Assembly (NCBI RefSeq): GCF_030268965.1
Contig: NZ_BSSE01000005.1
Location: 248,001 to 312,000, forward strand
Direction of reading: 5' to 3'
Length of the DNA stretch: 64,000 bases
From: Microtetraspora sp. NBRC 16547
GTDB lineage: Bacteria; Actinomycetota; Actinomycetes; Streptosporangiales; Streptosporangiaceae
Shown here piece by piece: positions 1-64,000 of this stretch (the first letter of the stretch is position 1; each line of letters opens with the position of its first letter). Position numbers and translations under genes: made by a program. The notes beneath the pieces are model-generated. The model was not told where the DNA came from, ran no database searches, and worked only from the letters and a program-made list of their open reading frames with translations.

Positions 1-544
1 GGGCGTACATGGTGGTCGGGCCGACGAAGGCGAATCCGCGTCGGCGCAGCTCCTTTGACAATGCGACCGACTCGGCGGACTTCGTGGGGATCTCTGCGAA
101 GGTCTGGGGGCAGGGCGTGCTCTCGGGTCGGAAGGACCACACCAGCTCGGCCAGGCCCATCTCCTCACGCAGCATGATGGTGGCGCGGGCATTGGTGATG
201 GTCGCCTGGATCTTCTGCCGGTTGCGCACGATGCCGACGTCGGCCATCAACCGCTCGACATCGGTCTCGGTGTACGCGGCGATCGCGTCCGGGAGGAAGT
301 TGTCAAACGCCGCACGGAATGCGGGTCGCTTGCGGAGGATCGTTGCCCAGGACAGACCCGCCTGAAATCCTTCGAGACTGACGCGCTCGTAGACGCCGCG
401 TTCGTCCGTGACCGGCATGCCCCACTCTGTGTCGTAGTAGTCGCGCAGCAGAGGGGCGGCGGCTGCCCATGCGGGCCGGGCGAGCCCGTCATCGCCGACG
501 ACGACGCCGGGGTCGGCGGTGATGCTGCTCGCATCCTGTGTCAT
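1..544 (-). CDS. tag: DNA-3-methyladenine glycosylase I, 3' end outside window
   Basis: Removes 3-methyladenine from DNA in base-excision repair. The minus-strand reading frame from an ATG at 544 contains the Tag signatures YDTEWG, LEGFQAGLSW (Glu of the active site) and FVGPTT, colinear with E. coli Tag; the C-terminal end lies beyond base 1. The N-terminal zinc ligands of classical Tag are not visible: the position of the first Cys (ERCGW in E. coli) reads RPAW, and the His of YHDNEWG is Tyr. It starts 4 nt after the alkB stop and is the last visible gene of the repair operon. Identification is confident; zinc-site loss is by-eye alignment. Confidence 0.93.
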   Translation of the reverse strand, partial: MTQDASSITADPGVVVGDDGLARPAWAAAAPLLRDYYDTEWGMPVTDERGVYERVSLEGFQAGLSWATILRKRPAFRAAFDNFLPDAIAAYTETDVERLMADVGIVRNRQKIQATITNARATIMLREEMGLAELVWSFRPESTPCPQTFAEIPTKSAESVALSKELRRRGFAFVGPTTMYA

Positions 545-548
545 TCGA

Positions 549-1220
549 TCACCCGTCAAGCCCTGTCATTCGCATCGTGATGTTGATCCGGCCGCGACTG
601 ATGCCGCATCCCTCGGGGGCAGTGCTCTCGTGCACCTTGGTGACACCGTGGTAGGCCAGTCGGGCGGGTCCGCCGAAGACGAAGAGGTCGCCGGAGGCCA
701 ACAGCACGTCGGTGAACGGTTTGCCGCGGCTTTCCGTGTTGCCGAATCGGAACGTGCAACTGTCGCCGATGGACAGCGATACGACCGGGGCGCGGGAGAT
801 CTCGTCCTTGTCCTGGTGCATTCCCAAGCGGGCCCCCGCGTCGTAGTAGTTCACCAGCGCGGTGTCGGGCGTATAGGAGCGGATCGCGGCTGCGTCGTGG
901 CCGGTGGCCTGGAGGGCATGTCGTCCCAGGCGGATCATCCAGTCAGGGAACGGAAGGACACGGGCGCCGTTCACGTCGGTGGCCTCTCGCGTGTACTTGT
1001 ACGGTTGCCAGTGCCAGCCCAGACATACGGTGCGCACCGACATCTCGTGTCCGCGGACCTTCGCGGCGCGGATGGGGACAGGGCCTTGCACCCACTCGCG
1101 GAACTGATCCACGATCCACTTCTGCTGTTCCCGAGTCAGCCAATCAGGGACCAGGGTGGCGCCCGGGGCGACCTCTCCCCCGTCACGCTCGGGGATCTCT
1201 AGAGTGAACAGCGCTGTCAT
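549..1220 (-). CDS. alkB: AlkB-type alpha-ketoglutarate-dependent DNA dealkylase
   Basis: Oxidatively demethylates 1-methyladenine and 3-methylcytosine using Fe(II), 2-oxoglutarate and oxygen. The 223-aa protein carries the iron triad H135-x-D137 (MHQDKDE) and H191, followed by the 2-oxoglutarate/substrate arginines in RINITMR (211-217). The start at 1220 is chosen because it gives a 4-base ATGA overlap with the gene upstream and removes an Arg-rich, non-homologous extension. It is embedded in the minus-strand operon between an unknown gene and tag, so it is almost certainly co-expressed with the other repair genes. Confidence 0.95.
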   Translation of the reverse strand: MTALFTLEIPERDGGEVAPGATLVPDWLTREQQKWIVDQFREWVQGPVPIRAAKVRGHEMSVRTVCLGWHWQPYKYTREATDVNGARVLPFPDWMIRLGRHALQATGHDAAAIRSYTPDTALVNYYDAGARLGMHQDKDEISRAPVVSLSIGDSCTFRFGNTESRGKPFTDVLLASGDLFVFGGPARLAYHGVTKVHESTAPEGCGISRGRINITMRMTGLDG

Positions 1221-1741
1221 CGCTTGCCCTCCATGTGTGTGAGGTGCACGAGGGAATCGTGCGCAACGAGCCAGGAGGTACCGTCTGCGCTTGCGCCGGC
1301 CAGGCCGTCCAGATTGGTCAGTCCGACGAGTGCGAGAGTGCGCGGGTCGCCGATTCCGGCGGTCGCGAGGGTGCGTGCGGGGCTCCAGGGAGTCGACCAC
1401 AGCAGCCGCCGGGTCATCTGTGCCCAACCGGTTGCCGGCCCGACCATCACCCATAGGTCGGGGTCGGCGGCGGCGAACCGTGACGCGTGACGCAGCCAGG
1501 AGGCCCCGGTCTCGGGCCAGGTGATCGTGTCGAGAGTTCCGCCTCCTGTGCGATCCCAGGCCGATTTGATCAGGCGTGAGGTCGCAAGGGCGTGAGGGGT
1601 GCGGCCGGAGCCGATCACGATATTGCGGGCACGGCGGTCGCGGGCAATTCTGATGACGGTCGCGACCTCGGCATCTGTAGCCGTCAGGTCCGCGTTATAA
1701 CTCGCTGACGTCTTCAGCAAGGGGCTGGTCAGGGCTTCCAT
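1217..1741 (-). CDS. Conserved-looking protein of unknown function in repair operon
   Basis: I do not recognise this 174-aa protein. It has a Rossmann-like or P-loop-free alpha/beta flavour: a hydrophobic strand NIVIGSGRTP near residue 40, a second near LWVMVGPATG (about 95-105), and a C-terminal LVAHDSLVHL segment. No metal-binding cluster, signal peptide or membrane segment is seen. The start at 1741 (MEALTSP) is preferred to an upstream Met; it overlaps the Ada-like gene by 13 bases, and its stop overlaps alkB by 4 bases, so translational coupling supports it as a real gene. Location inside an otherwise complete alkylation-repair operon suggests a role there, which is inference. Confidence 0.75.
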   Translation of the reverse strand: MEALTSPLLKTSASYNADLTATDAEVATVIRIARDRRARNIVIGSGRTPHALATSRLIKSAWDRTGGGTLDTITWPETGASWLRHASRFAAADPDLWVMVGPATGWAQMTRRLLWSTPWSPARTLATAGIGDPRTLALVGLTNLDGLAGASADGTSWLVAHDSLVHLTHMEGKR

Positions 1742-2019
1742 CGTTCGCTGTTCTCTCGGGCGGTCTTCCACGTCTGAAAGCGGTCCTTGCAGCAGGCTCC
1801 GCAGGGGCGGAACTTGGCGGCGACCGCCGTGGCCTCGTCAGCGAAGAAGACCCGGTGCTTCACGTAGCCGCCGCGAGCGATGGCGCGCAGCGCGGCGAGA
1901 CAGTCGAGTCGCCCGTAGATCTTCGAGCCGCGATGGCCGCCCCACAGCCCCTTGACCGCAGACCGATAGGGACGGCCGTCTGCCCCCAGAAGGGTGTACG
2001 TCTTCGTTGCGTCGCTCAT
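1729..2019 (-). CDS. Stand-alone Ada-type zinc-binding domain protein lacking the methyl-acceptor Cys
   Basis: A 96-aa protein resembling only the N-terminal zinc domain of Ada. The match runs KIYGRLDC (33-40), then RVFFADEATAVAA (56-68) and FRPCGACC (70-77). Aligned with Ada (F-x-C-R-P-S-C and RPCKRC), C40, C73 and C76 take zinc-ligand positions, C77 is extra, and the methyl-accepting Cys38 of Ada is Gly36 here. There is no AraC domain and no MGMT domain. It starts on an ATGA overlap with the 2OG oxygenase gene. A binding or sensor partner for damaged DNA or for the sigma factor is conceivable; self-methylation at the usual Cys is not. Function is not established. Confidence 0.8.
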   Translation of the reverse strand: MSDATKTYTLLGADGRPYRSAVKGLWGGHRGSKIYGRLDCLAALRAIARGGYVKHRVFFADEATAVAAKFRPCGACCKDRFQTWKTARENSERWKP

Positions 2020-2756
2020 GCGGCGTCATGGAAGACGAGAGCGAGGGTGTGACGTTCGCCGGACCGGATGGCGGATACGCCGTGCCGAACCGGCGCGGCG
2101 GACCATCCGCGGGCGGACTTGACGGGTCGGTCGCGGGTGGTGAAGAGGTATCCGTGACCGTGCGGCAGCAGCGTGGCCGTGCCCCGAGACTGGGCGCGCG
2201 GGCGCTGTTCCAGCAGCAGGAACTCGCCACCCGTGTGATCCACGCCTGGCTCGTTGAGGTTGATCACGACCTGCAACGGGAACACGAGGTCGCCGTACAG
2301 GTCGCGATGCAGAGCGTTCCAATCCTTCTCGCCGTAGTGGAGCAGGATCGCCGAAGACTTCGTCTGGCCGGCGTCGTGGCACATCTGAAGCCACTCATCA
2401 AGCGAGTCAGGCCACGGTGCGGGCCGGCCGAGCTTGGTCCACCAGTCGCGGGCGATGGGAAGCAGCCGCGGGTACAGCGCCTGCTTGAGCCGCTCGATCG
2501 GTTCCGGATACGGCGCGTTGAAGTATCGGTACTGGCCCTCACCGAAGCGGTGCCTGCCCATGTTGACGGTGCTGCGGAACAGGCCGTCCTGCTGGTACAG
2601 CTCCCTGATCTCCACGGTCTCCTCCGGGGTCAGCAGTTGCGGCAGTAGTGCGCCGCCGTACTCGTTGACCTCTGTGGTGATCGCCTCCCAGTCGCCAGAC
2701 TCGACGCGGCTGTACCACCGATCCGTCTTCCTCCTGGTCGCCTTCGCGATGCTCAT
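2016..2756 (-). CDS. 2OG-Fe(II) oxygenase of the DNA-repair type (PF09859-like)
   Basis: A 246-aa dioxygenase of the family annotated as 2OG oxygenases linked to alkylated-DNA repair (formerly DUF2086). The iron motif H150-x-D152 (LHRDLYGDL), the strand VFPLQVVINL, the segment GGEFLLLEQRPR and a distal RHGVSAIRSGERHTL with H225 are all present. The start at 2756 gives an ATGA overlap with the ogt gene upstream. It is a second, AlkB-unrelated oxidative dealkylase candidate within the same operon. Substrate lesion is unknown; membership in the family is confident. Confidence 0.88.
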   Translation of the reverse strand: MSIAKATRRKTDRWYSRVESGDWEAITTEVNEYGGALLPQLLTPEETVEIRELYQQDGLFRSTVNMGRHRFGEGQYRYFNAPYPEPIERLKQALYPRLLPIARDWWTKLGRPAPWPDSLDEWLQMCHDAGQTKSSAILLHYGEKDWNALHRDLYGDLVFPLQVVINLNEPGVDHTGGEFLLLEQRPRAQSRGTATLLPHGHGYLFTTRDRPVKSARGWSAAPVRHGVSAIRSGERHTLALVFHDAA

Positions 2757-3370
2757 GCTGCGGCCTCCAGGTTCAGCAGCATGGTCTTGGCCTCGAGTCC
2801 GCCGATGTAACCGCCGAGCGTGCCGTCGGTACGCAGCACACGGTGGCACGGGACGACGATCGGCAGCGGGTTGGTCGCACAGGCGGTGCCCACCGCTCGG
2901 ACGGCCTTGGGGTTGCCGACGAGCTCGGCCATGTCTCGGTAGCTGCGGGTCTGGCCGTACCCGATCTCGGGCAGATGCGTCTGCACGAGGCGCCGGAATC
3001 CGCGAGACAGGGACAGGTCCAGCGTCAGGTCGAAGACCTGGCGGTGCTTGGCGAAGTACTCGTCGATCTCGCGAGCCACTACGTCCAGCCGCTTCGGGGC
3101 GCGCAGGATGCGCGGGCTGAGCTTCTGGCCGAGGGCTTCCAGGACTCGATCGTGGTCCTCGCGGGCGTACGCCACGCGGACCAGTCCCTTCGGGGTGGCG
3201 GCGAGCAGCAACTTGCCGACAGGTGAGTCGATGGTGGTGTAGGCGACATCGAGGAGATCGGCTCGCTCTGCCGCCTGCTCCAGACGGCGGTGGAGCCGAC
3301 TGAGAGTGCCGGCGTCCACAGGCGTCGACAGCAGGGCGGTCATGTCGTCATCGTGGCGAATGTCGTTCAT
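2753..3370 (-). CDS. ogt: Methylated-DNA--protein-cysteine methyltransferase (first copy)
   Basis: Suicide repair protein that takes the alkyl group from O6-alkylguanine onto an active-site cysteine. The 205-aa protein has the MGMT core: the helix-turn-helix/arginine-finger area ending GYGQTRSYRDMAELVG (138-152), the NPLP turn and the acceptor motif VPCHRV with C175. The N-terminal about 40 residues are an extra, charged extension. Its ATG overlaps the sigma-factor stop by 4 bases, so it is translationally coupled to it. A second MGMT lies upstream in the same operon and is only distantly similar, so this is not a recent duplication. Confidence 0.95.
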   Translation of the reverse strand: MNDIRHDDDMTALLSTPVDAGTLSRLHRRLEQAAERADLLDVAYTTIDSPVGKLLLAATPKGLVRVAYAREDHDRVLEALGQKLSPRILRAPKRLDVVAREIDEYFAKHRQVFDLTLDLSLSRGFRRLVQTHLPEIGYGQTRSYRDMAELVGNPKAVRAVGTACATNPLPIVVPCHRVLRTDGTLGGYIGGLEAKTMLLNLEAAA

Positions 3371-3864
3371 GATGATGCTCCTCTCGTGATCGCGCCCGGA
3401 TATTTCTTCCTGAGATTCCTGAGCCCGTCTGCGGCGGCTCTTCTGGCCGCGTCAACGGTGCCGCCGAGGATCTCCGCGATCTCGGCGTATGCCAGCCCCG
3501 CCACATAGCGGTAGGCGACAGCCTGGCGTTGTTTGCTCGGGAGCCCTTTCACTACGGCCCACAGGTCAGAGTCCCCAGAGTCTGGGATGTCCCGCCCTGT
3601 CGGTGCTTCCGGTACCTCGTCGACTGGTAGGGGATTCCTTTTCGCGACACGCAGCACGTCGATCGCCTTGCGATGCGCGATCGTCACGAGCCATGCCTCC
3701 ACGTTCGCCGTCTCAGGCAGGTCGGGATAGGCGCGCATGGCGGAGAGGAAGGTCTCCGACCATGCGTCGTCCGCGTCGTGCGGGCCGAGGACGACCCGGC
3801 AGACGCGCAGCACGGTTGCGCCGTGCTGCGCGACTACGTTCTCGAACGGTTGTTTCATGTCCAT
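3367..3864 (-). CDS. ECF-type RNA polymerase sigma factor heading the repair genes
   Basis: A 165-aa sigma factor with only the two ECF domains: sigma-2 (about 8-75, with DADDAWSETFLSAM and VEAWLVTIAHRKAIDVLR) and sigma-4 (about 105-155, LPSKQRQAV followed by a helix-turn-helix with YAEIAEIL). No anti-sigma factor or extra C-terminal domain is adjacent. It lies between two ogt genes and overlaps the downstream one by ATGA. Start may be 3864 or the second Met at 3858, which has GGGATGG closer to ideal spacing. A regulatory role for the alkylation-repair genes in place of Ada is a strong contextual inference, not shown directly. Confidence 0.92.
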   Translation of the reverse strand: MDMKQPFENVVAQHGATVLRVCRVVLGPHDADDAWSETFLSAMRAYPDLPETANVEAWLVTIAHRKAIDVLRVAKRNPLPVDEVPEAPTGRDIPDSGDSDLWAVVKGLPSKQRQAVAYRYVAGLAYAEIAEILGGTVDAARRAAADGLRNLRKKYPGAITRGASS

Positions 3865-3872
3865 CCCATTGA

Positions 3873-3905
3873 AGACATACTTGTCGGTGACAAACGTGAG
3901 TTTTC
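3873..3905 (-). promoter_or_regulatory. Candidate ECF promoter before the sigma gene
   Basis: Reading the minus strand, GAAAACTCACGTT (3905-3893) is followed after 14 bases by ATGTCT (3878-3873), just before the sigma-factor start. The same upstream element with one change and a similar downstream hexamer occurs before the first ogt gene. The layout resembles -35 and -10 elements and would give a very short leader. Autoregulation by the encoded sigma factor is inferred. Confidence 0.55.
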
Positions 3906-3908
3906 CGG

Positions 3909-4421
3909 TCAGAACAACCGTCCAGCGCTGACCGCAGGCGGCTCTTCAAGCTCCAGCAGCGCCTGCTTGCGCTCCAGTCCGCCGGCGTATCCGGTGAGGG
4001 AACCATTGGAGCCGACGACGCGGTGGCACGGCACGAAGATGCACAGCGGGTTCGTACCCACGGCCTGTCCGACCTGTTGCGCGAGACTGCGGTCTCTGAC
4101 CTGCTCGGCGATCCGACCGTAGGTGGTCGTGTCACCGCACTGAATGCTCTTCACGATGTCCCAGACGGCGTGCTGGAACGCGTCACCCTCGGCGGCGAGC
4201 GGAAGATCGAATTGCCTGCGTCGACCCGCCAGGTACTGGCGCAGCTGTCGGGCAGCTTCGTTCAGCAACGGGTCCGTGGAGTCGGCCACCTCGGGGCCGA
4301 ACGTCTCCTGCGAGGGCCGGCGGACGTGGTGCCTGAAGTACAGGCCGGCAATCGTCTCGCCCTTTGCAACGAGCGTGATCGGTCCAAGGCGGGTCTCGAT
4401 CACGATGTGTCGAGTGCTCAT
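3909..4421 (-). CDS. ogt: Methylated-DNA--protein-cysteine methyltransferase (second copy)
   Basis: A 170-aa MGMT of normal length with the acceptor motif VPCHRV (C132) and the preceding helix YGRIAEQV. It begins at ATG 4421 behind a good Shine-Dalgarno stretch GGGAGAAGGG; longer versions of the frame read into non-coding upstream DNA. It is the promoter-proximal gene of the repair operon, 44 bases ahead of the ECF sigma gene. Ogt repairs O6-methylguanine stoichiometrically, so having two copies in one operon implies a need for high capacity or for different adduct sizes, which is inference. Confidence 0.95.
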   Translation of the reverse strand: MSTRHIVIETRLGPITLVAKGETIAGLYFRHHVRRPSQETFGPEVADSTDPLLNEAARQLRQYLAGRRRQFDLPLAAEGDAFQHAVWDIVKSIQCGDTTTYGRIAEQVRDRSLAQQVGQAVGTNPLCIFVPCHRVVGSNGSLTGYAGGLERKQALLELEEPPAVSAGRLF

Positions 4422-4446
4422 CTGCGTTTCCCTTCTCCCGGCTGGT

Positions 4447-4478
4447 AGACGTGCGCCGCTCGCAGAACGTGAGATTTC
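4447..4478 (-). promoter_or_regulatory. Candidate ECF promoter before the repair operon
   Basis: On the minus strand GAAATCTCACGTT (4478-4466) is followed after 13 bases by ACGTCT (4452-4447). The first element matches the one before the sigma gene at 12 of 13 positions. A transcript starting a few bases downstream would have a leader of about 20 bases that includes the ogt ribosome-binding site. Nothing else in the two upstream regions is alike, which argues for function. Confidence 0.6.
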
Positions 4479-4519
4479 AGATGGTGTCCCGGCCGGTCCC
4501 TGTCTGGTCGCCGGTTCCA

Positions 4520-4533
4520 ACCAAGCGCTCGCT
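4520..4533. promoter_or_regulatory. KstR2-like TetR operator
   Basis: ACCAAGCGCTCGCT matches the published KstR2 box AnCAAGnnCTTGnT with a single mismatch. It stands 45 bases ahead of the broken flavin reductase/acyl-CoA dehydrogenase operon. A consensus copy lies before the KstR2-type regulator gene at 10990. Confidence 0.55.
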
Positions 4534-4577
4534 AAGGTGGGCGCAGGACGCGGGCGGGACCGAGGGAGGAAGCGCCA

Positions 4578-4800
4578 GGATGAGCACCGACGCGGCCCGG
4601 CCGGTCCCTGTCCTGGAGCCTCTCACCCTTGGGCGGTCCCGTCTTCGACGGCACCCTCGCCTGGCTCGACTGCACGATCGAGGCCGAGCACCCGGCCGGG
4701 GACCACGTCATCGTGGTGGCCCGCGTCAACGGGCTCGACAAGCACGAGGACGGCAATCCGCTCGTCTTCTTCCGCGGAGATTACGGACGGTCCACGCATG
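4578..4800 (+). pseudogene. Flavin reductase remnant (internal deletion and frameshift)
   Basis: A start codon at 4578 with GGAGG in front opens a frame reading MSTDAARPVPVLEPLTLG. From about 4620 a different frame encodes the C-terminal half of a flavin-reductase domain: GGPVFDGTLAWLDCTIEA, PAGDHVIVVARV and NPLVFFRGDYG. The central part of the usual protein of about 160-190 residues is missing. The first frame runs on to a TGA that overlaps the acyl-CoA dehydrogenase ATG, so the ancestral arrangement was an operon. Such reductases normally supply reduced flavin to monooxygenases, including steroid hydroxylases. Broken unless a sequencing error is responsible; a simple error cannot explain the missing centre. 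Confidence 0.7.
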
Positions 4801-5952
4801 ACGCTACAAAGCTTCAGAGAAGAGGTCAGGGACTGGCTGGAGGCCAACCTGACCGGCGAGTTCGCCGACGCGCGGGGCCTCGGCGGCCCGGGGCGCGAGC
4901 ACGAGGGCCACGAGCTGCGGGTCGCCTGGGAGCGCCACCTCGGCGCGGCCGGCTGGACCTGCCTCGGCTGGCCGAGCGAGTACGGCGGCCGCGACGCGAC
5001 ACTGGACGAGCAGGTCGCCTTCCATGAGGAGTACGCGCGGGCGAACGCCCCGGCGCGGGTCGGCCACATCGGCGAGGGCCTGATCGGCCCGACCATCCTC
5101 GACTTCGGCACGCGGGAGCAGAAGGAGCGGTTCCTGCCGCCCATCCAGCGGGGCGATGAGCTGTGGTGCCAGGGCTACTCCGAGCCGGACGCGGGTTCCG
5201 ACCTCGCGAACGTGCAGACCAGGGCCGTGCTCGACGGCGACGAGTGGGTCGTCACCGGGCAGAAGGTGTGGACCTCGCTCGCCCACGTCGCCGACTGGTG
5301 CTTCGTGGTGTGCCGTACCGAACCGGGCTCCCAGCGGCACGCCGGCCTGTCCTACCTGCTGGTCCCGATGGACCAGCCGGGGGTGGAGATCAGGCCCATC
5401 ACGCAGATGACCGGCACCGGCGAGTTCAACGAGGTCTTCTTCGACGGCGCCCGCACGGCCACCGCGAACATCCTGGGCGCGCCCGGCGACGGATGGCGGG
5501 TGGCGATGGCCACGCTCGGCTACGAGCGCGGTGCGTCCACGCTCGGCCAGCAGATCGGCTTCCGCCGGGAGTTGGCCGCGGTGATCGAGGCCGCCCGCGC
5601 GTCAGGCGCGATCGACGACCCAGTGCTGCGGGACCAGCTGACCCGGTCCTGGCTGGAGCTGGAGATCATGCGCCTCAACGCCCTGCGCACGATGACCTCC
5701 CTGAGCGCGGGCGAGCCCGGCCCCGAGGTGTCGATCGGGAAGCTCTACTGGTCCGAGTGGCACCGCAGGCTGGGCGAGCTGGCGCAGGCCGTCCAGGGCC
5801 GGGCGGGGCTGGTCGCCGAGGGCGAGCCGTACGACCTGAACGACCTGCAGCGGCTGTACCTCTTCAGCCGGGCCGACACGATCTATGCCGGTTCGAGCGA
5901 GATCCAGCGCAACATCATCGCCGAGCGCACCCTCGGCCTGCCCCGAGGTTAG
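4798..5952 (+). CDS. Acyl-CoA dehydrogenase (FadE family)
   Basis: FAD-dependent alpha,beta-dehydrogenation of an acyl-CoA thioester. The 384-aa protein has the family signatures GYSEPDAGSDL (about residue 125), VTGQKVWTS, and near the C terminus SRADTIYAGSSEIQRNII. Length is usual for the family. The ATG at 4798 is chosen because homology begins there with MTLQSFREEV and it overlaps the TGA of the preceding remnant. A KstR2-like box upstream suggests a role in sterol side-chain or ring degradation rather than general beta-oxidation; the specific substrate cannot be told from sequence. Confidence 0.9.
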   Translation: MTLQSFREEVRDWLEANLTGEFADARGLGGPGREHEGHELRVAWERHLGAAGWTCLGWPSEYGGRDATLDEQVAFHEEYARANAPARVGHIGEGLIGPTILDFGTREQKERFLPPIQRGDELWCQGYSEPDAGSDLANVQTRAVLDGDEWVVTGQKVWTSLAHVADWCFVVCRTEPGSQRHAGLSYLLVPMDQPGVEIRPITQMTGTGEFNEVFFDGARTATANILGAPGDGWRVAMATLGYERGASTLGQQIGFRRELAAVIEAARASGAIDDPVLRDQLTRSWLELEIMRLNALRTMTSLSAGEPGPEVSIGKLYWSEWHRRLGELAQAVQGRAGLVAEGEPYDLNDLQRLYLFSRADTIYAGSSEIQRNIIAERTLGLPRG

Positions 5953-6767
5953 CTCCGGAGCATCGTGGCCAGGGCGTTCGCGAAGAGGCCGGGGGCGTCC
6001 AGCTCGTAGCGGAGGAACAGATACGGCTCGGTGAGCTCCAGCTCGATCAGAACGGGCTCACCGTCCGGCATCCGGACGAGATCGACCCGCGCGTAGAGCA
6101 GGTTCTCGGACACCTTGCTGAGGACCAGCTCGGCGACCTCGAACTGGTCGGCGTCCGGGTCGCGCAGCGTCGCCCTGTTGTTCAGGTCGAGCTCAGGGCC
6201 TCCCGCCAGCATCGGGTGCCGCCGTACGGCGTGGCTGAACTCGCCGCCGAAGTAGAGCAGCGACAGCTCGCCCTCGTGCTCGACGGTTTCGAGATAGGGC
6301 TGCACCATGACGGTCCTGCCCTGGCTCACGAGCTCGGTGGCGTGCGCCTGCGCCACGGCCCGGTCGGCGGTCCGGATGGTGTCCCGCGCGCCCGCCGAGA
6401 TCGCGGGCTTGACCACGTACTCGTCCCACTCGGGGATGTCCTTGTCGCTCCAGTGCGTGGGGACGGTCGGCACGCCGAGGTCGCGCAGGTAGGTCTTGTC
6501 GGTGTTCCATTCGAGCACGGACGCGGGGTTCAGCAGCCGGGTCACCCCGCCCGTCCGGTGCGCCCACGCGACGAACTCGTCCCGGCGGTCGATGTAGTCC
6601 CACGCGGAGCGGACCACCGCGGCGTCGAATGAGGCCCAGTCGACCTCGGGGTCGTCCCATCGCACCGGCGTGCCCTCGATGCCGGCCCCCAGCCAGGCCG
6701 CGAGCGCGGTTTCCCGCTCGTCGTCGTGGCCCAGCGGATCGGCGAAGGTGACGTAGGCGACCTTCAT
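5949..6767 (-). CDS. ATP-grasp ligase-like protein (DcsG/RimK-like)
   Basis: A 272-aa protein of the ATP-grasp group that joins carboxylates to nucleophiles through acyl-phosphates. Visible features are the N-terminal AVVRSAWDYIDRRDEF block, NPASVLEWNTDKTYLRDLG (substrate/ATP core entry), the ATP-binding lysine strand EYVVKPAISAGARDT, and the metal-binding end PVLIELELTEPYLF. The overall pattern resembles the cycloserine enzyme DcsG and related uncharacterised proteins; I see no cycloserine genes nearby. It converges on the acyl-CoA dehydrogenase with a 4-base overlap of the stops. Substrate unknown. Confidence 0.8.
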   Translation of the reverse strand: MKVAYVTFADPLGHDDERETALAAWLGAGIEGTPVRWDDPEVDWASFDAAVVRSAWDYIDRRDEFVAWAHRTGGVTRLLNPASVLEWNTDKTYLRDLGVPTVPTHWSDKDIPEWDEYVVKPAISAGARDTIRTADRAVAQAHATELVSQGRTVMVQPYLETVEHEGELSLLYFGGEFSHAVRRHPMLAGGPELDLNNRATLRDPDADQFEVAELVLSKVSENLLYARVDLVRMPDGEPVLIELELTEPYLFLRYELDAPGLFANALATMLRS

Positions 6768-6844
6768 CGTGCTCCCATCCTGTCGTGTCAGTACCTAAAA
6801 ATCGTACGGACGTGTCAACAGCGAAGGCGGCACGCGGTGGGCCT

Positions 6845-6890
6845 CAGGCCGAGCCGTACACAGGCATCAGGCCGAGCCGTACACGGGCAT
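6845..6890. repeat. 23-bp tandem duplication at the end of the SDR gene
   Basis: Two adjacent 23-base units (6845-6867 and 6868-6890) differ by one base. They begin CAGGCCGAGCCGTACAC. The downstream unit on the minus strand repeats the last codons and stop of the SDR gene, so the gene still ends at the first stop. Confidence 0.85.
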
Positions 6891-7736
6891 GGGGACGGGC
6901 GCGTGGGCGAGCAGCCCGGCGACGGCGGCGCCCACGTCGGCGCGGTTCCAGTCGGCCCGGTCCGCTCTGGGGCCGTGCCGCCATCCGGTCGCCAGCGAGA
7001 TCGCACCACCTCCCACCTCGAAGACACGGCCGGTGACGTGCCGCGATCCGGCCGATCCCAGCCAGGCGGCCAGTGACGCCGCGTCGGCCGGATCGAGCGC
7101 CTCGACGGCGGGCTCGACGACGTCGCGGGCGGCGTTCGGGGCGATCGCGTTGACGGTCACGCCATACCGCTCCAGCTCCGCGGCGGCGACCTGGGTAAGC
7201 GCGGCGATGCCGGCCGTCGCGGCCGCGTAGTTGCCCTGGCCCGCACTGCCGAACAGCCCGGCGCCCGACGACGTGTTGATCACCCGGGCGTCCACGATGT
7301 ATCCGGCCGCGGCCCGCTCCCGCCAGTACGCCCCGGCATGCCGCAACGGCAGGAAGTGGCCCTTGAGGTGGGCCCGGATCACGTCGTCCCAGTCCCGCTC
7401 GGTCATCGACACGAGCGCGCAGTCACGGGTGAAGCCGGCGTTGCCGGCCAGGACGTCCAGCCTGCCGAAGGCGCTCAGCGCGGTCTTGACGAGCCGCGCC
7501 GCGCCGTCCCAGTCCGCGACGTCGTCGCAGTTGGCGACCGCCTGACCGCCCGCGGAGCGGATCTCGTCCACGACGTCACGGGCCGGGGCGCCGCCGCGGC
7601 CGAAGCCGTGCGGCCCCGCGCCGAGATCGTTGACGACGACCTTCGCGCCCTGACGGGCGAACTCCAGGGCTTGCGCGCGCCCGATGCCGCGTCCCGCTCC
7701 GGTCACCACGACAACCCGGCCCCGGCAAATGCCCAT
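6867..7736 (-). CDS. Short-chain dehydrogenase/reductase with altered catalytic motif
   Basis: A 289-aa SDR related to the hydroxyacyl-CoA/17-beta-HSD4-like group: dinucleotide motif TGAGRGIG (about 12-19), NAG motif in LAGNAGFT, catalytic Ser in NTSSGAGL and catalytic Tyr in GNYAAATAG. The YxxxK motif reads Y-A-A-A-T: the proton-relay lysine is threonine (codon ACG). This predicts reduced or no oxidoreductase activity. In KstR2-type regulons an SDR of this group (IpdF) acts on methylhexahydroindanedione propionate derivatives, and the neighbourhood has such boxes, so a decaying or repurposed paralog is likely. The last 23 bases are tandemly duplicated. Confidence 0.85.
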   Translation of the reverse strand: MGICRGRVVVVTGAGRGIGRAQALEFARQGAKVVVNDLGAGPHGFGRGGAPARDVVDEIRSAGGQAVANCDDVADWDGAARLVKTALSAFGRLDVLAGNAGFTRDCALVSMTERDWDDVIRAHLKGHFLPLRHAGAYWRERAAAGYIVDARVINTSSGAGLFGSAGQGNYAAATAGIAALTQVAAAELERYGVTVNAIAPNAARDVVEPAVEALDPADAASLAAWLGSAGSRHVTGRVFEVGGGAISLATGWRHGPRADRADWNRADVGAAVAGLLAHAPVPMPVYGSA

Positions 7737-7847
7737 TTATCGCCCCTTCCACCGTGAATTCCGACAGTGTTCTCGGCATCCGCATGGTCTGTCCAGGGTC
7801 GGAAGACCCTGGTGAGAACCAGGGTGACACGCCGAAAGGAAGGGTGG

Positions 7848-9422
7848 TCAGACGCGCCCGATGAGCACCTCTGCCGCGGCCTGCCCGCAGACGCGGGCGG
7901 CCCCGTGGGTGGCGATGTGCACCGCCCCCAGGTCGGTACGGCCCGGCAGGCCCATCTCCACCACCACGCCGTCCGGCCGGGCGGAGAGCAGGTGCGACAG
8001 CGTGTCCAACTGCCACGGGTGGCGGTGGGCGTCCCGTACGACGACGACCAGGGGCCGTCCGGCGGCCCGGCCGAGCGCCGCCGGTGGAACGCCGTCCGCC
8101 ACGTCGGACTCGCGCAGCCGGGTGACGGTGGTCCCCGGCAGCATCCGCCCGAGCGGCTCGGCGGCACCCCACGGCATGTTCTTGTCGATGGCGAGGTTGG
8201 TCTCCGGCGCGAGCTCGACCACGTGCGGCGACTCCGCCAGTGGCAGCACGACGGCCGCTCCCGCTCGCGTGGTGACCCGGATCGCGCGACGGGCCGCCAC
8301 GAGACCGATCCCCACCGGGGTCCCTGGGCCGCTCCCGTTGGCTCCGGGACTCCCTGCCGCCTGTCCCCCTGACCGCCCAGCTTGCCCGGACCGCCCTGCC
8401 TTCCCCGCCTCCCCTGTCTGCCCGGCCTGCTGGGCCGCGTGCCAGGAGGCCAGTTCGCGGACCCGGCGAGCCGCGTCGGCGAGCCGCTCCTCCGGCAGCC
8501 GCCCCTCGACGACCGCGGCCACGATGGCGCGGCGGATGTGCTCCAGCGCCTCCTCGTCGCTGTTCTCCCCGCCCACGCACACCGCGTCCGCGCCCGCCGC
8601 GACGGCCATGGCGCTCGCGCCTCCCAGGCCGTACGGCCCGGAAACGGCGGCCATCTCGATGCCGTCGGTGACGATCAGCCCGTCGAAGCCGAGCTCCTTC
8701 CTGAGCAGGCCGGTCAGGATCCGGGGGCTGAGCGTCGCGGGCAGGCCGTCGTCATACGCGGTGACGAGCAGGTGCCCGGTCATGATCGAGCGGACTCCCT
8801 CCCGGATCGCGGCGCGGAACGGCCACAACTCCACTTCCGCGAGCTCCTCCCGCGACACGGTGACCTGGGGAACGCCGTGATGGGAGTCCACCGCCGTGTC
8901 CCCGTGCCCGGGGAAGTGCTTGGCGCAGGCCGCGACGCCCGCCGACTGGAGTCCACGGATCCAGGCGGCGGTGTGCCGGGCGACCAGTTCGGGATCGGCC
9001 CCGAACGCCCGCAGCCCGATGACCGGGTTGTCCGGATTCGAGTTGACGTCGGCAGCGGGCGCGAAATCCAGGTTCACCCCCGCGGCGGCTAGGTCGCGTC
9101 CCACGTCGCGGGCGACCTGCTCGGTCAGCTCCTCGTCGTCCACCACGCCGAGCGCGTAGTTGCCCGGCCGGGAGCTGCCCGTACGGGCCTCCAGCCGGGT
9201 GACGTCGCCGGCCTCCTCGTCGATGCCGACCAGGACGTGCGGGTTCTCCGCGCGCAGCGCCGCGGTCAGGTCGGCGAGCTGCCCGGGGCTCTCGACGTTG
9301 CGCGAGAAGAGCACGACCCCGGCAAGGCCATCGGCCAGCCGCCCACGCAGCCAGTCCGGCGGCGCGGTTCCGGGGAAGCCGGGCAGGATGACGGTGTCGG
9401 CGAGGCGCAGCAGATCACGCAT
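7848..9422 (-). CDS. nagZ: Beta-N-acetylhexosaminidase, glycoside hydrolase family 3
   Basis: Cleaves terminal beta-linked N-acetylglucosamine, for instance from peptidoglycan fragments. The 524-aa protein has the NagZ-type GH3 motif KHFPGHGDT with the catalytic His of the H/D dyad, and the aspartate nucleophile in LIVTDGIEMAAV. A Gly/Ala/Gln-rich linker (about 330-370) joins the barrel to a C-terminal domain. No signal peptide is seen, so it is probably cytoplasmic and acts on imported sugars. A perfect 19-bp palindrome lies 12 bases upstream of the start, inside the short gap after the PhoD-like gene, which suggests its own repressor-controlled promoter. Confidence 0.9.
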   Translation of the reverse strand: MRDLLRLADTVILPGFPGTAPPDWLRGRLADGLAGVVLFSRNVESPGQLADLTAALRAENPHVLVGIDEEAGDVTRLEARTGSSRPGNYALGVVDDEELTEQVARDVGRDLAAAGVNLDFAPAADVNSNPDNPVIGLRAFGADPELVARHTAAWIRGLQSAGVAACAKHFPGHGDTAVDSHHGVPQVTVSREELAEVELWPFRAAIREGVRSIMTGHLLVTAYDDGLPATLSPRILTGLLRKELGFDGLIVTDGIEMAAVSGPYGLGGASAMAVAAGADAVCVGGENSDEEALEHIRRAIVAAVVEGRLPEERLADAARRVRELASWHAAQQAGQTGEAGKAGRSGQAGRSGGQAAGSPGANGSGPGTPVGIGLVAARRAIRVTTRAGAAVVLPLAESPHVVELAPETNLAIDKNMPWGAAEPLGRMLPGTTVTRLRESDVADGVPPAALGRAAGRPLVVVVRDAHRHPWQLDTLSHLLSARPDGVVVEMGLPGRTDLGAVHIATHGAARVCGQAAAEVLIGRV

Positions 9423-9433
9423 GCCCGCAACCT

Positions 9434-9452
9434 AATAGGAAACTTTCCTATT
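9434..9452. promoter_or_regulatory. Perfect palindromic operator before the hexosaminidase gene
   Basis: AATAGGAAA and TTTCCTATT arms of 9 bases around a central C. It occupies most of the 32-base gap between the PhoD-like stop and the hexosaminidase start. Such AGGAAA/TTTCCT sites resemble those of RpiR/MurR or GntR regulators of amino-sugar genes, but no such regulator is encoded here. Confidence 0.65.
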
Positions 9453-9454
9453 TG

Positions 9455-10840
9455 CTAGGCTACCTCACCTCCTATTTGGCGCAGTTCACCGTCCACGACC
9501 TCGAACCCGGCGACCGTGGAGACAGGGGCGTCCGGCCGGTCCACGTACTCCACGGCGCGGTAGTCGGCCCGGAACCCGTTCATGTCCGCCGTACAGGAGA
9601 CATAGCCGCGGCGGCCGTCGAAGAACCGGAGGTGCGGGTTGAGATCGAGGACGGCCCGGGCGTCGGTCTCCGGCGGCATGCCGGTCACCGACGCGCCGGC
9701 GAACTCGGCTCCGAGCGCCTTCGACCCCGGATCGGCCCGGTCGGCCCGCAGCTCACCCGCCCAGCCGTTGTACGCGTCACCGCTCAGCACGACCAGGCCA
9801 TCAGGAGCCCCGGCCAGCACGCGGGCACGGCTCTCCGGATAGGCGTCCCACGCGTCGACGCTCGTCCTCCCCTCCGGGAAGACCCGCTGGGAGAAGAACG
9901 CGGACTGGGCCAGCACCTTCCAGCGAGCGGTCGCACTCTTCAGCCGCCCGAGCAACCACTCCTCCTGCGCGGCGCCGAGCATGTCCCCGCCGTCGCGGTG
10001 CTGGCGGGTGTCGAGCAGCATGAAGTCCACGACCCGCCCGTACGGCCGCCAGCGGTGGACCCGCAACGCCGCCCCGGCCGGCCGTACGCGCAGCGGCATG
10101 TGCTCGTAGTACGCCTTGAAGGCGGCCGTCCTCCGCTTGAGGAAGGCGGCCGGGCTGGAGCCGTCGCCGGGCAGCGCGCCCGCATAGCCGCGGCGCACCT
10201 CGTGGTCGTCCGGGACGGGCAGCCACGGTGCCGCGGCGTGCGCCGCCCGCAGGTCGGGATCCATCCGGTAGAGCGCGTACCGGTTCCGGTAGGCCCCGAG
10301 CGTCGCGCACTCCGTCTCCGGCTCCAGCGGGCGCACGTACCGGCCCGGCGTGGGGCCGTCCGGCTTGCCGTTCTCGTATATGTAGCCACCGAGGTGCAGG
10401 ATCACGTCGGGCCGCTCGTCGGCGAGATGCCGCAGGGCGGTGAAGTGGCCGTGCTCGTAGCGTTGGCACGATACAAATCCGAACCGCACGGGGGCGGTGG
10501 ACGCGGGATCGGGGGCGGTCCTGGTCCGGCCGACCGGACTCGCGTGGGAGTCCACCGAGAACCGGTAGAAGTACTCCGTGCCGGGCCGCAGGCCCGAAAC
10601 CCTGACATGGACGCTGTGCGCCCAGTCGGGCTGCGCCGGGGCCGTGCCCGACTGGATCACGCGGGCGAGCTTCTCGTCCTCAGCGATCTCCCAGCGTACG
10701 GTCACCGTCTGGTTCGGCATGCCGCCCGGCCGCGTGGGATGCAGCGGCTCGGGGGCGAGACGGGTCCACAGGATGACCCCGTCAGGAAGCGGCTCCCCCG
10801 AGGCCACTCCCAAGGTAAACGGATACCCCAATTTCACCAT
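9455..10840 (-). CDS. PhoD-like metallophosphatase with altered metal ligands
   Basis: A 461-aa protein of the alkaline phosphatase D family: an N-terminal fibronectin-like half (about 1-110) and a metallophosphoesterase half. Compared with B. subtilis PhoD, the Cys ligand is kept (C125 in VSCQRY) and the second Tyr of the D-Y-x-Y motif is kept (Y155), but the Asp of that motif is Gly152 (LGGYIY). The Asn after DDHEV is Arg, and the GDxH motif reads G354-D355-A-Y357. Three ligands are therefore replaced. No Tat signal is visible with the start at 10840 (RBS AGGATCC). Family is clear; phosphodiesterase activity is doubtful. Confidence 0.85.
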   Translation of the reverse strand: MVKLGYPFTLGVASGEPLPDGVILWTRLAPEPLHPTRPGGMPNQTVTVRWEIAEDEKLARVIQSGTAPAQPDWAHSVHVRVSGLRPGTEYFYRFSVDSHASPVGRTRTAPDPASTAPVRFGFVSCQRYEHGHFTALRHLADERPDVILHLGGYIYENGKPDGPTPGRYVRPLEPETECATLGAYRNRYALYRMDPDLRAAHAAAPWLPVPDDHEVRRGYAGALPGDGSSPAAFLKRRTAAFKAYYEHMPLRVRPAGAALRVHRWRPYGRVVDFMLLDTRQHRDGGDMLGAAQEEWLLGRLKSATARWKVLAQSAFFSQRVFPEGRTSVDAWDAYPESRARVLAGAPDGLVVLSGDAYNGWAGELRADRADPGSKALGAEFAGASVTGMPPETDARAVLDLNPHLRFFDGRRGYVSCTADMNGFRADYRAVEYVDRPDAPVSTVAGFEVVDGELRQIGGEVA

Positions 10841-10900
10841 AGGAAGGATCCTGCACAATAAGTGACCTTCGCGATGCCAGGTTGCGCAAGTCCGGGCTAC

Positions 10901-10914
10901 AACAAGCGCTTGGT
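10901..10914. promoter_or_regulatory. Consensus KstR2 box
   Basis: AACAAGCGCTTGGT fits the KstR2 consensus AnCAAGnnCTTGnT at every fixed position. It lies in the divergent region between the PhoD-like gene and the KstR2-type regulator, as expected for autoregulation. Confidence 0.7.
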
Positions 10915-10989
10915 ATAGTCCGGCGGGCACGGTGAGCAGGTGATCCGCAACAGCAGTTAGGCGAGCAAGCCATTGCTCGGACCCTCATA

Positions 10990-11688
10990 ATGGGTCGTGT
11001 GAACCAGCGAAAGAACTCCGGTGGCGCCACCGCTCCCCCGGTCAGACGCCAGGGCACGGCGAAGCGGGCCGCCACCTCCGGCTCGGCGTCCGAGCGGCGG
11101 GACCACCTCGTCAAGCTCGCGGCGGAGCTCTTCGCGCGCAAGGGCTTCCAGGCGACCACCGTCCGGCAGATCGCCGACGAGGCCGGCATCCTCTCGGGAA
11201 GCCTCTACCACCACTTCGACTCCAAGGAGACGATCGTCGACGAGGTGCTGCGCACCTTCCTCGAGGATCTCACCGCCCGCTACCGGGCCATCCTGGAGAG
11301 AGGGGGCGACGCGCGCAGCGTCCTGTCCGAGATGGTGCGGGTCGGGTTCGGCACGCTGGAGCCGCACCGGGCGGCGATCACGGTGATGCAGAACGACTGG
11401 AACTACCTCCGCTCCCTCCCCGGCGACCGCTTCGGCTACCTGGTGAAGGCCGAGGACGAGGTCGAGCGGATGTGGATCGAGCAGATCAAGCGCGGCCAGG
11501 CCGAGGGGCTGTTCCGCGACGACCTCGATCCCAAGCTGACCTACCGGCTGATCCGCGACACGATCTGGGTCGCGGTGCGCTGGTTCCGCCCGGGCGGCAA
11601 GCTCAACACCACCACGTTGGCCGAGCACTACATCACCGTGCTGTTCGACGGCCTCGCCACCGGTGACCGGACCAGCCAGCAGGCATGA
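10990..11688 (+). CDS. kstR2: TetR-family regulator of the KstR2 type
   Basis: KstR2 represses genes for degradation of the steroid C and D rings and is released by HIP-CoA in mycobacteria. This 232-aa protein has a basic, disordered N-terminal 35 residues, the TetR helix-turn-helix (about 45-90, with TTVRQIADEAGILSGSLYHHF), and a C-terminal half that follows Mycobacterium KstR2 through DTIWVAVRWFRPGG. A consensus KstR2 box lies 75 bases upstream. It overlaps the downstream AlkD-like gene by ATGA. The start could also be the GTG at 10999. Orthology is likely; the full C/D-ring gene set is not in this window. Confidence 0.8.
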   Translation: MGRVNQRKNSGGATAPPVRRQGTAKRAATSGSASERRDHLVKLAAELFARKGFQATTVRQIADEAGILSGSLYHHFDSKETIVDEVLRTFLEDLTARYRAILERGGDARSVLSEMVRVGFGTLEPHRAAITVMQNDWNYLRSLPGDRFGYLVKAEDEVERMWIEQIKRGQAEGLFRDDLDPKLTYRLIRDTIWVAVRWFRPGGKLNTTTLAEHYITVLFDGLATGDRTSQQA

Positions 11689-12365
11689 TGCTCCTCAAGG
11701 CCGTACGGCACGCCCTCGCCGAGGCGGCCGACCCGGCCAAGGCCCCGGTCATGCAGGCGTACATGAAGTCGGATATGCCGTTCCTCGGCGTGCAGGCCGT
11801 CCCCCGGCGCAACGCGCTGAAGCGGGTCTTCGCCGAGCACCGCCTCGGCTCGGCCCCCGAGTGGCGCAGGACGGTGCTCGCCCTCTGGCGCGAGGCCGAA
11901 TACCGCGAGGAGCGGTACGCCGCGATCGAGCTGTCCTCGCACCGCTTCTACCGCTCCTGGCAGACGCTCTACACCATCCCGATGTACGAGGAGATGGTCG
12001 TCACCGGCGCCTGGTGGGACCTGGTGGACGACATCGCCGTGCATCGGATCGGCACGCTGCTGCGGCTCTACCCGGAGAGCATGCGCCGGCTCATGCTGGA
12101 GTGGGCGTACGACCCCGATCTCTGGAAGAGGCGCACCGCCATCCTCTGCCAGAACTCCTTCAAGGAGCGGACCGACCCGGCGCTGCTGTACGCGTGCATC
12201 GAGCCGAGCCTGTCGGACATCGACTTCTTCGCGCGCAAGGCCATCGGCTGGGCCCTGCGCGAGTACGCGAAGACCCGTCCCGACGAGGTCGTCCGCTACG
12301 TCGACCACCACGGCATCTCCGGCCTGAGCCGCCGCGAGGCCCTGCGGAACCTTCCCACGCGTTAG
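11685..12365 (+). CDS. AlkD-like DNA alkylation repair protein
   Basis: A 226-aa all-helical HEAT-like repeat protein of the AlkD group, which excises positively charged alkylpurines. Helical repeats run the whole length; the family block DLWKRRTAILCQNSF (about 145-160) and the acidic/aromatic positions GAWWDLVDDIA are visible. ATGATG at 11685 overlaps the regulator stop (ATGA), so it is co-translated with the KstR2-type gene. That pairing is unusual: a repair glycosylase under a steroid-type regulator. The alkylation operon of the window is 7 kb away on the other strand and not transcriptionally linked. Confidence 0.85.
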   Translation: MMLLKAVRHALAEAADPAKAPVMQAYMKSDMPFLGVQAVPRRNALKRVFAEHRLGSAPEWRRTVLALWREAEYREERYAAIELSSHRFYRSWQTLYTIPMYEEMVVTGAWWDLVDDIAVHRIGTLLRLYPESMRRLMLEWAYDPDLWKRRTAILCQNSFKERTDPALLYACIEPSLSDIDFFARKAIGWALREYAKTRPDEVVRYVDHHGISGLSRREALRNLPTR

Positions 12366-12539
12366 CGCTGGGAGATTCCACCGGGTCGGGCAGGTGCTCG
12401 ACGGGGACGCGCGCCAACGGGTAGGCACCCTCGGCGATGCTCCCCTTGACGAGGCTCGTCGCTTGAACGGTCTTGCATCGGCGGGCGATCCGGCGCGGAA
12501 GCTCTCGAATCCCGAGGCCTCTTCGCCCATGATGGCGGG

Positions 12540-14564
12540 ATGGACGACGCGCTACACCTGCCGTCAGGGGCCGGACCGCTCGCCTCGGAGTTCGCCGGCA
12601 TCGACCCGTCACTGATGAACGGTTTCATCAGCGAACTGGAACGGACCGGGCAGGTGATCGCAGAACATGCCGAAGGGATCCGCAGGGAACTGGCCGCCGT
12701 CGATCTGCCTGCCACCGATCTCGCCCCGGTCAGGGAGATCGGCGGCTGGGCCGAGGAACAGATCCCCCGCCTCCGTCAGCGGGCGGAGACCATCGACGTC
12801 ACCCTGCCGTGGCTGCCCAGTGCGGGCTTGCAGCCGTATCAGGAGAAACCGTTGCTCGCCCCCGGGGACGCGCGACGCCAGGGCACCGACCTGGCCAAGA
12901 AAATCATGGCCATCGCGCCCGGAGCTTTCACGCTCACCAGCCCCTCACCCTCTGATCGGATGTCCATCGACAGGATGGCCGCCGTCATCGGAGCGCTCCG
13001 CGACCACCAGCACGACGCGAACTTCACCGCGGCCTTCTTCGCCACGCTCGGCGCCGACGGCACCCGACGGCTCGCCGCCGTGCTTCGTGGCCGTCTCCCA
13101 GATAAGGCGATCGATGCCGCCCGTACGGCGTTCGCCACCGCGCTCAGGGGCGGGACGAAGGCCCCTGGGTTCGCCACGGTCGCGGAGGAACTGCGCAAGA
13201 GCACGGGGACGGACGTGAAAGGCGTCGTCGACCTGCTGAAGCCGGGGCCGTACCCGACCGAGTGGCTCGCGGGGATCGCCGCGGTCGTGCTCAACGGTCA
13301 GGTCTACGGTATGGCTGACAGCGGAAACCTCGCCCCGCTTCTGAATCTCCTGGCGGCCAACCCCGCAGCGGCACGGCTGGCTCTCGGCAAAGTGGCGCGT
13401 CTCGGCCCGCCCTCCGCCTGGGAGAAGGACCTGGAACTGGCGTTTCCGGTGCGCGGGGAAAGTACCAAGCTGTCGGTATTTCTCACGAAACTCGGTGCAA
13501 GGGCCCGGCGGGACGCCACGACTGCCGACGCCTTCGGGCGTCTGCTGGCTGCGGCGTCGGGCGCCTCCGACGAGAAGCAGGGCGAGCACAGCCGGGAGGC
13601 CGCGTTCTTCGCCTACACGGTGATGACCACGGTCGACGACATCCACCTCGATGACGCGACTCGCGTGCACCTGGGGGAGCTCGCCGGTTCGTACGCGCCG
13701 GAGATCACTTTGGGTGCAGACATCGAAGCCGTGGACGCGACCATGGAAAGCGGTCAGCTGCCCTCCCCCGGAGTGTTCGAGCCTGTTCTCGTTCCGGGCT
13801 TGCGCGGCGCGTTCCGGCTGAGCCCCAAGGACACCTTTCGGTTCCTGACCACCTTCGCGGCCAAGGCCGAGACTCGGGCCCCGTTCGACGCGGGCATGGG
13901 CGAGCTCACCCAGCGACTCCTTCCCAAGGTGTCTCGGCTGGCGAAGGACGGAGATATCTCCGCAATGCGTCTGCTGTTCAGGATGCTCGGGAACGTCCGA
14001 GGGTTCGAACTGGCCGCCGCCATGCGGGTGCTCGCACCGAGAGACGAAGTGAAGGAAGACGCAGCCAAAGCCGAGAGCTTCATAATCGGCACCGAGCTGG
14101 GCATTGTCGGCCTTGTTCCCGCGTTCGCCGCCCACGCGCTCCTTTGGACCGTGCTCTCTACCGGAGTGTCCTATTACTACACATACGGAGCGGATCCGAA
14201 GAAGGATGCGGATGAGCTGCAGAAGCTCATTAAATTCGAGGTTCTGGGGCGCAAACACAACGTCGCCGAACTTCTTATGCAGCAAGGTTTCACGCCACGG
14301 GTTCCCCCCGACCAGACCTCTCACGGTAAGGGGTCTCTCATCACAGACAAGAACGGCTCGCTCTTGCCCTTCGCAGAGATCAACAAGAGCGGCGAGAAGG
14401 GCAGAGAGGCACTGAGACAGTGGTTTATCGACAATGGATCGGGCGGCTCAAAAGAGACGGCCCTGGGAAATATTTCAAGTACTCAGGCCGACGGTTTCGA
14501 AGGGAGAAGGCAGGTCGGCTACGAGACGGCCCTCGCTTACGAGGGAACGCTCACGACCGACTGA
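12540..14564 (+). CDS. Large WXG100-like / DUF6571-like protein of unknown function
   Basis: A 674-aa mainly helical protein. The N-terminal about 90 residues (GIDPSLMNGFISELERTGQ and a second helix before IGGWAEEQIPRLRQ) look like the WXG100-like leader seen in actinobacterial type VII-associated proteins. The middle holds repeated helical segments, and a hydrophobic stretch lies at about 520-545 (GIVGLVPAFAAHALLWTVL). The C-terminal about 110 residues are more polar and lower in GC. No signal peptide, catalytic motif or toxin domain was recognised. It resembles the uncharacterised DUF6571 group by layout only. It converges on a lipoprotein gene with a 14-base overlap. Confidence 0.7.
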   Translation: MDDALHLPSGAGPLASEFAGIDPSLMNGFISELERTGQVIAEHAEGIRRELAAVDLPATDLAPVREIGGWAEEQIPRLRQRAETIDVTLPWLPSAGLQPYQEKPLLAPGDARRQGTDLAKKIMAIAPGAFTLTSPSPSDRMSIDRMAAVIGALRDHQHDANFTAAFFATLGADGTRRLAAVLRGRLPDKAIDAARTAFATALRGGTKAPGFATVAEELRKSTGTDVKGVVDLLKPGPYPTEWLAGIAAVVLNGQVYGMADSGNLAPLLNLLAANPAAARLALGKVARLGPPSAWEKDLELAFPVRGESTKLSVFLTKLGARARRDATTADAFGRLLAAASGASDEKQGEHSREAAFFAYTVMTTVDDIHLDDATRVHLGELAGSYAPEITLGADIEAVDATMESGQLPSPGVFEPVLVPGLRGAFRLSPKDTFRFLTTFAAKAETRAPFDAGMGELTQRLLPKVSRLAKDGDISAMRLLFRMLGNVRGFELAAAMRVLAPRDEVKEDAAKAESFIIGTELGIVGLVPAFAAHALLWTVLSTGVSYYYTYGADPKKDADELQKLIKFEVLGRKHNVAELLMQQGFTPRVPPDQTSHGKGSLITDKNGSLLPFAEINKSGEKGREALRQWFIDNGSGGSKETALGNISSTQADGFEGRRQVGYETALAYEGTLTTD

Positions 14565-15006
14565 GACACTCAGTCTCGCCTCGGACCACGTATCGCCCCG
14601 TCACCGAATCCAGGACCAGAAAGGTTCTGGTTACCTTGTTCGCTAAACGGTATGGCCTCTCCATCGGATCGGCGAGATGGTACTTATGATCGGCAGCACG
14701 TCCCAGAGCTCCGACGAGTGCATCATTCGCAGAACCTGGATCCAACCTTGGGTCAGCGTCTTCCCCTGTGGCGGCGAAGGTGCGTTTCGCCTTTCCTTCT
14801 CCGCAGGAGATGTTCTTCCCGCCGGGATCCGTTATCCGGACATTCAGCGCACCGCGCTCCTTGAGAAGTCGCAAGACGTGAGTTTGCAGGCTGGCGGCGG
14901 CTTCGGCCACGGTGGGCTCCCGCTCGCCGCAGGCGACCACGAGCAGGGCAAGCAGCGAGAGCGATCCGATGAGCCGCGCGGGAGAGCTGTGACGAGAACG
15001 GGACAT
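14551..15006 (-). CDS. Small lipoprotein of unknown function
   Basis: A 151-aa exported protein. The N terminus is a lipoprotein signal: basic MSRSRHSSPARL, hydrophobic LSLLALL and lipobox LVVAC at about 24-28. The mature part has two more cysteines (ISCGEG and the C-terminal TECLSRS) that could form a disulfide. Start at 15006 is set by GGAGGATATTTC just upstream, a strong ribosome-binding site. Its 3' end overlaps the large WXG100-like gene on the other strand. No family recognised. Confidence 0.75.
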   Translation of the reverse strand: MSRSRHSSPARLIGSLSLLALLVVACGEREPTVAEAAASLQTHVLRLLKERGALNVRITDPGGKNISCGEGKAKRTFAATGEDADPRLDPGSANDALVGALGRAADHKYHLADPMERPYRLANKVTRTFLVLDSVTGRYVVRGETECLSRS

Positions 15007-15071
15007 GAAATATCCTCCGAGTCTGGCCGCCTGAGCGCACGATCTCACAGGAGACGGGCCTGTTCGATCGC

Positions 15072-15368
15072 TCATCGGACATGACCAAGCAGGATGTTCG
15101 TCCACAGCCGCCGGGCAGGGACGGCGCGGAGCCACTCGCTCTCGGTGACAACGGCGCCGTCGGCGGCGCGATAGTGGCGGCGGACGAAGAGCAGGCCCCC
15201 GGCCTGGCACAGCTCATAGACGATGTCCTGGCATTCGCAGGTGTGCTCAAGCACCCGGATCCGAATCGCACGCGGGTGACGCTCTCGCCAGTCCAGCCTT
15301 TCCCAGCCGGCCTTCGGGTGTGCGGGGTGGACGCCGTGATACCCGGCGGGCAACTCGTCGATTGCCAT
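15072..15368 (-). CDS. Small conserved actinobacterial protein
   Basis: A 98-aa protein beginning MAIDELPAGYHGVH behind AGGAGGTGA, an excellent ribosome-binding site. It contains ECQDIVYELCQAGGLLFVRRH, a compact alpha/beta core with two nearby cysteines. Proteins of this size and style commonly accompany small GntR regulators in Streptomyces and relatives, and a GntR gene lies 600 bases away. No function is known to me. Confidence 0.65.
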   Translation of the reverse strand: MAIDELPAGYHGVHPAHPKAGWERLDWRERHPRAIRIRVLEHTCECQDIVYELCQAGGLLFVRRHYRAADGAVVTESEWLRAVPARRLWTNILLGHVR

Positions 15369-15641
15369 GCCGGTCGTCACCTCCTCACTGTGAAGCGTCT
15401 GCGTAATCCGTGGTGGCCCCCGCAGAGGGGCACTCGGGGGCGGGCGGCTCTGCGGGGGCGGCGCCCGCCGACGGGATAGGGAAGGCGCCGCCGGCAGGCG
15501 CGGTACAGCGGTGGCCTCCTCACCCACCCCCAGTGCGCAGGGAGGCCACCCGTCCAAAAGCCCCGGTCAGCGGACCATCCCGCTCTTGGGGCCGAACTTC
15601 CAACTTGTGCGGTGCCTGAAAGCCAGGCGGTCTGCGTACGG

Positions 15642-15851
15642 TCACCGGCGAGCTTCTTGGGCGCGAAGGAGGGCGAGGAAGGCCGGGAGCTCATCAGCGC
15701 AGACCGTCTGTTGAAGCCCGGTTCCGATCTCCTCGAAGGAGAGTCGCTCACCGCGCCTGGTGGCGTAGAAGGCGCCCGCATCGCTACGGAAGAACACCCA
15801 TGCGGGGAAGCGGTCCCGCACCTCGTCGAGGTCGCAGCCGACTGTTGACAT
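15642..15851 (-). CDS. Small protein divergent from GntR gene
   Basis: A 69-aa protein (MSTVGCDLDEVRDRFP...) with the FPAW-x-x-FRSDAGAFYATRRG pattern typical of a short actinobacterial family that occurs beside small GntR-type regulators. It is transcribed away from that regulator, sharing a 95-base divergent region. No clear Shine-Dalgarno site precedes the chosen ATG at 15851; an upstream Met would add 18 residues of poor quality. Role unknown. Confidence 0.6.
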   Translation of the reverse strand: MSTVGCDLDEVRDRFPAWVFFRSDAGAFYATRRGERLSFEEIGTGLQQTVCADELPAFLALLRAQEARR

Positions 15852-15946
15852 GAGACCAGGGTAGGAAGATTTGGCGAGCTTGTCTATAGGGCACCATAGG
15901 GCCATCCGGAAGACGATGGGAAATCACCGATTCCTACAGTGGTGCT

Positions 15947-16219
15947 GTGATCGAGTTCCGCGAGGATCAGCCCAGGTGGGAGCAGGTAGCCAGGGTGATC
16001 CGCGACCGCATCGTGGTGGGTGAGTACCGCCCGGGATCACGGGTGCCCAGCGAAAACGACCTCATGCAAGAGTTCGGCATCGCCCGCATGACTGCCCATA
16101 AGGTGATGCGGGCTCTCCGCGCCGAAGGCACCATCTACACAGTCCGGGGCATGGGAAGCTTCGTCGCGCAACCGGACGGACAGACCGGTACCAACGACCC
16201 CGTAGAAGTCGACGAGTAA
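15947..16219 (+). CDS. Small GntR-family transcriptional regulator
   Basis: A 90-aa protein that is essentially only the winged helix: FREDQPRWEQVARVIRDRI, then YRPGSRVPSENDLMQEFGIARMTAHKVMRAL and a GxGSFVA wing at the end. It lacks any effector domain, as in the short GntR proteins of actinobacterial chromosomes and integrative plasmids. Translation starts at GTG 15947. Likely controls itself and the divergent small gene. Confidence 0.85.
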   Translation: MIEFREDQPRWEQVARVIRDRIVVGEYRPGSRVPSENDLMQEFGIARMTAHKVMRALRAEGTIYTVRGMGSFVAQPDGQTGTNDPVEVDE

Positions 16220-16477
16220 TCCACACCCGGCAACCGCAGCGGTCTGTGTAGGCCATCGTAAAGCGCCGTCGGCGGCAGCCAGCGCGACCTTGGGGCGCTG
16301 AACCAACTGCTATGAGTGGGCGCGCGACCGGGCCGACTGCTCCAGCAACGTCCGTTGATCGTCATTCCACGCCGCCGTGAATGGCTGCGCGTCGGCGTGC
16401 CCCTGGACGTGTCTAGCGCGGTTGATCATTGCGGTAGCGGGTGAGCGCGCCAGGTATGGGTACGGCAAGATGCCGTC

Positions 16478-17083
16478 ATGACTTCCCCGCGCACAACCTC
16501 CAGCGCCCGAACGACCCCCACAGTCCACCAGATCAAGGTCACGCTGGCCGGGTCACGGCCGCCGATCTGGCGGCGTTTGGAAGTCCCGTCCGCGATCACG
16601 CTGCGCGCGCTGCACGACGTCATGCAAGCCGCCTTCGGCTGGGAGGACTACCACATGTGGGTCTTCGAAAGCCCGTTGGGCCGCTACGGCGTCACCGACC
16701 GCGAACTGCGGATCAACAGCGCCTCCGCCAAGCAACTCAACCAGGTAGCCCCCGGACAGGGAGACCGGCTCAGCTACACCTACGACTTCGGGGATGACTG
16801 GGAGCACACCATCGTCGTCGAGGCCGTCACCACACCCGAGCCTGGCATCGCCTACCCACGTTGCCTCACCGGCCGCCGGGCCTGCCCACCCGAGGACTGC
16901 GGCGGTATCTGGGGCTACAACTACCTCCTTGAGATCCTCGCCGATCCCAAGCACGAAGAGCATGAGGATCGGCTGGAATGGCTCGGCCTCGACTCAGCCG
17001 ACCAGTTCCACCCCGCCGCCTTTGACCTGGCTCGTACAAACGCCGCGGTATCCAGCCTGGCAGCAATCCTCATCAAGGAGTGA
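16478..17083 (+). CDS. Plasmid pRiA4b ORF-3 family protein
   Basis: A 201-aa protein of the pRiA4b ORF-3/TnpR-like family: an opening strand HQIKVTLAGSRPPIWRRLEVP, then LHDVMQAAFGWEDYHMWVF, the block YTYDFGDDWEHTI and the cysteine-containing ACPPEDCGGIWGY. Members are common on plasmids and as passengers of IS1096-like elements, but no transposase accompanies it here. Function unknown. It is followed by a strong bidirectional terminator. Confidence 0.88.
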   Translation: MTSPRTTSSARTTPTVHQIKVTLAGSRPPIWRRLEVPSAITLRALHDVMQAAFGWEDYHMWVFESPLGRYGVTDRELRINSASAKQLNQVAPGQGDRLSYTYDFGDDWEHTIVVEAVTTPEPGIAYPRCLTGRRACPPEDCGGIWGYNYLLEILADPKHEEHEDRLEWLGLDSADQFHPAAFDLARTNAAVSSLAAILIKE

Positions 17084-17181
17084 TCGCGCCCCGGCCAGCC
17101 GGCAGGGGCCCTGGCACGATCAACCCGGCGCAGCGCTGGCTCGCCCGCGTTCTGACATGGGGACGACGGTCTCCCACGAGG

Positions 17182-17213
17182 CCCGCTCTCCGACTACGGA
17201 GCCGGAGAGCGGG
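17182..17213. terminator. Bidirectional intrinsic-type terminator hairpin
   Basis: Perfect 11-bp stem CCCGCTCTCCG/CGGAGAGCGGG with a 10-base loop, between the convergent pRiA4b-type gene and the aldehyde dehydrogenase gene. No U-tract, as usual in high-GC actinomycetes. Confidence 0.7.
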
Positions 17214-17314
17214 TCGACAGGCATGCCCGGGTCGTGTTTCGTGGATCCATTTGGCCGGCCGCGGTCGCCCGGATTGCCCCTCGCGACGTGGCCGCCGAAG
17301 CCACGAAACCCTCC

Positions 17315-18712
17315 CTAGGCGGGACGGAAGGAGTCCCTCGCCTGGGGGGCGGCGTGCTTGATCATCAGGTGCCGCGTGACGGAGTACTCCTGGACGGCCT
17401 CCTGGCTCATGTCCTTGCCGAAGCCGCTGCCCTTGACGCCGCCGTGCGGCGCCTCGGAGGCGATCGGCAGGTGGTCGTTGATCCAGGTGACGCCGACGTC
17501 CAGGCGGTGCGACACGCGCAGCGCCCGGGACACGTCCGTCGACCAGATCGAGGAGGCCAGGCCGTACGGCGTGTCGTTGGCGAGGCGGACCGCCTCGTCC
17601 TCGCCGTCGAACGGCACCGCGACCAGCACGGGCCCGAAGATCTCGCCCTGGACGATCTCGCTGGACTGGTCGGCGTCCGCGATCAGCGTGGGCGCGTAGT
17701 AGAAGCCGGGCCCGTCGATCGGAGCGCCGCCGCAGACCACCCGGCCGGAGGCGCGTGACACGAACCCGTGCACCCGGTCGCGGTGGGCCTGCGAGATCAG
17801 CGGGCCGATGTCGGCCCCCTCCTCCCACGGGTCGCCCGGCCGTACGCGAGAGAGCGCGTCGCGCAGCGCCTCGACACCCTCGGCGTACCGGGACCGCTCG
17901 ATGTAGACGCGGGTCGCGGCGGTGCAGTCCTGCCCGGTGTTGTACGTGGCGCCCATCGCGACGCCGAACGCCATGTCCTCAAGGGAGGCGTCCGCGAACA
18001 CCAGCGCCGGGGCCTTGCCGCCCAGCTCCAGGTGGACCCGCTTGAGCCCGTCCACGGCGCCCCGCATGACGGCCCGGCCGGTCGCGGTGGAGCCGGTGAC
18101 GCTGACCATGTCGACGCCGGGGTCGGTGACCAGCGCCTGCCCGACCTCGGCGTCACCGGTCACCACCTGCAGCAGACCCTCGGGCGCGCCCGCCTTGGCG
18201 AACAGCTCGGCCAGCCTGAGCGTGCTCCGCGGCGTCTGCGGAGCGGGCTTGATCACGACCGCGTTGCCGGCGGCGAGGGCCGGACCGAGCTTCCAGATCC
18301 CCATGATGAAGGGGAAGTTCCACGGCGCGATCGAGCCGACGACGCCGACCGGCCGCCTGATCAGCACGGACGTGTAGCCGGAGCTGAGCACGCCCGCGCC
18401 CGTCCCGTCGAGCGAGCGGCCGGCGCCCGCGAAGAAGCGCAGGTTGTCCACGCCGAACGGCAGCTCGCCGTCACGGAACACCGGGGCCGGCTTGCCGGTC
18501 TCCTCGACCTCCAGCCGGGTGAGCTCCTCCGCGTCCTGCTCCACCAGGTCGGCGAAGCGCAGCATCACCCGCGCCCGCTCGGCCGGGGTGGTCTCCCGCC
18601 ACTGCTCGAAGGCCTCCCGCGCGGCGCGTACGGCCGCCGCCACGCCCTCGGGCGACGTGTCCGGCACGTCCTCGATGGGCCGGCCGTTCGCGGGATTGAT
18701 CAGGGTAGCCAT
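17315..18712 (-). CDS. Aldehyde dehydrogenase, gamma-aminobutyraldehyde type
   Basis: NAD(P)-dependent oxidation of an aldehyde, probably 4-aminobutyraldehyde or its glutamyl derivative, to the acid. The 465-aa protein has the full ALDH set: PWNFPFIMGIWK, ELGGKAP with the general-base Glu, GQDCTAATR with the nucleophile Cys, and EIFGPVL. Start at 18712 (MATLINPAN) follows AAAGAGGA; a Met 21 bases upstream is in frame but poorly placed. Next on the strand is a PuuB-like oxidase whose product it would oxidise. The 94-base gap contains an inverted repeat, so it may have its own promoter. Confidence 0.85.
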   Translation of the reverse strand: MATLINPANGRPIEDVPDTSPEGVAAAVRAAREAFEQWRETTPAERARVMLRFADLVEQDAEELTRLEVEETGKPAPVFRDGELPFGVDNLRFFAGAGRSLDGTGAGVLSSGYTSVLIRRPVGVVGSIAPWNFPFIMGIWKLGPALAAGNAVVIKPAPQTPRSTLRLAELFAKAGAPEGLLQVVTGDAEVGQALVTDPGVDMVSVTGSTATGRAVMRGAVDGLKRVHLELGGKAPALVFADASLEDMAFGVAMGATYNTGQDCTAATRVYIERSRYAEGVEALRDALSRVRPGDPWEEGADIGPLISQAHRDRVHGFVSRASGRVVCGGAPIDGPGFYYAPTLIADADQSSEIVQGEIFGPVLVAVPFDGEDEAVRLANDTPYGLASSIWSTDVSRALRVSHRLDVGVTWINDHLPIASEAPHGGVKGSGFGKDMSQEAVQEYSVTRHLMIKHAAPQARDSFRPA

Positions 18713-18747
18713 GCATCCTCTTTCATCGGTCACGATGAACCTGCCCT

Positions 18748-18778
18748 ATTTGCCACAAATAGTGCATTCGGGGCAAAT
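18748..18778. promoter_or_regulatory. Inverted repeat before the aldehyde dehydrogenase gene
   Basis: ATTTGCCAC at 18748 and GGGGCAAAT at 18770 form 8 of 9 paired arms with a 13-base centre, 36 bases ahead of the ATG. It differs from the TTGAA palindromes of the neighbouring regulon, so a different regulator, for example an Lrp-type one, could act here. Confidence 0.4.
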
Positions 18779-18806
18779 CGCTATGGTTAGGCGTTCATCG
18801 TGGATA

Positions 18807-20207
18807 TCAACTGTCGAAACCGACACCGAACCGGTCGAGCAGCCGCAGCCACGGCCCGCGGCGTCCGCCGTTCTCGTCGGCCCGGGCCAGCGCCCGCCGG
18901 GTGACCTCGACGACCGGCCAGCGCAGCGGCTCCGGCGGGAACGGCACCGGCAGGCGGCGCACCATCTTCAGCTCGGTCCGCCTGGTGGTCCGGCGGGCCA
19001 GCAGGTCGAGCCCGATCTGCGCGCCGAACCGGGACGCGCCGACGCCGAGACCGGTGTAGCCGAGGGCATAGGCGACCCTGCCGCCCATCGCGGTGCCGAA
19101 GAACGGGGTGAACCTGCTGGTCGAGTCGATCGCCCCGCCCCACTTGTGGGTGAACCGCACGCCGTCAAGCTGCGGGAACGTCTCGAAGAAGTGCCGCGCG
19201 AGCACTTCGTGCGTGGCGTCGCGCTGTTCGGTCCCCGTGCCGCCGAAGTTGTAGATGGCGTCGTAGCCACCCCACACCACCCGGTTGTCGGCCGTGAGCC
19301 GGTAGTAGTGGAACTGGTTGCCCGCGTCGGTGAGGCCCTGCCCCTCCGCCCAGCGCAGCGAGTCGCGCTGCGCCTCCGACAGCGGCTCGGTGGCGAGCAC
19401 GTAGTCCCACACCGGCAGCACGAAGTTGTTCAGCCTGCGCAGCGGCGGCGGATAGGCGTTGGTGGCCAGCAGCATCTGCGAGGCGTCGATCACGCCGCTC
19501 GCGCCGGCCGTCGTGCTGTTCCGGCCGCCGGTGGTGACGCGGACGACGGCTCCGGAACGTTCCATACCGGTGACCGCGGTGTTCTCGTAGACCCGGACGC
19601 CGAGCTTCTCCGCGACGCGGACCAGGCCCCAGGCCAGCTTGGCCGGGTCCAGGATGCCGCCGGTGCCGCGCAGCCGCAGCCCGCCGAGGTACGTCGGCGA
19701 GTCCACGTCGGCGCGCATCTCGTCGAGGCCGAGGAAGACGGCGTCCTCCCCGTGCTCGCGGTACAGCTTCTCCGCCTCCTTGAGCTCGGCGACGTGGTGC
19801 GCGGCGACCGCGACCGTCGTCTTGCCCACCAGGCGCAGGTCGGCGTCGATGCCGTGGGCCTCGACGAACGCCGCGATGGCCGCGAGGTTCTCCCGGCCGA
19901 GCGCGAGCAGCGTGTCCATCTCGCCGGGCCACAGCTTCAGGCCCTGGCTCAGCCCGTGCGTGAGCGAGTCGGAGATGAACCCGCCGTTGCGCCCGGTCCC
20001 GCCGTGCGCGATCGAGTGCGCCTCGACCAGGACCACGTCGCAGGACGGGTTCTCCTCCTTCGCCAGTACGGCGGCCCACAGTCCGGTGAAACCACCGCCG
20101 ACGATGAGCAGGTCGGCGGTGGTACGTCCGTCAAGAGGGTGATACGCCGGCGCCCCGGGCCTGTCGGTCCAGAAGACCCGGGGAGCGGCGTCCTTCAGTG
20201 CTTTCAC
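18807..20207 (-). CDS. puuB: FAD-dependent oxidoreductase, gamma-glutamylputrescine oxidase-like
   Basis: A 466-aa DAO-family flavoprotein. The ADP-binding motif GGGFTGLWAA lies at about 37-46, followed by VVLVEA; GGTGRNGGFIS (flavin contact) is at about 69-79, and the C-terminal GYTGLGVGASRFGA block matches PuuB/OrdL proteins that oxidise glutamylated putrescine or similar amines. It is preceded by a glycosyltransferase gene with an ATGA overlap and followed by the aldehyde dehydrogenase, giving a polyamine-oxidation cassette. No glutamylpolyamine synthetase (PuuA) gene is seen nearby, so the true substrate may be unglutamylated or modified otherwise. Confidence 0.82.
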   Translation of the reverse strand: MKALKDAAPRVFWTDRPGAPAYHPLDGRTTADLLIVGGGFTGLWAAVLAKEENPSCDVVLVEAHSIAHGGTGRNGGFISDSLTHGLSQGLKLWPGEMDTLLALGRENLAAIAAFVEAHGIDADLRLVGKTTVAVAAHHVAELKEAEKLYREHGEDAVFLGLDEMRADVDSPTYLGGLRLRGTGGILDPAKLAWGLVRVAEKLGVRVYENTAVTGMERSGAVVRVTTGGRNSTTAGASGVIDASQMLLATNAYPPPLRRLNNFVLPVWDYVLATEPLSEAQRDSLRWAEGQGLTDAGNQFHYYRLTADNRVVWGGYDAIYNFGGTGTEQRDATHEVLARHFFETFPQLDGVRFTHKWGGAIDSTSRFTPFFGTAMGGRVAYALGYTGLGVGASRFGAQIGLDLLARRTTRRTELKMVRRLPVPFPPEPLRWPVVEVTRRALARADENGGRRGPWLRLLDRFGVGFDS

Positions 20208-21481
20208 TTGGCAGCGATCTTCTCGATGACGTCGGCGGCGACGCGCAGGCCGTCCCTGCGCCGGATCTCCTCACCGTGAGCGGCGAGGCGGGCGCGCAGC
20301 TCGGTGTCGCCGAGCAGCCGCTCCAGGGCGCCGGTCAGCTCCTCGTCGGTGAACCGGTAGGTGTCGAGGCGGACGCCGTAGCCCTTCTCGTGCACCCGCT
20401 GGGCGTTGTCGTACTGGTCCCAGAAGAGCGGGAGCAGGATCATCGGCTTGCCGAAGTGCAGCGCCTCGGTGGTGGTGTTGTTGCCACCGTGGGTGATGAC
20501 GAGGTCCACCTGCGGGATGATCTTCGTCTGCGGGACGAACTCGGCGCCCCACATGTTCGGGGCGAGCTCGATCTCCTCGTGCAGCGGGCCCTTGGAGACG
20601 AGGAAGCGGTACGGCGTCGTGGCCAGCACCGAGATCACCCGGCGCATCAACTCGACGTCGGCGGAACCCAGCGAGCCGAGCGAGAAGTAGACCAGGGGTC
20701 CGTCGCCCGGGATCTCGGGGAGGGTGAACTCCTCATCGGTCTCGCGTACGGACGAGTCGAGCCGGGTCCACGTCGGGCCGAGCGGACGCTCGTCGGTATA
20801 GTCCACGATCTCCGGGAACACGTAGAGGTTCGCGTCGCCCTCGTGGATGAAATCCAGGTCGGGCAGCGCGGGGGCCCCCTGCTCCATAACCCACTCGTTG
20901 AACGCCGTGTAGATCTCGCGGTGGGTCCGGTCGTACTCGGCGCGGAAGGCGTCCCACTCGCTCCTGTCAGCGTCGGGCAGGCCAGAGAAGACCGGGGCGA
21001 TGTCCGTGCCCCGCACCTCAAGAGGGTTGCAGGAGACGATGCGCACGAACGGCTTGCCGGCCGTCAGCAGCGCGGGGAAGGTGATGACGTTGTCCTCGAC
21101 GATCACGTCCGGCTGGACGCGCTCGATGATGGCCTTGAGCTGCGGCTCGCAGTACTTCACACCGTCGATGAGCGCGTCCCAGATCGGCTTGGTGACCGTC
21201 TCCTGCTGCTCCAGGGTGCTCTTGCGGTACTCCGGCGCGGTGTCGCGGATGAAGTCCTTCCAGAACTGGCCCGCGTCCTGCTCCTCCTCGGCCGGAGGCG
21301 CGAGGTCGACCAGGTCCTCCTCGAAGCCGAGGGCCGAAAGCTTGCCCTTCCACGAGGCCTCGGCGGCGAACACCACGCGGTGTCCGCGCTTGCGCAGGAC
21401 GTCACCGATCCCGATGCAGTTGTTCGTCGGCCCGTACGCGCTCTCGGGCATGAACAGGATCGTCAGCTGCTTATCTGTCAT
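20204..21481 (-). CDS. MGT-type UDP-dependent glycosyltransferase
   Basis: A 425-aa GT1-fold enzyme. The donor-binding signature HGGNNTTTEALHFGKP followed by LLPLFWDQYDNAQ lies at about 315-345, and the N-terminal domain begins LTILFMPESAYGPTNN. Such enzymes transfer sugars from nucleotide donors to small acceptors such as macrolides or flavonoids. Here it is the first gene of an operon with a PuuB-like amine oxidase, overlapped by ATGA, and a 16-bp palindrome lies 20 bases upstream. Glycosylation of a polyamine or a protective role against an amine-containing toxin are possible; neither is shown. Confidence 0.85.
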   Translation of the reverse strand: MTDKQLTILFMPESAYGPTNNCIGIGDVLRKRGHRVVFAAEASWKGKLSALGFEEDLVDLAPPAEEEQDAGQFWKDFIRDTAPEYRKSTLEQQETVTKPIWDALIDGVKYCEPQLKAIIERVQPDVIVEDNVITFPALLTAGKPFVRIVSCNPLEVRGTDIAPVFSGLPDADRSEWDAFRAEYDRTHREIYTAFNEWVMEQGAPALPDLDFIHEGDANLYVFPEIVDYTDERPLGPTWTRLDSSVRETDEEFTLPEIPGDGPLVYFSLGSLGSADVELMRRVISVLATTPYRFLVSKGPLHEEIELAPNMWGAEFVPQTKIIPQVDLVITHGGNNTTTEALHFGKPMILLPLFWDQYDNAQRVHEKGYGVRLDTYRFTDEELTGALERLLGDTELRARLAAHGEEIRRRDGLRVAADVIEKIAAK

Positions 21482-21500
21482 CTCCGGACTCCCTGTCTTG

Positions 21501-21516
21501 TTGAACCGTGATTCAA
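21501..21516. promoter_or_regulatory. TetR operator, copy 1
   Basis: TTGAACCGTGATTCAA, near-palindromic (TTGAA/TTCAA arms), between the divergent glycosyltransferase and TetR genes. A second site, TTGAATCGAGATTCAA, lies in the divergent ABC transporter/kinase promoter at 25884; the two differ at two positions. Confidence 0.75.
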
Positions 21517-21598
21517 ATAGGTATCTAGCGCGCCGTCAACAGCTGGGACATTATGTGTAAGCCAGTTGTTGTCGTGCGTTCAAACCGGATGGGATGGA

Positions 21599-22207
21599 AT
21601 GGCCCAGCGCAAGAGCAGAGCCGACCGGCGGATGGATCTCATTGATGCCGCCCGCCGGGCGATGATCCAACACGGCGCGGAGGGTGTCCACCTCAACCAG
21701 ATAGCCGAGGAGGCCGGACTCACCTCCGGCGCCGTGCTGTACCACTATCCCGACCTGAGGGACCTGCTGATCGAGGCCCATCACGCCGGGATGGAGCGCT
21801 TCTACGAGCAGCGGATCAAGAAGGTCAGCGGCATCGCCGACCCCGCGCAGAAGCTCATCACCACGATCAGGTCCGGCCTGCCCGAGGGACCCGAGGACGC
21901 CGGCGTGCGCCTGCTCTGCGAACTCGGCGGCGCCGCCGGCAGGAACCGCGTGTACGGCACCCTGCTGACGACGCTGTTCGACCGGCAGGTGTCGATGTAC
22001 CAGACGATCCTCGAAACCGGGGCCGCGCAGGGTATTTTCACCCTCGCCCAGAACTCCGAGACGATCGCCAGGACCCTCGTCGCGCTCGAGGACGCGTACG
22101 GCTACCGCATCATCGCCCGGCACCACTCGATCGGCCCGGACCAGGCCGTGGAGCTCATCCTCGACTACGCCCGCCTCGCGACCGGACACGAACTCAGGCC
22201 GGAATGA
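21599..22207 (+). CDS. TetR-family regulator of the polyamine/amino-sugar regulon
   Basis: A 202-aa TetR protein: helix-turn-helix at about 12-57 ([32 protein letters not shown] region and [11 protein letters not shown]), then a ligand-binding helical domain. Start at 21599 (MAQRKS) is used because family homology begins there; GGGATGGA precedes it. It is divergent from the glycosyltransferase-puuB operon with a TTGAA palindrome between them, and the same palindrome precedes the polyamine-type ABC transporter, so it probably represses both. The gene converges on the ABC ATPase gene, overlapping by 14 bases. Confidence 0.85.
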
Positions 22208-24113
22208 GCACGGCGTCGGCGGCGTCCCAGCCGATCGCGACCTCGGTGCCGGGCTCGACCCGCGCCGAACCCTGGGCCGCCGCCAGCACGTGGTCCTCGT
22301 GGCCTTCGACGCGCAGCACGATGTGCGAGGTGCCGCCGTAGAAGCTCACGTCCACGACCGTGCCGCGGAGGGGACCGTCCTCGGGCTCCGGCTCGGGGTC
22401 GGCCTCAGACACGGCCTCGGTCTCGGTCTTGGTCTCGGACGCGGTCTCGGCCAGGGGCGCGGGCGCGGTCTCGGACGGGGTCTCCGCCTCGGCGTCGGCG
22501 GCGCGCCGTTCCTCGGCCTTGGCCTTGGACTCGTTGACGGCCACGACTTCGGCGACGACCTCCGCCACGACCTTGGCCACGACTCCAGCCACGGCCCGGG
22601 AGACGACCTCGGCCATGGCCTCGGCGTCGACCTCGCCCGTCATTGCGGTCTTGACCGCGGCCCTGAGGTCGTCGCCCCGGTCGGCCTTCGCGGCAGCGGC
22701 GTTCTCCTCGGCCACAACCTCGGCCGCGACCTCAGTCACGACCTCGGCCGCGCCATCGACCACGGCCTCAGCCCCAGCGACGGTGTCGGCGGTGGCGTCC
22801 TTCTCCTCCGCCTTGACCTCGGACTCAGTCGCGACCTCAGCCTTAACATCAGCCTCAGCCTTGGCCTCGGCTTCCGCTTCGGCCTTGACCTCGGCCTCAG
22901 GCTCCGCCTTGACCTCGACTTCGGGCTCCGTCACGACCGCGATTTCCCTGACCTCAGGCTCCGCCTTGGCCTTGGACTTCGTCTTGCGCTTGCGCTTCGG
23001 CTTGACCTCGGCGTCCGCCTCCGTCACAACCGCGATCTCCTTGGCCTCAGGCTCCGCGCCCTCGGACTTCGCCTCGCCGTCTTCCTTCGCCTTGGCGCCT
23101 TCCTCGGCCACGACTTCGGCGGCCTCCTCGGACTTCGCCTCGGACTTCGGCTCTTCCTCGGTCACGGCCTCGGTCCCGGCCTCGATCTCCGCCTTGGGCT
23201 CGGCGCCCTCCTCGGTCGTGACCGCTGCGTCCTTCGCCTCGTCCTGAGTCTCGGTGGTCTTGGGTGCGATCTCGGTGAGCCGGATATTCTCCGGGCGGAC
23301 GACGAGAAGCGCGGAGTCGCCGTCCACGCCCTTGGGCGCGGGCAGCAGGCCCAGGCCCTCGACGTCGAGGCCGTTCTCGGTGACCCTGCCGCTGAAGATG
23401 TTGTTGGCGCCGATGAAGCCCGCCACGAACGGAGTGCGGGGCCGGTCGTACAGCTCGACGGGGGCGTCCACCTGCTCGACCTTGCCGCCCTGCATGACCG
23501 CGATGCGGTCCGCGAGCGACATGGCCTCCTCCTGGTCGTGGGTGACGACGACGAAGGTGATGCCGACCTCGTGCTGCAGCCGCTTGAGTTCGAGCTGCAT
23601 CTCGGCTCGTACCTTCTTGTCCAGCGCGGACAGCGGCTCGTCCAGCAGGAGCAGGCGCGGACGCTTGACGATCGCGCGGGCGAGGGCGACGCGCTGGCGC
23701 TGGCCGCCGGAGAGCTGGTGCGGCTTGCGGCGGGCCTGTGCGGCGAGCCCGACGGTCTCCAGCACCTCGGCGACCCGTTCCCGGATCTCCTTCTTCGGCA
23801 GCTTCTCCCGCTCCAGGCCGTAGGCGATGTTCCGCTCCACCGTCATGTGGGGGAACAGCGCGTACGACTGGAACATCAGGTTGATCGGGCGCCGGTGCGC
23901 GGGGATCTTGAGCAGGTCGTCGCCGTCCAGGCGGACCGCGCCGTCGTCCGGCTCCTCGAACCCGGCGAGGATGCGGAGCAGCGTGGTCTTCCCGCAGCCG
24001 GAGGGGCCGAGCAGCGCGAAGAACTCGCCCTGCCGGATCTCGAGGCTGACCGAGTCAAGGGCGGCCACGTCGCCGAAGCGGCGGGTCACGCCATCGATGG
24101 AGATAAGTGTCAT
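22194..24113 (-). CDS. potA: Spermidine/putrescine ABC transporter ATPase with large low-complexity insert
   Basis: Energises a PotABC-type importer. The 639-aa protein has Walker A GPSGCGKT (36-43), Q-loop FQSYALFP, signature LSGGQ (134-138), Walker B LLLLDEP (154-160) and H-loop His192. Typical PotA is about 350-390 residues. Here the C-terminal TOBE region begins ([13 protein letters not shown], to 283) and resumes at about 579 ([14 protein letters not shown]) after roughly 295 residues made almost wholly of Glu, Ala, Lys, Val and Thr, with one basic patch [11 protein letters not shown] at 371-381. The insert is in frame. Start at 24113 overlaps the permease gene by ATGA. Confidence 0.92.
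22380..23264 (-). repeat. Low-complexity Glu/Ala/Lys/Val insert inside potA
   Basis: Residues about 284-578 of the ATPase. Degenerate short units such as [13 protein letters not shown] and EIAVVTE recur; IAVVTE occurs twice at about 360 and 391. The antisense strand also stays open over most of it, giving a large spurious frame. Repeat-driven expansion is the likely origin. Confidence 0.85.
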
Positions 24114-24898
24114 GACAGTGCCTCGGAGAGCTTGGTCATGCGCTGGGCCGCGATCACGACGGTGAAGCTCACCGCGAGCAGCAGGGTGGCCAGCGCGTTG
24201 ATCTCGGGAGAGACGCCGAACCGCACCATGGAGTAGATGACGATCGGCAGGGTCGGTTCTGTGGGCGCGGCGGTGAAGAAGGCGATCACGAACTCGTCGA
24301 TGGACAGCGTGAAGGCCAGCAGGGCGCCCGCCAGGATGCCCGGGGCCAGGGTCGGCAGCGTGATCCGCATGAACGTGGTCACCGGGGTCGCGCCGAGGTC
24401 GCGGGACGCCTCCTCCATCGAGGTGTCGGCGTGGCTGATCCTGGCCCGGACGACGGCCGTCACGAAGGCCATGCCGAAGACCGTGTGCGCGATCAGCACC
24501 GAGTGCAGCCCGAGCGTCATCTTGACCGCCGCGTAGAACACGAGGAGGCCGATCGCGAGGACCAGGTCGGGCAGGATCGCGGGCATCGTCGAGAGCGCGT
24601 CGACCAGCCGCGACTTGTTGTAGCGCGCCAGGCCGACCGCGAGCAGCGTGCCCAGCACCGTCGAGAGCACCGTCGCGCCGAACGCCACGATCAGGGTGTT
24701 GATCAGGCCGTCGCGGATCTTCTCGTTCCCGATCAGCGCGCTGTACCAGCGCAGCGAGAACCCGCCCCACGCGTACGCCGACTTGTTCTGGTTGAACGAC
24801 ATGAGCACGACGACCGCGATGGGCACGTACAGGAAGACGTACGTCAGCCAGAAGGGCAGTTGCAGCCAGCCGTGTCCACGCTTGGCGTTTCTACGCAT
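24110..24898 (-). CDS. potC: ABC transporter permease, PotC-like
   Basis: A 262-aa inner-membrane subunit with about six hydrophobic helices and the EAA loop [21 protein letters not shown] at about 160-180, the site that contacts the ATPase. It is the third gene in the strand's order: its start overlaps the first permease gene by 8 bases and its stop overlaps the ATPase ATG by 4 bases. Similarity is to PotC/YdcV permeases for putrescine and spermidine. No periplasmic-type binding protein gene is present in the operon. Confidence 0.92.
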
Positions 24899-25745
24899 CC
24901 CGGCCCACCCTTCGGGTGGCCCACGCCTGGGCGAAGAGCAGGAGCACCAGTACTCCGATCACGGACAGGGCCAGCACCGACCCGAACGGCCAGTCGCGGG
25001 CCTTGAGGAACTGGTCGCGGATCAGGTTCCCCACCATGATCCGGCGACCGCCGCCGAGAAGTTCGGGGATCACGAAGTTGCCCAGGCTCGGCACGAAGAC
25101 GAAAACGCAGCCGGTCAGCACGCCGGGCAGCGACAGGGGGAGGGTCACCGACCAGAAGGTCCTGATCGGGCCGGCGCCGAGGTTGGCCGACGCCTCGCGG
25201 AGCTGCGGGTCCAGCCGCTCGATGGCCGAGTACAGCGGGAGGACCATCAACGGCAGGTACGCGTAGAGCAGGCCGGCCACGATGGCGCCGTCCGTGTAGA
25301 GGAGCTCGACCTTGCCGAGACCCAGCGCCTTCAGCCCCGAGTTGACCAGGCCTTCCGAGTTCAGCAGCACGATCCAGGCGTACGTGCGGATCAGGAAGTT
25401 GGTCCAGAACGGCAGCACGACGGCGACGAGCGCGACGACCTTCCACTTGGCGGGCAGCCGAGCGATCATGTACGCGGTCGGGTAGGCCAGCAGCAGAGCG
25501 AGGAGCGTGGTGATCGTGGCCAGCTTCACCGATCCGAAGACCACGTCGAGGTAGAGCGGGTCGATCAGCCGGGTGAAGTTCTCCCCTGTCGGCTCATAGA
25601 CGATCCCGCCGAACCTGCCGCGGCGAAACACCGTGTAGCTGAGCACGAGAGCGAGCGGGACCGCCAGGAAGACGATCAGGAAGCCGAAGCCCGGCCCCAT
25701 GGTGACGAGCCGCCCGATGACCCGTGCCCGTACGGTGGACTTCAT
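24891..25745 (-). CDS. potB: ABC transporter permease, PotB-like
   Basis: A 284-aa permease with about six transmembrane helices and the EAA loop REASANLGAGPIRTFWSVTLP near residue 195. The motif LPFWTNFLIRTYAW (about 118) is characteristic of PotB/YdcU polyamine permeases. It is the first gene of the transporter operon; the divergent region to the kinase gene has a TTGAA palindrome about 140 bases upstream of this start. A solute-binding lipoprotein would be expected first in the operon but is missing. Confidence 0.92.
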   Translation of the reverse strand: MKSTVRARVIGRLVTMGPGFGFLIVFLAVPLALVLSYTVFRRGRFGGIVYEPTGENFTRLIDPLYLDVVFGSVKLATITTLLALLLAYPTAYMIARLPAKWKVVALVAVVLPFWTNFLIRTYAWIVLLNSEGLVNSGLKALGLGKVELLYTDGAIVAGLLYAYLPLMVLPLYSAIERLDPQLREASANLGAGPIRTFWSVTLPLSLPGVLTGCVFVFVPSLGNFVIPELLGGGRRIMVGNLIRDQFLKARDWPFGSVLALSVIGVLVLLLFAQAWATRRVGRDA

Positions 25746-25883
25746 GGTGCCGTCGCCACGAAGGCGGGCACGCGAAATGACATGTGAGAGCTTCCTTCCG
25801 GTGGGGAGCTTAGAGTGTTGCAGGATAAATCAACTTAGACAAGACTTACTTGGGCATTGTGAGCATTGGCGATACAAGCCTTA

Positions 25884-25899
25884 TTGAATCGAGATTCAA
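25884..25899. promoter_or_regulatory. TetR operator, copy 2
   Basis: TTGAATCGAGATTCAA, a 16-bp palindrome with two central mismatches, ends 3 bases before the kinase ATG and lies in the divergent region shared with the ABC transporter. Near-identical to the site at 21501. Its position would block transcription of the kinase operon and possibly the transporter. Confidence 0.75.
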
Positions 25900-25902
25900 C
25901 AG

Positions 25903-27081
25903 ATGCAGGTCGAAGCGCGGCACTGGCCAACCATTCGGGAGGAACCGGACAGTTCTCTCTCATTGGCCGTCGGAGAAGGCGTCACCGGAACCGTCGTCCG
26001 GGCGCTCGCGGAAGGCGTCACGCCACCGCGCCCCTTCTCCGTGCGCGCGTTCCGCTCGCTGCCCACACCCCCGCCCGGCGAGCGCGCGATCACGGTCGAC
26101 CAGACGAACCATTCGGTGATCGCGGGCGAGAGCGTCGTCGTCAAGTGGTTCCCCCGCCCGTCCCGCGCGCCGCATCCGGCGCCTGACCTACTGGCGCACC
26201 TGTCCGGCTTCTCCCGCACGGCCACGCCGTACGCCGCCGTTTACTGGGAGGACGCGCTGGTCGCGCTGGTCACCGCGTACCTGCCCGAGGCCAGGGACGG
26301 CTGGGAATGGTGCGTGGACGAGGCCGAGGCCGGCCGGACCGCCTTCGCCGCCGAGTTGGGCGGGCTGGCCGCCGAACTGCACCTCGCCATGGCGACCTCC
26401 TCCCCCGTCTTCCCCGACCCGGTACGGCTCTCGCCCGCCGTACAGGCACCTGAGGCAGGACACGACCCGGCGCGGGACGCGGCGGGCGGGGCGGGGGCCT
26501 GGGCGGAGCGGGCCGAGGAGGCTCTGCGCGACGCGCTCTCGCTCACCGACGGCGAGGACGGAGCGTGGCTGGCCTCGCGGGCCGGGGAACTGCGCCGCGA
26601 ACTCGCCCCTCTGGCGACGGCCGGCCCGACCCCGCTGATCCGCATCCACGGCGACCTTCACGTCGGCCAGATCCTCCAGTGGCGTGACGGCTACGCGGTG
26701 GTCGACTTCGACGGGAACCCGACGGTTTCGAGCGCGGCCCCGGGCGGCGGAGCCTTCCAGCCGGCGGCCCGCGACCTCGCCCAGCTCACCACGAGCGTCG
26801 ATCACGTCGGCCAGGTGGCGATCCTCCGCAGGAACGCCGATCCCGGACGGATCGCGGAGTGGGTCGCGGCGGCGCGGGCCGCGCTCGTGAGCGCGTACGT
26901 CACCGGGCTCGCGGACGCCGGCCGGGCCGACCTGCTCGACCGGTCGCTGATCAGGCCGTTCGAGATCGAGCAGGAGTGCCGCGAGCTGATCTACGCGGCC
27001 CGGCACCTGCCGCGCTGGCGGTACGCCCCCATGGGCGTGCTCCGGACCTGGTTCGGCACCGATCCCGCCTTTACGAAGTAA
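25903..27081 (+). CDS. Maltokinase/glucosamine kinase-like phosphotransferase
   Basis: A 392-aa protein of the APH-like kinase fold. The catalytic loop is IRIHGDLHVGQILQW (about 245-260) and the metal-binding motif VVDFDGNP follows; the N-lobe has the ATP-binding lysine in SVVVKWF. This arrangement is that of actinobacterial maltokinases and the related glucosamine kinases. The next gene encodes a SIS-domain sugar isomerase, which favours an amino-sugar substrate. The ATG at 25903 is only a few bases after the operator, so the mRNA may be nearly leaderless; no better start is seen downstream. Substrate assignment is inference. Confidence 0.8.
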   Translation: MQVEARHWPTIREEPDSSLSLAVGEGVTGTVVRALAEGVTPPRPFSVRAFRSLPTPPPGERAITVDQTNHSVIAGESVVVKWFPRPSRAPHPAPDLLAHLSGFSRTATPYAAVYWEDALVALVTAYLPEARDGWEWCVDEAEAGRTAFAAELGGLAAELHLAMATSSPVFPDPVRLSPAVQAPEAGHDPARDAAGGAGAWAERAEEALRDALSLTDGEDGAWLASRAGELRRELAPLATAGPTPLIRIHGDLHVGQILQWRDGYAVVDFDGNPTVSSAAPGGGAFQPAARDLAQLTTSVDHVGQVAILRRNADPGRIAEWVAAARAALVSAYVTGLADAGRADLLDRSLIRPFEIEQECRELIYAARHLPRWRYAPMGVLRTWFGTDPAFTK

Positions 27082-27129
27082 GTCGCAACAAAACAGCAAC
27101 AAAGCAGTACGAGAACCAAGGAGTGAATT

Positions 27130-28080
27130 GTGGACGCGGGGCTGTTCGAGGCCGACCTGCTGGCCAAGCCGGAGGCGCTGGGCGCGCTGGCCGAGTCGCT
27201 GGAGGCCGGTGACCCGTTCGAGGGCCTGCCCGAGCGGATCGACCGGGTGGTCTTCCTCGGGATGGGCAGCTCCCGGTACGCCGCCGGGGTCGTGGCGTCG
27301 CGCCTCCGCGCCGCCGGGATCGACGCCGTGGCCGAGTACGCCTCCGCCGCGCACACCGTGCCCGGGCCGGGGACGCTGGTGGTGCCGATCTCCGCGACCG
27401 GCGGCAGCAGGGAGACCCTCGACGCGCTCGCCCGTTACACCGGGAAGTCGTTCGTGCTCGCCATGACCAACAAGCCGGGCTCCGCGGTGACCGAGGGCGC
27501 CGACCTGGTCGTGCCCATGGCCGCCGGTGAGGAGCGCGGCGGCGTCGCGTGCCGGACGTTCCAGCACACCCTCGCCCTGCTGCTCGCGCTGAAGTCGCGG
27601 CTCACGGGCGGCGGCGACGTTCCCGCGCTCGTCCGCCGCGCGGCCGAGGCCACCGCCGATCTGCTCGACCGTCGCGGCGACTGGCTGAAGACGGCCTCGG
27701 ACGTGCTCGACGGGCCGCACGGCGTCTACACGATCGCCCCCGCCGAGCGGCTCTCCTCGGCGGAGCAGTCCGCGCTGATGTTCCGCGAGGGGCCGCGCCG
27801 CCAGGCGGACGCCTGCGAGACCGGCGACTGGGCGCACGTCGACGTCTATCTCACCAAGACATGCGACTACCGGGCGCTGTTGTTCCCCGGCTCGCGCTAC
27901 GACGAGCAGGCGATGGACTGGATCCGCCAGCGTGGCTCGACCGTCCTCACCGTCGGCGGCGAACTGGACGGCCAGGCCGGATCCATCCGCTACCGGCACG
28001 ACGACGACCCCGATGTCGCCCTGCTCACCGAGACCCTGGTCGCCGAGCTCCTCGCGGCCTCCTGGTGGGCCCAGTCCTGA
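27130..28080 (+). CDS. SIS-domain sugar isomerase/deaminase (GlmS/AgaS-like)
   Basis: A 316-aa protein with two tandem SIS domains like the isomerase half of GlmS: first domain with FLGMGSSRYAAGVV (about 39-52) and VVPISATGGSRET (phosphosugar-binding Ser/Thr), second with AERLSSAEQSALMFREG. No glutaminase domain is present, so it would act as a deaminase or isomerase on a phosphorylated amino sugar, the direction needed for catabolism. It follows the kinase gene by 48 bases and ends just before a strong terminator, making a two-gene operon: phosphorylate, then isomerise or deaminate. Confidence 0.82.
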   Translation: MDAGLFEADLLAKPEALGALAESLEAGDPFEGLPERIDRVVFLGMGSSRYAAGVVASRLRAAGIDAVAEYASAAHTVPGPGTLVVPISATGGSRETLDALARYTGKSFVLAMTNKPGSAVTEGADLVVPMAAGEERGGVACRTFQHTLALLLALKSRLTGGGDVPALVRRAAEATADLLDRRGDWLKTASDVLDGPHGVYTIAPAERLSSAEQSALMFREGPRRQADACETGDWAHVDVYLTKTCDYRALLFPGSRYDEQAMDWIRQRGSTVLTVGGELDGQAGSIRYRHDDDPDVALLTETLVAELLAASWWAQS

Positions 28081-28084
28081 CTCG

Positions 28085-28117
28085 CGAATCCCGGCGGCCA
28101 CGGGCCGCCGGGATTCG
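28085..28117 (+). terminator. Strong terminator hairpin after the SIS gene
   Basis: Perfect 15-bp stem CGAATCCCGGCGGCC with loop ACG and complementary arm ending GGGATTCG, starting 4 bases past the stop codon. Confidence 0.8.
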
Positions 28118-28272
28118 ATTCCGCGATGTCGTCGTGCCCGCACGCGAGACCTGGGTCGCGGCGCTGGATGGCTCCGTGATCGGGATGATGGTGCTCGCCG
28201 GACATCCGTTACGTGTGGCGGCCCACGCCCTGACACGGTGCTCGGCGGGTGTTCACGGGGCGCGGGTGGGGC

Positions 28273-28518
28273 TCACCGCTGCCAGCCGAGCCGGAAAGCG
28301 GCGTCGTCGGGGACGTAGCCGTCCGATCCCGCCTCGCCGATCCACAGGATGTCGTCGTACTCGGCGACCGGTCCGAGGGCGTAGCTCATCGGCAGCCGGG
28401 GCTGGACCGCGAACCGGACCTCCAGCTCGGGGTCGAACCGTTCGAGGGTCTCGATGAGATCGGCCACGGTCATGCCGGTCCCGCTGCGCCGGCTCCTGCC
28501 ACGCCTGTGCCTGCCCAT
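28273..28518 (-). CDS. Small hypothetical protein
   Basis: An 81-aa protein with a basic start (MGRHRRGRSRRSG) and a compact domain beginning MTVADLIETLERFDPELEVRF, a pattern seen in small uncharacterised actinobacterial and phage proteins. Start at 28518 follows GGAGAAG. No neighbour is clearly linked to it. Function unknown. Confidence 0.65.
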   Translation of the reverse strand: MGRHRRGRSRRSGTGMTVADLIETLERFDPELEVRFAVQPRLPMSYALGPVAEYDDILWIGEAGSDGYVPDDAAFRLGWQR

Positions 28519-28637
28519 GGGTGCTTCTCCGTGCTTCGGATGACCGCTGGTACGCCGAGCTTGTACGGAGCGTAACCTAATGACATCTGAGCGCAACAGA
28601 TCCTTGACTTGTGGATCACGGCCGCTTGGGATGGCAC

Positions 28638-29270
28638 TCAGTAGGCGACGCCCATGACCTTTCGATAGGTCTCGGGAGCGGCGATGATCCGCAGGACGTA
28701 GCCGGCCAGGTCCTCCCGCGAGATGGAGACCCCTCCGCGTACGGAGTCGCCGACCGCGGTCCGGTACCTCCCGGTGGCCGGGGCGTCGGTCAGGCGCGGC
28801 GGCTGGACGACGGTCCAGTCGAGGTCGCGGCCGAGCAGCTCCCGCTCGAACAACCGGGCGTCGCGGTGCCCGTGCCGGAGCAGCGTGTTGTGCAGGATCA
28901 CCTTCAGCAACCGCTGCGGCACTGTGTCCGCCGGATGGTTCCCCAGCCCGTTCGTCACCGCGACCAGGCGGCGGACACCCTGCTCGACCATGGCCCTGGC
29001 GACGTTCCCACCGCCGAGCGAGTAGAGCCGGGTGGGGCCGCCACCGCTGGGCCCCGCGAGGAGCACCACCGCGTCGGCCTGGCCGACGGTGAGGGTCTCG
29101 GGCTCCAGCACGTCTCCCTGCCGGACGGACAGTCTGGAGTGACGCTCGGTAAGCGCATCGGGCCGCCGCGCCACCACCTCGACGTCGTGGCCCTCCGCGA
29201 GCGCGAGCCGGACCAGGTGGCGTCCGGTGCCGCGGGTCCCTCCGAAAATCGTGATCCTCACGTCCATCAC
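28638..29270 (-). CDS. NAD(P)-binding atypical SDR (NmrA/YwnB-like)
   Basis: A 210-aa protein with the atypical SDR dinucleotide motif ITIFGGTRGTGRHLV (about 6-20), a second strand VEVVARR, and VQPPRLTD near residue 155 that ends the Rossmann core. Such proteins bind NADP(H) and act as redox sensors or reductases; no catalytic Tyr-Lys pair is evident. It is divergent from a TetR gene with an 80-base gap holding an imperfect palindrome, so it is the probable target of that regulator. Start may be 29270 or one codon later. Confidence 0.82.
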   Translation of the reverse strand: MMDVRITIFGGTRGTGRHLVRLALAEGHDVEVVARRPDALTERHSRLSVRQGDVLEPETLTVGQADAVVLLAGPSGGGPTRLYSLGGGNVARAMVEQGVRRLVAVTNGLGNHPADTVPQRLLKVILHNTLLRHGHRDARLFERELLGRDLDWTVVQPPRLTDAPATGRYRTAVGDSVRGGVSISREDLAGYVLRIIAAPETYRKVMGVAY

Positions 29271-29290
29271 CTCAAGGAGAGTCTGGGGTT

Positions 29291-29304
29291 AGTGGATACT
29301 CACT
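29291..29304. promoter_or_regulatory. Possible TetR operator
   Basis: AGTGGATACTCACT pairs at 10 of 14 positions as an inverted repeat and sits in the short divergent region between the NAD(P)-binding protein gene and its adjacent TetR gene. Confidence 0.4.
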
Positions 29305-29350
29305 CACCATTATGGTGGCACCGGATCCCGCACCGTCAAAGAGAGAGGCC

Positions 29351-29935
29351 ATGACTCCCACCCGCGACCGCATCGTCGCCGCCGCCGAACAGGTCATTCA
29401 GGAGCTCGGCCTGGCCAGGGCCACCACCAAGGAGATCGCGCGTGCGGCCGGATGCTCGGAGGCGCTGCTCTACAAGCACTTCAGGACCAAGGAGGAGATC
29501 TTCCTGGCCGTCCTCCTGGAACGCATGCCCGCGCTCCGACCGGCGACGCAGCGGCTCGGCGAGCGAGTGGGGCAGGGCACGGTTGCGGGCAACCTGGAGG
29601 AGCTGGCCTGGGCGGCGGTCGAGTTCTTCCGCAGAACGATCTCGCTCGCGGGCGGCATGCTCAGCGACCCCTCCTTGCTGAACGGCTTCCGCCAGACGCT
29701 CGCGGAGTCCGGCGGCGGCCCGCACGTGCCCATCGACCTGGTGGCGTCCTACCTCAGGGAGGAACAGCGGATCGGGCGAGTGGGCCCGGACGCGAACCCC
29801 GACGCGGCGTCGGCCCTCCTTTTCGGCGCGTGCTTCCATCGGGCGTTCCTCGCGAACCTCGTCGAACTGGCGCCCGACGAGGTTCTCGTGCCCGATCTGG
29901 TGAGGACACTCCTCGCCGGGCTGACGCCGCGCTGA
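29351..29935 (+). CDS. TetR-family transcriptional regulator
   Basis: A 194-aa TetR protein: helix-turn-helix in the first 50 residues (ATTKEIARAAGCSEALLYKHFRTKEEIF), followed by a helical effector domain. The start at 29351 follows AGAGAGAGG; an upstream in-frame Met lacks a ribosome-binding site. Divergent from the NmrA-like gene, which it probably represses. No other partner nearby. Confidence 0.88.
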   Translation: MTPTRDRIVAAAEQVIQELGLARATTKEIARAAGCSEALLYKHFRTKEEIFLAVLLERMPALRPATQRLGERVGQGTVAGNLEELAWAAVEFFRRTISLAGGMLSDPSLLNGFRQTLAESGGGPHVPIDLVASYLREEQRIGRVGPDANPDAASALLFGACFHRAFLANLVELAPDEVLVPDLVRTLLAGLTPR

Positions 29936-29991
29936 GCCAGACAACACCTCACGGGCTCAACAACGCAGCGGGCGGCCGATCGCCACATCCA

Positions 29992-30456
29992 CTACCGGGA
30001 TCCCTTGACGGCCGCGAGCCGCTCCGCACCCCTGTCGCCGACGCTCGTGGTCGGGACGAGCTCCCCCGCCTTGCCGAGACCGAACTCCGGCATGTTCACG
30101 TAGACCGACTCGTAGCCGCTGACCGTATAGGTCTCATGCCAGACGCCCACGGCCTCGCTCGTGTACACCTCGCGGAAGAAGCGCTTCCAGGCCGGCCAGT
30201 GGCTCGCCTCACGATCCTTCGCGTACGCCATCAGGTGATCGGTGCTGCGCCAGTACTGCACCATCAGCGTGGTCCGCCCGTTGAAGAAGCTCTCGAAGCC
30301 GAGCAGGCCATGGGCGGGGTTCGACCGCAACTCCTTGATCATCGGCGGCATGGCCTTGGCCACCGGCAGCCACTTGCGCAGCGACCGCAACCTGTTGATC
30401 CGCATACCGATCAGGAAGACGACGAAGTCGCCCTCCATGCGCGCGCTCATGCGCAT
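29992..30456 (-). CDS. DUF4188-family protein (putative heme/monooxygenase-like fold)
   Basis: A 154-aa protein of the DUF4188 group: EGDFVVFLIGMRINRLRSL at the start, then GLLGFESFF-x-GRTTLMVQYWRS and WPAWKRFFREVY with GVWHETY. The fold expected is a dimeric alpha-beta barrel related to phenylacetaldoxime dehydratase, but activity is unknown. Start at 30456 follows GGAGGG. It is divergent from a MerR regulator, and the gap has several copies of one 9-base half-site, so its expression is almost surely MerR-controlled. Confidence 0.78.
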   Translation of the reverse strand: MRMSARMEGDFVVFLIGMRINRLRSLRKWLPVAKAMPPMIKELRSNPAHGLLGFESFFNGRTTLMVQYWRSTDHLMAYAKDREASHWPAWKRFFREVYTSEAVGVWHETYTVSGYESVYVNMPEFGLGKAGELVPTTSVGDRGAERLAAVKGSR

Positions 30457-30468
30457 GACGCCCTCCAG

Positions 30469-30539
30469 TTGGATAGTCCAGCTACCTAACAATTGGATAG
30501 TAAAACTATCGAGCATCATTGGCAAGCACTACTATCCAG
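30469..30539. promoter_or_regulatory. MerR operator array
   Basis: Half-site TTGGATAGT at 30469-30477 and 30493-30501; inverted copies ACTATCGAG at 30505-30513 and ACTATCCAG at 30531-30539. The central pair forms an inverted repeat with a 3-base spacer. They fill the divergent region between DUF4188 and MerR genes. Confidence 0.7.
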
Positions 30540-30541
30540 TC

Positions 30542-31195
30542 ATGCGAATCTCCCAGCTCAGCACCGAGTCCGGGGTGCCGATCCCGACGATCAAGTACTA
30601 CCTGCGCGAGGGGCTGCTCCCCCAGGGCGACCAGACGTCGGCCACCCGGGCGGAGTACGACCAGTCCCACCTGCACCGGCTACGGCTGATCAGAGCGCTG
30701 TTGGAGGTCGGGCGGCTGCCCGTCGCGACGATCCGCAAGGTGATCGACGCCGTCGAGGACGAGCGACTGGACGTCCATCACATGCTCGGCACCGCCCACC
30801 ACGCGCTCTCCACGCCGGTCGAGCCACACCCGGAAGACGAGGACTGGCAGGAGGCCAGGGAACTGGTCGACCGGCTGATCGCCGACCTCGGCTGGGGCGT
30901 CCATCCGCTCGCGCCCACACGGGATGAGCTCACGCAGGCCGTCGTCACGCTCAAGCGCCTCGGCATGCCCACGTCCCAGGAGGACCTGCTCCCCTACGCC
31001 ACCGCCGCCCTCGATCTCGTACGCGACCTGGACATCACCAAGATCCCTTTCGACGGTCCCCGCGACGTCGCCGTGGAGACGCTGGTGATCTGCGAGGTCC
31101 TGTACGGCAAGGCGTTCGACGTACTGCGCCGCCTGGCCCAGGAGTCCGAGTCCGCCAGGATCCTCGGCGCCACCCCCTGCCCGCCGGAAGGTTGA
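30542..31195 (+). CDS. MerR-family transcriptional regulator
   Basis: A 217-aa protein. The winged helix at 1-70 is classical (MRISQLSTESGVPIPTIKYYLREGLLP and RLRLIRALLEVGRLPVATI). The C-terminal about 140 residues form an acidic helical domain without metal-binding cysteines, so a small organic ligand is likelier than a metal. It faces the DUF4188 gene with a four-half-site operator array between them. Confidence 0.88.
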   Translation: MRISQLSTESGVPIPTIKYYLREGLLPQGDQTSATRAEYDQSHLHRLRLIRALLEVGRLPVATIRKVIDAVEDERLDVHHMLGTAHHALSTPVEPHPEDEDWQEARELVDRLIADLGWGVHPLAPTRDELTQAVVTLKRLGMPTSQEDLLPYATAALDLVRDLDITKIPFDGPRDVAVETLVICEVLYGKAFDVLRRLAQESESARILGATPCPPEG

Positions 31196-31351
31196 TCCGC
31201 ACAACGCCACGCGAGAGCCGCGGACCACCGGCACCGCACCCTGTGGACCAGACATGGATCAGGCAGGGATCAGACGTGTTTTTGGGCCTGCCCCCCGTCG
31301 AACCGACGTTCTACAGTCCCGGCAAAGAACTGGTTTCCGAAACGGGGCATT

Positions 31352-33214
31352 ATGGGAGCACATTTACGACGCGTTCTGTCCGTTCACGTCCTGATCGTCG
31401 CACTGCTGGGCACGATGCAGGCGACATCTCCGGCTGCCGCCACCAGGACGGCGACGATCACCTTCCGGCCCGAAGCGTGGACTTACGTGTCCTCGGCCGC
31501 GAAGAACGAGTCCCACTGGAAGGAGAATGCGGCCCTGCCGGTCGGAATCGCGGGGACGGGCGGCGAGGGGAGCGATTCGGCCGATGTGCGCAGAGCCTTC
31601 TTCACGCACGACGTCTCCGCGCTCAAGGGCCTGAAGATCGTCGAGGCCCGCCTCACGCTGCTGCGGCCCGATCCCGACTGCGCGAACCACGTGAGCGGCT
31701 TCGAACTGGGGCAGACCGGCCCTATCGATCGCCAAACCGACTGGAAGCACCAACCCGAGTGGATCCGCGGCCTCGCCACGGTTCCGTCGCCGTCGCCATC
31801 GCCGTCGCCATCGCCGTCGCCGTTGCTGTCGCCGTTGCTGTCGCCGTTGCCGTGCAGTCCCGATTGGCCCTATGTGCTCGACGTTCCGCCCGCTGTCGCC
31901 GAGGCGGCGTCCGGTGACACCGGAAAGATCACCTTCTGCGTTCGCAGCGAATCCGAGGATAAGCCGCAGGAGCACCTGGTCTTCGAGAACGACCCGGAAC
32001 TGCGGATCACGTACGAATACACGACCCCGAATCCCCCGCCCAGTGAGCCGTGGGTGTCCATGCACTCCCTCCCCGCCACCGCCTGGGGCTACGTCGAGTC
32101 GCAGCATCGCAACGTCCCCCACTGGAACGAGGACGGGCTCGCGTCGATCGGCGCGTCGGACAGGGGTCGCGTCACCCGGTCCTTCTTCGAGTTCGACCTC
32201 GCGCTGCCCGCCGAGAGCCACGTGCTGTCGACGATGGTGCAGGTGGAACGCGCCGACGTCTGCAGAGTCGGCGAGCGCCCCATCGAAGTCTGGGAGACCG
32301 GTCCCGTCGACGCGACCACCACGTGGCACCGTCAACCGGAGTGGCGCACACGACTGAGCACCCTCGCCTGGGGATCGTGCGTGGCGTCGGCGGGTCCGCT
32401 GATCTTCGACCTGACGGACGCGGTGGCCGCTGCCAGGGCGGCCGGCCGTACAACACTCACGCTCGGCCTGCGGTCACAGGACGAGCACGACCCCCTGGGC
32501 GCGTACGTCTTCCGGCACGATCCCGTGCTGAGGGTGTATTCCGTCCCGCCTCTCGGCCCACCCACCCGGCTCATGACCGACGGTGCGAGCCGCATCCGGC
32601 CGGACGACACTCCCATGCCACCCGTCCCTTGTGCCGCGGGCTCCGACCGGCCTTATCTCTTCTTCGTGCCGAGACCGGTGGCGTTCGTCACCGGCTACGG
32701 GCCCCTCAACGTCCACTGGCAGTGGGAGACCGTCGACGGACGGCCGGTGGACGAGGAGATCGCACCCGTCCTGCCCTCGTCCGGACTCGTCGCCAGCAAC
32801 AAGTACGTCGGTCCGGACGGCACCTACCGGTGGCGTGTGCGTGCGGAGGACTCCTACCAGCGGGTCAGCGAATGGAGTCCGTGGTGCGAGTACGCCGTGG
32901 ACACCACGGCACCGGACCGACCGGCCACGGTAACGGGAGACCCGTACGGGGGCCCCTCCCCGAAGGGCGGTCCCGGCGTTCCCGGCGAGTTCCGCTTCGG
33001 CCCCAACGGGGTGACGGACGTGGCCGGCTACCGATACAAGATGGACAGCGATCCATGGCGGGAAGTGGCGGCCGACGCCGACGGGACGGCGACCCTGACA
33101 TGGACGCCTTCGGCCCCGGGCTTCCACATGCTGGCCGTGGTCAGTGTCGATCGGGCGGGTAATCTCGCGGTGCAGCCCACCTTCTTCCCCTTCGTGGTCG
33201 CGCCGCCGGCATAG
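31352..33214 (+). CDS. Secreted DNRLRE-domain-like cell-surface protein
   Basis: A 620-aa exported protein. A signal peptide (MGAHLRRVLSVHVLIVALLG, cleavage near AAA at about 30) is followed by two DNRLRE-type beta domains (about 33-215 and 225-385), each with the YVSS or YVES strand, a WxEN-like turn, W-x-x-QPEW and a terminal LRI/LRV. A Ser-Pro tract (about 145-160) is encoded by a simple 6-base repeat. The last about 220 residues are fibronectin/Ig-like (TAPDRPATV...). Surface or spore-coat carbohydrate binding is a guess; no catalytic domain is seen. Confidence 0.75.
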   Translation: MGAHLRRVLSVHVLIVALLGTMQATSPAAATRTATITFRPEAWTYVSSAAKNESHWKENAALPVGIAGTGGEGSDSADVRRAFFTHDVSALKGLKIVEARLTLLRPDPDCANHVSGFELGQTGPIDRQTDWKHQPEWIRGLATVPSPSPSPSPSPSPLLSPLLSPLPCSPDWPYVLDVPPAVAEAASGDTGKITFCVRSESEDKPQEHLVFENDPELRITYEYTTPNPPPSEPWVSMHSLPATAWGYVESQHRNVPHWNEDGLASIGASDRGRVTRSFFEFDLALPAESHVLSTMVQVERADVCRVGERPIEVWETGPVDATTTWHRQPEWRTRLSTLAWGSCVASAGPLIFDLTDAVAAARAAGRTTLTLGLRSQDEHDPLGAYVFRHDPVLRVYSVPPLGPPTRLMTDGASRIRPDDTPMPPVPCAAGSDRPYLFFVPRPVAFVTGYGPLNVHWQWETVDGRPVDEEIAPVLPSSGLVASNKYVGPDGTYRWRVRAEDSYQRVSEWSPWCEYAVDTTAPDRPATVTGDPYGGPSPKGGPGVPGEFRFGPNGVTDVAGYRYKMDSDPWREVAADADGTATLTWTPSAPGFHMLAVVSVDRAGNLAVQPTFFPFVVAPPA

Positions 33215-33246
33215 ACACCGGACTCCCATACGGACACAATCCGGGC

Positions 33247-33290
33247 GAGGGTCAGGTGGGCGCACGATCAGGCGCGCCCACCTGACCCTC
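33247..33290. terminator. Strong hairpin terminator after secreted protein gene
   Basis: Perfect 17-bp stem GAGGGTCAGGTGGGCGC and its complement around a 10-base loop, 30 bases past the stop codon. Confidence 0.8.
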
Positions 33291-33355
33291 TGGGACGGCG
33301 GGGTCCCGCTTGTTAGTGTCGGTTGCCGAACAGGCGCTCCTCAGTAGGGATGGTC

Positions 33356-34603
33356 ATGACAGTCGGCGATCACCCCGTGACAACATCGGGGCACTGTGAC
33401 CCGCGCTTCTCCCGGGTACGCGAGGTTTTCGACCGGCATTTCGCGGACGGCGAGGAACTCGGTGCCGCCTTCGCGCTGTTCCTGGACGGCGAGCCCGTCG
33501 TCGATCTCTGGGGCGGCGTCGCCGACCGGCACACGGGGCGTCCCTGGGAGCCGGACACGCCGGTCCTCGCCTACTCGTGCACCAAGGCCGTCGCGGCCAC
33601 CGCCCTGCTGCTGCTCGTGGAGCGCGGCCTGGTCGACCTGCGCGCCCCGGTGAGCGCGTACTGGCCGGAGTTCGCCCACGCCGGCAAGGACGTCGTCACC
33701 GTCGAACACGTGCTGACCCACCAGGCGGGGCTGCCCGTGATCGAGGAGCCGGTCCCCGTGGAGGAGTTCGAGGACCTGCCCGCGATCGCCGGCCGGCTCG
33801 CCGGGCAGGCGCCGCTCTGGGAGCCCGGCACGGCGCACGGCTACCACGCCGTGACGTACGGCTTCCTGGTCGACGAGATCATCCGCAGGGTCACTGGCAT
33901 GTCCACGGGAGAGCTGGTGGCGGCGGAGATCGCCGGGCCTCACCAGCTTGACCTCTGGCTCGGCGCCCCATCCGACGTTGCGGCTCGCGCCGCCCGCCTC
34001 TCCGCCGGAGAGCGTACGGCCCGAGCGGGAGAGCAAGCGGCCCGGACCGGAGAGCGTGCGGCCCCCGCGGGCGGAGCCGGTGTCGCGGAGCCCCCCGCCG
34101 CGGACGGCCCGGTGGCGGCCATGGCCGCCGCGACACGGGACAAGGACAGCCTGATGAACCGGGCGCTCGGCAACCCACCCATCCATAAGCTGCCCGGCGG
34201 CGGAAACCACCCGGTGATCCTGCGCGCGGGCTGGCCCGCTCTCGGCATGGTCACGACGGCCCGGGGCCTGGCGGACTTCTACCGCCATCTGGTCGCCGGT
34301 GACATCCTCGCGCCCGCCACGCTGAAGGACGCGATGCGCCCGCGTGTCGGCGGCCCCGACCGGGTCCTGTACCTGGACAGCGCCTTCGGCCTCGGCTACA
34401 TGCGCCCGGCGATGACCTTCCTCACGCCCGCTCGCGGAGTGGAGTCGGCGTTCGGCCACACCGGCTTGGGTGGCTCCCTGGGCCTCGGGGACGTCGAGCA
34501 CGGTCTCGCCATGGCGTACACGATGAACCGCATGGTCGGGTCGGTGGCCGGCAGCCGCCGGGCCTACCGTCTCGCCGAAGCCGTCTACGGCTCGCTCACC
34601 TAG
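33356..34603 (+). CDS. Serine hydrolase of the beta-lactamase/EstB family
   Basis: A 415-aa class C beta-lactamase-fold hydrolase acting on esters or peptides rather than antibiotics in most cases. The SxxK motif is SCTK (about residue 77) and the Tyr motif YHAVT lies at about 163; the third motif is probably HTGLGG. An Ala/Arg/Gly/Glu-rich insert (about 215-240) looks like a recent low-complexity expansion. Start at 33356 is used because AGGGATGG is properly spaced from it; a Met two codons upstream is too close. It converges on the MarR gene with 14 bases between. Confidence 0.85.
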   Translation: MTVGDHPVTTSGHCDPRFSRVREVFDRHFADGEELGAAFALFLDGEPVVDLWGGVADRHTGRPWEPDTPVLAYSCTKAVAATALLLLVERGLVDLRAPVSAYWPEFAHAGKDVVTVEHVLTHQAGLPVIEEPVPVEEFEDLPAIAGRLAGQAPLWEPGTAHGYHAVTYGFLVDEIIRRVTGMSTGELVAAEIAGPHQLDLWLGAPSDVAARAARLSAGERTARAGEQAARTGERAAPAGGAGVAEPPAADGPVAAMAAATRDKDSLMNRALGNPPIHKLPGGGNHPVILRAGWPALGMVTTARGLADFYRHLVAGDILAPATLKDAMRPRVGGPDRVLYLDSAFGLGYMRPAMTFLTPARGVESAFGHTGLGGSLGLGDVEHGLAMAYTMNRMVGSVAGSRRAYRLAEAVYGSLT

Positions 34604-34617
34604 AAAGACCCGGCTGA

Positions 34618-35166
34618 TCAGGTCGGCCGCGCTCTCCGGCAGGGCGTGTCGTCGGGCCGGTCCCCGAGGGCGAGCAGTACGTCGCGCAGCACGTCGGCGA
34701 GGGCGCGCGCGGTCTCCTCGGGAACGTCCGCGAACAGGTCCTTGTGCGCCTCCGTGGTGGCGAGGGACAGTTCCTCGGCCCTTTCCACCCCCTGTGGAGT
34801 GAGCCGGACCCATGAGCTGCGACCGTCGGAGGGGTCGGGTTCGCGCTCGACCAGGCCCGCGGCCAGCAGCCGCTGCAAGATGTTGCTGGTCCCGCCGGTT
34901 GTGAGCATCAGTCGCGTGGCGAGCGTGCTGGGCTTGACTCGGTACGGACGCCCGGCCCGCCGGAGCGTCGCGAGAACGTCGAATTCCGCATAGGTCAGGC
35001 CGTATCCGGCGAGCACGGCCTGGGTGACCGTCTCGATCCGCGCCTTGAGCCGCCCAACCCGCTTGACGATCTCCAACTGCGTCGTGGCCGCCTCCGGCAG
35101 CTCGGCCCGCCAGGCCTCGATCATCGCGTCGACGCGATCCCGGCCGGTCACCCGCCCCTCGTTCAT
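34618..35166 (-). CDS. MarR-family transcriptional regulator
   Basis: A 182-aa winged-helix protein: YAEFDVLATLRRAGRPYRVKPSTLATRL into the recognition helix TTGGTSNILQRLLAAGLV and the wing REPDPSDGRSSWVRLTPQG. It is divergent from an amidohydrolase gene; the 78-base gap has three tandem 12-base units probably bound by this protein. Start at 35166 is chosen at the first Met with homology. Confidence 0.88.
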   Translation of the reverse strand: MNEGRVTGRDRVDAMIEAWRAELPEAATTQLEIVKRVGRLKARIETVTQAVLAGYGLTYAEFDVLATLRRAGRPYRVKPSTLATRLMLTTGGTSNILQRLLAAGLVEREPDPSDGRSSWVRLTPQGVERAEELSLATTEAHKDLFADVPEETARALADVLRDVLLALGDRPDDTPCRRARPT

Positions 35167-35193
35167 GCGCTTGAGGATATCCGCGCCTCTTGA

Positions 35194-35229
35194 TAGCTTT
35201 CCAACAAGCTTTCTCAAAAGCTTTTCGAA
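35194..35229. promoter_or_regulatory. Three 12-bp direct repeats, candidate MarR operator
   Basis: TAGCTTTCCAAC, AAGCTTTCTCAA and AAGCTTTTCGAA follow one another without gaps in the divergent region between MarR and amidohydrolase genes. The 12-base period places each AGCTTT on a similar helix face. Confidence 0.6.
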
Positions 35230-35244
35230 ATGGAGTCTTTGCCC

Positions 35245-36522
35245 ATGAGCCTGCTCATCAGAAACGGCATCGTGATCAACACGGAGCCGGACGTACGCGT
35301 CCATCGGGGAACCGACGTCCTCATCACCGGCGGAGCGATCGCCGCGGTCGGCCCCGATCTGCCCGCCGACGGCGCGGAGGTGATCGACGCCACGGGCCAG
35401 ATCGTGCTTCCCGGCTTCGTCGACACCCACCGCCACGTCTGGCAGAGCGTGCTGAGGTCCGTTTCCGCCGACGCCACCCTCGGCGACTACCTGGCGATCG
35501 TTCTCGGCCGGCTCGCCCCCGCGTTCCGGCCCGAGGACGTCTACGCCGCGAACCTCTGGGGCGCCATCGAGGCGCTCAACGCGGGGATCACCACCGTGTA
35601 CGACTGGTCGCACATCCAGCTCACCCCCGCGCACACCGACGCCGCCGTCGAGGGCCTCCGCGACTCCGGCGCCCGCGTGGTCTTCGCGTACGCGCATCCG
35701 GGCACCGACGACGCGTCCAGGGACCAGGCGGAGGCACGGCGGGTCTTCGCCCGGCACTTCCCCTCAGGGGATTCCGGCCTGGTCACCCCCGCCTTCGCGG
35801 CGTGGGGACCGGTGTACGGCTCCGTCGAGGCGGCCGTGGCCGACTGGCGGCTCGCCCGCGAACTCGGGCTCCGCATCAGCCTGCACGCGACTGGGGAGGA
35901 GCCGGTGGAGCGGCTGCACGCGGTCGGGCTGCTCGGTCCCGACGTCATGTTCGTGCACGCCAACGGCTTCACCGACCGGTCGATGAAGATGGTCGCCGAC
36001 AGCGGGGGGAGCGCCTCGGTCGCGCCCGCTGTGGAGTCGCAGATGGGCCACGGCTCCCCCGAAACGGGCCGGTTGCGCGGGTTCGGCATCCCGACCGGGC
36101 TCGGCGTGGACACGGTGGCCGCGGTGCCGGGAGACATGTTCGGCGTCATGCGCGCCGCGCTCGCCGCCGCCAGGCTCCGGCACTTCGAGGACGGCGTCGG
36201 CACGCGGCCGACCGCGGCCGACATCCTGCGCATGGCCACCATCGAGGGAGCCGCCGCCCTCGGTATGGACGACCGGATCGGATCGCTGTGTCCGGGCAAG
36301 CGGGCGGACCTCGTCATGCTGGACACAGACCTGCCCAATCTCGCGCCGGCGCACGACCCGATCGGGGCCGTCGTGACGGCCGCCGACGTGAGCGACGTCG
36401 ACACGGTGATCGTCGGCGGCGAGGTGGTCAAGCGGGGCGGCCGCCTGGTCCGCGCGGACCTGCCGCGCGCGCTCGACCTGGCCCGGCGCTCGGGCGAGCG
36501 GCTGCTCCCCGCCGCCGTCTGA
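35245..36522 (+). CDS. Metal-dependent amidohydrolase (TRZ/ATZ deaminase group)
   Basis: A 425-aa enzyme of the amidohydrolase superfamily hydrolysing C-N bonds of a purine-, triazine- or related ring. Metal ligands appear as DTHRHVW (about 58-64), HATGEE, HANGFTD and the Asp of GLGVDTVA. The C-terminal part (LCPGKRADLVMLDTD) closes the composite domain. ATG 35245 is preferred over one 15 bases upstream because GGAG is well placed. Divergent MarR regulator suggests substrate-inducible expression. Exact substrate unknown. Confidence 0.85.
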   Translation: MSLLIRNGIVINTEPDVRVHRGTDVLITGGAIAAVGPDLPADGAEVIDATGQIVLPGFVDTHRHVWQSVLRSVSADATLGDYLAIVLGRLAPAFRPEDVYAANLWGAIEALNAGITTVYDWSHIQLTPAHTDAAVEGLRDSGARVVFAYAHPGTDDASRDQAEARRVFARHFPSGDSGLVTPAFAAWGPVYGSVEAAVADWRLARELGLRISLHATGEEPVERLHAVGLLGPDVMFVHANGFTDRSMKMVADSGGSASVAPAVESQMGHGSPETGRLRGFGIPTGLGVDTVAAVPGDMFGVMRAALAAARLRHFEDGVGTRPTAADILRMATIEGAAALGMDDRIGSLCPGKRADLVMLDTDLPNLAPAHDPIGAVVTAADVSDVDTVIVGGEVVKRGGRLVRADLPRALDLARRSGERLLPAAV

Positions 36523-36528
36523 TCCGGG

Positions 36529-37227
36529 TCAGGCGGAGCGCTCGCCGTACGTCGCGAGGAGCTGGGACTCTGCGGTGTCGAGGTAAGCCAGCAGCACGGT
36601 CGCCGCCTGCTCGTACTCCCCCTCGGCGAGCAGGGCCACGATGCGGGTGTTGTCGTCGAGGTACGGCTCGTGGAACGGCCGGGGCTCACCCATCATGTGG
36701 AACGCCAGCCGCAGCTCGGCGAGGATGCGGGCCATGGACTCGTCCACCCGGCGGCTGCCGAGCAGCGCGGCGACGGCCCGGTGGAAGCGCATGTTGGCCG
36801 TGCCGACCCCGACCCAGTCGCCCGCCTCGGCCGCCGCCCGGCCCTCCTCGACCCGGCGGCCCACCTCGCGTACGGCCTCCGCCGGGGCGGCGCCGGCGGC
36901 GCGCAGGCCGGCGGCTTCGAGCGGCCGCCGCATCCGGTAGATGTCGACCACGTCGGCGGCGGTGAGCCTGCGGACGAACATCCCCCGGTGGAACTCGTGC
37001 ACGAGCAGGTTCTCGTGGGAGAGCAGCCGGAACGCCTCACGGAGCGTGTTGCGCGAGACGCCGAGCGCCTGACCGATGATCTCCTCCGACAGCCGCGTAC
37101 CCGGGGGGAGCGATCCCTCGATGACGTTCTCGCGCAGGACGCCCGCGACGAGCTCGGCGGTGCTGGCGCGTTCGAGCACCGGCCTGGCCGCGCTCAACCG
37201 GCTCGCCCACTCCGCGGTCGCCGTCAT
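36529..37227 (-). CDS. GntR-family regulator with FCD domain
   Basis: A 232-aa FadR-subfamily protein: winged helix about 20-85 (LRENVIEGSLPPGTRLSEEIIGQALGVSRNTLREAFRLL) and all-helical FCD domain (RMRRPLEAAGLRAA, FHRAVAALLGS, D and three His for a metal/ligand site). It is divergent from the NRAMP-pxpABC operon with a 220-base intergenic region, so it likely controls 5-oxoproline or related substrate use. It converges on the amidohydrolase gene with 6 bases between stops. Confidence 0.87.
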   Translation of the reverse strand: MTATAEWASRLSAARPVLERASTAELVAGVLRENVIEGSLPPGTRLSEEIIGQALGVSRNTLREAFRLLSHENLLVHEFHRGMFVRRLTAADVVDIYRMRRPLEAAGLRAAGAAPAEAVREVGRRVEEGRAAAEAGDWVGVGTANMRFHRAVAALLGSRRVDESMARILAELRLAFHMMGEPRPFHEPYLDDNTRIVALLAEGEYEQAATVLLAYLDTAESQLLATYGERSA

Positions 37228-37448
37228 CGCCGCCGCCCTTCTCTCCAAGAACGCGAACCACCCTGTAGTAGCCCGGAGACGCAACCGAGCTTAGGGCGAG
37301 GCGTGGTGTCCGCATAACTCAGTCTCGTCCCTCCGTAGAATTTACGCACAAGGGGATTGCCGGATTGTTCAACAACCCTTACCTTCCTCAAGGACAGTCA
37401 CCGGGACGACACCCCTGCGCGAACGCACGGACATGAGGAGACCCCTCC

Positions 37449-38690
37449 ATGCACGACCACGCCGCCGCACCCGCCGAAACGGCGCCCGAGACGCCCGCAT
37501 CCGGCAAGGGGCGGCGCGCCGCCCTGTTCGGAGCCATGTTCCTCATGGCCACGAGCGCCGTCGGCCCCGGATTCATCACGCAGACCACGGTGTTCACCGC
37601 CCAGCTCGGGGCGGCGTTCGCCTTCGCGATCCTCATCTCGATCCTGGTCGACATCGCCGTCCAGCTGAACGTCTGGCGGGTCATCGGGGTCTCGGGGCTG
37701 CGCGCCCAGGACCTCGGCAACAAGGTGCTGCCGGGCGTCGGCTACGTGCTGGCCGCCCTCGTCGCCCTCGGCGGCCTGGTGTTCAACGTCGGCAACATCG
37801 GCGGCACCGCGCTGGGCCTCGACGCGCTCGCGGGGATCGACGTCAAGATCGGCGGCGCGCTGTCCGCGCTGATCGCCGTCGGCGTCTTCCTGAGCCGCCG
37901 CGCGGGGGCCGCGGTCGACCGCATCGTGGTCGTCCTCGGTGTGGTGATGATCCTGCTGATGCTGTACGTGGCGTTCGTGTCGAAGCCGCCCGTGGGTGAG
38001 GCGCTGCGCCAGTCGGTCCTGCCCGACACGGTGGACTTCCTCACGATCACCACCCTGATCGGCGGCACGGTCGGCGGCTACATCACGTACTCGGGTGCGC
38101 ACCGGCTCATCGACGCCGGCCTGACCGGCCAGGAGAACGTCTCGAAGATCAGCAGGGGGTCGGTCACCGGCATCCTGGTCACCGGCGTCATGCGGGTGAT
38201 CCTCTTCCTCGCCGTGCTGGGCGTGGTGGCCGGAGGCGTCGCGCTCACCGGCGCCAACCCCGCCGCCGAGGCCTTCCAGGCGGCGGCCGGCACGGTGGGC
38301 CTGCGGCTGTTCGGCGTCGTCCTGTGGGCAGCGGCGATCACGTCGGTCATCGGCGCCTCCTACACGTCCGTCTCCTTCCTCGCCACGCTCTCGCCCTGGC
38401 TCGGCCGCCACCGTTCCGGGGTGACGGTGGCGTTCATCCTGGTCTCGACGGTCGTCTACCTGACGCTCGGAAAGGCCCCCGCGACCCTGCTCGTCCTGGC
38501 CGGGGCGCTGAACGGCCTCATCCTCCCCGTGGGTCTCGGGATCCTGCTCTGGGTCGTGCTCGTACGGCGTGATCTTCTGGGCGGATATCGTTACCCGCGC
38601 TCGCTCACCTGCCTCGGCCTGCTGGCCTGGGGGCTGACCGTCTACCTCGGGTGGAACTCCCTCAGCGGGATCGCCGCCCTCTGGAACTGA
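37449..38690 (+). CDS. NRAMP-type membrane transporter (YcsG-like)
   Basis: A 413-aa protein with about eleven hydrophobic helices of the NRAMP/APC fold. The first helix carries ATSAVGPGFITQTT, where metal transporters have the D-P-G-N motif; here it reads V-G-P-G-F, so the metal-binding Asp and Asn are missing. B. subtilis YcsG, next to its 5-oxoprolinase genes, is the same type. With pxpA-pxpB-pxpC directly downstream, it more probably imports 5-oxoproline or a related organic compound than metal ions (inference). Confidence 0.85.
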   Translation: MHDHAAAPAETAPETPASGKGRRAALFGAMFLMATSAVGPGFITQTTVFTAQLGAAFAFAILISILVDIAVQLNVWRVIGVSGLRAQDLGNKVLPGVGYVLAALVALGGLVFNVGNIGGTALGLDALAGIDVKIGGALSALIAVGVFLSRRAGAAVDRIVVVLGVVMILLMLYVAFVSKPPVGEALRQSVLPDTVDFLTITTLIGGTVGGYITYSGAHRLIDAGLTGQENVSKISRGSVTGILVTGVMRVILFLAVLGVVAGGVALTGANPAAEAFQAAAGTVGLRLFGVVLWAAAITSVIGASYTSVSFLATLSPWLGRHRSGVTVAFILVSTVVYLTLGKAPATLLVLAGALNGLILPVGLGILLWVVLVRRDLLGGYRYPRSLTCLGLLAWGLTVYLGWNSLSGIAALWN

Positions 38691-38705
38691 CCGTTGGAGC
38701 TCACC

Positions 38706-39500
38706 GTGTCCGATTCGATGTCCGATCCGATCACGCGTATCGACCTCAACTCCGACCTCGGCGAGGGCTTCGGCCCGTGGCCGCTCGGCGACGACGACGC
38801 CCTGCTGTCGATCGTCACCAGCGCCAACGTGGCCTGCGGGTTCCACGCCGGAGACCCCACGATCATGCGGCGTACGTGCGAGACGGCGGTCGAGCGCGGC
38901 GTGGCGATCGGCGCCCAGGTCGGATACCGCGACCTGGTCGGCTTCGGGCGGCGCTTCATCGAGGTGCCACCCAGGGAACTCGCCGACGACGTGCTGTACC
39001 AGATCGGCGCCCTGGAGGCCTTCGCGCGTGCGGCCGGCGGCCGCGTGGGCTACGTCAAGCCGCACGGCGCGCTCTACAACGCGATCGTGCGGCACGAGGA
39101 GCAGGCCGAGGCGGTCGTGGCCGCCGTCCGGGCCTACGACCCCGGGCTGCCGGTGCTCGGCCTGCCCGGCTCCGCGTGGCTGCGCCGGGCCGAGCGGGCC
39201 GGGCTCACCGTCGTCACGGAGTGCTTCGCCGACCGCGCGTATACGCCGGACGGGACGCTCGTGCCGCGCGACCGGCCGGGCGCGCTCGTGCACGACCCGG
39301 TCGCGGTGGCCGAGCGTTGCGTGCGCATGGCGCGCGGCGAGCCCATCGCGGACATCGGCGGCGATCCTCTGACCGTGCGCGGGGAGTCGATCTGCGTGCA
39401 CGGCGACAGCCCGAACGCGGTGGCGGTGGCCCGCGCGGTGCGCGGCGCGCTGCTCGCCGCGGGCGTCGGTCTCACGCCCTTCACCCCGGTCCAGAGCTGA
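38706..39500 (+). CDS. pxpA: 5-oxoprolinase subunit A
   Basis: With PxpB and PxpC converts 5-oxoproline to glutamate using ATP. The 264-aa LamB/YcsF protein opens with the family signature [11 protein letters not shown] and has [21 protein letters not shown] and FADRAY. GTG 38706 is taken as the start since GGAG lies 7 bases upstream; a TTG 12 bases before it is the alternative. Follows the transporter gene by 15 bases and precedes pxpB by 12. Confidence 0.93.
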
Positions 39501-39512
39501 CGAGGAGATCCG

Positions 39513-40124
39513 ATGCACGTGCGCCGCTGCGGCGACAGCGCTCTGCTGGCCGAGGTGGACGGCCTCGACGAGGTCGTCGCGCTCTATGACGCGCTGGCCG
39601 CGCACCCCCCGGAGGGGGTCGTCGACGTCGTCCCGGCGGCGCGCACGCTACTGGTCCGGTTCGAGCCGCCCGCGACCCCGGCGGCGGTCGAGGCGGCGAT
39701 ACGCGCGGCACGGCCGGCCTCTAGCGGGCGGACCGGCGCGGGCGAGGTGCGGATCCCCGTCGTCTACGACGGTGCGGACCTGGCTGACGTCGCGGCACTG
39801 ACGGGCCTGACGGAGCGCGACGTGGTGGCCGCGCACATCGGCACCACCTGGACTGTGGCGTTCTGCGGCTTCGCTCCCGGTTTCGGCTACCTGACCGGTG
39901 GCGACCCCCGGCTGGCCGTCCCCCGGCGGACCGAATCGCGGGTGCGCGTGCCCGCCGGTTCGGTGGCGCTCGCGGGCGAATTCAGCGCCGTCTACCCGCG
40001 CGAGTCCCCCGGCGGCTGGCAGCTCATCGGCCGTACGGACGCGGCGGTGTGGGACCTGACCGCGGAGCCGCCGGCCCTGCTGAGCCCGGGCACCCGGGTC
40101 CGGTTCACGGAGGCGACGGGATGA
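39513..40124 (+). CDS. pxpB: 5-oxoprolinase subunit B (KipI family)
   Basis: A 203-aa subunit of the ATP-dependent 5-oxoprolinase. The cyclophilin-like carboxyltransferase domain shows FCGFAPGFGYL, the family hallmark, followed by VPRRTESRVRVPAGSVALAG and ESPGGWQLIGRT. Middle gene of the pxpABC operon, 7 bases before pxpC. ATG 39513 follows GAGGAGATCC. Confidence 0.93.
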   Translation: MHVRRCGDSALLAEVDGLDEVVALYDALAAHPPEGVVDVVPAARTLLVRFEPPATPAAVEAAIRAARPASSGRTGAGEVRIPVVYDGADLADVAALTGLTERDVVAAHIGTTWTVAFCGFAPGFGYLTGGDPRLAVPRRTESRVRVPAGSVALAGEFSAVYPRESPGGWQLIGRTDAAVWDLTAEPPALLSPGTRVRFTEATG

Positions 40125-40131
40125 GGGTGCG

Positions 40132-41019
40132 ATGAGCAGGTACGGCATGCTGGAGGTCCTGGCGACCGGCCCCATGACCACGGTGCAGGACCTGGGCCGG
40201 CCCGGACGCGGCAACCTGGGCGTCGGGCGCTCCGGCGCGGCCGACCGGGGCGCGCTGCGGCTGGCCAACCGGCTCGTGGGCAACCCGGAGGGGGCCGCCG
40301 CCCTCGAGGTCACGTTCGGTGGGCTGTGCGTGCGAGCGCGCGGGGACCTGGTGATCGCGCTCGCGGGCGCCGCCTGCCCGGCGACCGTCACCGGCCCCCT
40401 CGGCACCCGGCGGCAGATCGGGCACCACTCGGTCGAGCACCTGCCCTGCGGGGCCACGCTCCGGCTCGGGACCCCGGCCCGCGGCCTGCGGACCTACCTC
40501 GCCCTGAGGGGCGGCGTGGACGTCCCCCGGGTGCTGGGGTCCCGCTCCACGGACATCCTCGCCGGTCTGGGGCCCGGTCTTCCGGCTCCGGGGGCGCTGC
40601 TCCCGGTCGGGCCGCCGCCTGACGCCTTCCCCGCCGTCGATCTCGCCCCGGTGCCCGAGCCCGCCGACGGCGAGCTCGTCCTGGAGGCCCTTCCCGGCCC
40701 GCGTGACGACTGGTTCAGGCCGGAGGCGCTGCGCGTGCTCGGCGCGGAGCCGTACGAGGTGACAGCCGACAGCAACCGGGTCGGCATCCGGCTGCGCGGG
40801 CCGGTCCTCGAACGTGCCCGCGAGGGAGAGCTGCCAAGCGAGGGCATGGTGCCCGGTGCGCTTCAGGTGCCGCCGTCGGGGCAGCCCACGCTCTTCCTCG
40901 CCGATCACCCGCTGACGGGCGGCTATCCGGTGATCGCGGTGGTGCGGGCCCGCGACGTCGACCGCGCCGCCCAGGCCCGCCCGGGCCAGCGCCTCCGATT
41001 CCGATTCCGTACGACGTGA
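40132..41019 (+). CDS. pxpC: 5-oxoprolinase subunit C (KipA family)
   Basis: A 295-aa partner of PxpB. Signatures: TTVQDLGRPGRGNLGVGRSGAADR near the start, LRTYLALRGGVDVP and SEGMVPGALQVPPSGQPTLFLADHPLTGGYPVI near the end, typical of the biotin-dependent carboxylase/allophanate hydrolase subunit family. Last gene of the operon. No terminator hairpin was recognised in the 160 bases that follow. Confidence 0.93.
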   Translation: MSRYGMLEVLATGPMTTVQDLGRPGRGNLGVGRSGAADRGALRLANRLVGNPEGAAALEVTFGGLCVRARGDLVIALAGAACPATVTGPLGTRRQIGHHSVEHLPCGATLRLGTPARGLRTYLALRGGVDVPRVLGSRSTDILAGLGPGLPAPGALLPVGPPPDAFPAVDLAPVPEPADGELVLEALPGPRDDWFRPEALRVLGAEPYEVTADSNRVGIRLRGPVLERAREGELPSEGMVPGALQVPPSGQPTLFLADHPLTGGYPVIAVVRARDVDRAAQARPGQRLRFRFRTT

Positions 41020-41186
41020 CGCTTCCTCGGCCGCCTGAACCCGCGGGGTGAGGCCTCAGGCCGCGGTGATGCGGTCGCGGCCGCCGTTCGCGGTCGGGCA
41101 CGCCCCCGACTCCTACGTCACATGGCCGTCACCGACGCGCGGGACAGCCTCTACCACTACATCCCCGAGGTGACAATTCTCCACCG

Positions 41187-43508
41187 GTGACAACCGTCCC
41201 TTCCGGTGAGAAGTTCGAAAGGATGAATGCCTGGACGGTTCCGGGATACCGGGAGGTGCGCGAGCTCGGCGCGGGCGGCGCCGGGCGCGTGGTGCTGGCG
41301 ACCTACGAGGCGACCGGCGCCTTCGTCGCGATCAAGTACCTCCGCCCCGAGCTCCGGGGCGATCCCCGATTCCTCGCGGGTTTCCGCCGCGAGGCCCGCG
41401 TCATGGTCGAGATCAACGACCCGAACATCGTCCGGCTCTACGAGTACGTCGAGACCGCGGCCGGAGCGGCCATCGTCATGGAGCTCGTCGACGGGGTCTC
41501 GCTCCGCAGGATCCTCACCGAGCACGGCACGACCAGCCCGGAGGCGGCGCTCGTCGTCCTGAAGGGCTCGCTGACCGGCCTGTCGGCGGCGCACTCCTCC
41601 GGCATCGTGCACCGGGACTACAAACCCGAGAACGTCCTGGTCCAGGCGGACGGCACCAGCAAACTGTCGGACTTCGGCATTGCGGCGCCGAGCGGCGATC
41701 CCGGCCTGCCCGCCGGGACGCCTCCGTACATGGCCCCGGAGCAGTGGGTCGGCGCCCCGGCCGGTCCCGCGACCGACGTCTATGCCGCGACCTGCGTGTT
41801 CTTCGAGTGCCTGACCGGGCGCAAGCCGTACCGCGCGGACCACGCCGCGGGGCTGCGGCACCAGCACCAGAGCGCGCCCATCCCCGTCTCCGACGTGCCC
41901 AGCTCGGTGCGCGGGCTGGTGGGACGGGGCCTGGCCAAGAACCCGGCGGACCGGCCGCCCACGGCCCGGGCGTTCATCGGCGATCTGGAGGCCGCCGCGA
42001 CCTCGGCGTACGGACCGGACTGGGAGCAGCGCGGCCGGCGTCACCTCGCGGAGCTGGCGACCCTGCTCGCCCTGACGTTCCCGCTGGCGCAGCCCGCTCA
42101 GCCGGCCGAGGCGGGCACGTCGCTGGCGCGGACCGTGCTGTCCGACCGGTTCGCGCGTTTCGCCCCGCGGTTCGCGATCGGCGCGGCCCTGCTGTCCGCG
42201 GTCATGGTCGCCGTGGTGGTCGCGGCCAACCGGCAGGCGCCGGTCGCGGGCGAGGGCGCCCTTCCGTCCCGCCCGTCCACACAGGTCTCGCCGGAGCGGC
42301 CGTTCCCTTCCGCCGGCGCGGAGAGTCCCTCGTCCGCGGCTCCCGGCACGACCACGCCGGACGCCGGCCCGCACGGCACGCCGCACGACACTCCGGACAA
42401 CACGCCGGACAACACGCCAGGCGTATCACCCGGGAAACCGCCTGTGGACCCCGCGGGGAAGCCTCCCGGCGCGACCCCCACGCCCGGCTCGGGCGGGACG
42501 CCGAGACCGGCGCCGCCCTCGGTCGCGGGCCTCGGCATCTCCGGGTGGGACGGCCAGTCCGCGACCATCAGGGTACGGACGACGAACGGCGGAGCGGTGA
42601 CCCTGGGCGTCAGGTTCTCCGAGGGGGCGTCGCCGGACAGCGTGCGCCCGATCACGGCGCAGACCATCCCGCTGGAGGGCGCGACCTCCTACTCCCCCGG
42701 CGTCCAGCACGCCTTCGCCACTCCGGCCTGCGGGACGACCGTCTACCGCCGGATCGAGGCGGCGACCGTGCCGAGGGCTCCCGGAGGCACCGCGGCCGCG
42801 ACCACCAGGGTGAGGGGCGCGCCGTGCCCTCCGCCCGCCGTACGGAGCGTCGCGATCACCAGGTGGGACGGCGACGCGGCGGCCGTCGAGGTCGGCACCG
42901 GCGGCACCGGCCCGGTGAAAGTGCTCGCCGAGTTCACCCGGGACGGCACGACCGTGGGTCGCGCCGCGCGGACCCTCTCGGGCAGGACGTCGTACGCCCT
43001 CGACCTCGCGACCGATCCCGTCGCGGTGGAGTGCGGCACGACCGCCGTGTTCGGCGTGAAGGTGTGGACCGAGCCCGCCGCCGCCAACGGCACGCAGGTG
43101 AGGGAGACCCGTGTCAGCGGGCCCGCGTGCGCCCCGCCGTCCATCTCGATCGCGTCTTGGGACGGCACGACGCTGAGCCTGAACGTCACCTCCGGTTCCA
43201 CGGGGCCGGTGACGCTCGTCGCGGCGTTCACGCAGCGGCTGCGCGATCGGGAGGGGACGGTGGCCTCCGAGCAGAGCCGGCGGGAGATCCTCGGAGGGAA
43301 GAAGGCCTACACCGCCTCGTTCACCGTGTCGTTCAGGCAGGCGGGCTGCGGCGTCGAGGACACCAGGAGCGTGACCGTCACCCTGTCGCCCGGCGGAGCG
43401 AGCGCCACGAGATCGGTGACGCTGCACGGGCCTCCGTGCGCCGATCCCGAAGAATCTCCGAACCCGGACTCGCCGGAGAGCTCCGGCCATCCGGATCTTG
43501 TCCGCTAA
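41187..43508 (+). CDS. Transmembrane Ser/Thr protein kinase with three extracellular repeats
   Basis: A receptor-like kinase. Hanks-type domain at about 15-275: glycine loop ELGAGGAGRV, Lys in FVAIKYL, catalytic HRDYKPEN, DFG, and APEQWVG. A single membrane helix lies near 330-350, then a Pro/Thr/Gly-rich linker to about 445, and three repeats of about 100 residues (446-551, 552-651, 652-753). Each repeat begins I-x-x-W-D-G and ends with a Cys-Gly and a Pro-Cys pair, likely a disulfide. Start is GTG 41187 or ATG 41223; neither has an ideal ribosome-binding site. Ligand unknown. Confidence 0.88.
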   Translation: MTTVPSGEKFERMNAWTVPGYREVRELGAGGAGRVVLATYEATGAFVAIKYLRPELRGDPRFLAGFRREARVMVEINDPNIVRLYEYVETAAGAAIVMELVDGVSLRRILTEHGTTSPEAALVVLKGSLTGLSAAHSSGIVHRDYKPENVLVQADGTSKLSDFGIAAPSGDPGLPAGTPPYMAPEQWVGAPAGPATDVYAATCVFFECLTGRKPYRADHAAGLRHQHQSAPIPVSDVPSSVRGLVGRGLAKNPADRPPTARAFIGDLEAAATSAYGPDWEQRGRRHLAELATLLALTFPLAQPAQPAEAGTSLARTVLSDRFARFAPRFAIGAALLSAVMVAVVVAANRQAPVAGEGALPSRPSTQVSPERPFPSAGAESPSSAAPGTTTPDAGPHGTPHDTPDNTPDNTPGVSPGKPPVDPAGKPPGATPTPGSGGTPRPAPPSVAGLGISGWDGQSATIRVRTTNGGAVTLGVRFSEGASPDSVRPITAQTIPLEGATSYSPGVQHAFATPACGTTVYRRIEAATVPRAPGGTAAATTRVRGAPCPPPAVRSVAITRWDGDAAAVEVGTGGTGPVKVLAEFTRDGTTVGRAARTLSGRTSYALDLATDPVAVECGTTAVFGVKVWTEPAAANGTQVRETRVSGPACAPPSISIASWDGTTLSLNVTSGSTGPVTLVAAFTQRLRDREGTVASEQSRREILGGKKAYTASFTVSFRQAGCGVEDTRSVTVTLSPGGASATRSVTLHGPPCADPEESPNPDSPESSGHPDLVR

Positions 43509-43531
43509 CCAAGCGTTCGCTAGGTTAGCGG
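43502..43531. promoter_or_regulatory. 30-bp palindrome with KstR2-like core
   Basis: Outer arms CCGCTAACC and GGTTAGCGG are perfect; the core ACCAAGCGTTCGCT (43508-43521) matches the KstR2 box at all but two fixed positions. It begins at the kinase stop and lies about 75 bases before the SDR start. Confidence 0.55.
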
Positions 43532-43603
43532 AGGACGGCGGCCGGTCCGACGTTCGAAGGAGACCGCGGCCACGCGGCGGCGGGCGCTACACGGGAGGAA
43601 GCC

Positions 43604-44353
43604 ATGGGCATGCTCGACGGCAAGGTCGCGCTGATCACCGGCGGGGCTCGCGGGATGGGCGCGTCGCACGTCCGGCTCTTCCTCGAGGAGGGCGCCCGGG
43701 TGGTGTTCGGCGACGTGATCGACGAGGAGGGCAAGGCGCTCGCCGAGGAGACCGGCGCGCTCTACCTCCACCACGACGTCACCCAGCCGGCCGACTGGGA
43801 TCGGGCGGTGGGCACGGCCGTCGAGACGTACGGCCGGCTCGACGTGCTGGTCAACAACGCGGGCATCCTGATGTTCCGCCGGATCGCCGACATGACGGTC
43901 GAGGAGTACCAGCGGGTGCTCGACGTGAACCTCACGGGCACGTTCCTCGGCGTCAAGTCCGTGATCGAGCCGATGAAGGCCGCCGGGCGCGGCTCTATCG
44001 TGAACATCTCCTCCATCGAGGGCTTCATCGGAGCCGCCGGCCTGTCGGCCTACTCCGCCTCGAAGTTCGGCGTACGGGGCCTCACCAAGGCGGCGGCGCG
44101 CGAGCTGGCCCCCTTCAAGATCCGGGTGAACTCGGTACACCCCGGCGCGATCAACACGTCCATGACGGCCAACCCCGAGCTCATGGCCGAGGTGGACGGC
44201 GAGCAGTTCGTCAAGTCGATGGTGATCAAGCGCTTCGCCGAGCCGATCGAGGTCTCACACGTCGTGGCGTTCCTCGCGTCGGACCGGGCGAGCTACTGCA
44301 CCGGCAGCGAGTTCACGATCGACGGCGGCCTTCTGACCGGCGCGGGATACTAA
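43604..44353 (+). CDS. fabG3: FabG3-like 3alpha,20beta-hydroxysteroid dehydrogenase
   Basis: A 249-aa classical SDR: TGGARGMGASHVR (NAD binding), VFGDVIDEEG, NNAGIL, catalytic Ser in NISSIEG, Y-S-A-S-K in AYSASKFGVRG, and IDGG at the end. The sequence follows M. tuberculosis FabG3 (Rv2002), a 20-beta-hydroxysteroid dehydrogenase, through GARGMGASHVR, FGD, DVTQPA-W and EPxEVS. Start at 43604 with AGGAAG in front. A palindromic KstR2-like box upstream agrees with steroid-linked regulation. Substrate assigned by similarity only. Confidence 0.82.
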   Translation: MGMLDGKVALITGGARGMGASHVRLFLEEGARVVFGDVIDEEGKALAEETGALYLHHDVTQPADWDRAVGTAVETYGRLDVLVNNAGILMFRRIADMTVEEYQRVLDVNLTGTFLGVKSVIEPMKAAGRGSIVNISSIEGFIGAAGLSAYSASKFGVRGLTKAAARELAPFKIRVNSVHPGAINTSMTANPELMAEVDGEQFVKSMVIKRFAEPIEVSHVVAFLASDRASYCTGSEFTIDGGLLTGAGY

Positions 44354-44383
44354 GCGGCGCCCGAGCGGTAGACCATGGCGACC

Positions 44384-44455
44384 AGCGCGGCCACGGCAAC
44401 CGACGCGGCCACGGCGATCGGCGCGGCCACGGCGATCGGCGCGGCCGCGGTCACT
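44384..44455. repeat. Four copies of an 18-bp tandem repeat
   Basis: Units GCGCGGCCACGGCGATCG-like at 44384, 44402, 44420 and 44438, in the convergent gap between the SDR and the thioesterase gene; the last unit touches the thioesterase stop codon. No hairpin of terminator quality. Confidence 0.8.
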
Positions 44456-45092
44456 CCGCCGCCTCCGGCAGCGCGCCCACCCACCACGCCGGCGTGATGA
44501 ACAGGCCGGTCGCCTCGACCAGCGGCGTGCCGTCGAGGAGGGTGATCGTCCCGTCCACCCATGTCTTGCGCCCCTCTGCCCGGGTGGTGGCGGCCGTACC
44601 CACGACCCGCTGACCGTACGGCACCGGCTGGCGGTAACGGATGGTCAGAGTGCCGGTCATGCCCGCCCGGCCGGAGGCGGCCACGGCGTCGCCCAGCAGG
44701 TGGTCGAGGATCATCGCGCTCACGCCGCCGTGCACGCTGTCGGGCGGGCCCTCGTGCGTCGGACGGAACTCCAGGTCGGCCCGGGACTCCCCCTCGGGCG
44801 TGCGCTCGATCACGAGCGGCAGCGCGTGCGGGTTGCAGGAGCCCGTCACCGCGTTGCCGAGGTGGCGGAAGGTGCCGTCCGGCGCGATCTCGGGCGTGTG
44901 CGGCCGTTCGCGGCGGGCGGCGTTGAGCCGCTCGGTCAGGGCGACGATCTCGGCGGTGACGGCGGTCATCTCGTCCTCGCCGACGTCGGTCACCACGACC
45001 GCGTCCATCAGCTCTCTGACCTGCTGGGCCAGCACGGCCTGCGCGGCGAGCCGGGTCTCCTCGTCATGTCCGGGGGCGAGATCCATCGTCAT
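44451..45092 (-). CDS. PaaI-family hotdog thioesterase
   Basis: A 213-aa acyl-CoA thioesterase-like protein. The hotdog fold carries GPPDSVHGGVSAMILDHLLG with the catalytic-site His-Gly-Gly and Asp, then TIRYRQPVPYGQRV and AEGRKTWVDGTI. The N-terminal about 80 residues are a helical extension. Start is 45092 or 45086. A KstR-type box lies 12 bases upstream, suggesting that it belongs with steroid or CoA-thioester catabolism. Confidence 0.85.
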   Translation of the reverse strand: MTMDLAPGHDEETRLAAQAVLAQQVRELMDAVVVTDVGEDEMTAVTAEIVALTERLNAARRERPHTPEIAPDGTFRHLGNAVTGSCNPHALPLVIERTPEGESRADLEFRPTHEGPPDSVHGGVSAMILDHLLGDAVAASGRAGMTGTLTIRYRQPVPYGQRVVGTAATTRAEGRKTWVDGTITLLDGTPLVEATGLFITPAWWVGALPEAAE

Positions 45093-45103
45093 GGCCACGA
45101 TTC

Positions 45104-45117
45104 TAGAACCTGTTCCA
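45104..45117. promoter_or_regulatory. KstR-type operator
   Basis: TAGAACCTGTTCCA fits the KstR consensus TnnAACnnGTTnnA at every fixed position and lies directly before the thioesterase start. It overlaps the likely promoter. No kstR gene is in the window. Confidence 0.6.
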
Positions 45118-45259
45118 TCTGCCTCACACTTTGGGGCGATTTGGCCATGTCTGGGTAAAGAAATTTGGGTTTGTGGATATATGTCCTTGAACATCCCTTT
45201 TGAGATGGCTAGCCTCCCAGGTCACCACGACCCCCGAAAAGCAGAGGCCCCGTATTCGC

Positions 45260-45925
45260 ATGAGCCCCGAGATGACGAAGTTGCTCGAACTGCTGCGATC
45301 CCAGGTCGGTTACAGCGCGCAGGGCAATGGATACACAAAGTATGGCAACTGGTACAACAACGTTGAGCAGGACGCGGACTACTCGACTGAGCCCTGGTGC
45401 GACATGTTCCTGTCATGGGGCGCCCGCCAGCTGGGCTACGACGACTGGTTCGGCCAGTTCGCGTGGACCGTCGGCCATGCCAAGTGGTTCAAGGAGCAGG
45501 GCGCCTGGGGCGGCAAGCCCGTCCCCGGCGCCCTGGTGTTCTACGACTGGAGCGGCTCCCGGGCGATCAGCGACATCGACCACGTGGGCATCGTGACCAA
45601 GGTCGTCGGCAACAAGATCCAGACGATCGAGGGCAACATCGACGGTGGCCAGGTCAAGATCAAGCTTCGGGACCAGAACGCCGTCGTCGGCTACGGATAC
45701 CCCGAGAAGATCAAGGAAAGGATGCAGGGCACGTCGCACGCGATCTCCGCCACGAAGGCGTCGGCTCAGCAGCCCACCCCGGCCGCCCCGGCCGCCCCGT
45801 ACGACCTGGGCCCGCAGGCGATCATCGCGTCCGTCCTGATCACCACGCTCGCCCTCACCGTCATGCGGACCCGCCGCCGGGTCTGCGCCCGCCTCAAGGA
45901 CGCGCCGTTCCGCGAGACGTGCTGA
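45260..45925 (+). CDS. CHAP-domain amidase/endopeptidase with C-terminal membrane anchor
   Basis: A 221-aa protein. CHAP domain at about 1-150 with catalytic Cys in EPWCDMFLSWGARQLGY, His in DHVGIVTKV and the following IQTIEGN. A Gln/Pro/Ala-rich linker precedes one hydrophobic helix (about 190-208) and a basic tail TRRRVCARLK. There is no N-terminal signal peptide with the start at 45260, nor with the longer frame from 45200. Topology would be tail-anchored with the enzyme inside, or secretion by another route. Similar CHAP proteins hydrolyse peptidoglycan. Confidence 0.82.
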   Translation: MSPEMTKLLELLRSQVGYSAQGNGYTKYGNWYNNVEQDADYSTEPWCDMFLSWGARQLGYDDWFGQFAWTVGHAKWFKEQGAWGGKPVPGALVFYDWSGSRAISDIDHVGIVTKVVGNKIQTIEGNIDGGQVKIKLRDQNAVVGYGYPEKIKERMQGTSHAISATKASAQQPTPAAPAAPYDLGPQAIIASVLITTLALTVMRTRRRVCARLKDAPFRETC

Positions 45926-45932
45926 CCCGCCG

Positions 45933-48173
45933 TCAGCGGCGACCGGCCTCAGTGGGCTCCCGCGTCCGTGCGGCGTCCGCCGGCTCGTCCTCATGTCCCT
46001 CGATGGAGATGTTCGGAAGGATCCGGTCCAGCCAGCGCGGGATCCACCAGTTGAGCCGCCCGAGCAGGACCATCGTGGCGGGCACCAGGAAGCCGCGGAT
46101 GATCGTGGCGTCCACGGCGATCGCCACCGCGAGCCCGACGCCGAACACCTTCACCAGCGGATCGGGGTAGGCCACGAACGCGGTGAACACCGCCACCATG
46201 ATCAGTGCGGCGGAAGTGATCACCCGGCCGGTCGATCCCAGCCCCTCCGCGACGGCCGCCCGGTTGTCCCCGGTCCGCGTGTACGCCTGGCGTACCGCCG
46301 TGAGCAGGAACACCTCGTAGTCCATCGACAGCCCGAACAGCACCGCGAACAGCATCAGCGGGACATAGGTGTCGATCGGCACGGAGAAGAACATCGTCTG
46401 CACGAAGGACCCCTCCGGCGAGTACGGCGGATCCATGCCGACGAGCCGGCTGCCCACGCCGAAGGAGAACACGACAGCCAGCGCCCCGAACGCGGCGCCG
46501 AGGGAGACGAGGTTCATCAGAGCGGCCTTGATCGCCACCAGCGGGGCACGGAACGCGAGCAGCAGGAGCAGCGCGCTGAGCAGCACCACGACCGCGACCA
46601 CCAGCGGGGTCCTGCTCATGATGCGGTCCCCCGCGTCCGCCAGCCCGGCGACCTCGCCCCCCACGTGGACGCGCGCGCCCGGCACCTCCAACGCCCGCAC
46701 CCGGGACACCACGTCGAGCGCGCGCGGATCGCTCGGCGCGTACTCGGGGATCACCTGCAGAAGCACCGAGCGGCCGTTCTCGTTGACCTTGTGCGGTGAC
46801 ACGTGCGCGACCCCGTCGGTGCGCTGGAGCCGCCGGGTCAGGTCCTGGACGACGGGATCGGCCGGGGTGGTGTCGGCGATCTTCCGGTCCAGCTCGGCGA
46901 CGACGATGAGCGGGCCGTTCGCGCCGGGCCCGAACCCGACCGACACCAGCTCGTACGCCCGGCGCTCCGAGCTGCCCCGGTCCGAGTAGCCCTGGTCCAG
47001 CGCGCCGAGCTTCAGCGCCGCCGCCGGGGCCGCCAGCGCGGCGAGCGCGACCACGGTGGCCGTGAGGACCCGCCACGGGCGGCGGGCGACCCAGTTCCCG
47101 AGCGCGGCCCAGCCGCCGGCGGACCCGTGCCGCCCCGCGACGCGTCCCACCAGCGGCAGCCGCAGCGCGTTGACGCGGTGCCCGAGCAGGCCGAGCAGCG
47201 CGGGCACCAGCGTGATCGACGTGAGCACGGCGCACACGACGGAGATGCCGGTGATCCAGCCGAGCGTGCGCAGCATCGGGAACCCGGCCAGCATCAGCGC
47301 GCTCAGCGCGATGACCACCGTGCCGCCCGCGAAGAGGACCGCGCCGCCGGAGCTCGCCACCGTGCGCCGGACCGACTCCTGGACCGGCACGCCGTCGGCG
47401 AGCAGCCGGCGGTGCCGCGACAGCAGGAACAGCGCGTAGTCGATGCCGACGCCGAGCCCGATCATCGTGGCCATGATCGAGGCGGACTTGGGCACGTCCA
47501 CGACGTGGCCGAGCAGGCCGATCACGCCGAGCCCGACGCCGATGCTGATCAACGCGGTGAAGATCGGGATCAGCGCGGCAACCAGCGTGCCGAAGGCGAA
47601 CAACAGGACCAGCAGCGCCACGGCCACGCCGATGATCTCGCTGACACCGGTCTTGATCTCCTTGTCGGCCGGCGAGCCGGAGGTCGCGGCCACCACCTCG
47701 ATGCCCGCCTCCGCCGCGGGCGCCGCCGCCGTGACGAGCTCGTGCGCGGTCTCGCCCTGCTTGGCGCTGTTCTGGCCCTCCAGCTTCACCGTGATCATGC
47801 CGATCCGCTGGTTGGACGCCATGCCGCCCAGCCGGTACGGCGGCTGCACGTCGACAACGTGCGGCACCTGGCGTATCCGGGCCACCGCGTCGCCGACGGC
47901 CTTCTCGCGATCCTTCGACAGGAGGGTGCCCTCCTCGGTGTACAGGACGAGCTGGACGGTGCCACCGGCGTCGTACCCCGGGCCGAAGCCCTCGCGCATC
48001 AGCTCGTGCGCCCGCTGCGCGTCCGTGCCGGGGATGGCGACGTCGTTGCTGACCGGGCTGCCGAAGACCATGGTGACGGCGGTGAGCAGGCCCGCCGCGA
48101 GCACCCAGAGCGCGAGCACGAGCCGCCCGTGCCGGGCGCACCAGCCGCCGAGACGTCCTAGCACCGAACTCAT
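45933..48173 (-). CDS. MMPL-family RND transporter
   Basis: A 746-aa membrane transporter with two sets of a large external loop plus a block of about five to six helices, the MMPL pattern. First helix LVLALWVLAAGLLTAVTMVF; proton-relay type segments GLGVGIDYALFLLSRHR (about 250) and GLSMDYEVFLLTAVR (about 620) carry the conserved Asp-Tyr. Divergent TetR gene with a perfect 34-bp palindrome between indicates repression by that regulator and export of a lipid, drug or natural product. Start at 48173. Confidence 0.9.
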   Translation of the reverse strand: MSSVLGRLGGWCARHGRLVLALWVLAAGLLTAVTMVFGSPVSNDVAIPGTDAQRAHELMREGFGPGYDAGGTVQLVLYTEEGTLLSKDREKAVGDAVARIRQVPHVVDVQPPYRLGGMASNQRIGMITVKLEGQNSAKQGETAHELVTAAAPAAEAGIEVVAATSGSPADKEIKTGVSEIIGVAVALLVLLFAFGTLVAALIPIFTALISIGVGLGVIGLLGHVVDVPKSASIMATMIGLGVGIDYALFLLSRHRRLLADGVPVQESVRRTVASSGGAVLFAGGTVVIALSALMLAGFPMLRTLGWITGISVVCAVLTSITLVPALLGLLGHRVNALRLPLVGRVAGRHGSAGGWAALGNWVARRPWRVLTATVVALAALAAPAAALKLGALDQGYSDRGSSERRAYELVSVGFGPGANGPLIVVAELDRKIADTTPADPVVQDLTRRLQRTDGVAHVSPHKVNENGRSVLLQVIPEYAPSDPRALDVVSRVRALEVPGARVHVGGEVAGLADAGDRIMSRTPLVVAVVVLLSALLLLLAFRAPLVAIKAALMNLVSLGAAFGALAVVFSFGVGSRLVGMDPPYSPEGSFVQTMFFSVPIDTYVPLMLFAVLFGLSMDYEVFLLTAVRQAYTRTGDNRAAVAEGLGSTGRVITSAALIMVAVFTAFVAYPDPLVKVFGVGLAVAIAVDATIIRGFLVPATMVLLGRLNWWIPRWLDRILPNISIEGHEDEPADAARTREPTEAGRR

Positions 48174-48199
48174 GGGAACCCGCCCGTCATATCCCTGAA

Positions 48200-48233
48200 A
48201 CGCTCGTCCTGTACGGTCGTACAGGACGAGCGT
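48200..48233. promoter_or_regulatory. Perfect 34-bp palindromic operator
   Basis: Arms ACGCTCGTCCTGTACG and CGTACAGGACGAGCGT (16 bases each) around a GT centre, between the divergent MMPL and TetR genes. The inner CTGTACGGTCGTACAG alone would suit a TetR dimer; the extra length could seat two dimers. Confidence 0.8.
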
Positions 48234-48280
48234 AAGACGCGAATCACACTGAATGCTGCACCTCTTCCGGAAATGAGACG

Positions 48281-48823
48281 ATGGCCACATTTGACCCGGG
48301 AAATGACACCCGATCCCGCATCCTGGCCGCCGCCCGTGAGCTGTTCGCCGAGCGGGGATACGCCGCCACGTCCCTGGCCGACATCGCCGCGGCGGTGGGC
48401 CTGACCAAGACCGCCGTGGCGTACCACTTCCATCCGAAGGACCGCCTGGCCGCCGAGCTGATCACGCCGGCGGCGGAGGACATGCTGCGGCTGCTCGGCA
48501 CGGACTTCGAGGGCGACCGCCCGGCCTACATCCGCGCCTTGGTCTCCTTCGCCATACGGCACCGCACCGTCATCCGGCTGCTGATGGAGGACATCGGCGG
48601 AGCCGACGACGCCCCTCCCGGCTCTCCCGGCGAGGCGATCCGGACCTTCCGCGACGAGCTGTACGCGCGACTGGCCGGGGCCGACCCGGACGACGCGAGC
48701 CGCGTCCGCGCCTGGGCGGTGCTCGGCTGCGTGCAGGCCGCCGCGGTCAAGACCGTCGAGGTGCCCGGTGAGCTGGTCGAGAAGACCGTCGTCCGCGCCG
48801 CCCTCGCGATCTACGAATCCTGA
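48281..48823 (+). CDS. TetR-family repressor of the MMPL transporter
   Basis: A 180-aa TetR protein with the helix-turn-helix at 10-55 (ILAAARELFAERGYAATSLADIAAAVGLTKTAVAYHF). It is divergent from the MMPL gene, and the long perfect palindrome lies 47 bases ahead of its start. The pairing is the usual drug or metabolite efflux arrangement. Confidence 0.88.
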   Translation: MATFDPGNDTRSRILAAARELFAERGYAATSLADIAAAVGLTKTAVAYHFHPKDRLAAELITPAAEDMLRLLGTDFEGDRPAYIRALVSFAIRHRTVIRLLMEDIGGADDAPPGSPGEAIRTFRDELYARLAGADPDDASRVRAWAVLGCVQAAAVKTVEVPGELVEKTVVRAALAIYES

Positions 48824-48883
48824 TCTGGCCGGAACCGTGCCCGGCTGGTTACGATCATGACGCCCCCCCTGGAAGGAGCCACC

Positions 48884-49690
48884 GTGGCACCCGAGGAACG
48901 GCCGGCCCCGACCGGCGTGGACACCACCATTCCCAATGGCGCACGCATCTACGACTACATGCTGGGCGGCAAGGACAACTACGCCGTCGACCGCGAGGCC
49001 GCGGAGCGGATGCTCGCGGCGAACCCGCTGGCCCCTCTCACCGCGCGAGCCAACCGGGACTTCCTCGGCCGGGCCGTACGCTTCCTGGCCGAGGAGCGCG
49101 GCATCCGCCAGTTCCTCGACATCGGCACCGGCCTGCCGACCCGGCAGAACGTCCACGAGGTCGCCCATGAGTGCGCCCCGGGCAGTCGCGTGGTCTACGT
49201 CGACTACGACCCGCTGGTGGTGGCCCACGGACAGGCGCTTCTGGGCGGCGCTCCCGAGGTCGCGGTCATTCAGGGCGACCTGCGTGACCCCGAGGCGATC
49301 CTCGCCGACGCCGCGAAGCTGATCGACTTCGACGAACCGGTGGCCGTCCTGCTCGTGGCCGTCCTGCACTTCATCTCGGACGACGAGGGGCCGGGGGCGA
49401 TCGTCGAGCGACTGCGCGACGCGATGGTGCCCGGCGGCCACCTGGTCGTCTCCCACACCGCCCTGGAGTCGACGACGGAGGTCATGGCGACCGCCCAGCA
49501 GGGGTTCCGGATGGCGGGCGCACCGCTCACTCCGCGTACCCGCGCGGCCATCGGCGGCTTCTTCTCCGGTCTGGAGCTGGTCGAACCCGGGCTGGCGAAC
49601 GTGCGGGAGTGGCGTGCCGCGGAACCCTCCGCCGGGACCGCCGCGAGCACGCCCTGGACGATCGTCGGCGGCGTCGGCCGGAAGCCGTAA
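48884..49690 (+). CDS. SAM-dependent methyltransferase, DUF574 family
   Basis: A 268-aa Rossmann methyltransferase of a family expanded in actinomycetes (PF04672). N-terminal NGARIYDYMLGGKDNYAVDR is diagnostic; SAM motif I is FLDIGTGLPT, followed by VVYVDYDPLVVAHG and AVLHFI. GTG 48884 is the start because AAGGAG precedes it by 5 bases; an ATG 27 bases upstream is less good. Substrates for this family are largely unknown. Confidence 0.88.
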   Translation: MAPEERPAPTGVDTTIPNGARIYDYMLGGKDNYAVDREAAERMLAANPLAPLTARANRDFLGRAVRFLAEERGIRQFLDIGTGLPTRQNVHEVAHECAPGSRVVYVDYDPLVVAHGQALLGGAPEVAVIQGDLRDPEAILADAAKLIDFDEPVAVLLVAVLHFISDDEGPGAIVERLRDAMVPGGHLVVSHTALESTTEVMATAQQGFRMAGAPLTPRTRAAIGGFFSGLELVEPGLANVREWRAAEPSAGTAASTPWTIVGGVGRKP

Positions 49691-49694
49691 CCGG

Positions 49695-51065
49695 TCAGGG
49701 TCCGCGCGCGAGGGTGCCGCTGTACGCGATCTCCCCGTTCCCGCTCTTGATCACATCGACCGTGGCCGACCGGTCGTCCTTGGGCCTGAACACGACGCTC
49801 CCGGGATAGCAGCTCTTCCCGGTCACCCGATCCAGCCGCAGGATGAGGTCGCCCTCCTTCTCCCGCTCCCTGGTGAGGCGTCCCTCGCAGTGCAGGTCGG
49901 CGCCCCACCGCATGCGCGAGGACCCGGACAGATAGATCTCCAGCGGGAACGTCCGGGCGGCCTCGGGGTATCGCGCCACCCCGGTCCACATGCCGTCGAG
50001 GTCCCGCTTCGCGACCTCGTCACTCTCGCGGGCGACGGCACCACCACCACCGCCGCCACCGCCACCGCCCACGGCGGCGTCGTCGCGGGTCGTCAGGAAG
50101 ACCGCTCCCCCGGCGACGGTGGCGAGCGCGGCGGCCGCTGCCACCACCGCCACCGCGACCGGCCACCGGCGTCGGCGCCCGGTCCCCTTCGCCTCCCGGA
50201 TCGCGCGCTCTCCCGTCTCATCAGAGGCGGCCACAGGCGCCGTCGTCGCGGCCGCCGCCGGCCCGCCGTCGAGCAGCCTGCTCAGCACCTCCTCGGCACC
50301 GGGGCGGTCGCGCGGCTCGCTCGCCAGGCACGCGATCACGATCTCCCGGAGCGAGCCGGCGAGGGGCCCGAGATCAGGCGTGCCGTACAGGATCCTGCCC
50401 ATGGTCGCGGCGTACGTGTCGGCGGCGAAGGCGTGCCGCCCGCTCGCCGCGTACGCCACGGTGAGCGCCCAACTGAACATGTCGCCGGCGGGCCCGGCGG
50501 GCTCGCCTCTGAGCTGCTCGGGTGTGAGGTAGGCGGGCGTGCCGACCGGTCCGCCGGTCGTCGTCGTGGCGTCGAGCAGGCGCGAGATGCCGAAGTCGAT
50601 GACGCGCGGCCCGTCCGCGCCGATGAGGACGTTGCCCGGCTTGAAATCACGGTGGACCACGCCCGCCCGGTGGATGGCGGCGAGCGCGGTGGCGGTCCCG
50701 ACCGCGATGCGGTCCAGGGCGCCGTCCGACCTCGGCCCGTTGGCGGTGACGTTCTCCTGGAGCGAGACGCCGTCGACGTACTCGCTGACGATGTAGGGCC
50801 GGTCACCGTCGAGGTCCGCGTCCAGGACCTGCGCGGTGCAGAAGGGGGCGACCCGCCGTACGGCCTCGATCTCCCCGATGAACCTGCGCCGTTCGGATCC
50901 GCCGCCGATCAGGCGGGCGTGGAGCAGCTTCACCGCCACCGGTGAGCCACCGGGGCCGGTGGCGAGGAAGACCACTCCCTGGCCGCCCGCTCCGAGCCGC
51001 CCGTCGAGGAGGTAGTCACCGAGCCGCCGTGGATCCTCCGGGCGTAGGGGGGAGAGCCGCGACAT
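49695..51065 (-). CDS. Transmembrane Ser/Thr protein kinase
   Basis: A 456-aa receptor-like kinase: Hanks domain about 15-265 (RLGAGGQGVVF, VAVKLLHARL, HRDFKPGN, DFG, TPEQLRGEPAGPAGDMFSW), one membrane helix near 303-327, a run of ten glycines (about 337-347), then a 100-residue extracellular domain with two cysteines (LHCEG and KSCYPG) and beta-strand pattern. Kinase core lies close to sequence of other actinobacterial orphan kinases. It converges on the methyltransferase gene with 4 bases between. Confidence 0.9.
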   Translation of the reverse strand: MSRLSPLRPEDPRRLGDYLLDGRLGAGGQGVVFLATGPGGSPVAVKLLHARLIGGGSERRRFIGEIEAVRRVAPFCTAQVLDADLDGDRPYIVSEYVDGVSLQENVTANGPRSDGALDRIAVGTATALAAIHRAGVVHRDFKPGNVLIGADGPRVIDFGISRLLDATTTTGGPVGTPAYLTPEQLRGEPAGPAGDMFSWALTVAYAASGRHAFAADTYAATMGRILYGTPDLGPLAGSLREIVIACLASEPRDRPGAEEVLSRLLDGGPAAAATTAPVAASDETGERAIREAKGTGRRRRWPVAVAVVAAAAALATVAGGAVFLTTRDDAAVGGGGGGGGGGAVARESDEVAKRDLDGMWTGVARYPEAARTFPLEIYLSGSSRMRWGADLHCEGRLTREREKEGDLILRLDRVTGKSCYPGSVVFRPKDDRSATVDVIKSGNGEIAYSGTLARGP

Positions 51066-51119
51066 TCGCCATACGTATCACGCCCGCCACAATCGGGCGC
51101 AATCGGGACAACTGGCTCG

Positions 51120-51311
51120 CTATCCGGACACCTCGATCGGGCAGCGCGCCGACCCCGCCTTCGCGATCCTCGCGTCACTGGTCACCAGAGGGCAGTCCAG
51201 GGCCTCCGCGAGCGCGACATACAGAGCGTCGTACGCACTGTGATCGTCCCGAAGCCCCCACCCCCGATCGAGATGTGGCGGTAGCGGAGCAATATCCGGG
51301 AGCGCGAGGCG
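51120..51311 (-). pseudogene. VapC-like PIN-domain toxin remnant
   Basis: The last about 63 residues of a PIN nuclease are recognisable: LRDDHSAYDALYVALAEALDCPLVTSDARIAKA with two of the acidic positions, ending CPIEVSG. No start codon or first half is found; upstream lies the HipA-like gene on the other strand. No VapB antitoxin is present. A decayed toxin-antitoxin locus. Confidence 0.8.
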
Positions 51312-51338
51312 CGGGCGGGCAGCCGATAGCCTTACGGG

Positions 51339-52163
51339 GTGCTGGAACAGATCACGGCGACGCGCTATGTGACGCCCCTCAGGGAGGGCGGCTCGCTTCC
51401 CGGCGTCGTGGAAGCCGATGATCTCGGCACTTATGTCGTGAAATTCCGGGGCGCCGGGCAAGGGCGTCGCGTTCTCGTCGCCGAGATCATCTGCGCCGAG
51501 CTGGCCAGGAGCCTCGGCTTCGCCACTCCCGAGCTGAAGGTCATCGACCTCGACCCGCAGCTCGGCGCGCGGGAACCCGACGAGGAGATCCAGGACCTGC
51601 TGACCGCGAGCGCGGGCCACAACCTGGCGATCGACTTCCTCCCGGGAGCCCTCGGCTTCGACACGCTCGGCTGGGAGCCCGATCCGGGGTTCGCCTCCCG
51701 CCTGCTCTGGTTCGACGCCCTGATCCACAACGTCGACCGGAGCTGGCGCAACCCGAACCTCCTCGTCTGGCACGGCGACGTGTGGCTGATCGACCACGGC
51801 GCCGCGCTCTGGTTCCACCACAACTGGCCGTCCGCGAACCCCCGGCGGGCGTTCGACGGGCGCGACCATGTCCTCGCGCCGTACGCCACCGAGCTCGACG
51901 CGGCCGACGCCGAGCTGACCCCCCGCGTCACCCGTGATCTGCTCGACAAGGTGACCGCGCTGGTCCCCGACGAGTGGCTGGAGGCCGAGCCGGGCTTCGA
52001 CGACCCCCAGGCCGTACGGAACGGATACGTCGAGCACCTCCTCGCCCGCGCGCGGGGCCCGCGCGACTGGCTCCCCGACCCGGCGACCGCGCCGCCCGCC
52101 ACCCGCGAGCGGCAGGGCTCCATCGGCCGATTCTGGCGTGCCACGCGAGTGGAGGGCCGATGA
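51339..52163 (+). CDS. HipA-family kinase-like protein
   Basis: A 274-aa protein of the short HipA-like kinase family. N-lobe: VVEADDLGTYVVKFRGAGQG with Lys; catalytic segment FDALIHNVDRSWRNPNLL (about 128-145) with Asp and Asn, and LIDHGAALWFHH with the metal-binding Asp. It lacks the HipB-type antitoxin; instead, a DUF3037 gene follows with an ATGA overlap, a pairing commonly seen in bacteria. GTG start at 51339. Role unknown. Confidence 0.85.
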   Translation: MLEQITATRYVTPLREGGSLPGVVEADDLGTYVVKFRGAGQGRRVLVAEIICAELARSLGFATPELKVIDLDPQLGAREPDEEIQDLLTASAGHNLAIDFLPGALGFDTLGWEPDPGFASRLLWFDALIHNVDRSWRNPNLLVWHGDVWLIDHGAALWFHHNWPSANPRRAFDGRDHVLAPYATELDAADAELTPRVTRDLLDKVTALVPDEWLEAEPGFDDPQAVRNGYVEHLLARARGPRDWLPDPATAPPATRERQGSIGRFWRATRVEGR

Positions 52164-52546
52164 GCCGCGCCGTCTACGAGTACGCCGTGATCCGCGTGAT
52201 CCCCAGCGTCGAGCGGGGCGAGCTGATCAACGCGGGGGTCATCCTCTACTGCCAGCCGCACGGCTATCTCTGCGCCCGTGTCGAGCTGGACGAGGACCGG
52301 CTGCGCGCGCTCAGCTCCTCCGTCGATCTCCCCGGCGTACGGCACGCGCTCGCGGCCTACGAGATGGCCTGCGGCGACGACGCCGGCCCCCTCGACGACG
52401 AGTCGCCCGGCAGCAGGTTCCGGTGGCTGACCGCCCCCCGGAGCACGATCGTCCAGACGGGCCCGGTCCATGCGGGCCTGACCCTCGACCCGGCGGCCGA
52501 GCTCGACCACCTGATGGACCGGCTGGTCAGAAGAGCACGGACATGA
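52160..52546 (+). CDS. DUF3037 protein paired with the HipA-like kinase
   Basis: A 128-aa member of DUF3037: YEYAVIRVIPSVERGELINAGVILYC is the family hallmark, with SRFRWLTAPRSTIVQTGPVHAGL later. The start overlaps the kinase stop by ATGA, so the two are coupled. The function of this family is not known; a partner or modulator of the HipA-like kinase is suggested by the constant pairing. It converges on the GNAT gene with a 20-base overlap. Confidence 0.85.
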   Translation: MSRAVYEYAVIRVIPSVERGELINAGVILYCQPHGYLCARVELDEDRLRALSSSVDLPGVRHALAAYEMACGDDAGPLDDESPGSRFRWLTAPRSTIVQTGPVHAGLTLDPAAELDHLMDRLVRRART

Positions 52547-53369
52547 AGGTGTCGACCTCGCGGAAACCGACCCGGCGATAGGCCGCCCGCGCGGGCAGGT
52601 TGTAGTCGTTGACGTAGAGGCTGACCAGCGGCGCGAAGTATTTCAGCGCCTGCTCGACCACGGCGGCCATTCCGGCCGACGCGTGGCCGCGCCCCCGCAG
52701 CTCCGGATCCACCCAGACGCCCTGGATCTGGCAGGCCCGCGGGGTGACCGCGCCGATCTCGGCCTTGAAGACGACCCTGCCGTCGTCGATGCGGGCGAGG
52801 GACCTGCCGATGCGGATCAGCTCGGCGACCCGGGAGCGGTAGAGCGCGCCACCGTCCCCGTTGTCCGGGGAGACGCCCACCTCCTCGGTGAACATCGCCA
52901 CGCAGGCGGGCAGCAGGATGCCGAACTCCTCGGGCTTGACCCGGCGTACGAGCGGGTCGGGCTCGACGGCGGGCGCGGAGCTGATGGCCATCACCGGCTG
53001 GGCCCAGCGGATCGCCCTGGCCGGCCCCCAGTGCGGCTCCAGCCGCTCCCAGAGCTGCTCGACGGCACCCGCGGGGCCCACGATCGAGGAGCAGCGTCTG
53101 CCCTGCTTGCGGGCGCGGTCGGCGAACGCGTGCACGGCCTCCCGGCCGGCGTTCACCGGGACGAGGTTGGCCCCGGCGTAACAGAGCGAGACCAGCCCGC
53201 CGCGCGGGCCGAACCCCCACATCTGCCCCCCGAGCCGGGTCGGGCTCAGGCCGACGGACCTGACCCGGGAGGCGACGAAGACGTTGGCGACCGGATCGGA
53301 GTCGAGGAGCGCCAGCACCTCTTCGCGATCGTTGTCGTCGAGCACGCGCGACGCCGAAGTACGCAGCAT
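52527..53369 (-). CDS. GNAT acetyltransferase with N-terminal DUF4081 domain
   Basis: A 280-aa protein like M. tuberculosis Rv2867c: N-terminal DUF4081 (about 1-130) and a C-terminal GNAT domain with the acetyl-CoA loop PELRGRGHASAGMAAVV at about 224-240 and YVNDYNLPARAAYRRVGFREV. In many actinobacteria it lies directly after ispG; here a peptidase gene is between them. Start is ATG 53369 or the GTG one codon earlier. Confidence 0.88.
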   Translation of the reverse strand: MLRTSASRVLDDNDREEVLALLDSDPVANVFVASRVRSVGLSPTRLGGQMWGFGPRGGLVSLCYAGANLVPVNAGREAVHAFADRARKQGRRCSSIVGPAGAVEQLWERLEPHWGPARAIRWAQPVMAISSAPAVEPDPLVRRVKPEEFGILLPACVAMFTEEVGVSPDNGDGGALYRSRVAELIRIGRSLARIDDGRVVFKAEIGAVTPRACQIQGVWVDPELRGRGHASAGMAAVVEQALKYFAPLVSLYVNDYNLPARAAYRRVGFREVDTFMSVLF

Positions 53370-53407
53370 CACGGGGCCAAGCCTACGCGACTGCCTCGAT
53401 TTTGGAA

Positions 53408-53476
53408 GTTAGGTCGTGTCTGACAAATCATGCCCTGCCGCGCGCGGCGGGCAGCGTTTGTCAGACGCTCCCTAAC
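53408..53476. mobile_element. MITE-like 69-bp hairpin
   Basis: Imperfect terminal inverted repeats of about 20 bases (GTTAGGTCGTGTCTGACAAA and the complement of TTTGTCAGACGCTCCCTAAC) enclose a second GC-rich inverted repeat. The tips resemble actinobacterial IS5/IS630-type ends. No coding capacity. It could also end transcription of the peptidase or GNAT gene. Confidence 0.5.
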
Positions 53477-55148
53477 GGACGCGTCCCATGAGCAGCCGGG
53501 TCAGGAGCGGATGCCCGCTCGCGCCCCCCGACGCCAGCGGAGTGACGGGACGGGGCTCGACCGCCCCTTGGCAGGCGGCGTCGGGCCCCTGGCCGATCCG
53601 TCTCGGCGGCGTGGTCGCATCCCGCAGGTAGGCGGCGAGATTCCGGTCGACGCAGGCGTTCCCGGCCAGCGCGACGCCGTGGTCGCCGCCCGGCACGGTC
53701 ACCAGCCGCGCGGTCGGGAACAGCCCGCGGACGCGGAGCGCCCCCTGGTACGGCGTGGCCGCGTCGTGCCGGGCCTGGATCAGCAGCACCGGAGGCAGTT
53801 TCGCGCTCCCCACCGCGGGGGGAGTCCCGCCGCGCTCCGCCCAGAACGCGCACGGCGCGTTGTAGACGGCGTTCGGCCAGGCGATGAACGGCGCCTTCGC
53901 GGCGACCCGGACGGTGTCCGCGTGCAAGCGGGACCAGTCGCGGGGCCACGCGGCGTCGCGGCACTGGACGCCGAGGTAGACGGCGTAGCTGTTCTCCTCC
54001 GCGGCGTCGCTCGCGGCCAGGTCGCGGTAGGCGGCGACGAGCCCGGCGGTGTCGCCCTTCTTGACGTAGTCGGCGAACGCTTGGGCGAGCCGGGGCCACA
54101 CGGCGCTCGAATAGGCGCCGACGGTGTAGGTGTCGTCCAGCTCGCTCGGCCCGACGATGCCACCCGCGGGGCGGCTCCTGAGCCGGGAACGCATGGAGTA
54201 CCACGCGAAGGAGAGCCCGGACCTGGTCCGCCCGAGGCCGTACACGTCGTCGTGCCGCGCGATCCAGTCGAGGAAGTCCTGGTGGCGCTGGTCGAACGCG
54301 TAGTCCTGCGCGATGTTCGCGTCGTACCACACACCCGCGGGGTCGACCACGCTGTCCAGGACCAGCCGCCGGACCCGCTGGGGGAAGAGCGTCGCGTAGA
54401 CGGCCCCCAAGTAGGTGCCGTACGAGTAGCCGAGGTAGCTGATCTTCTCCTCGTCGAGGGCGGCGCGGATCGCGTCCATGTCGCGCGCCGAGTTCTCGGT
54501 GGTGAGATAGGGCAGGAACCAGGCCCACCGGTTGCCGCATCCGTCGGCGTACTCGCGGGCGCGGGCGACCAGCGCCCGCTCCTCCGCGGCGTCGCGCGGC
54601 ACGTTGTCCACGCGGGGCGGCGCGAAGTAGCGCGCGGAGTCCACGCAGCTCAGCGCGGGCTCGCTCGCCCCCACCCCGCGTGGGTCGAAGCCGATCACGT
54701 CGTAGCGGGCGGCGACGTCCGCCGGGAGCGAGGCCGCGACGAACCTGGCCAGCCCGCGTCCCGAGGCGCCTGGCCCGCCCGGGTTGACCAGCATCACGCC
54801 GAGGTGGTTGCCGTCGAGGGGGGCCGTCCCCTTGATCCGGTTGAGCGCCAGCGAGATCTGCTGCCCCTCGGGCACGGAGTAGTCGAGCGGCACACGGAGG
54901 GTGCCGCACTCCACCTGGCCGACGGGCGCCTGCCGCCGCCCGGCCACCGGGCGGGTGACGTGCTCGCCCGCGTCGCCGATCCTCCCCAGTGCTTCACCGA
55001 GCGCGCCGGTCTGCGGCCTCGCCTCCTCGCACGGCCCCCAATTGATCGCCTCCGGCGCCGTCCACGGCCGGGCACTCGCCACCCCGGCTCCGCCAGCTGC
55101 GGTGACGAGCACCGTCACGCCCGCGACCACTCCGATGAATCGCTTCAC
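53472..55148 (-). CDS. Secreted TAP-type alpha/beta hydrolase (tripeptidyl aminopeptidase-like)
   Basis: A 558-aa exported hydrolase like Streptomyces Tap/SlpD/SlpE. Signal peptide about 1-28 (VKRFIGVVAGVTVLVTAAG... ASA), alpha/beta core with the nucleophile elbow GYSYGTYLG, Asp in QARHDAATPYQGA and His in PGGDHGVAL in the TAP C-terminal domain. GTG 55148 is used because GAGGGAG precedes it and the signal starts there; a Met 21 bases upstream is possible. Inserted between ispG and the GNAT gene relative to the usual order. Confidence 0.88.
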   Translation of the reverse strand: MKRFIGVVAGVTVLVTAAGGAGVASARPWTAPEAINWGPCEEARPQTGALGEALGRIGDAGEHVTRPVAGRRQAPVGQVECGTLRVPLDYSVPEGQQISLALNRIKGTAPLDGNHLGVMLVNPGGPGASGRGLARFVAASLPADVAARYDVIGFDPRGVGASEPALSCVDSARYFAPPRVDNVPRDAAEERALVARAREYADGCGNRWAWFLPYLTTENSARDMDAIRAALDEEKISYLGYSYGTYLGAVYATLFPQRVRRLVLDSVVDPAGVWYDANIAQDYAFDQRHQDFLDWIARHDDVYGLGRTRSGLSFAWYSMRSRLRSRPAGGIVGPSELDDTYTVGAYSSAVWPRLAQAFADYVKKGDTAGLVAAYRDLAASDAAEENSYAVYLGVQCRDAAWPRDWSRLHADTVRVAAKAPFIAWPNAVYNAPCAFWAERGGTPPAVGSAKLPPVLLIQARHDAATPYQGALRVRGLFPTARLVTVPGGDHGVALAGNACVDRNLAAYLRDATTPPRRIGQGPDAACQGAVEPRPVTPLASGGASGHPLLTRLLMGRVR

Positions 55149-55266
55149 CCGCACGCTCCCTCTGCTCACACGGCAGAGGAAAGCTTCGCGTGCGTCAGCG
55201 TACGGCTACGCTCCGCATTCGCGGATGCCTGTCAGTCTGTAGCCGAGGCCTTGCGATGTGTAACGG

Positions 55267-56430
55267 TCAGCTGACGATGACCTGAGGGCCGGAGGCGTCG
55301 TCGTCGAGGTCGACATCCACGCCCATCTCCTCGGCCAGGCGCAGCGCCTCCTCGATGAGGGTCTCGACGATCTGCGACTCGGGGACGGTCTTGATGACCT
55401 GGCCCTTCACGAAGATCTGGCCCTTGCCGTTGCCGGAGGCGACGCCGAGGTCAGCCTCCCTCGCCTCGCCGGGGCCGTTGACGACGCAGCCCATCACGGC
55501 CACCCGCAGCGGGACCTTGAGTCCGTCGAGACCGGCGTGGACCTGCTCGGCCAGGGTGTAGACGTCCACCTGGGCCCGGCCGCAGGACGGGCAGGAGACG
55601 ATCTCCAGGCCGCGCTCGCGCAGACCCAGCGACTCCAGGATCTGGCACCCCACCTTGATCTCTTCGACCGGCGGCGCCGAGAGGGAGACGCGGATCGTGT
55701 CGCCGATGCCCTCGGCGAGCAGCGCGCCGAACGCCACCGCCGACTTGATGGTGCCCTGGAACGCCGGGCCGGCCTCGGTGACGCCGAGGTGGAGGGGGTA
55801 GTCGCACTTCTGCGCGAGCAGGCGGTAGGCCTGGATCATCACGACCGGGTCGTTGTGCTTCACCGAGATCTTGATGTCGCGGAAGCCGTGCTCCTCGAAC
55901 AGGGAGCACTCCCACAGGGCCGACTCGACCAACGCCTCAGGGGTGGCCTTGCCGTACTTCCTGAGGAGGCGGGGGTCGAGGGAGCCGGCGTTGACGCCGA
56001 TGCGGATCGGCACGCCGTGGTCGGACGCCGCCCTGGCGATCTCGCCGACCTTGTCGTCGAACTTCTTGATGTTGCCGGGGTTGACCCGGACCGCCGCGCA
56101 GCCCGCCTCGATGGCGGCGAAGACGTACTTGGGCTGGAAGTGGATGTCGGCGATCACCGGGATCTGCGACTTCTTCGCGATCATCGGCAGCGCGTCGGCG
56201 TCGTCCTGCGACGGCACGGCCACGCGCACGATCTGGCAGCCCGCCGCGGTGAGCTCCGCGATCTGCTGGAGCGTGGCGTTGACGTCGGCGGTGAGCGTGG
56301 TGGTCATCGACTGCACCGAGACCGGAGCGTCCCCTCCGACCGGAACCGAGCCGACCATGATCTGCCGCGACACCCGCCGCGCGGCGATCGGCTGGGTCCT
56401 GATGGTGGGAATCCCGAGATCAACAGACAT
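55267..56430 (-). CDS. ispG: 4-hydroxy-3-methylbut-2-en-1-yl diphosphate synthase
   Basis: MEP-pathway enzyme converting MEcPP to HMBPP with a [4Fe-4S] cluster. The 387-aa protein has the TIM-barrel signatures [39 protein letters not shown] and RVNPGNI, and the cluster cysteines in SCPSCGR and [11 protein letters not shown] with the cluster Glu. It lies downstream of dxr on the same strand with 165 bases between, lacking the M50 protease gene usual there. Confidence 0.96.
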
Positions 56431-56595
56431 TTCAGCACCTTGGGTCTTGGGCGATGGCCCCGTACGGGCCCTCCCAGTCTAGGGAGTCCCGCCTAGATCT
56501 CTGGCCGGGTGGCCCATATGTCCCTCCTGTACCGCGGTCGCGATCGACACGTCGTACGGGTCAGGGACGGGCGCGACGCCCGTCCCGGGCTTCCC

Positions 56596-57804
56596 TCAGG
56601 CCGTCAGCTCGGCGGCCCGGGACCGAGCCCACTCGTCGGCCGCCAGCACTTCCTCGACCGTGGACGCCTGGCTGGTCACGTGCTCGGACACCACCTGGGC
56701 GACGGTGTCCACGATGCCGGGGAACGGCAGGGCGCCCTTCATGAACGCCTCCACGCACACCTCGTTGGCCGCGTTGTAGACGGCAGGGGCCGTACCGCCC
56801 TGGGTGCCGACGTGCCGGGCCAGCGAGACGGAGGGGAATGCCTCGTCGTCGAGCGGCTCGAAGGTCCAGGTGTGCGCCTGGGTCCAGTCGACGGGGGACG
56901 CGGCGCCGGGGACGCGCTCGGGGTATCCGAGGGCCAGGGAGATCGGCAGCCGCATGTCGGGCGGGCTGGCCTGCGCGACCGTCGAGCCGTCCACGAACTC
57001 CACCATCGAGTGGATGACCGACTGCGGGTGCACCACGACCTCGATCCGGTCGAACCCGATGTCGAAGAGCAGGTGCGCCTCGATCACCTCCAGGCCCTTG
57101 TTGACCAGGGTCGCCGAGTTGATCGTGATCACCGGCCCCATGTTCCAGGTCGGGTGGGCGAGCGCCATCTCGGGGGTGACGTCCCACAGGTCCGCGCGCT
57201 TCCTGCCCCGGAACGGCCCGCCGCTGGCCGTGACGACGAGACGCCGCACGGCCCGCGCGTCAGGTCCCGAGGGGCCCGCCGCCCACAGGCACTGCGCGAG
57301 CGCCGAATGCTCCGAATCCACCGGAAGGATCTGGCCCGGCTTGGCCAGCCGCTTGACGAGCGGCCCACCGATGATCAGCGACTCCTTGTTGGCCAGGGCG
57401 AGATCCCGGCCGGCCTCCAGCGCGGCCAGCGTCGAGGTGAGGCCCAACGCACCGGTGATCCCGTTCAGCACGATCGGCCCGCCTCCCGCGTCCAGGCCGC
57501 CGCCGGACGGCCACGCCGCGACCTCGGCGACTCCCTCGGCGCCCGCGAGGACCGCGGGCGCGGCACCGTGCGCGGCCAGCGCCTCCTTCAGCGCCGGTAC
57601 GGCCGACGCGTCCGCGACGGCCACCGCCTCGGCCCGGAACTCGGCGGCCTGGCGGGCGAGCAGGCCGACCCGGCCGCCTCCCGCGGCGAGCGCGGTGATC
57701 CGGAGCCGCTCGGGATTTCGGGCGACGACGTCGAGCGCCTGAGTGCCGATGGATCCGGTGGAGCCGAGAAGGACGACGGAGCGCGGGCTGGATTCAGGAG
57801 TCAC
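56596..57804 (-). CDS. dxr: 1-deoxy-D-xylulose 5-phosphate reductoisomerase
   Basis: First committed step of the MEP pathway, NADPH-dependent. The 402-aa protein has [14 protein letters not shown] at the N terminus, [10 protein letters not shown], the metal-binding [18 protein letters not shown] and the domain linker [15 protein letters not shown]. Normal length. It is followed by ispG on the same strand. GTG or ATG start at 57804. Confidence 0.96.
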
Positions 57805-57935
57805 CGTCCCATTGTCCCGCTAGCGCCGCCGGACGGGGCGGCAGGGGAACCGGGTCGGCCCGGCGTCGGCCCGACACGGCGGGATTCACCAAAAGTAGCG
57901 GCGAGAATACTCTGCGTAGTGCAAAATCGCATTCC

Positions 57936-58958
57936 ATGACCCCCAGCCTGACCCCCGGCTTCCTTGTTTTCACCGCTTCCGCCCTGGTCGCCGAACTCCT
58001 TGGAGCGCCCGCGCAGGGGACTCATCCCGCCGACGTCGTCGAGTACACGGCGGCCGAAGCCCCCGGCGGGTACTGGACACCCGAGCGGATGACCCGGGCG
58101 CTTCCGCTGGACGTGGTCGCCACCACCGTCACGCGCGTGGGCGCCCTCGCCGAGAGGCTGATCGCGCCGGCCGCCGTGCCCGTCAGAGCGCTGCGCCCGC
58201 TGGGGGTGGACCAGCGGACGATCGCACGGCGGCCCGCGGCGACCCGCAGGACGGTGAACAGATCCGTGGACACGGTGACGAGCGGCTCGCAGTGGAGCGG
58301 CGGAGGCGCCGTCGGGACCACTGTCGGCCGGATCTTCCTCACCCTGAAGGGCGTCGACTTCGTCTGTTCGGGGACCGCCGTGCGCAGCGCCAACAGGGAC
58401 GTCGTGGCGACCGCCGGGCACTGCGTCAAGGACGGCACCGGCGCCTGGGCGGAGAACTGGACGTTCGTCCCCGGCTACGACTCGGGGCGGCAGCCGTACG
58501 GCTCCTACCTGGCACGGCGGATGTTCGTCGCCGGGCCGTGGGCGCGGGACGCGGACGACGGTTTCGACGTGGGCATGGTCGCGGTGAACGACCGCGGCGG
58601 TCAGCACCTCGCCGACGCCGTGGGGGCGCAGGCCATCGGCTTCAACGGGGCGCGCGGGCAGCAGACGTACGCCTTCGGATTCCCGGCGGACCCGCCGTAC
58701 GACGGCGAGCACCTGCTCTACTGCGCGGGCCTGCCGCACGACGATCCGTACAAGAAGACCCAGGACCAGGGGCTTCGGTGCGACCTCACCGCCGGGGCGA
58801 GCGGCGGCCCGTGGTTCGGCGGCTTCGACGCCGCCACCGGTCAGGGCCTTCTGACCTCGGTGAGCAGCTTCAAGTACAGCAACGACGATGGCAGCATGTA
58901 CGGCCCGTATTTCGGAAACGAGGTCAAGCAGGTCTTCGACACCGCTCAGCAGTCGTAA
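57936..58958 (+). CDS. Secreted trypsin-like/V8-type serine protease
   Basis: A 340-aa exported peptidase. Signal-like N terminus, a pro-region to about 120, then the catalytic domain: His in VATAGHCV, Asp in FDVGMVAV and Ser in AGASGGPWF. A Cys pair near VCSGTA and GHC matches the usual disulfide. Similar proteins in actinomycetes are of the S1 glutamyl-endopeptidase-like group. A GNAT fragment follows without a gene start. Confidence 0.87.
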   Translation: MTPSLTPGFLVFTASALVAELLGAPAQGTHPADVVEYTAAEAPGGYWTPERMTRALPLDVVATTVTRVGALAERLIAPAAVPVRALRPLGVDQRTIARRPAATRRTVNRSVDTVTSGSQWSGGGAVGTTVGRIFLTLKGVDFVCSGTAVRSANRDVVATAGHCVKDGTGAWAENWTFVPGYDSGRQPYGSYLARRMFVAGPWARDADDGFDVGMVAVNDRGGQHLADAVGAQAIGFNGARGQQTYAFGFPADPPYDGEHLLYCAGLPHDDPYKKTQDQGLRCDLTAGASGGPWFGGFDAATGQGLLTSVSSFKYSNDDGSMYGPYFGNEVKQVFDTAQQS

Positions 58959-59124
58959 CTCGCGGCTCGCCCGCGAGCACGGGCTGACCGCGCCGCGCCT
59001 GGAGACCGGGCAGATCTTCGCGGAGGCCATCGGCCTCTACTCCCCCAGCGGCTACGCGAGCGTCCCCCGTTTCGGGGCGTACGCGAACAACGCGGAGAGC
59101 GTCTGCTTCGAGAAGATTCGCTAG
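58957..59124 (+). pseudogene. GNAT acetyltransferase C-terminal remnant
   Basis: The frame from just after the protease stop reads SRLAREHG-x-APRLETGQIFAEAIGLY, SGYASVPRFGAY and SVCFEKIR, the C-terminal half of a GNAT acetyltransferase (the L-x-L-E-T-G ... A-x-x-L-Y pattern). There is no start codon of its own and no N-terminal half; the protease gene runs into it. A deletion joined the two. Confidence 0.75.
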
Positions 59125-59158
59125 GTTTCCAGGCGCGTCACGGACGAGCGACCGAGGA

Positions 59159-60607
59159 TCAGAGGGTCACGCCGGTGAGGACCATGACCTTCTCGTGGGT
59201 GAGGTCGTTCATCGTCGACAGCACGCCCTCGCGGCCGACGCCCGACTGCTTCACCCCGCCGTACGGCATCTGGTCGGCGCGGAACGACGGGACGTCGCCG
59301 ATGATCACGCCGCCGACCTCCAGCTCCCGGTTGGCCCGGAACGCGATGTCGAGGTTGCGGGTGAAGACGCCCGCCTGCAGGCCGTACTTGGAGTCGTTGA
59401 CCGCGGCGAACGCCTCGTCGACCGAGGCGACCGGCTGGATGATCATGACGGGCCCGAAGACCTCCTCGCAGGACAGCTTGGCGTCCGCGGGGACGTCGCC
59501 GAGCACGGTGGGGGCGACCGCCGCGCCGTCCCTGGTGCCGCCGGCGAGGACGCGGGCGCCGCCCTCGACGGCCTCCTTGATCCACTGCTCGACACGCTCG
59601 GCGGCCGCGACCGAAACCAGCGGCCCGACCTGGGTCTTCTCGTCGGACGGGTCACCGGTGACGAGGGCGTCGACGGCGGCGAGGAGCTTCTCGGTGAACC
59701 GCTCCCGCACCGCTTCTTCGACGATCACGCGCTGCACGGAGATGCAACTCTGACCGGCCTGGTAGTTGGAGAACAGGGCCACCCGCGCGGCCGCCCAGTC
59801 CAGGTCGGCGTCGGCCAGCACGACCGCCGCGCCGTTGCCGCCCAGCTCCAGGGTGACGTGCTTGCGCGGGACCTGGTCCATGAGGGCGTAGCCGACGGGG
59901 CCCGAGCCGGTGAAGGAGACCACCGGCAGGCGGGGGTCCTCGACGAGCGCGCCGGCCCGGTCGTTCGGCACGGGCAGCACGGAGAACATGCCCTCGGGCA
60001 GGTTGGTCTCGGCCAGGATCTCGCCGAGCACCAGCGCGGACAGCGGCGTGGCCGGGGCGGGCTTGACGATGACCGGGGCGCCGACGGCGATGGCCGGGGC
60101 CACCTTGTGGGCGACCAGGTTCAGCGGGAAGTTGAACGGCGTGATCGCGAGCACCGGGCCGTGCGGCACGCGGGAGACGTAGGCGATGCGGCCCTGGGCG
60201 GCGGGCTCGGTGTCGAGCCGCTGGACGGCGCCGCTGAACCGGCGGGCCTCCTCGGCGGCGAACCGGAACGTGGAGATCGCCCGGTTGACCTCGCCGCGCG
60301 CCCAGAAGATGGGCTTGCCGTTCTCACCGCTGATCAGCTGCGCGATCTCCTCCGCGCGCTCGGCGAGGCGGCGCGCGACGTGGGAGAGCGCGTCGGCGCG
60401 GACATGGATGGGCAGCGCCGCCGCCTGCTTGCGCACGGCGTCCGCGGCGGCCACGGCCTGCTCGACCTGCTCAACCGTCGGCACGGAGTAGACGCCCACG
60501 ACACGACCGTCGTGGGAGTTGGTCACCTCCAGCTCGGCGTCTCCCGTCGCGGGACGACCGGCCAGCCAGAAGGGGATCGGTGAGGTGGCGTTTGCGCTGC
60601 TGTCCAT
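59159..60607 (-). CDS. gabD: Succinate-semialdehyde dehydrogenase-like aldehyde dehydrogenase
   Basis: A 482-aa ALDH with ITPFNFPLNLVAHK, ELGGNGAAVVL (general-base Glu), AGQSCISVQR (nucleophile Cys) and EVFGPVM. Overall it is nearest to glyceraldehyde/succinate-semialdehyde-type ALDHs. Start at 60607. It lies next to a TetR gene and 2.4 kb from gabT, and so most likely oxidises succinate semialdehyde made from GABA; other aldehydes remain possible. Confidence 0.82.
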   Translation of the reverse strand: MDSSANATSPIPFWLAGRPATGDAELEVTNSHDGRVVGVYSVPTVEQVEQAVAAADAVRKQAAALPIHVRADALSHVARRLAERAEEIAQLISGENGKPIFWARGEVNRAISTFRFAAEEARRFSGAVQRLDTEPAAQGRIAYVSRVPHGPVLAITPFNFPLNLVAHKVAPAIAVGAPVIVKPAPATPLSALVLGEILAETNLPEGMFSVLPVPNDRAGALVEDPRLPVVSFTGSGPVGYALMDQVPRKHVTLELGGNGAAVVLADADLDWAAARVALFSNYQAGQSCISVQRVIVEEAVRERFTEKLLAAVDALVTGDPSDEKTQVGPLVSVAAAERVEQWIKEAVEGGARVLAGGTRDGAAVAPTVLGDVPADAKLSCEEVFGPVMIIQPVASVDEAFAAVNDSKYGLQAGVFTRNLDIAFRANRELEVGGVIIGDVPSFRADQMPYGGVKQSGVGREGVLSTMNDLTHEKVMVLTGVTL

Positions 60608-60831
60608 GTCTCCGACGCTATGCCAACCGGCCACGCACGGCGCTACTCCGGGCCGCACAATCCACGGACCATGCCTGGCCAATGTGGACAACTCCGTGTT
60701 GCCACGCTATGTCACAGATATGGCGCAATTTCGCGATGAATTCAGTTTCGGAGCGGTTTGAAAGTCCAACGGCGTGGTTAAGTCTCAACCGGGTCCGTCG
60801 CGGGCCCCATCGATGGAAGGGCTCGTCGCTC

Positions 60832-61458
60832 ATGGGTACGCCGGCGCCTTTGGGTCTTCAGGGCGCCTACGCGCTCGGGCAGCGTAGTAGCAACGACGAA
60901 CTCCGCAACCGGCTCCTGGACGTCGCGAGCCGACTGCTCTCCACCACGGGCCCGGAGAGCCTCACCGTACGCAGGATCTCCGCGGAGGCCGTCTGCTCGA
61001 CGACCGTGATCTACACGATGTTCGGCAGCAAGGAGGGCCTCGCCGAGGCCCTCTATCTCGAAGGGTTCGAGCGGGTCCGCCGCCGCCTGGCCGCCGTTCC
61101 CCCGCGCAGCGACCCGTTCGAGTTCCTCACCGCGCTCGGGCCCGCGTACCGGGAGGCCGTGCTCGCCGACCCGGGCTACTACAGCCTGATGTTCGAGCAG
61201 GCCATCCCCGGGTTCATGCCGAGCGAACGGGCCAGGACGCTGGCCCGCGCCGCGTTGAACATCCTCGACCGGGTGATCGCGGACTGCATCGCGGCCGGTT
61301 ATCTCGTGCCCACCCAGCCCAGGAAGATCGCCGACGCGGTGTGGGCCGCGGCCCAGGGAGCGCTCAGCCTGGAACGTGCCGGGCACCTCCAGGACGCCAA
61401 GACGTACGAGACCGTGACCACCGCCACGATCTGCTGCTTCCTGGCCGATCGGAGCTGA
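60832..61458 (+). CDS. TetR-family regulator near GABA genes
   Basis: A 208-aa TetR protein: helix-turn-helix about 25-70 (LLDVASRLLSTTGPESLTVRRISAEAVCSTTVIYTMFGSKEGL) and a C-terminal TetR_C-like helical domain ending TATICCFLADRS. It is divergent from the gabD-like gene; the 224-base region between contains no strong palindrome. Probable local regulator. ATG 60832. Confidence 0.85.
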   Translation: MGTPAPLGLQGAYALGQRSSNDELRNRLLDVASRLLSTTGPESLTVRRISAEAVCSTTVIYTMFGSKEGLAEALYLEGFERVRRRLAAVPPRSDPFEFLTALGPAYREAVLADPGYYSLMFEQAIPGFMPSERARTLARAALNILDRVIADCIAAGYLVPTQPRKIADAVWAAAQGALSLERAGHLQDAKTYETVTTATICCFLADRS

Positions 61459-61483
61459 GCCCGGCCGCCGGCGCGGTCCACAC

Positions 61484-61568
61484 CTCAGTGCGATCCGCAG
61501 CTCAGCGCCGTCGCCAACTCAGCGCGGACCGCAGCTCAGCGCGATCCACAGCTCGGCGCGGGCGGCGG
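61484..61568. repeat. Five 17-bp tandem units at the 3' end of pucR gene
   Basis: Units starting CTCAGTG/CTCAGCG/CTCGGCG at 61484, 61501, 61518, 61535 and 61552, degenerate in their second half. The last three encode the C terminus of the PucR protein; the first two lie beyond its stop. Replication slippage probably moved the stop codon. Confidence 0.75.
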
Positions 61569-62934
61569 GGTCGTCGAGGTCCCGTCCGAGCAGCTCGCTC
61601 ACCCGCCTCATCCGGTAGCGCAGCGTGTGCCGGTGCACGCCGAGCCGCTGGGCCGCGGCGTCCCAGTGGCCGTTGCAGGCGAGATACGCCCTGAGCGACT
61701 CGATCAGGTCGGCGCGTGAGCCGTACTCGCGCAGCGGCGCCAGCAACGCGGAAGAGAACGCCGCGGCGGTGGCCGGGTCGAGGAGGGAGAGCAGCCCCTG
61801 TCCGGCCAGCTCGGGGAACCTGGCCACGGGAGCCGCGGACGCCAGCGCGCGTTCCGCCTGGTCGATCCCCTGCGCCAGCTCGGCGTAACCGACCGGCCCG
61901 CTGGCGCCGACCTTCCCCCGCCGTGACGCCAGCGCGATGGCCTCCTCGGCCTCCTCCGCGTGCGTCAGCATCACGGTCAGGTCCCGATGTGGGAAGCCCT
62001 GGGCATGGGACTCGTCGGTGTCGCAGGCGAGGACGACGAACGGCTCGGCGGGCAGTTCGCCGCCGATCGCGGCGAGGGTCTCGCCCGCCGCCGCCCGCTC
62101 CCCGGCGAGCAGCAGGCGGAGCACGGCGGCGCGCACCCGCCGCTCCGCCGTCCGCTGCTCGCGCCCCTGCTCCAGGCCGAGGGTGAGCAGCGACCCGGCG
62201 GCGTTGACGATGGTGTGGCCGATGGGCGTGAACGGCCGCGCCGAGCCCACGGCGAAGAAGCCGCGCCGGCCGAGCGGCTGCACGATCACATGGTCGCCTG
62301 GCGTGGACACGGCGATACTCGACGGCGCTCCGGGGGTGCGCAGCCGCGCCAGCTCCGGCTCCAGGGCGCGAGCCCTCGCGTCCGGTCGCCCCGCCCGCGC
62401 CGCGTGCCGTACGGCTCCGGCCGCGTCGAGGAGCAGCGCCCAGCCGTCGATCTCGCGGGCGAGCCGCTCGATGACGGAGTTCATGCCCTCCGCCTGGAGC
62501 GCGGCCCTGGTCAGTCGGCCCTGCGCGGCGAAGGCGCGGCTGATCTCCTCGTACTGCTCGGCCGCGAGCAGCTCGCTGACCGCCTTGCCGATCGCGATGA
62601 ACGGCGTGTCCCTCGGCACCTCGATGAGGGGCAGCCCGGCCTCCGCCGCGGCCGTGACCAGCTCGGGCGGCACGTCCTCGTGGCTCAGGCCGACGCCGAA
62701 GCCGAGCCCGGCGACCCCGCGGGCGACGAGCCTCGACACGTACGGCAGGGCGGTGTCGGGGCCGAGCCGCATGCCGGTGGTGAGGAGCAGCTCGCCACCC
62801 TCCAGGAAGGGTGTGGGATCCTCGAGCTCGCTCACCGCCACCCAGCGGACCTGCCGGTCAAGCACTCCGGAACCGGCCAGAACCTCCAGGTGAAGGGGGG
62901 CCATCGCCGTCACCCTGCGCAGCGTCGGCGCCAT
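61519..62934 (-). CDS. PucR-family transcriptional regulator
   Basis: A 471-aa regulator: PucR N-terminal domain (about 1-125, with the GGELLLTTGMRL strand), a GGDEF-like middle, and the C-terminal PucR HTH (NGHWDAAAQRLGVHRHTLRYRMRRVSELLGRDL, about 420-452). Start at 62934 (GAGGAAG upstream). It is divergent from gabT with 96 bases between. Related proteins activate GABA or purine catabolic genes, so it is the likely regulator of gabT. Confidence 0.88.
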   Translation of the reverse strand: MAPTLRRVTAMAPLHLEVLAGSGVLDRQVRWVAVSELEDPTPFLEGGELLLTTGMRLGPDTALPYVSRLVARGVAGLGFGVGLSHEDVPPELVTAAAEAGLPLIEVPRDTPFIAIGKAVSELLAAEQYEEISRAFAAQGRLTRAALQAEGMNSVIERLAREIDGWALLLDAAGAVRHAARAGRPDARARALEPELARLRTPGAPSSIAVSTPGDHVIVQPLGRRGFFAVGSARPFTPIGHTIVNAAGSLLTLGLEQGREQRTAERRVRAAVLRLLLAGERAAAGETLAAIGGELPAEPFVVLACDTDESHAQGFPHRDLTVMLTHAEEAEEAIALASRRGKVGASGPVGYAELAQGIDQAERALASAAPVARFPELAGQGLLSLLDPATAAAFSSALLAPLREYGSRADLIESLRAYLACNGHWDAAAQRLGVHRHTLRYRMRRVSELLGRDLDDPAARAELWIALSCGPR

Positions 62935-63030
62935 CGCTTCCTCGACTTGTCCAACCGGTACAAACAGACCCAATCATTGTGCCACGGCGACACATCGGCA
63001 GGCCGGGGCGCTGGCCGTACCGTCGATGCC

Positions 63031-64000
63031 ATGAGCACTGCCACGCACGGCGGCCCCGGACTTCCCCAGGAGCGCCGCCTCGTCACCGAGATCCCCGGCC
63101 CCAAGTCGCGCGAGCTGTTCTCGCGCAAGCAGTCCGCCGTCCCCTCCGGCGTCGGCACGACTCTGCCCGTCTTCATCACCCAGGCCGGCGGCGGCGTGGT
63201 CGTGGACGTGGACGGCAACTCCCTGATCGACTTCGGTTCGGGCATCGCCGTGACGAGCGTCGGCAACGCCGCGCCGCGCGTCGTCGAGCGCGTGCAGAAG
63301 CAGGTCGCCGACTTCACCCACACCTGCTTCATGGTCACGCCGTACGAGTCGTACGTCGCGGTGTGCGAGAAGCTCAACGAGCTCACTCCCGGCGACCACG
63401 AGAAGCGCACGTTCCTGGTGAACAGCGGCGCCGAGGCCGTCGAGAACGCCGTCAAGGTCGCCAGGAGCGCGACCGGCCGCCAGGCGGTCGTCGTGTTCGA
63501 CCACGGCTACCACGGCCGGACGCTGCTCACGATGACGCTGACCGCCAAGAACATGCCGTACAAGCAGGGGTTCGGTCCGTTCGCTCCCGAGGTGTACCGC
63601 GCGCCGCTGGCCTACCCGTTCCGCTGGCCGACCGGGCCGGAGAACTGCGCCGATGAGGCCGCCGCGCAGGCGATCGACATGATCAACAAGCAGATCGGCG
63701 CGGAGAACGTCGCGGCCGTCGTCATCGAGCCGATCGCCGGCGAGGGCGGCTTCATCGAGCCGGCCCCCGGCTTCCTCCCGAAGATCGTCGAGTTCTGCAA
63801 GGCCAACGGCATCGTCTTCATCGCCGACGAGGTCCAGACCGGCTTCGCCCGCACCGGCAACCTGTTCGCCTGCGAGCACGAGGGCATCGTCCCCGACATC
63901 ATCGTCACGGCCAAGGGCATCGCGGGCGGGCTCCCGCTGGCGGCCGTGACCGGCCGGGCCGAGCTCCTCGACGCCGTCCACGGTGGCGGCCTCGGCGGCA
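63031..64000 (+). CDS. gabT: 4-aminobutyrate aminotransferase, 3' end outside window
   Basis: PLP-dependent class III transaminase converting GABA and 2-oxoglutarate to succinate semialdehyde and glutamate. Visible are FLVNSGAEAVENAVKVAR, FDHGYHGRT, VIEPIAGEGG and the IADEVQTGFARTG PLP-Asp motif; the K of the Schiff base (ITVAKGIAGGLPLAA region) is reached at about residue 300. The remaining C-terminal part is beyond 64000. ATG 63031. Divergent PucR gene; with the gabD-like gene makes a GABA-to-succinate route. Confidence 0.94.
   Translation, partial: MSTATHGGPGLPQERRLVTEIPGPKSRELFSRKQSAVPSGVGTTLPVFITQAGGGVVVDVDGNSLIDFGSGIAVTSVGNAAPRVVERVQKQVADFTHTCFMVTPYESYVAVCEKLNELTPGDHEKRTFLVNSGAEAVENAVKVARSATGRQAVVVFDHGYHGRTLLTMTLTAKNMPYKQGFGPFAPEVYRAPLAYPFRWPTGPENCADEAAAQAIDMINKQIGAENVAAVVIEPIAGEGGFIEPAPGFLPKIVEFCKANGIVFIADEVQTGFARTGNLFACEHEGIVPDIIVTAKGIAGGLPLAAVTGRAELLDAVHGGGLGG

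What the first reader, a model, noticed from the sequence alone, without database searches (positions are those of the whole stretch)
1..4478. Ada-less adaptive response: ECF sigma factor inside an eight-gene alkylation-repair operon
Two MGMTs, an AlkB, a second repair-type 2OG oxygenase, Tag, an Ada-zinc-domain protein and an unknown protein are co-directional and mostly joined by 4-base ATGA overlaps, with an ECF sigma factor as second gene. In described systems this set is controlled by Ada; here no full Ada is present. An ECF-controlled methylation-damage regulon, with a sigma factor lacking a visible anti-sigma partner, would be a new regulatory design.
Basis: partly seen in the sequence, partly recalled or inferred. 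Interest (0 to 1): 0.85.

Follow-up and report, generated by a model that had tools for sequence, protein, structure and literature searches.

The report
Sigma factor paired with DNA-repair enzyme
An actinobacterium carries an eight-gene kit for repairing methylated DNA that appears to be switched on by its own sigma factor, paired with a repair enzyme that may double as the damage sensor; the pairing was already listed in a sigma-factor classification, but how it works has not been shown.

Summary
The operon is real: eight minus-strand genes (ogtA, ECF sigma, ogtB, PF09859 oxygenase, Ada-zinc-like protein, unknown, alkB, tag); tag runs off the window. 'Ada-less' holds only locally: the genome has an Ada-AlkA fusion plus an MGMT elsewhere. 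The sigma belongs to a widespread actinobacterial clade; the MGMT OgtB follows it in 80 of 80 fetched loci and in 51 of 52 sigma hits of a 394-genome draw, the other being at a contig end. A review lists such a group as ECF122, mechanism unknown, so the pairing is not new. Found here: a cross-validated promoter, CTCAC(G/A)TT-N14-CGTCTA, before ogtA, before sigma (variant spacing) and before a SnoaL-like gene outside the window; and an N-terminal extension on OgtB (at least 25 residues in 211 of 213 sigma-partnered OgtBs) whose helix motif is missing in five of seven OgtBs from sigma-less genomes. Best reading: OgtB is the sigma's cognate regulator, probably an anti-sigma released when its repair cysteine is methylated. 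Operon, pairing and promoter rest on sequence; the switch and its sign are inferred. Coevolution was inconclusive. Experiments are needed.

The parts
4446..4473 (-). Predicted sigma-dependent promoter of ogtA: CTCACGTT-N14-CGTCTA (runs 4473 to 4446)
   Evidence: only site at >=10 bits in the 64-kb window; also found by strict genome patterns
3909..4421 (-). ogtA: methylated-DNA-protein cysteine methyltransferase without N-terminal extension
   Evidence: PF01035 6.6e-32, PF02870 1.1e-08
3871..3900 (-). Predicted sigma-dependent promoter of sigma, CTCACGTT-N16-GTCTTC, spacer one base longer than consensus; start of the motif 36 bases before the sigma start codon
   Evidence: below the 10-bit threshold of the fixed-spacing matrix
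3367..3864 (-). ECF sigma factor, 165 aa, sigma2 + sigma4 only
   Evidence: relatives
2753..3370 (-). ogtB: MGMT with about 40-aa N-terminal extension; PCHR cysteine Cys175; proposed cognate regulator of sigma
2016..2756 (-). 2OG-Fe(II) oxygenase, PF09859 (Oxygenase-NA)
   Evidence: 7.3e-77
1729..2019 (-). Stand-alone Ada zinc-domain-like protein lacking the Cys38 methyl acceptor
1217..1741 (-). Unknown protein; predicted fold resembles one lobe of a type-1 periplasmic-binding protein
   Evidence: AlphaFold pLDDT 90.5, Foldseek best E 4.2e-05 at 11% identity
549..1220 (-). AlkB-type 2OG dioxygenase
   Evidence: PF13532 6.9e-50
1..544 (-). tag: 3-methyladenine DNA glycosylase I; C-terminus lies outside the window
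   Evidence: PF03352 1.7e-57; end seen in L008

Best explanation
The operon is an auto-regulated alkylation-repair regulon driven by its own ECF sigma, whose cognate regulator is the MGMT encoded right after it (OgtB). Most likely OgtB is a cytosolic anti-sigma: unmethylated, it holds sigma through its N-terminal extension; when its PCHR cysteine takes a methyl group from damaged DNA, which is irreversible, sigma is released and transcribes ogtA-sigma-ogtB-repair genes and the SnoaL-like gene from CTCAC(G/A)TT-N14-CGTCTA promoters. Newly made unmethylated OgtB shuts the response off when lesions are gone. Well supported by sequence: the operon, the near-obligate pair, the promoter motif, the extension of partnered OgtB. 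Inferred: sigma-OgtB binding, methylation as the signal, the negative sign.
For: OgtB directly downstream in 80 of 80 loci, in 51 of 52 sigma hits of a 394-genome draw with the 52nd at a contig end, and in 269 of 273 sigma hits in all held loci; of the other 4, three are at contig ends and the fourth (G680, a MAG) has an OgtB with the extension on another contig, and there both genes carry the motif upstream (20.1 and 23.7 bits). Other window genes are less constant: ogtA 49, oxyNA 40, alkB 28, adaZn 27, tag 22, unk 19 of 80; no family outside the window's own recurs in more than 9 of 67 loci. Cross-validated motif: 39 of 40 and 38 of 40 held-out loci versus 12 of 660 and 9 of 770 control windows. 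Strict pattern in 14 of 44 sigma-bearing and 0 of 36 sigma-lacking genomes, 11 of 15 sites at the sigma operon. Extension of 25 aa or more in 211 of 213 distinct OgtBs beside core sigmas; the best-scoring solved MGMTs match only from position 39-43 on. Seven OgtBs from genomes without a sigma hit fall inside the partnered clade (fork 99/96); one keeps the helix motif, one in part, five do not. PCHR intact in 80 of 80. Precedent: methylation of the PCHR cysteine activates the Caulobacter regulator Cada2 (PMC10957082, sections 8-10 read).
Against: Coupling analysis of 226 pairs gave no clear sigma-OgtB signal (best inter-protein z 6.7 against 10.3 and 11.0 within the proteins; extension columns 19 of the top 100 inter-protein pairs versus 12.7 expected). 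No complex could be modelled. No anti-sigma domain matches OgtB. The orphan set is small, its inner forks are mostly unresolved and two members have long branches. Eight weaker second-clade sigmas also have an adjacent MGMT, with other extensions and no motif nearby. The reversed control of the strict pattern matched 4 of 44 and 2 of 36 genomes. No expression data.
Confidence: 0.5

Rival explanations
1. OgtB is a positive partner: only methylated OgtB helps the sigma or its RNA polymerase start transcription, by analogy with Cada2.
For: Cada2 is activated by PCHR methylation and showed a two-hybrid signal with RNA polymerase subunit A under damage; OgtB also carries an RLH-type motif.
Against: OgtB has no helix-turn-helix match and its extension is short; sigma first, partner second with a 4-base overlap is the usual layout of sigma/anti-sigma pairs (recalled, not from a call).
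Confidence: 0.22
2. OgtB is only the most conserved target; the sigma is controlled through its own transcription by another damage regulator, or is weakly active all the time.
For: Repair genes are natural targets, and OgtB keeps its catalytic motif in 80 of 80 loci.
Against: Does not explain an extension that goes with the sigma, nor why OgtB is near-obligate while ogtA is not (49 of 80); the motif lies before ogtA and before sigma in the window, so the sigma probably drives itself.
Confidence: 0.2
3. The operon is ultimately controlled by the genome's Ada-AlkA protein, with the sigma as an amplifier.
For: A full Ada-AlkA exists in this genome; 29 of 44 core sigma-bearing genomes have a full Ada zinc domain.
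Against: 15 of 44 do not (14 no match, one weak match; some are incomplete drafts). In the 36 sigma-lacking genomes 23 had a match, so there is no strong association. No Ada box was searched for.
Confidence: 0.06

Closest known systems
ECF122 sigma factor group
   Same: ECF sigma without a classical anti-sigma, with 6-O-methylguanine DNA methyltransferase in the conserved neighbourhood, suggested there as possibly regulatory (PMC8999054, passages read)
   Different: Mechanism listed as unknown; the original classification paper (Casas-Pastor 2021) is not held, so membership by its own model and any promoter it reports could not be checked
Cada2-type adaptive response (Caulobacter)
   Same: MGMT domain whose PCHR cysteine is (there shown, here proposed) the methylation switch of a repair regulon
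   Different: Cada2 itself binds DNA through B-box and RLHD domains; OgtB has no helix-turn-helix match and is paired with a sigma
Ada / AdaA adaptive response
   Same: Similar repair genes under one autoregulated control
   Different: No full Ada in the operon; the small zinc protein lacks the Cys38 acceptor and any HTH; the promoter looks ECF-type
Sigma with soluble anti-sigma, such as SigR-RsrA (recalled; only the start of an abstract seen)
   Same: Cytosolic sensing by a partner that holds the sigma, proposed here
   Different: The partner would be a repair enzyme without a known anti-sigma domain

Membership tests
ECF122 | ECF sigma with sigma2 and sigma4, no extra domain | tested here: met
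   165 aa
ECF122 | MGMT in the conserved neighbourhood | tested here: met
   80 of 80 loci; 51 of 52 hits
ECF122 | No classical anti-sigma neighbour | tested here: met
   no further family in more than 9 of 67 loci; judged by recurrence of ORF clusters, not by an anti-sigma model
ECF122 | Match to the group's own profile or to its reference WP_057211282.1 | not testable with these tools
   classification paper not held; reference sequence not fetched
Ada methylphosphotriester sensor (small zinc protein) | Cys38 acceptor among four zinc cysteines | tested here: not met
   that position is Gly in 17 of 17 rows; the other three cysteines are invariant
Cada2-like regulator (OgtB) | MGMT domain with PCHR | tested here: met
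Cada2-like regulator (OgtB) | B-box helix-turn-helix domain | tested here: not met
   no HTH match in Pfam
Cada2-like regulator (OgtB) | RLHD motif | tested here: inconclusive
   [RAGK]LH..L in 115 of 213 extensions; BLASTP aligns SRLH with SRLHD of the S. meliloti protein but with an 8-residue gap next to it, and MAFFT does not align them
Anti-sigma domain protein (OgtB) | Recognisable anti-sigma domain | tested here: not met
   only MGMT/Ada-type models match

The most novel reading that the evidence does not exclude
A suicide DNA-repair enzyme doubles as an anti-sigma factor: one irreversible methyl transfer to its catalytic cysteine both removes the lesion and frees a sigma factor, so that each repair event is counted directly as transcription; a third kind of adaptive response beside Ada and Cada2, spread through Actinomycetota.
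Probability: 0.42. Interest if true: 0.87.

Novelty: new member of a known kind. Interest (0 to 1): 0.6.

Why it matters
If OgtB is the sensor, it would explain how the ECF122 group is regulated, give actinobacteria a second inducible defence against DNA methylation beside Ada (and perhaps the main one in the 15 of 44 sigma-bearing genomes without a full Ada zinc domain), and show a repair enzyme acting as a sigma regulator. The promoter motif and the N-terminal extension turn this into a short list of direct tests.

Tried and rejected
Chance clustering or an unrelated sigma: rejected by the near-obligate pair and the motif. Small Ada-zinc protein as methyl sensor: rejected, no Cys38 and near the sigma in only 27 of 80 loci. 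Unknown protein as anti-sigma: rejected, in 19 of 80 loci. Natural sigma-OgtB fusion: none in L010-L089 or L094-L173. Mean-field coupling analysis: inconclusive, not used as support. OgtB as a Cada2 derivative: the RLH motif is suggestive but unproven.

Limits and slips. One search used spacer N15 by my counting error; it matched 5 of 44 sigma-bearing and 1 of 36 sigma-lacking genomes, with no site at the operon, and serves as a spacing control. In one search the reversed control matched 6 times (4 of 44 and 2 of 36 genomes), so the 4 off-operon strict sites are at chance level in number; one of them lies 34 nt before a PF09859 gene, which is only suggestive. In the window's own genome a looser pattern gave 4 sites, 2 of them the operon promoters, and its reversed control also 4. 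A simple pattern CTCAC-N17-19-GTC occurs within 400 bases upstream of sigma in 52 of 80 loci; many of the others have it before ogtA. The matrix was built from all loci, so that count is not cross-validated; 25 of its 128 sites were not assigned to a window family, and the 19 labelled ogtB are best BLAST hits within 140 nt not checked one by one. Of 44 sigma-lacking control genomes drawn, 36 were searched. In one search, 66 of the OgtB-like rows were used (the weakest rows left out). Structure of sigma was not predicted.
Full report
WHAT IS THERE. By reading, four of seven junctions are ATGA overlaps. Tag runs past the window start. A SnoaL-like gene (PF07366; C5:247252-247698) follows, with a copy of the motif starting at C5:247783 (23.9 bits). 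All eight genes occur near the sigma in 10 of 80 related loci, 7 in the window's order.

ADA. The genome holds a full Ada zinc domain, AraC HTH and AlkA in one protein on contig C1, followed by an MGMT, so 'Ada-less' describes the operon, not the organism. Of 44 core sigma-bearing genomes, 29 have a full Ada zinc domain, one only a weak match and 14 none; of 36 sigma-lacking genomes 23 have a match. The operon's zinc protein keeps three Ada cysteines and an invariant His29, but an invariant Gly stands at the Cys38 position in 17 of 17 rows. That methylation of Cys38 activates E. coli Ada is stated in PMC10957082.

THE SIGMA CLADE AND ITS PARTNER. The search for related loci found 395 relatives and kept the best 80, so these are the nearest ones; one is titled Candidatus Melainabacteria (L067), the others actinobacteria. 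In all 80 OgtB follows the sigma. A class-wide draw of 394 genomes gave 52 with a sigma at E<=1e-30 (44 core, 8 weaker); 51 have an OgtB-like hit directly downstream, the other is at a contig end. Three further draws found the core sigma (E<=1e-50) in 50 of 318, 69 of 317 and 7 of 35 genomes, partly the same genomes. Over all held loci, repeats included, 269 of 273 sigma hits are paired. Three of the others are at contig ends. The fourth, G680 (a MAG of about 450 contigs), has its sigma on contig C298 followed by unrelated sequence and an OgtB with the extension on contig C1; no sigma lies next to that OgtB, and both genes have the motif upstream, 20.1 and 23.7 bits, the latter starting 83 nt before OgtB. 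The sigma stop and OgtB start overlap by 4 bases in 192 of 222 distinct pairs. A Tsukamurella plasmid is annotated MGMT-sigma-MGMT-2OG oxygenase-AlkB. Outside the window's own families no neighbour cluster recurs in more than 9 of 67 loci.

PROMOTER. A dyad search in 81 upstream regions gave CTCAC-N18-GTCT in 49, against 2 of 400 control windows. A weight matrix trained on half of the loci found a site within 750 bases upstream of the sigma (one-per-100-kb threshold from reversed sequence) in 39 of 40 and 38 of 40 held-out loci, against 12 of 660 and 9 of 770 control windows; close relatives occur in both halves, so the halves are not fully independent. With a matrix from all loci, 128 sites at 10 bits against 3 in reversed sequence; 46 precede an ogtA-like ORF and 36 a sigma ORF, and in 30 of these 36 the motif starts 32-35 nt before the start codon, which suggests leaderless transcripts (inference). 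In the 64-kb window the only such site is before ogtA; the site before sigma has one extra spacer base. A strict pattern occurs in 14 of 44 sigma-bearing and 0 of 36 sigma-lacking genomes, 11 of 15 sites at the operon; the reversed control matched 6 times, so off-operon sites are not significant in number. Near-full-length SnoaL relatives lie in 5 of 80 loci and 4 of these 5 have the motif within 300 bases upstream. In L035 and L040 sites lie 178 and 157 nt before an alkB-like ORF, suggestive only.

OGTB. It resembles solved MGMTs in sequence, from position 39-43 on in the best rows (two engineered chimeras align from 10 and 26), and in fold (Ada C-domain 1sfe, M. tuberculosis OGT). Its first 40 residues are extra. 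AlphaFold puts helices at 8-15 (low confidence, blocks 45-62) and 20-36 (blocks of about 80) on a confident core (mean pLDDT 90.3 for the best model; the five models range from 76 to 90). The extension is at least 25 aa in 211 of 213 distinct OgtBs beside core sigmas, and 187 of 213 contain L[HR]..[LV]. In a tree of MGMT cores, seven OgtBs with no adjacent sigma, from genomes with no sigma hit, fall inside the partnered clade (99/96; L154, L155, one MGMT of L156, L157, L158, L159, L161). L154 keeps the helix motif, L156 in part, the other five do not. None of these loci has the motif within 400 bases upstream; in L156 a decayed copy (CTCGC for CTCAC) is visible by eye. Inner forks are mostly unresolved and L159 and L161 have long branches. 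PCHR is intact in 80 of 80.

MECHANISM. The near-obligate partner, an extension that goes with the sigma (kept even where the two genes are unlinked, mostly lost where the sigma is absent), an intact acceptor cysteine, and the Cada2 precedent (PMC10957082 sections 8-10) make OgtB the likely regulator, and anti-sigma the likelier sign. Binding has not been shown; coupling analysis with 226 pairs (effective number 153) was inconclusive.

KNOWN OR NEW. PMC8999054 (passages read) lists ECF122 as a sigma group with MGMT neighbours and unknown mechanism; it was the only paper found for 'ECF122'. Eight further searches on ECF or anti-sigma with alkylation or methylguanine terms showed no title or abstract start describing the mechanism; some searches listed only 25 of 399, 15 of 71 and 15 of 227 papers, and most subscription papers are not in the library. 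The classification paper itself was not held and may report a promoter for this group. Passages only were read in PMC8103513, PMC4437013 and PMC7406223.

ORIGIN. Operon GC is 66.2% against 70.6% in the rest of the window (rank 6 of 120 overlapping windows) and GC3 0.75-0.85 against 0.95 in two flanking genes. The sigma tree mixes families (Sinosporangium siamense with a Streptomyces, fork 100/92), and 20 listed genomes of the window's own family lack the sigma while one other has it. Horizontal transfer is likely.

Noticed in passing
L008:11252-11698 (outside the window, C5:247252-247698): SnoaL-like gene with its own copy of the motif; near-full-length relatives in 5 of 80 loci, 4 with the motif (L014, L021, L025, L035). 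An unexplained candidate member of an alkylation regulon.
   Followed up: partly
L313 and L230 (G680): Sigma and OgtB on different contigs of one draft genome, each with the motif upstream and OgtB keeping its extension.
   Followed up: partly
L164-L171: A second, weaker clade of ECF sigmas also followed by an MGMT, with different extensions and no motif nearby.
   Followed up: partly
window 1217-1741: Unknown protein predicted as a single lobe of a type-1 periplasmic-binding-protein fold.
   Followed up: partly
L311 (Tsukamurella tyrosinosolvens plasmid NZ_LR134464.1): The sigma-MGMT repair operon on a plasmid.
   Followed up: no
L284 and L299 (G934), L282 and L287 (G928): Two sigma hits of this clade in one genome; in G928 they lie on separate short contigs.
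   Followed up: no
L163 (G306): The sigma matches in two overlapping frames, as if frameshifted; not looked into.
   Followed up: no
window about 4560-4800: By eye, a fragment resembling a flavin-reductase C-terminus next to the operon, perhaps a broken gene at an insertion edge.
   Followed up: no
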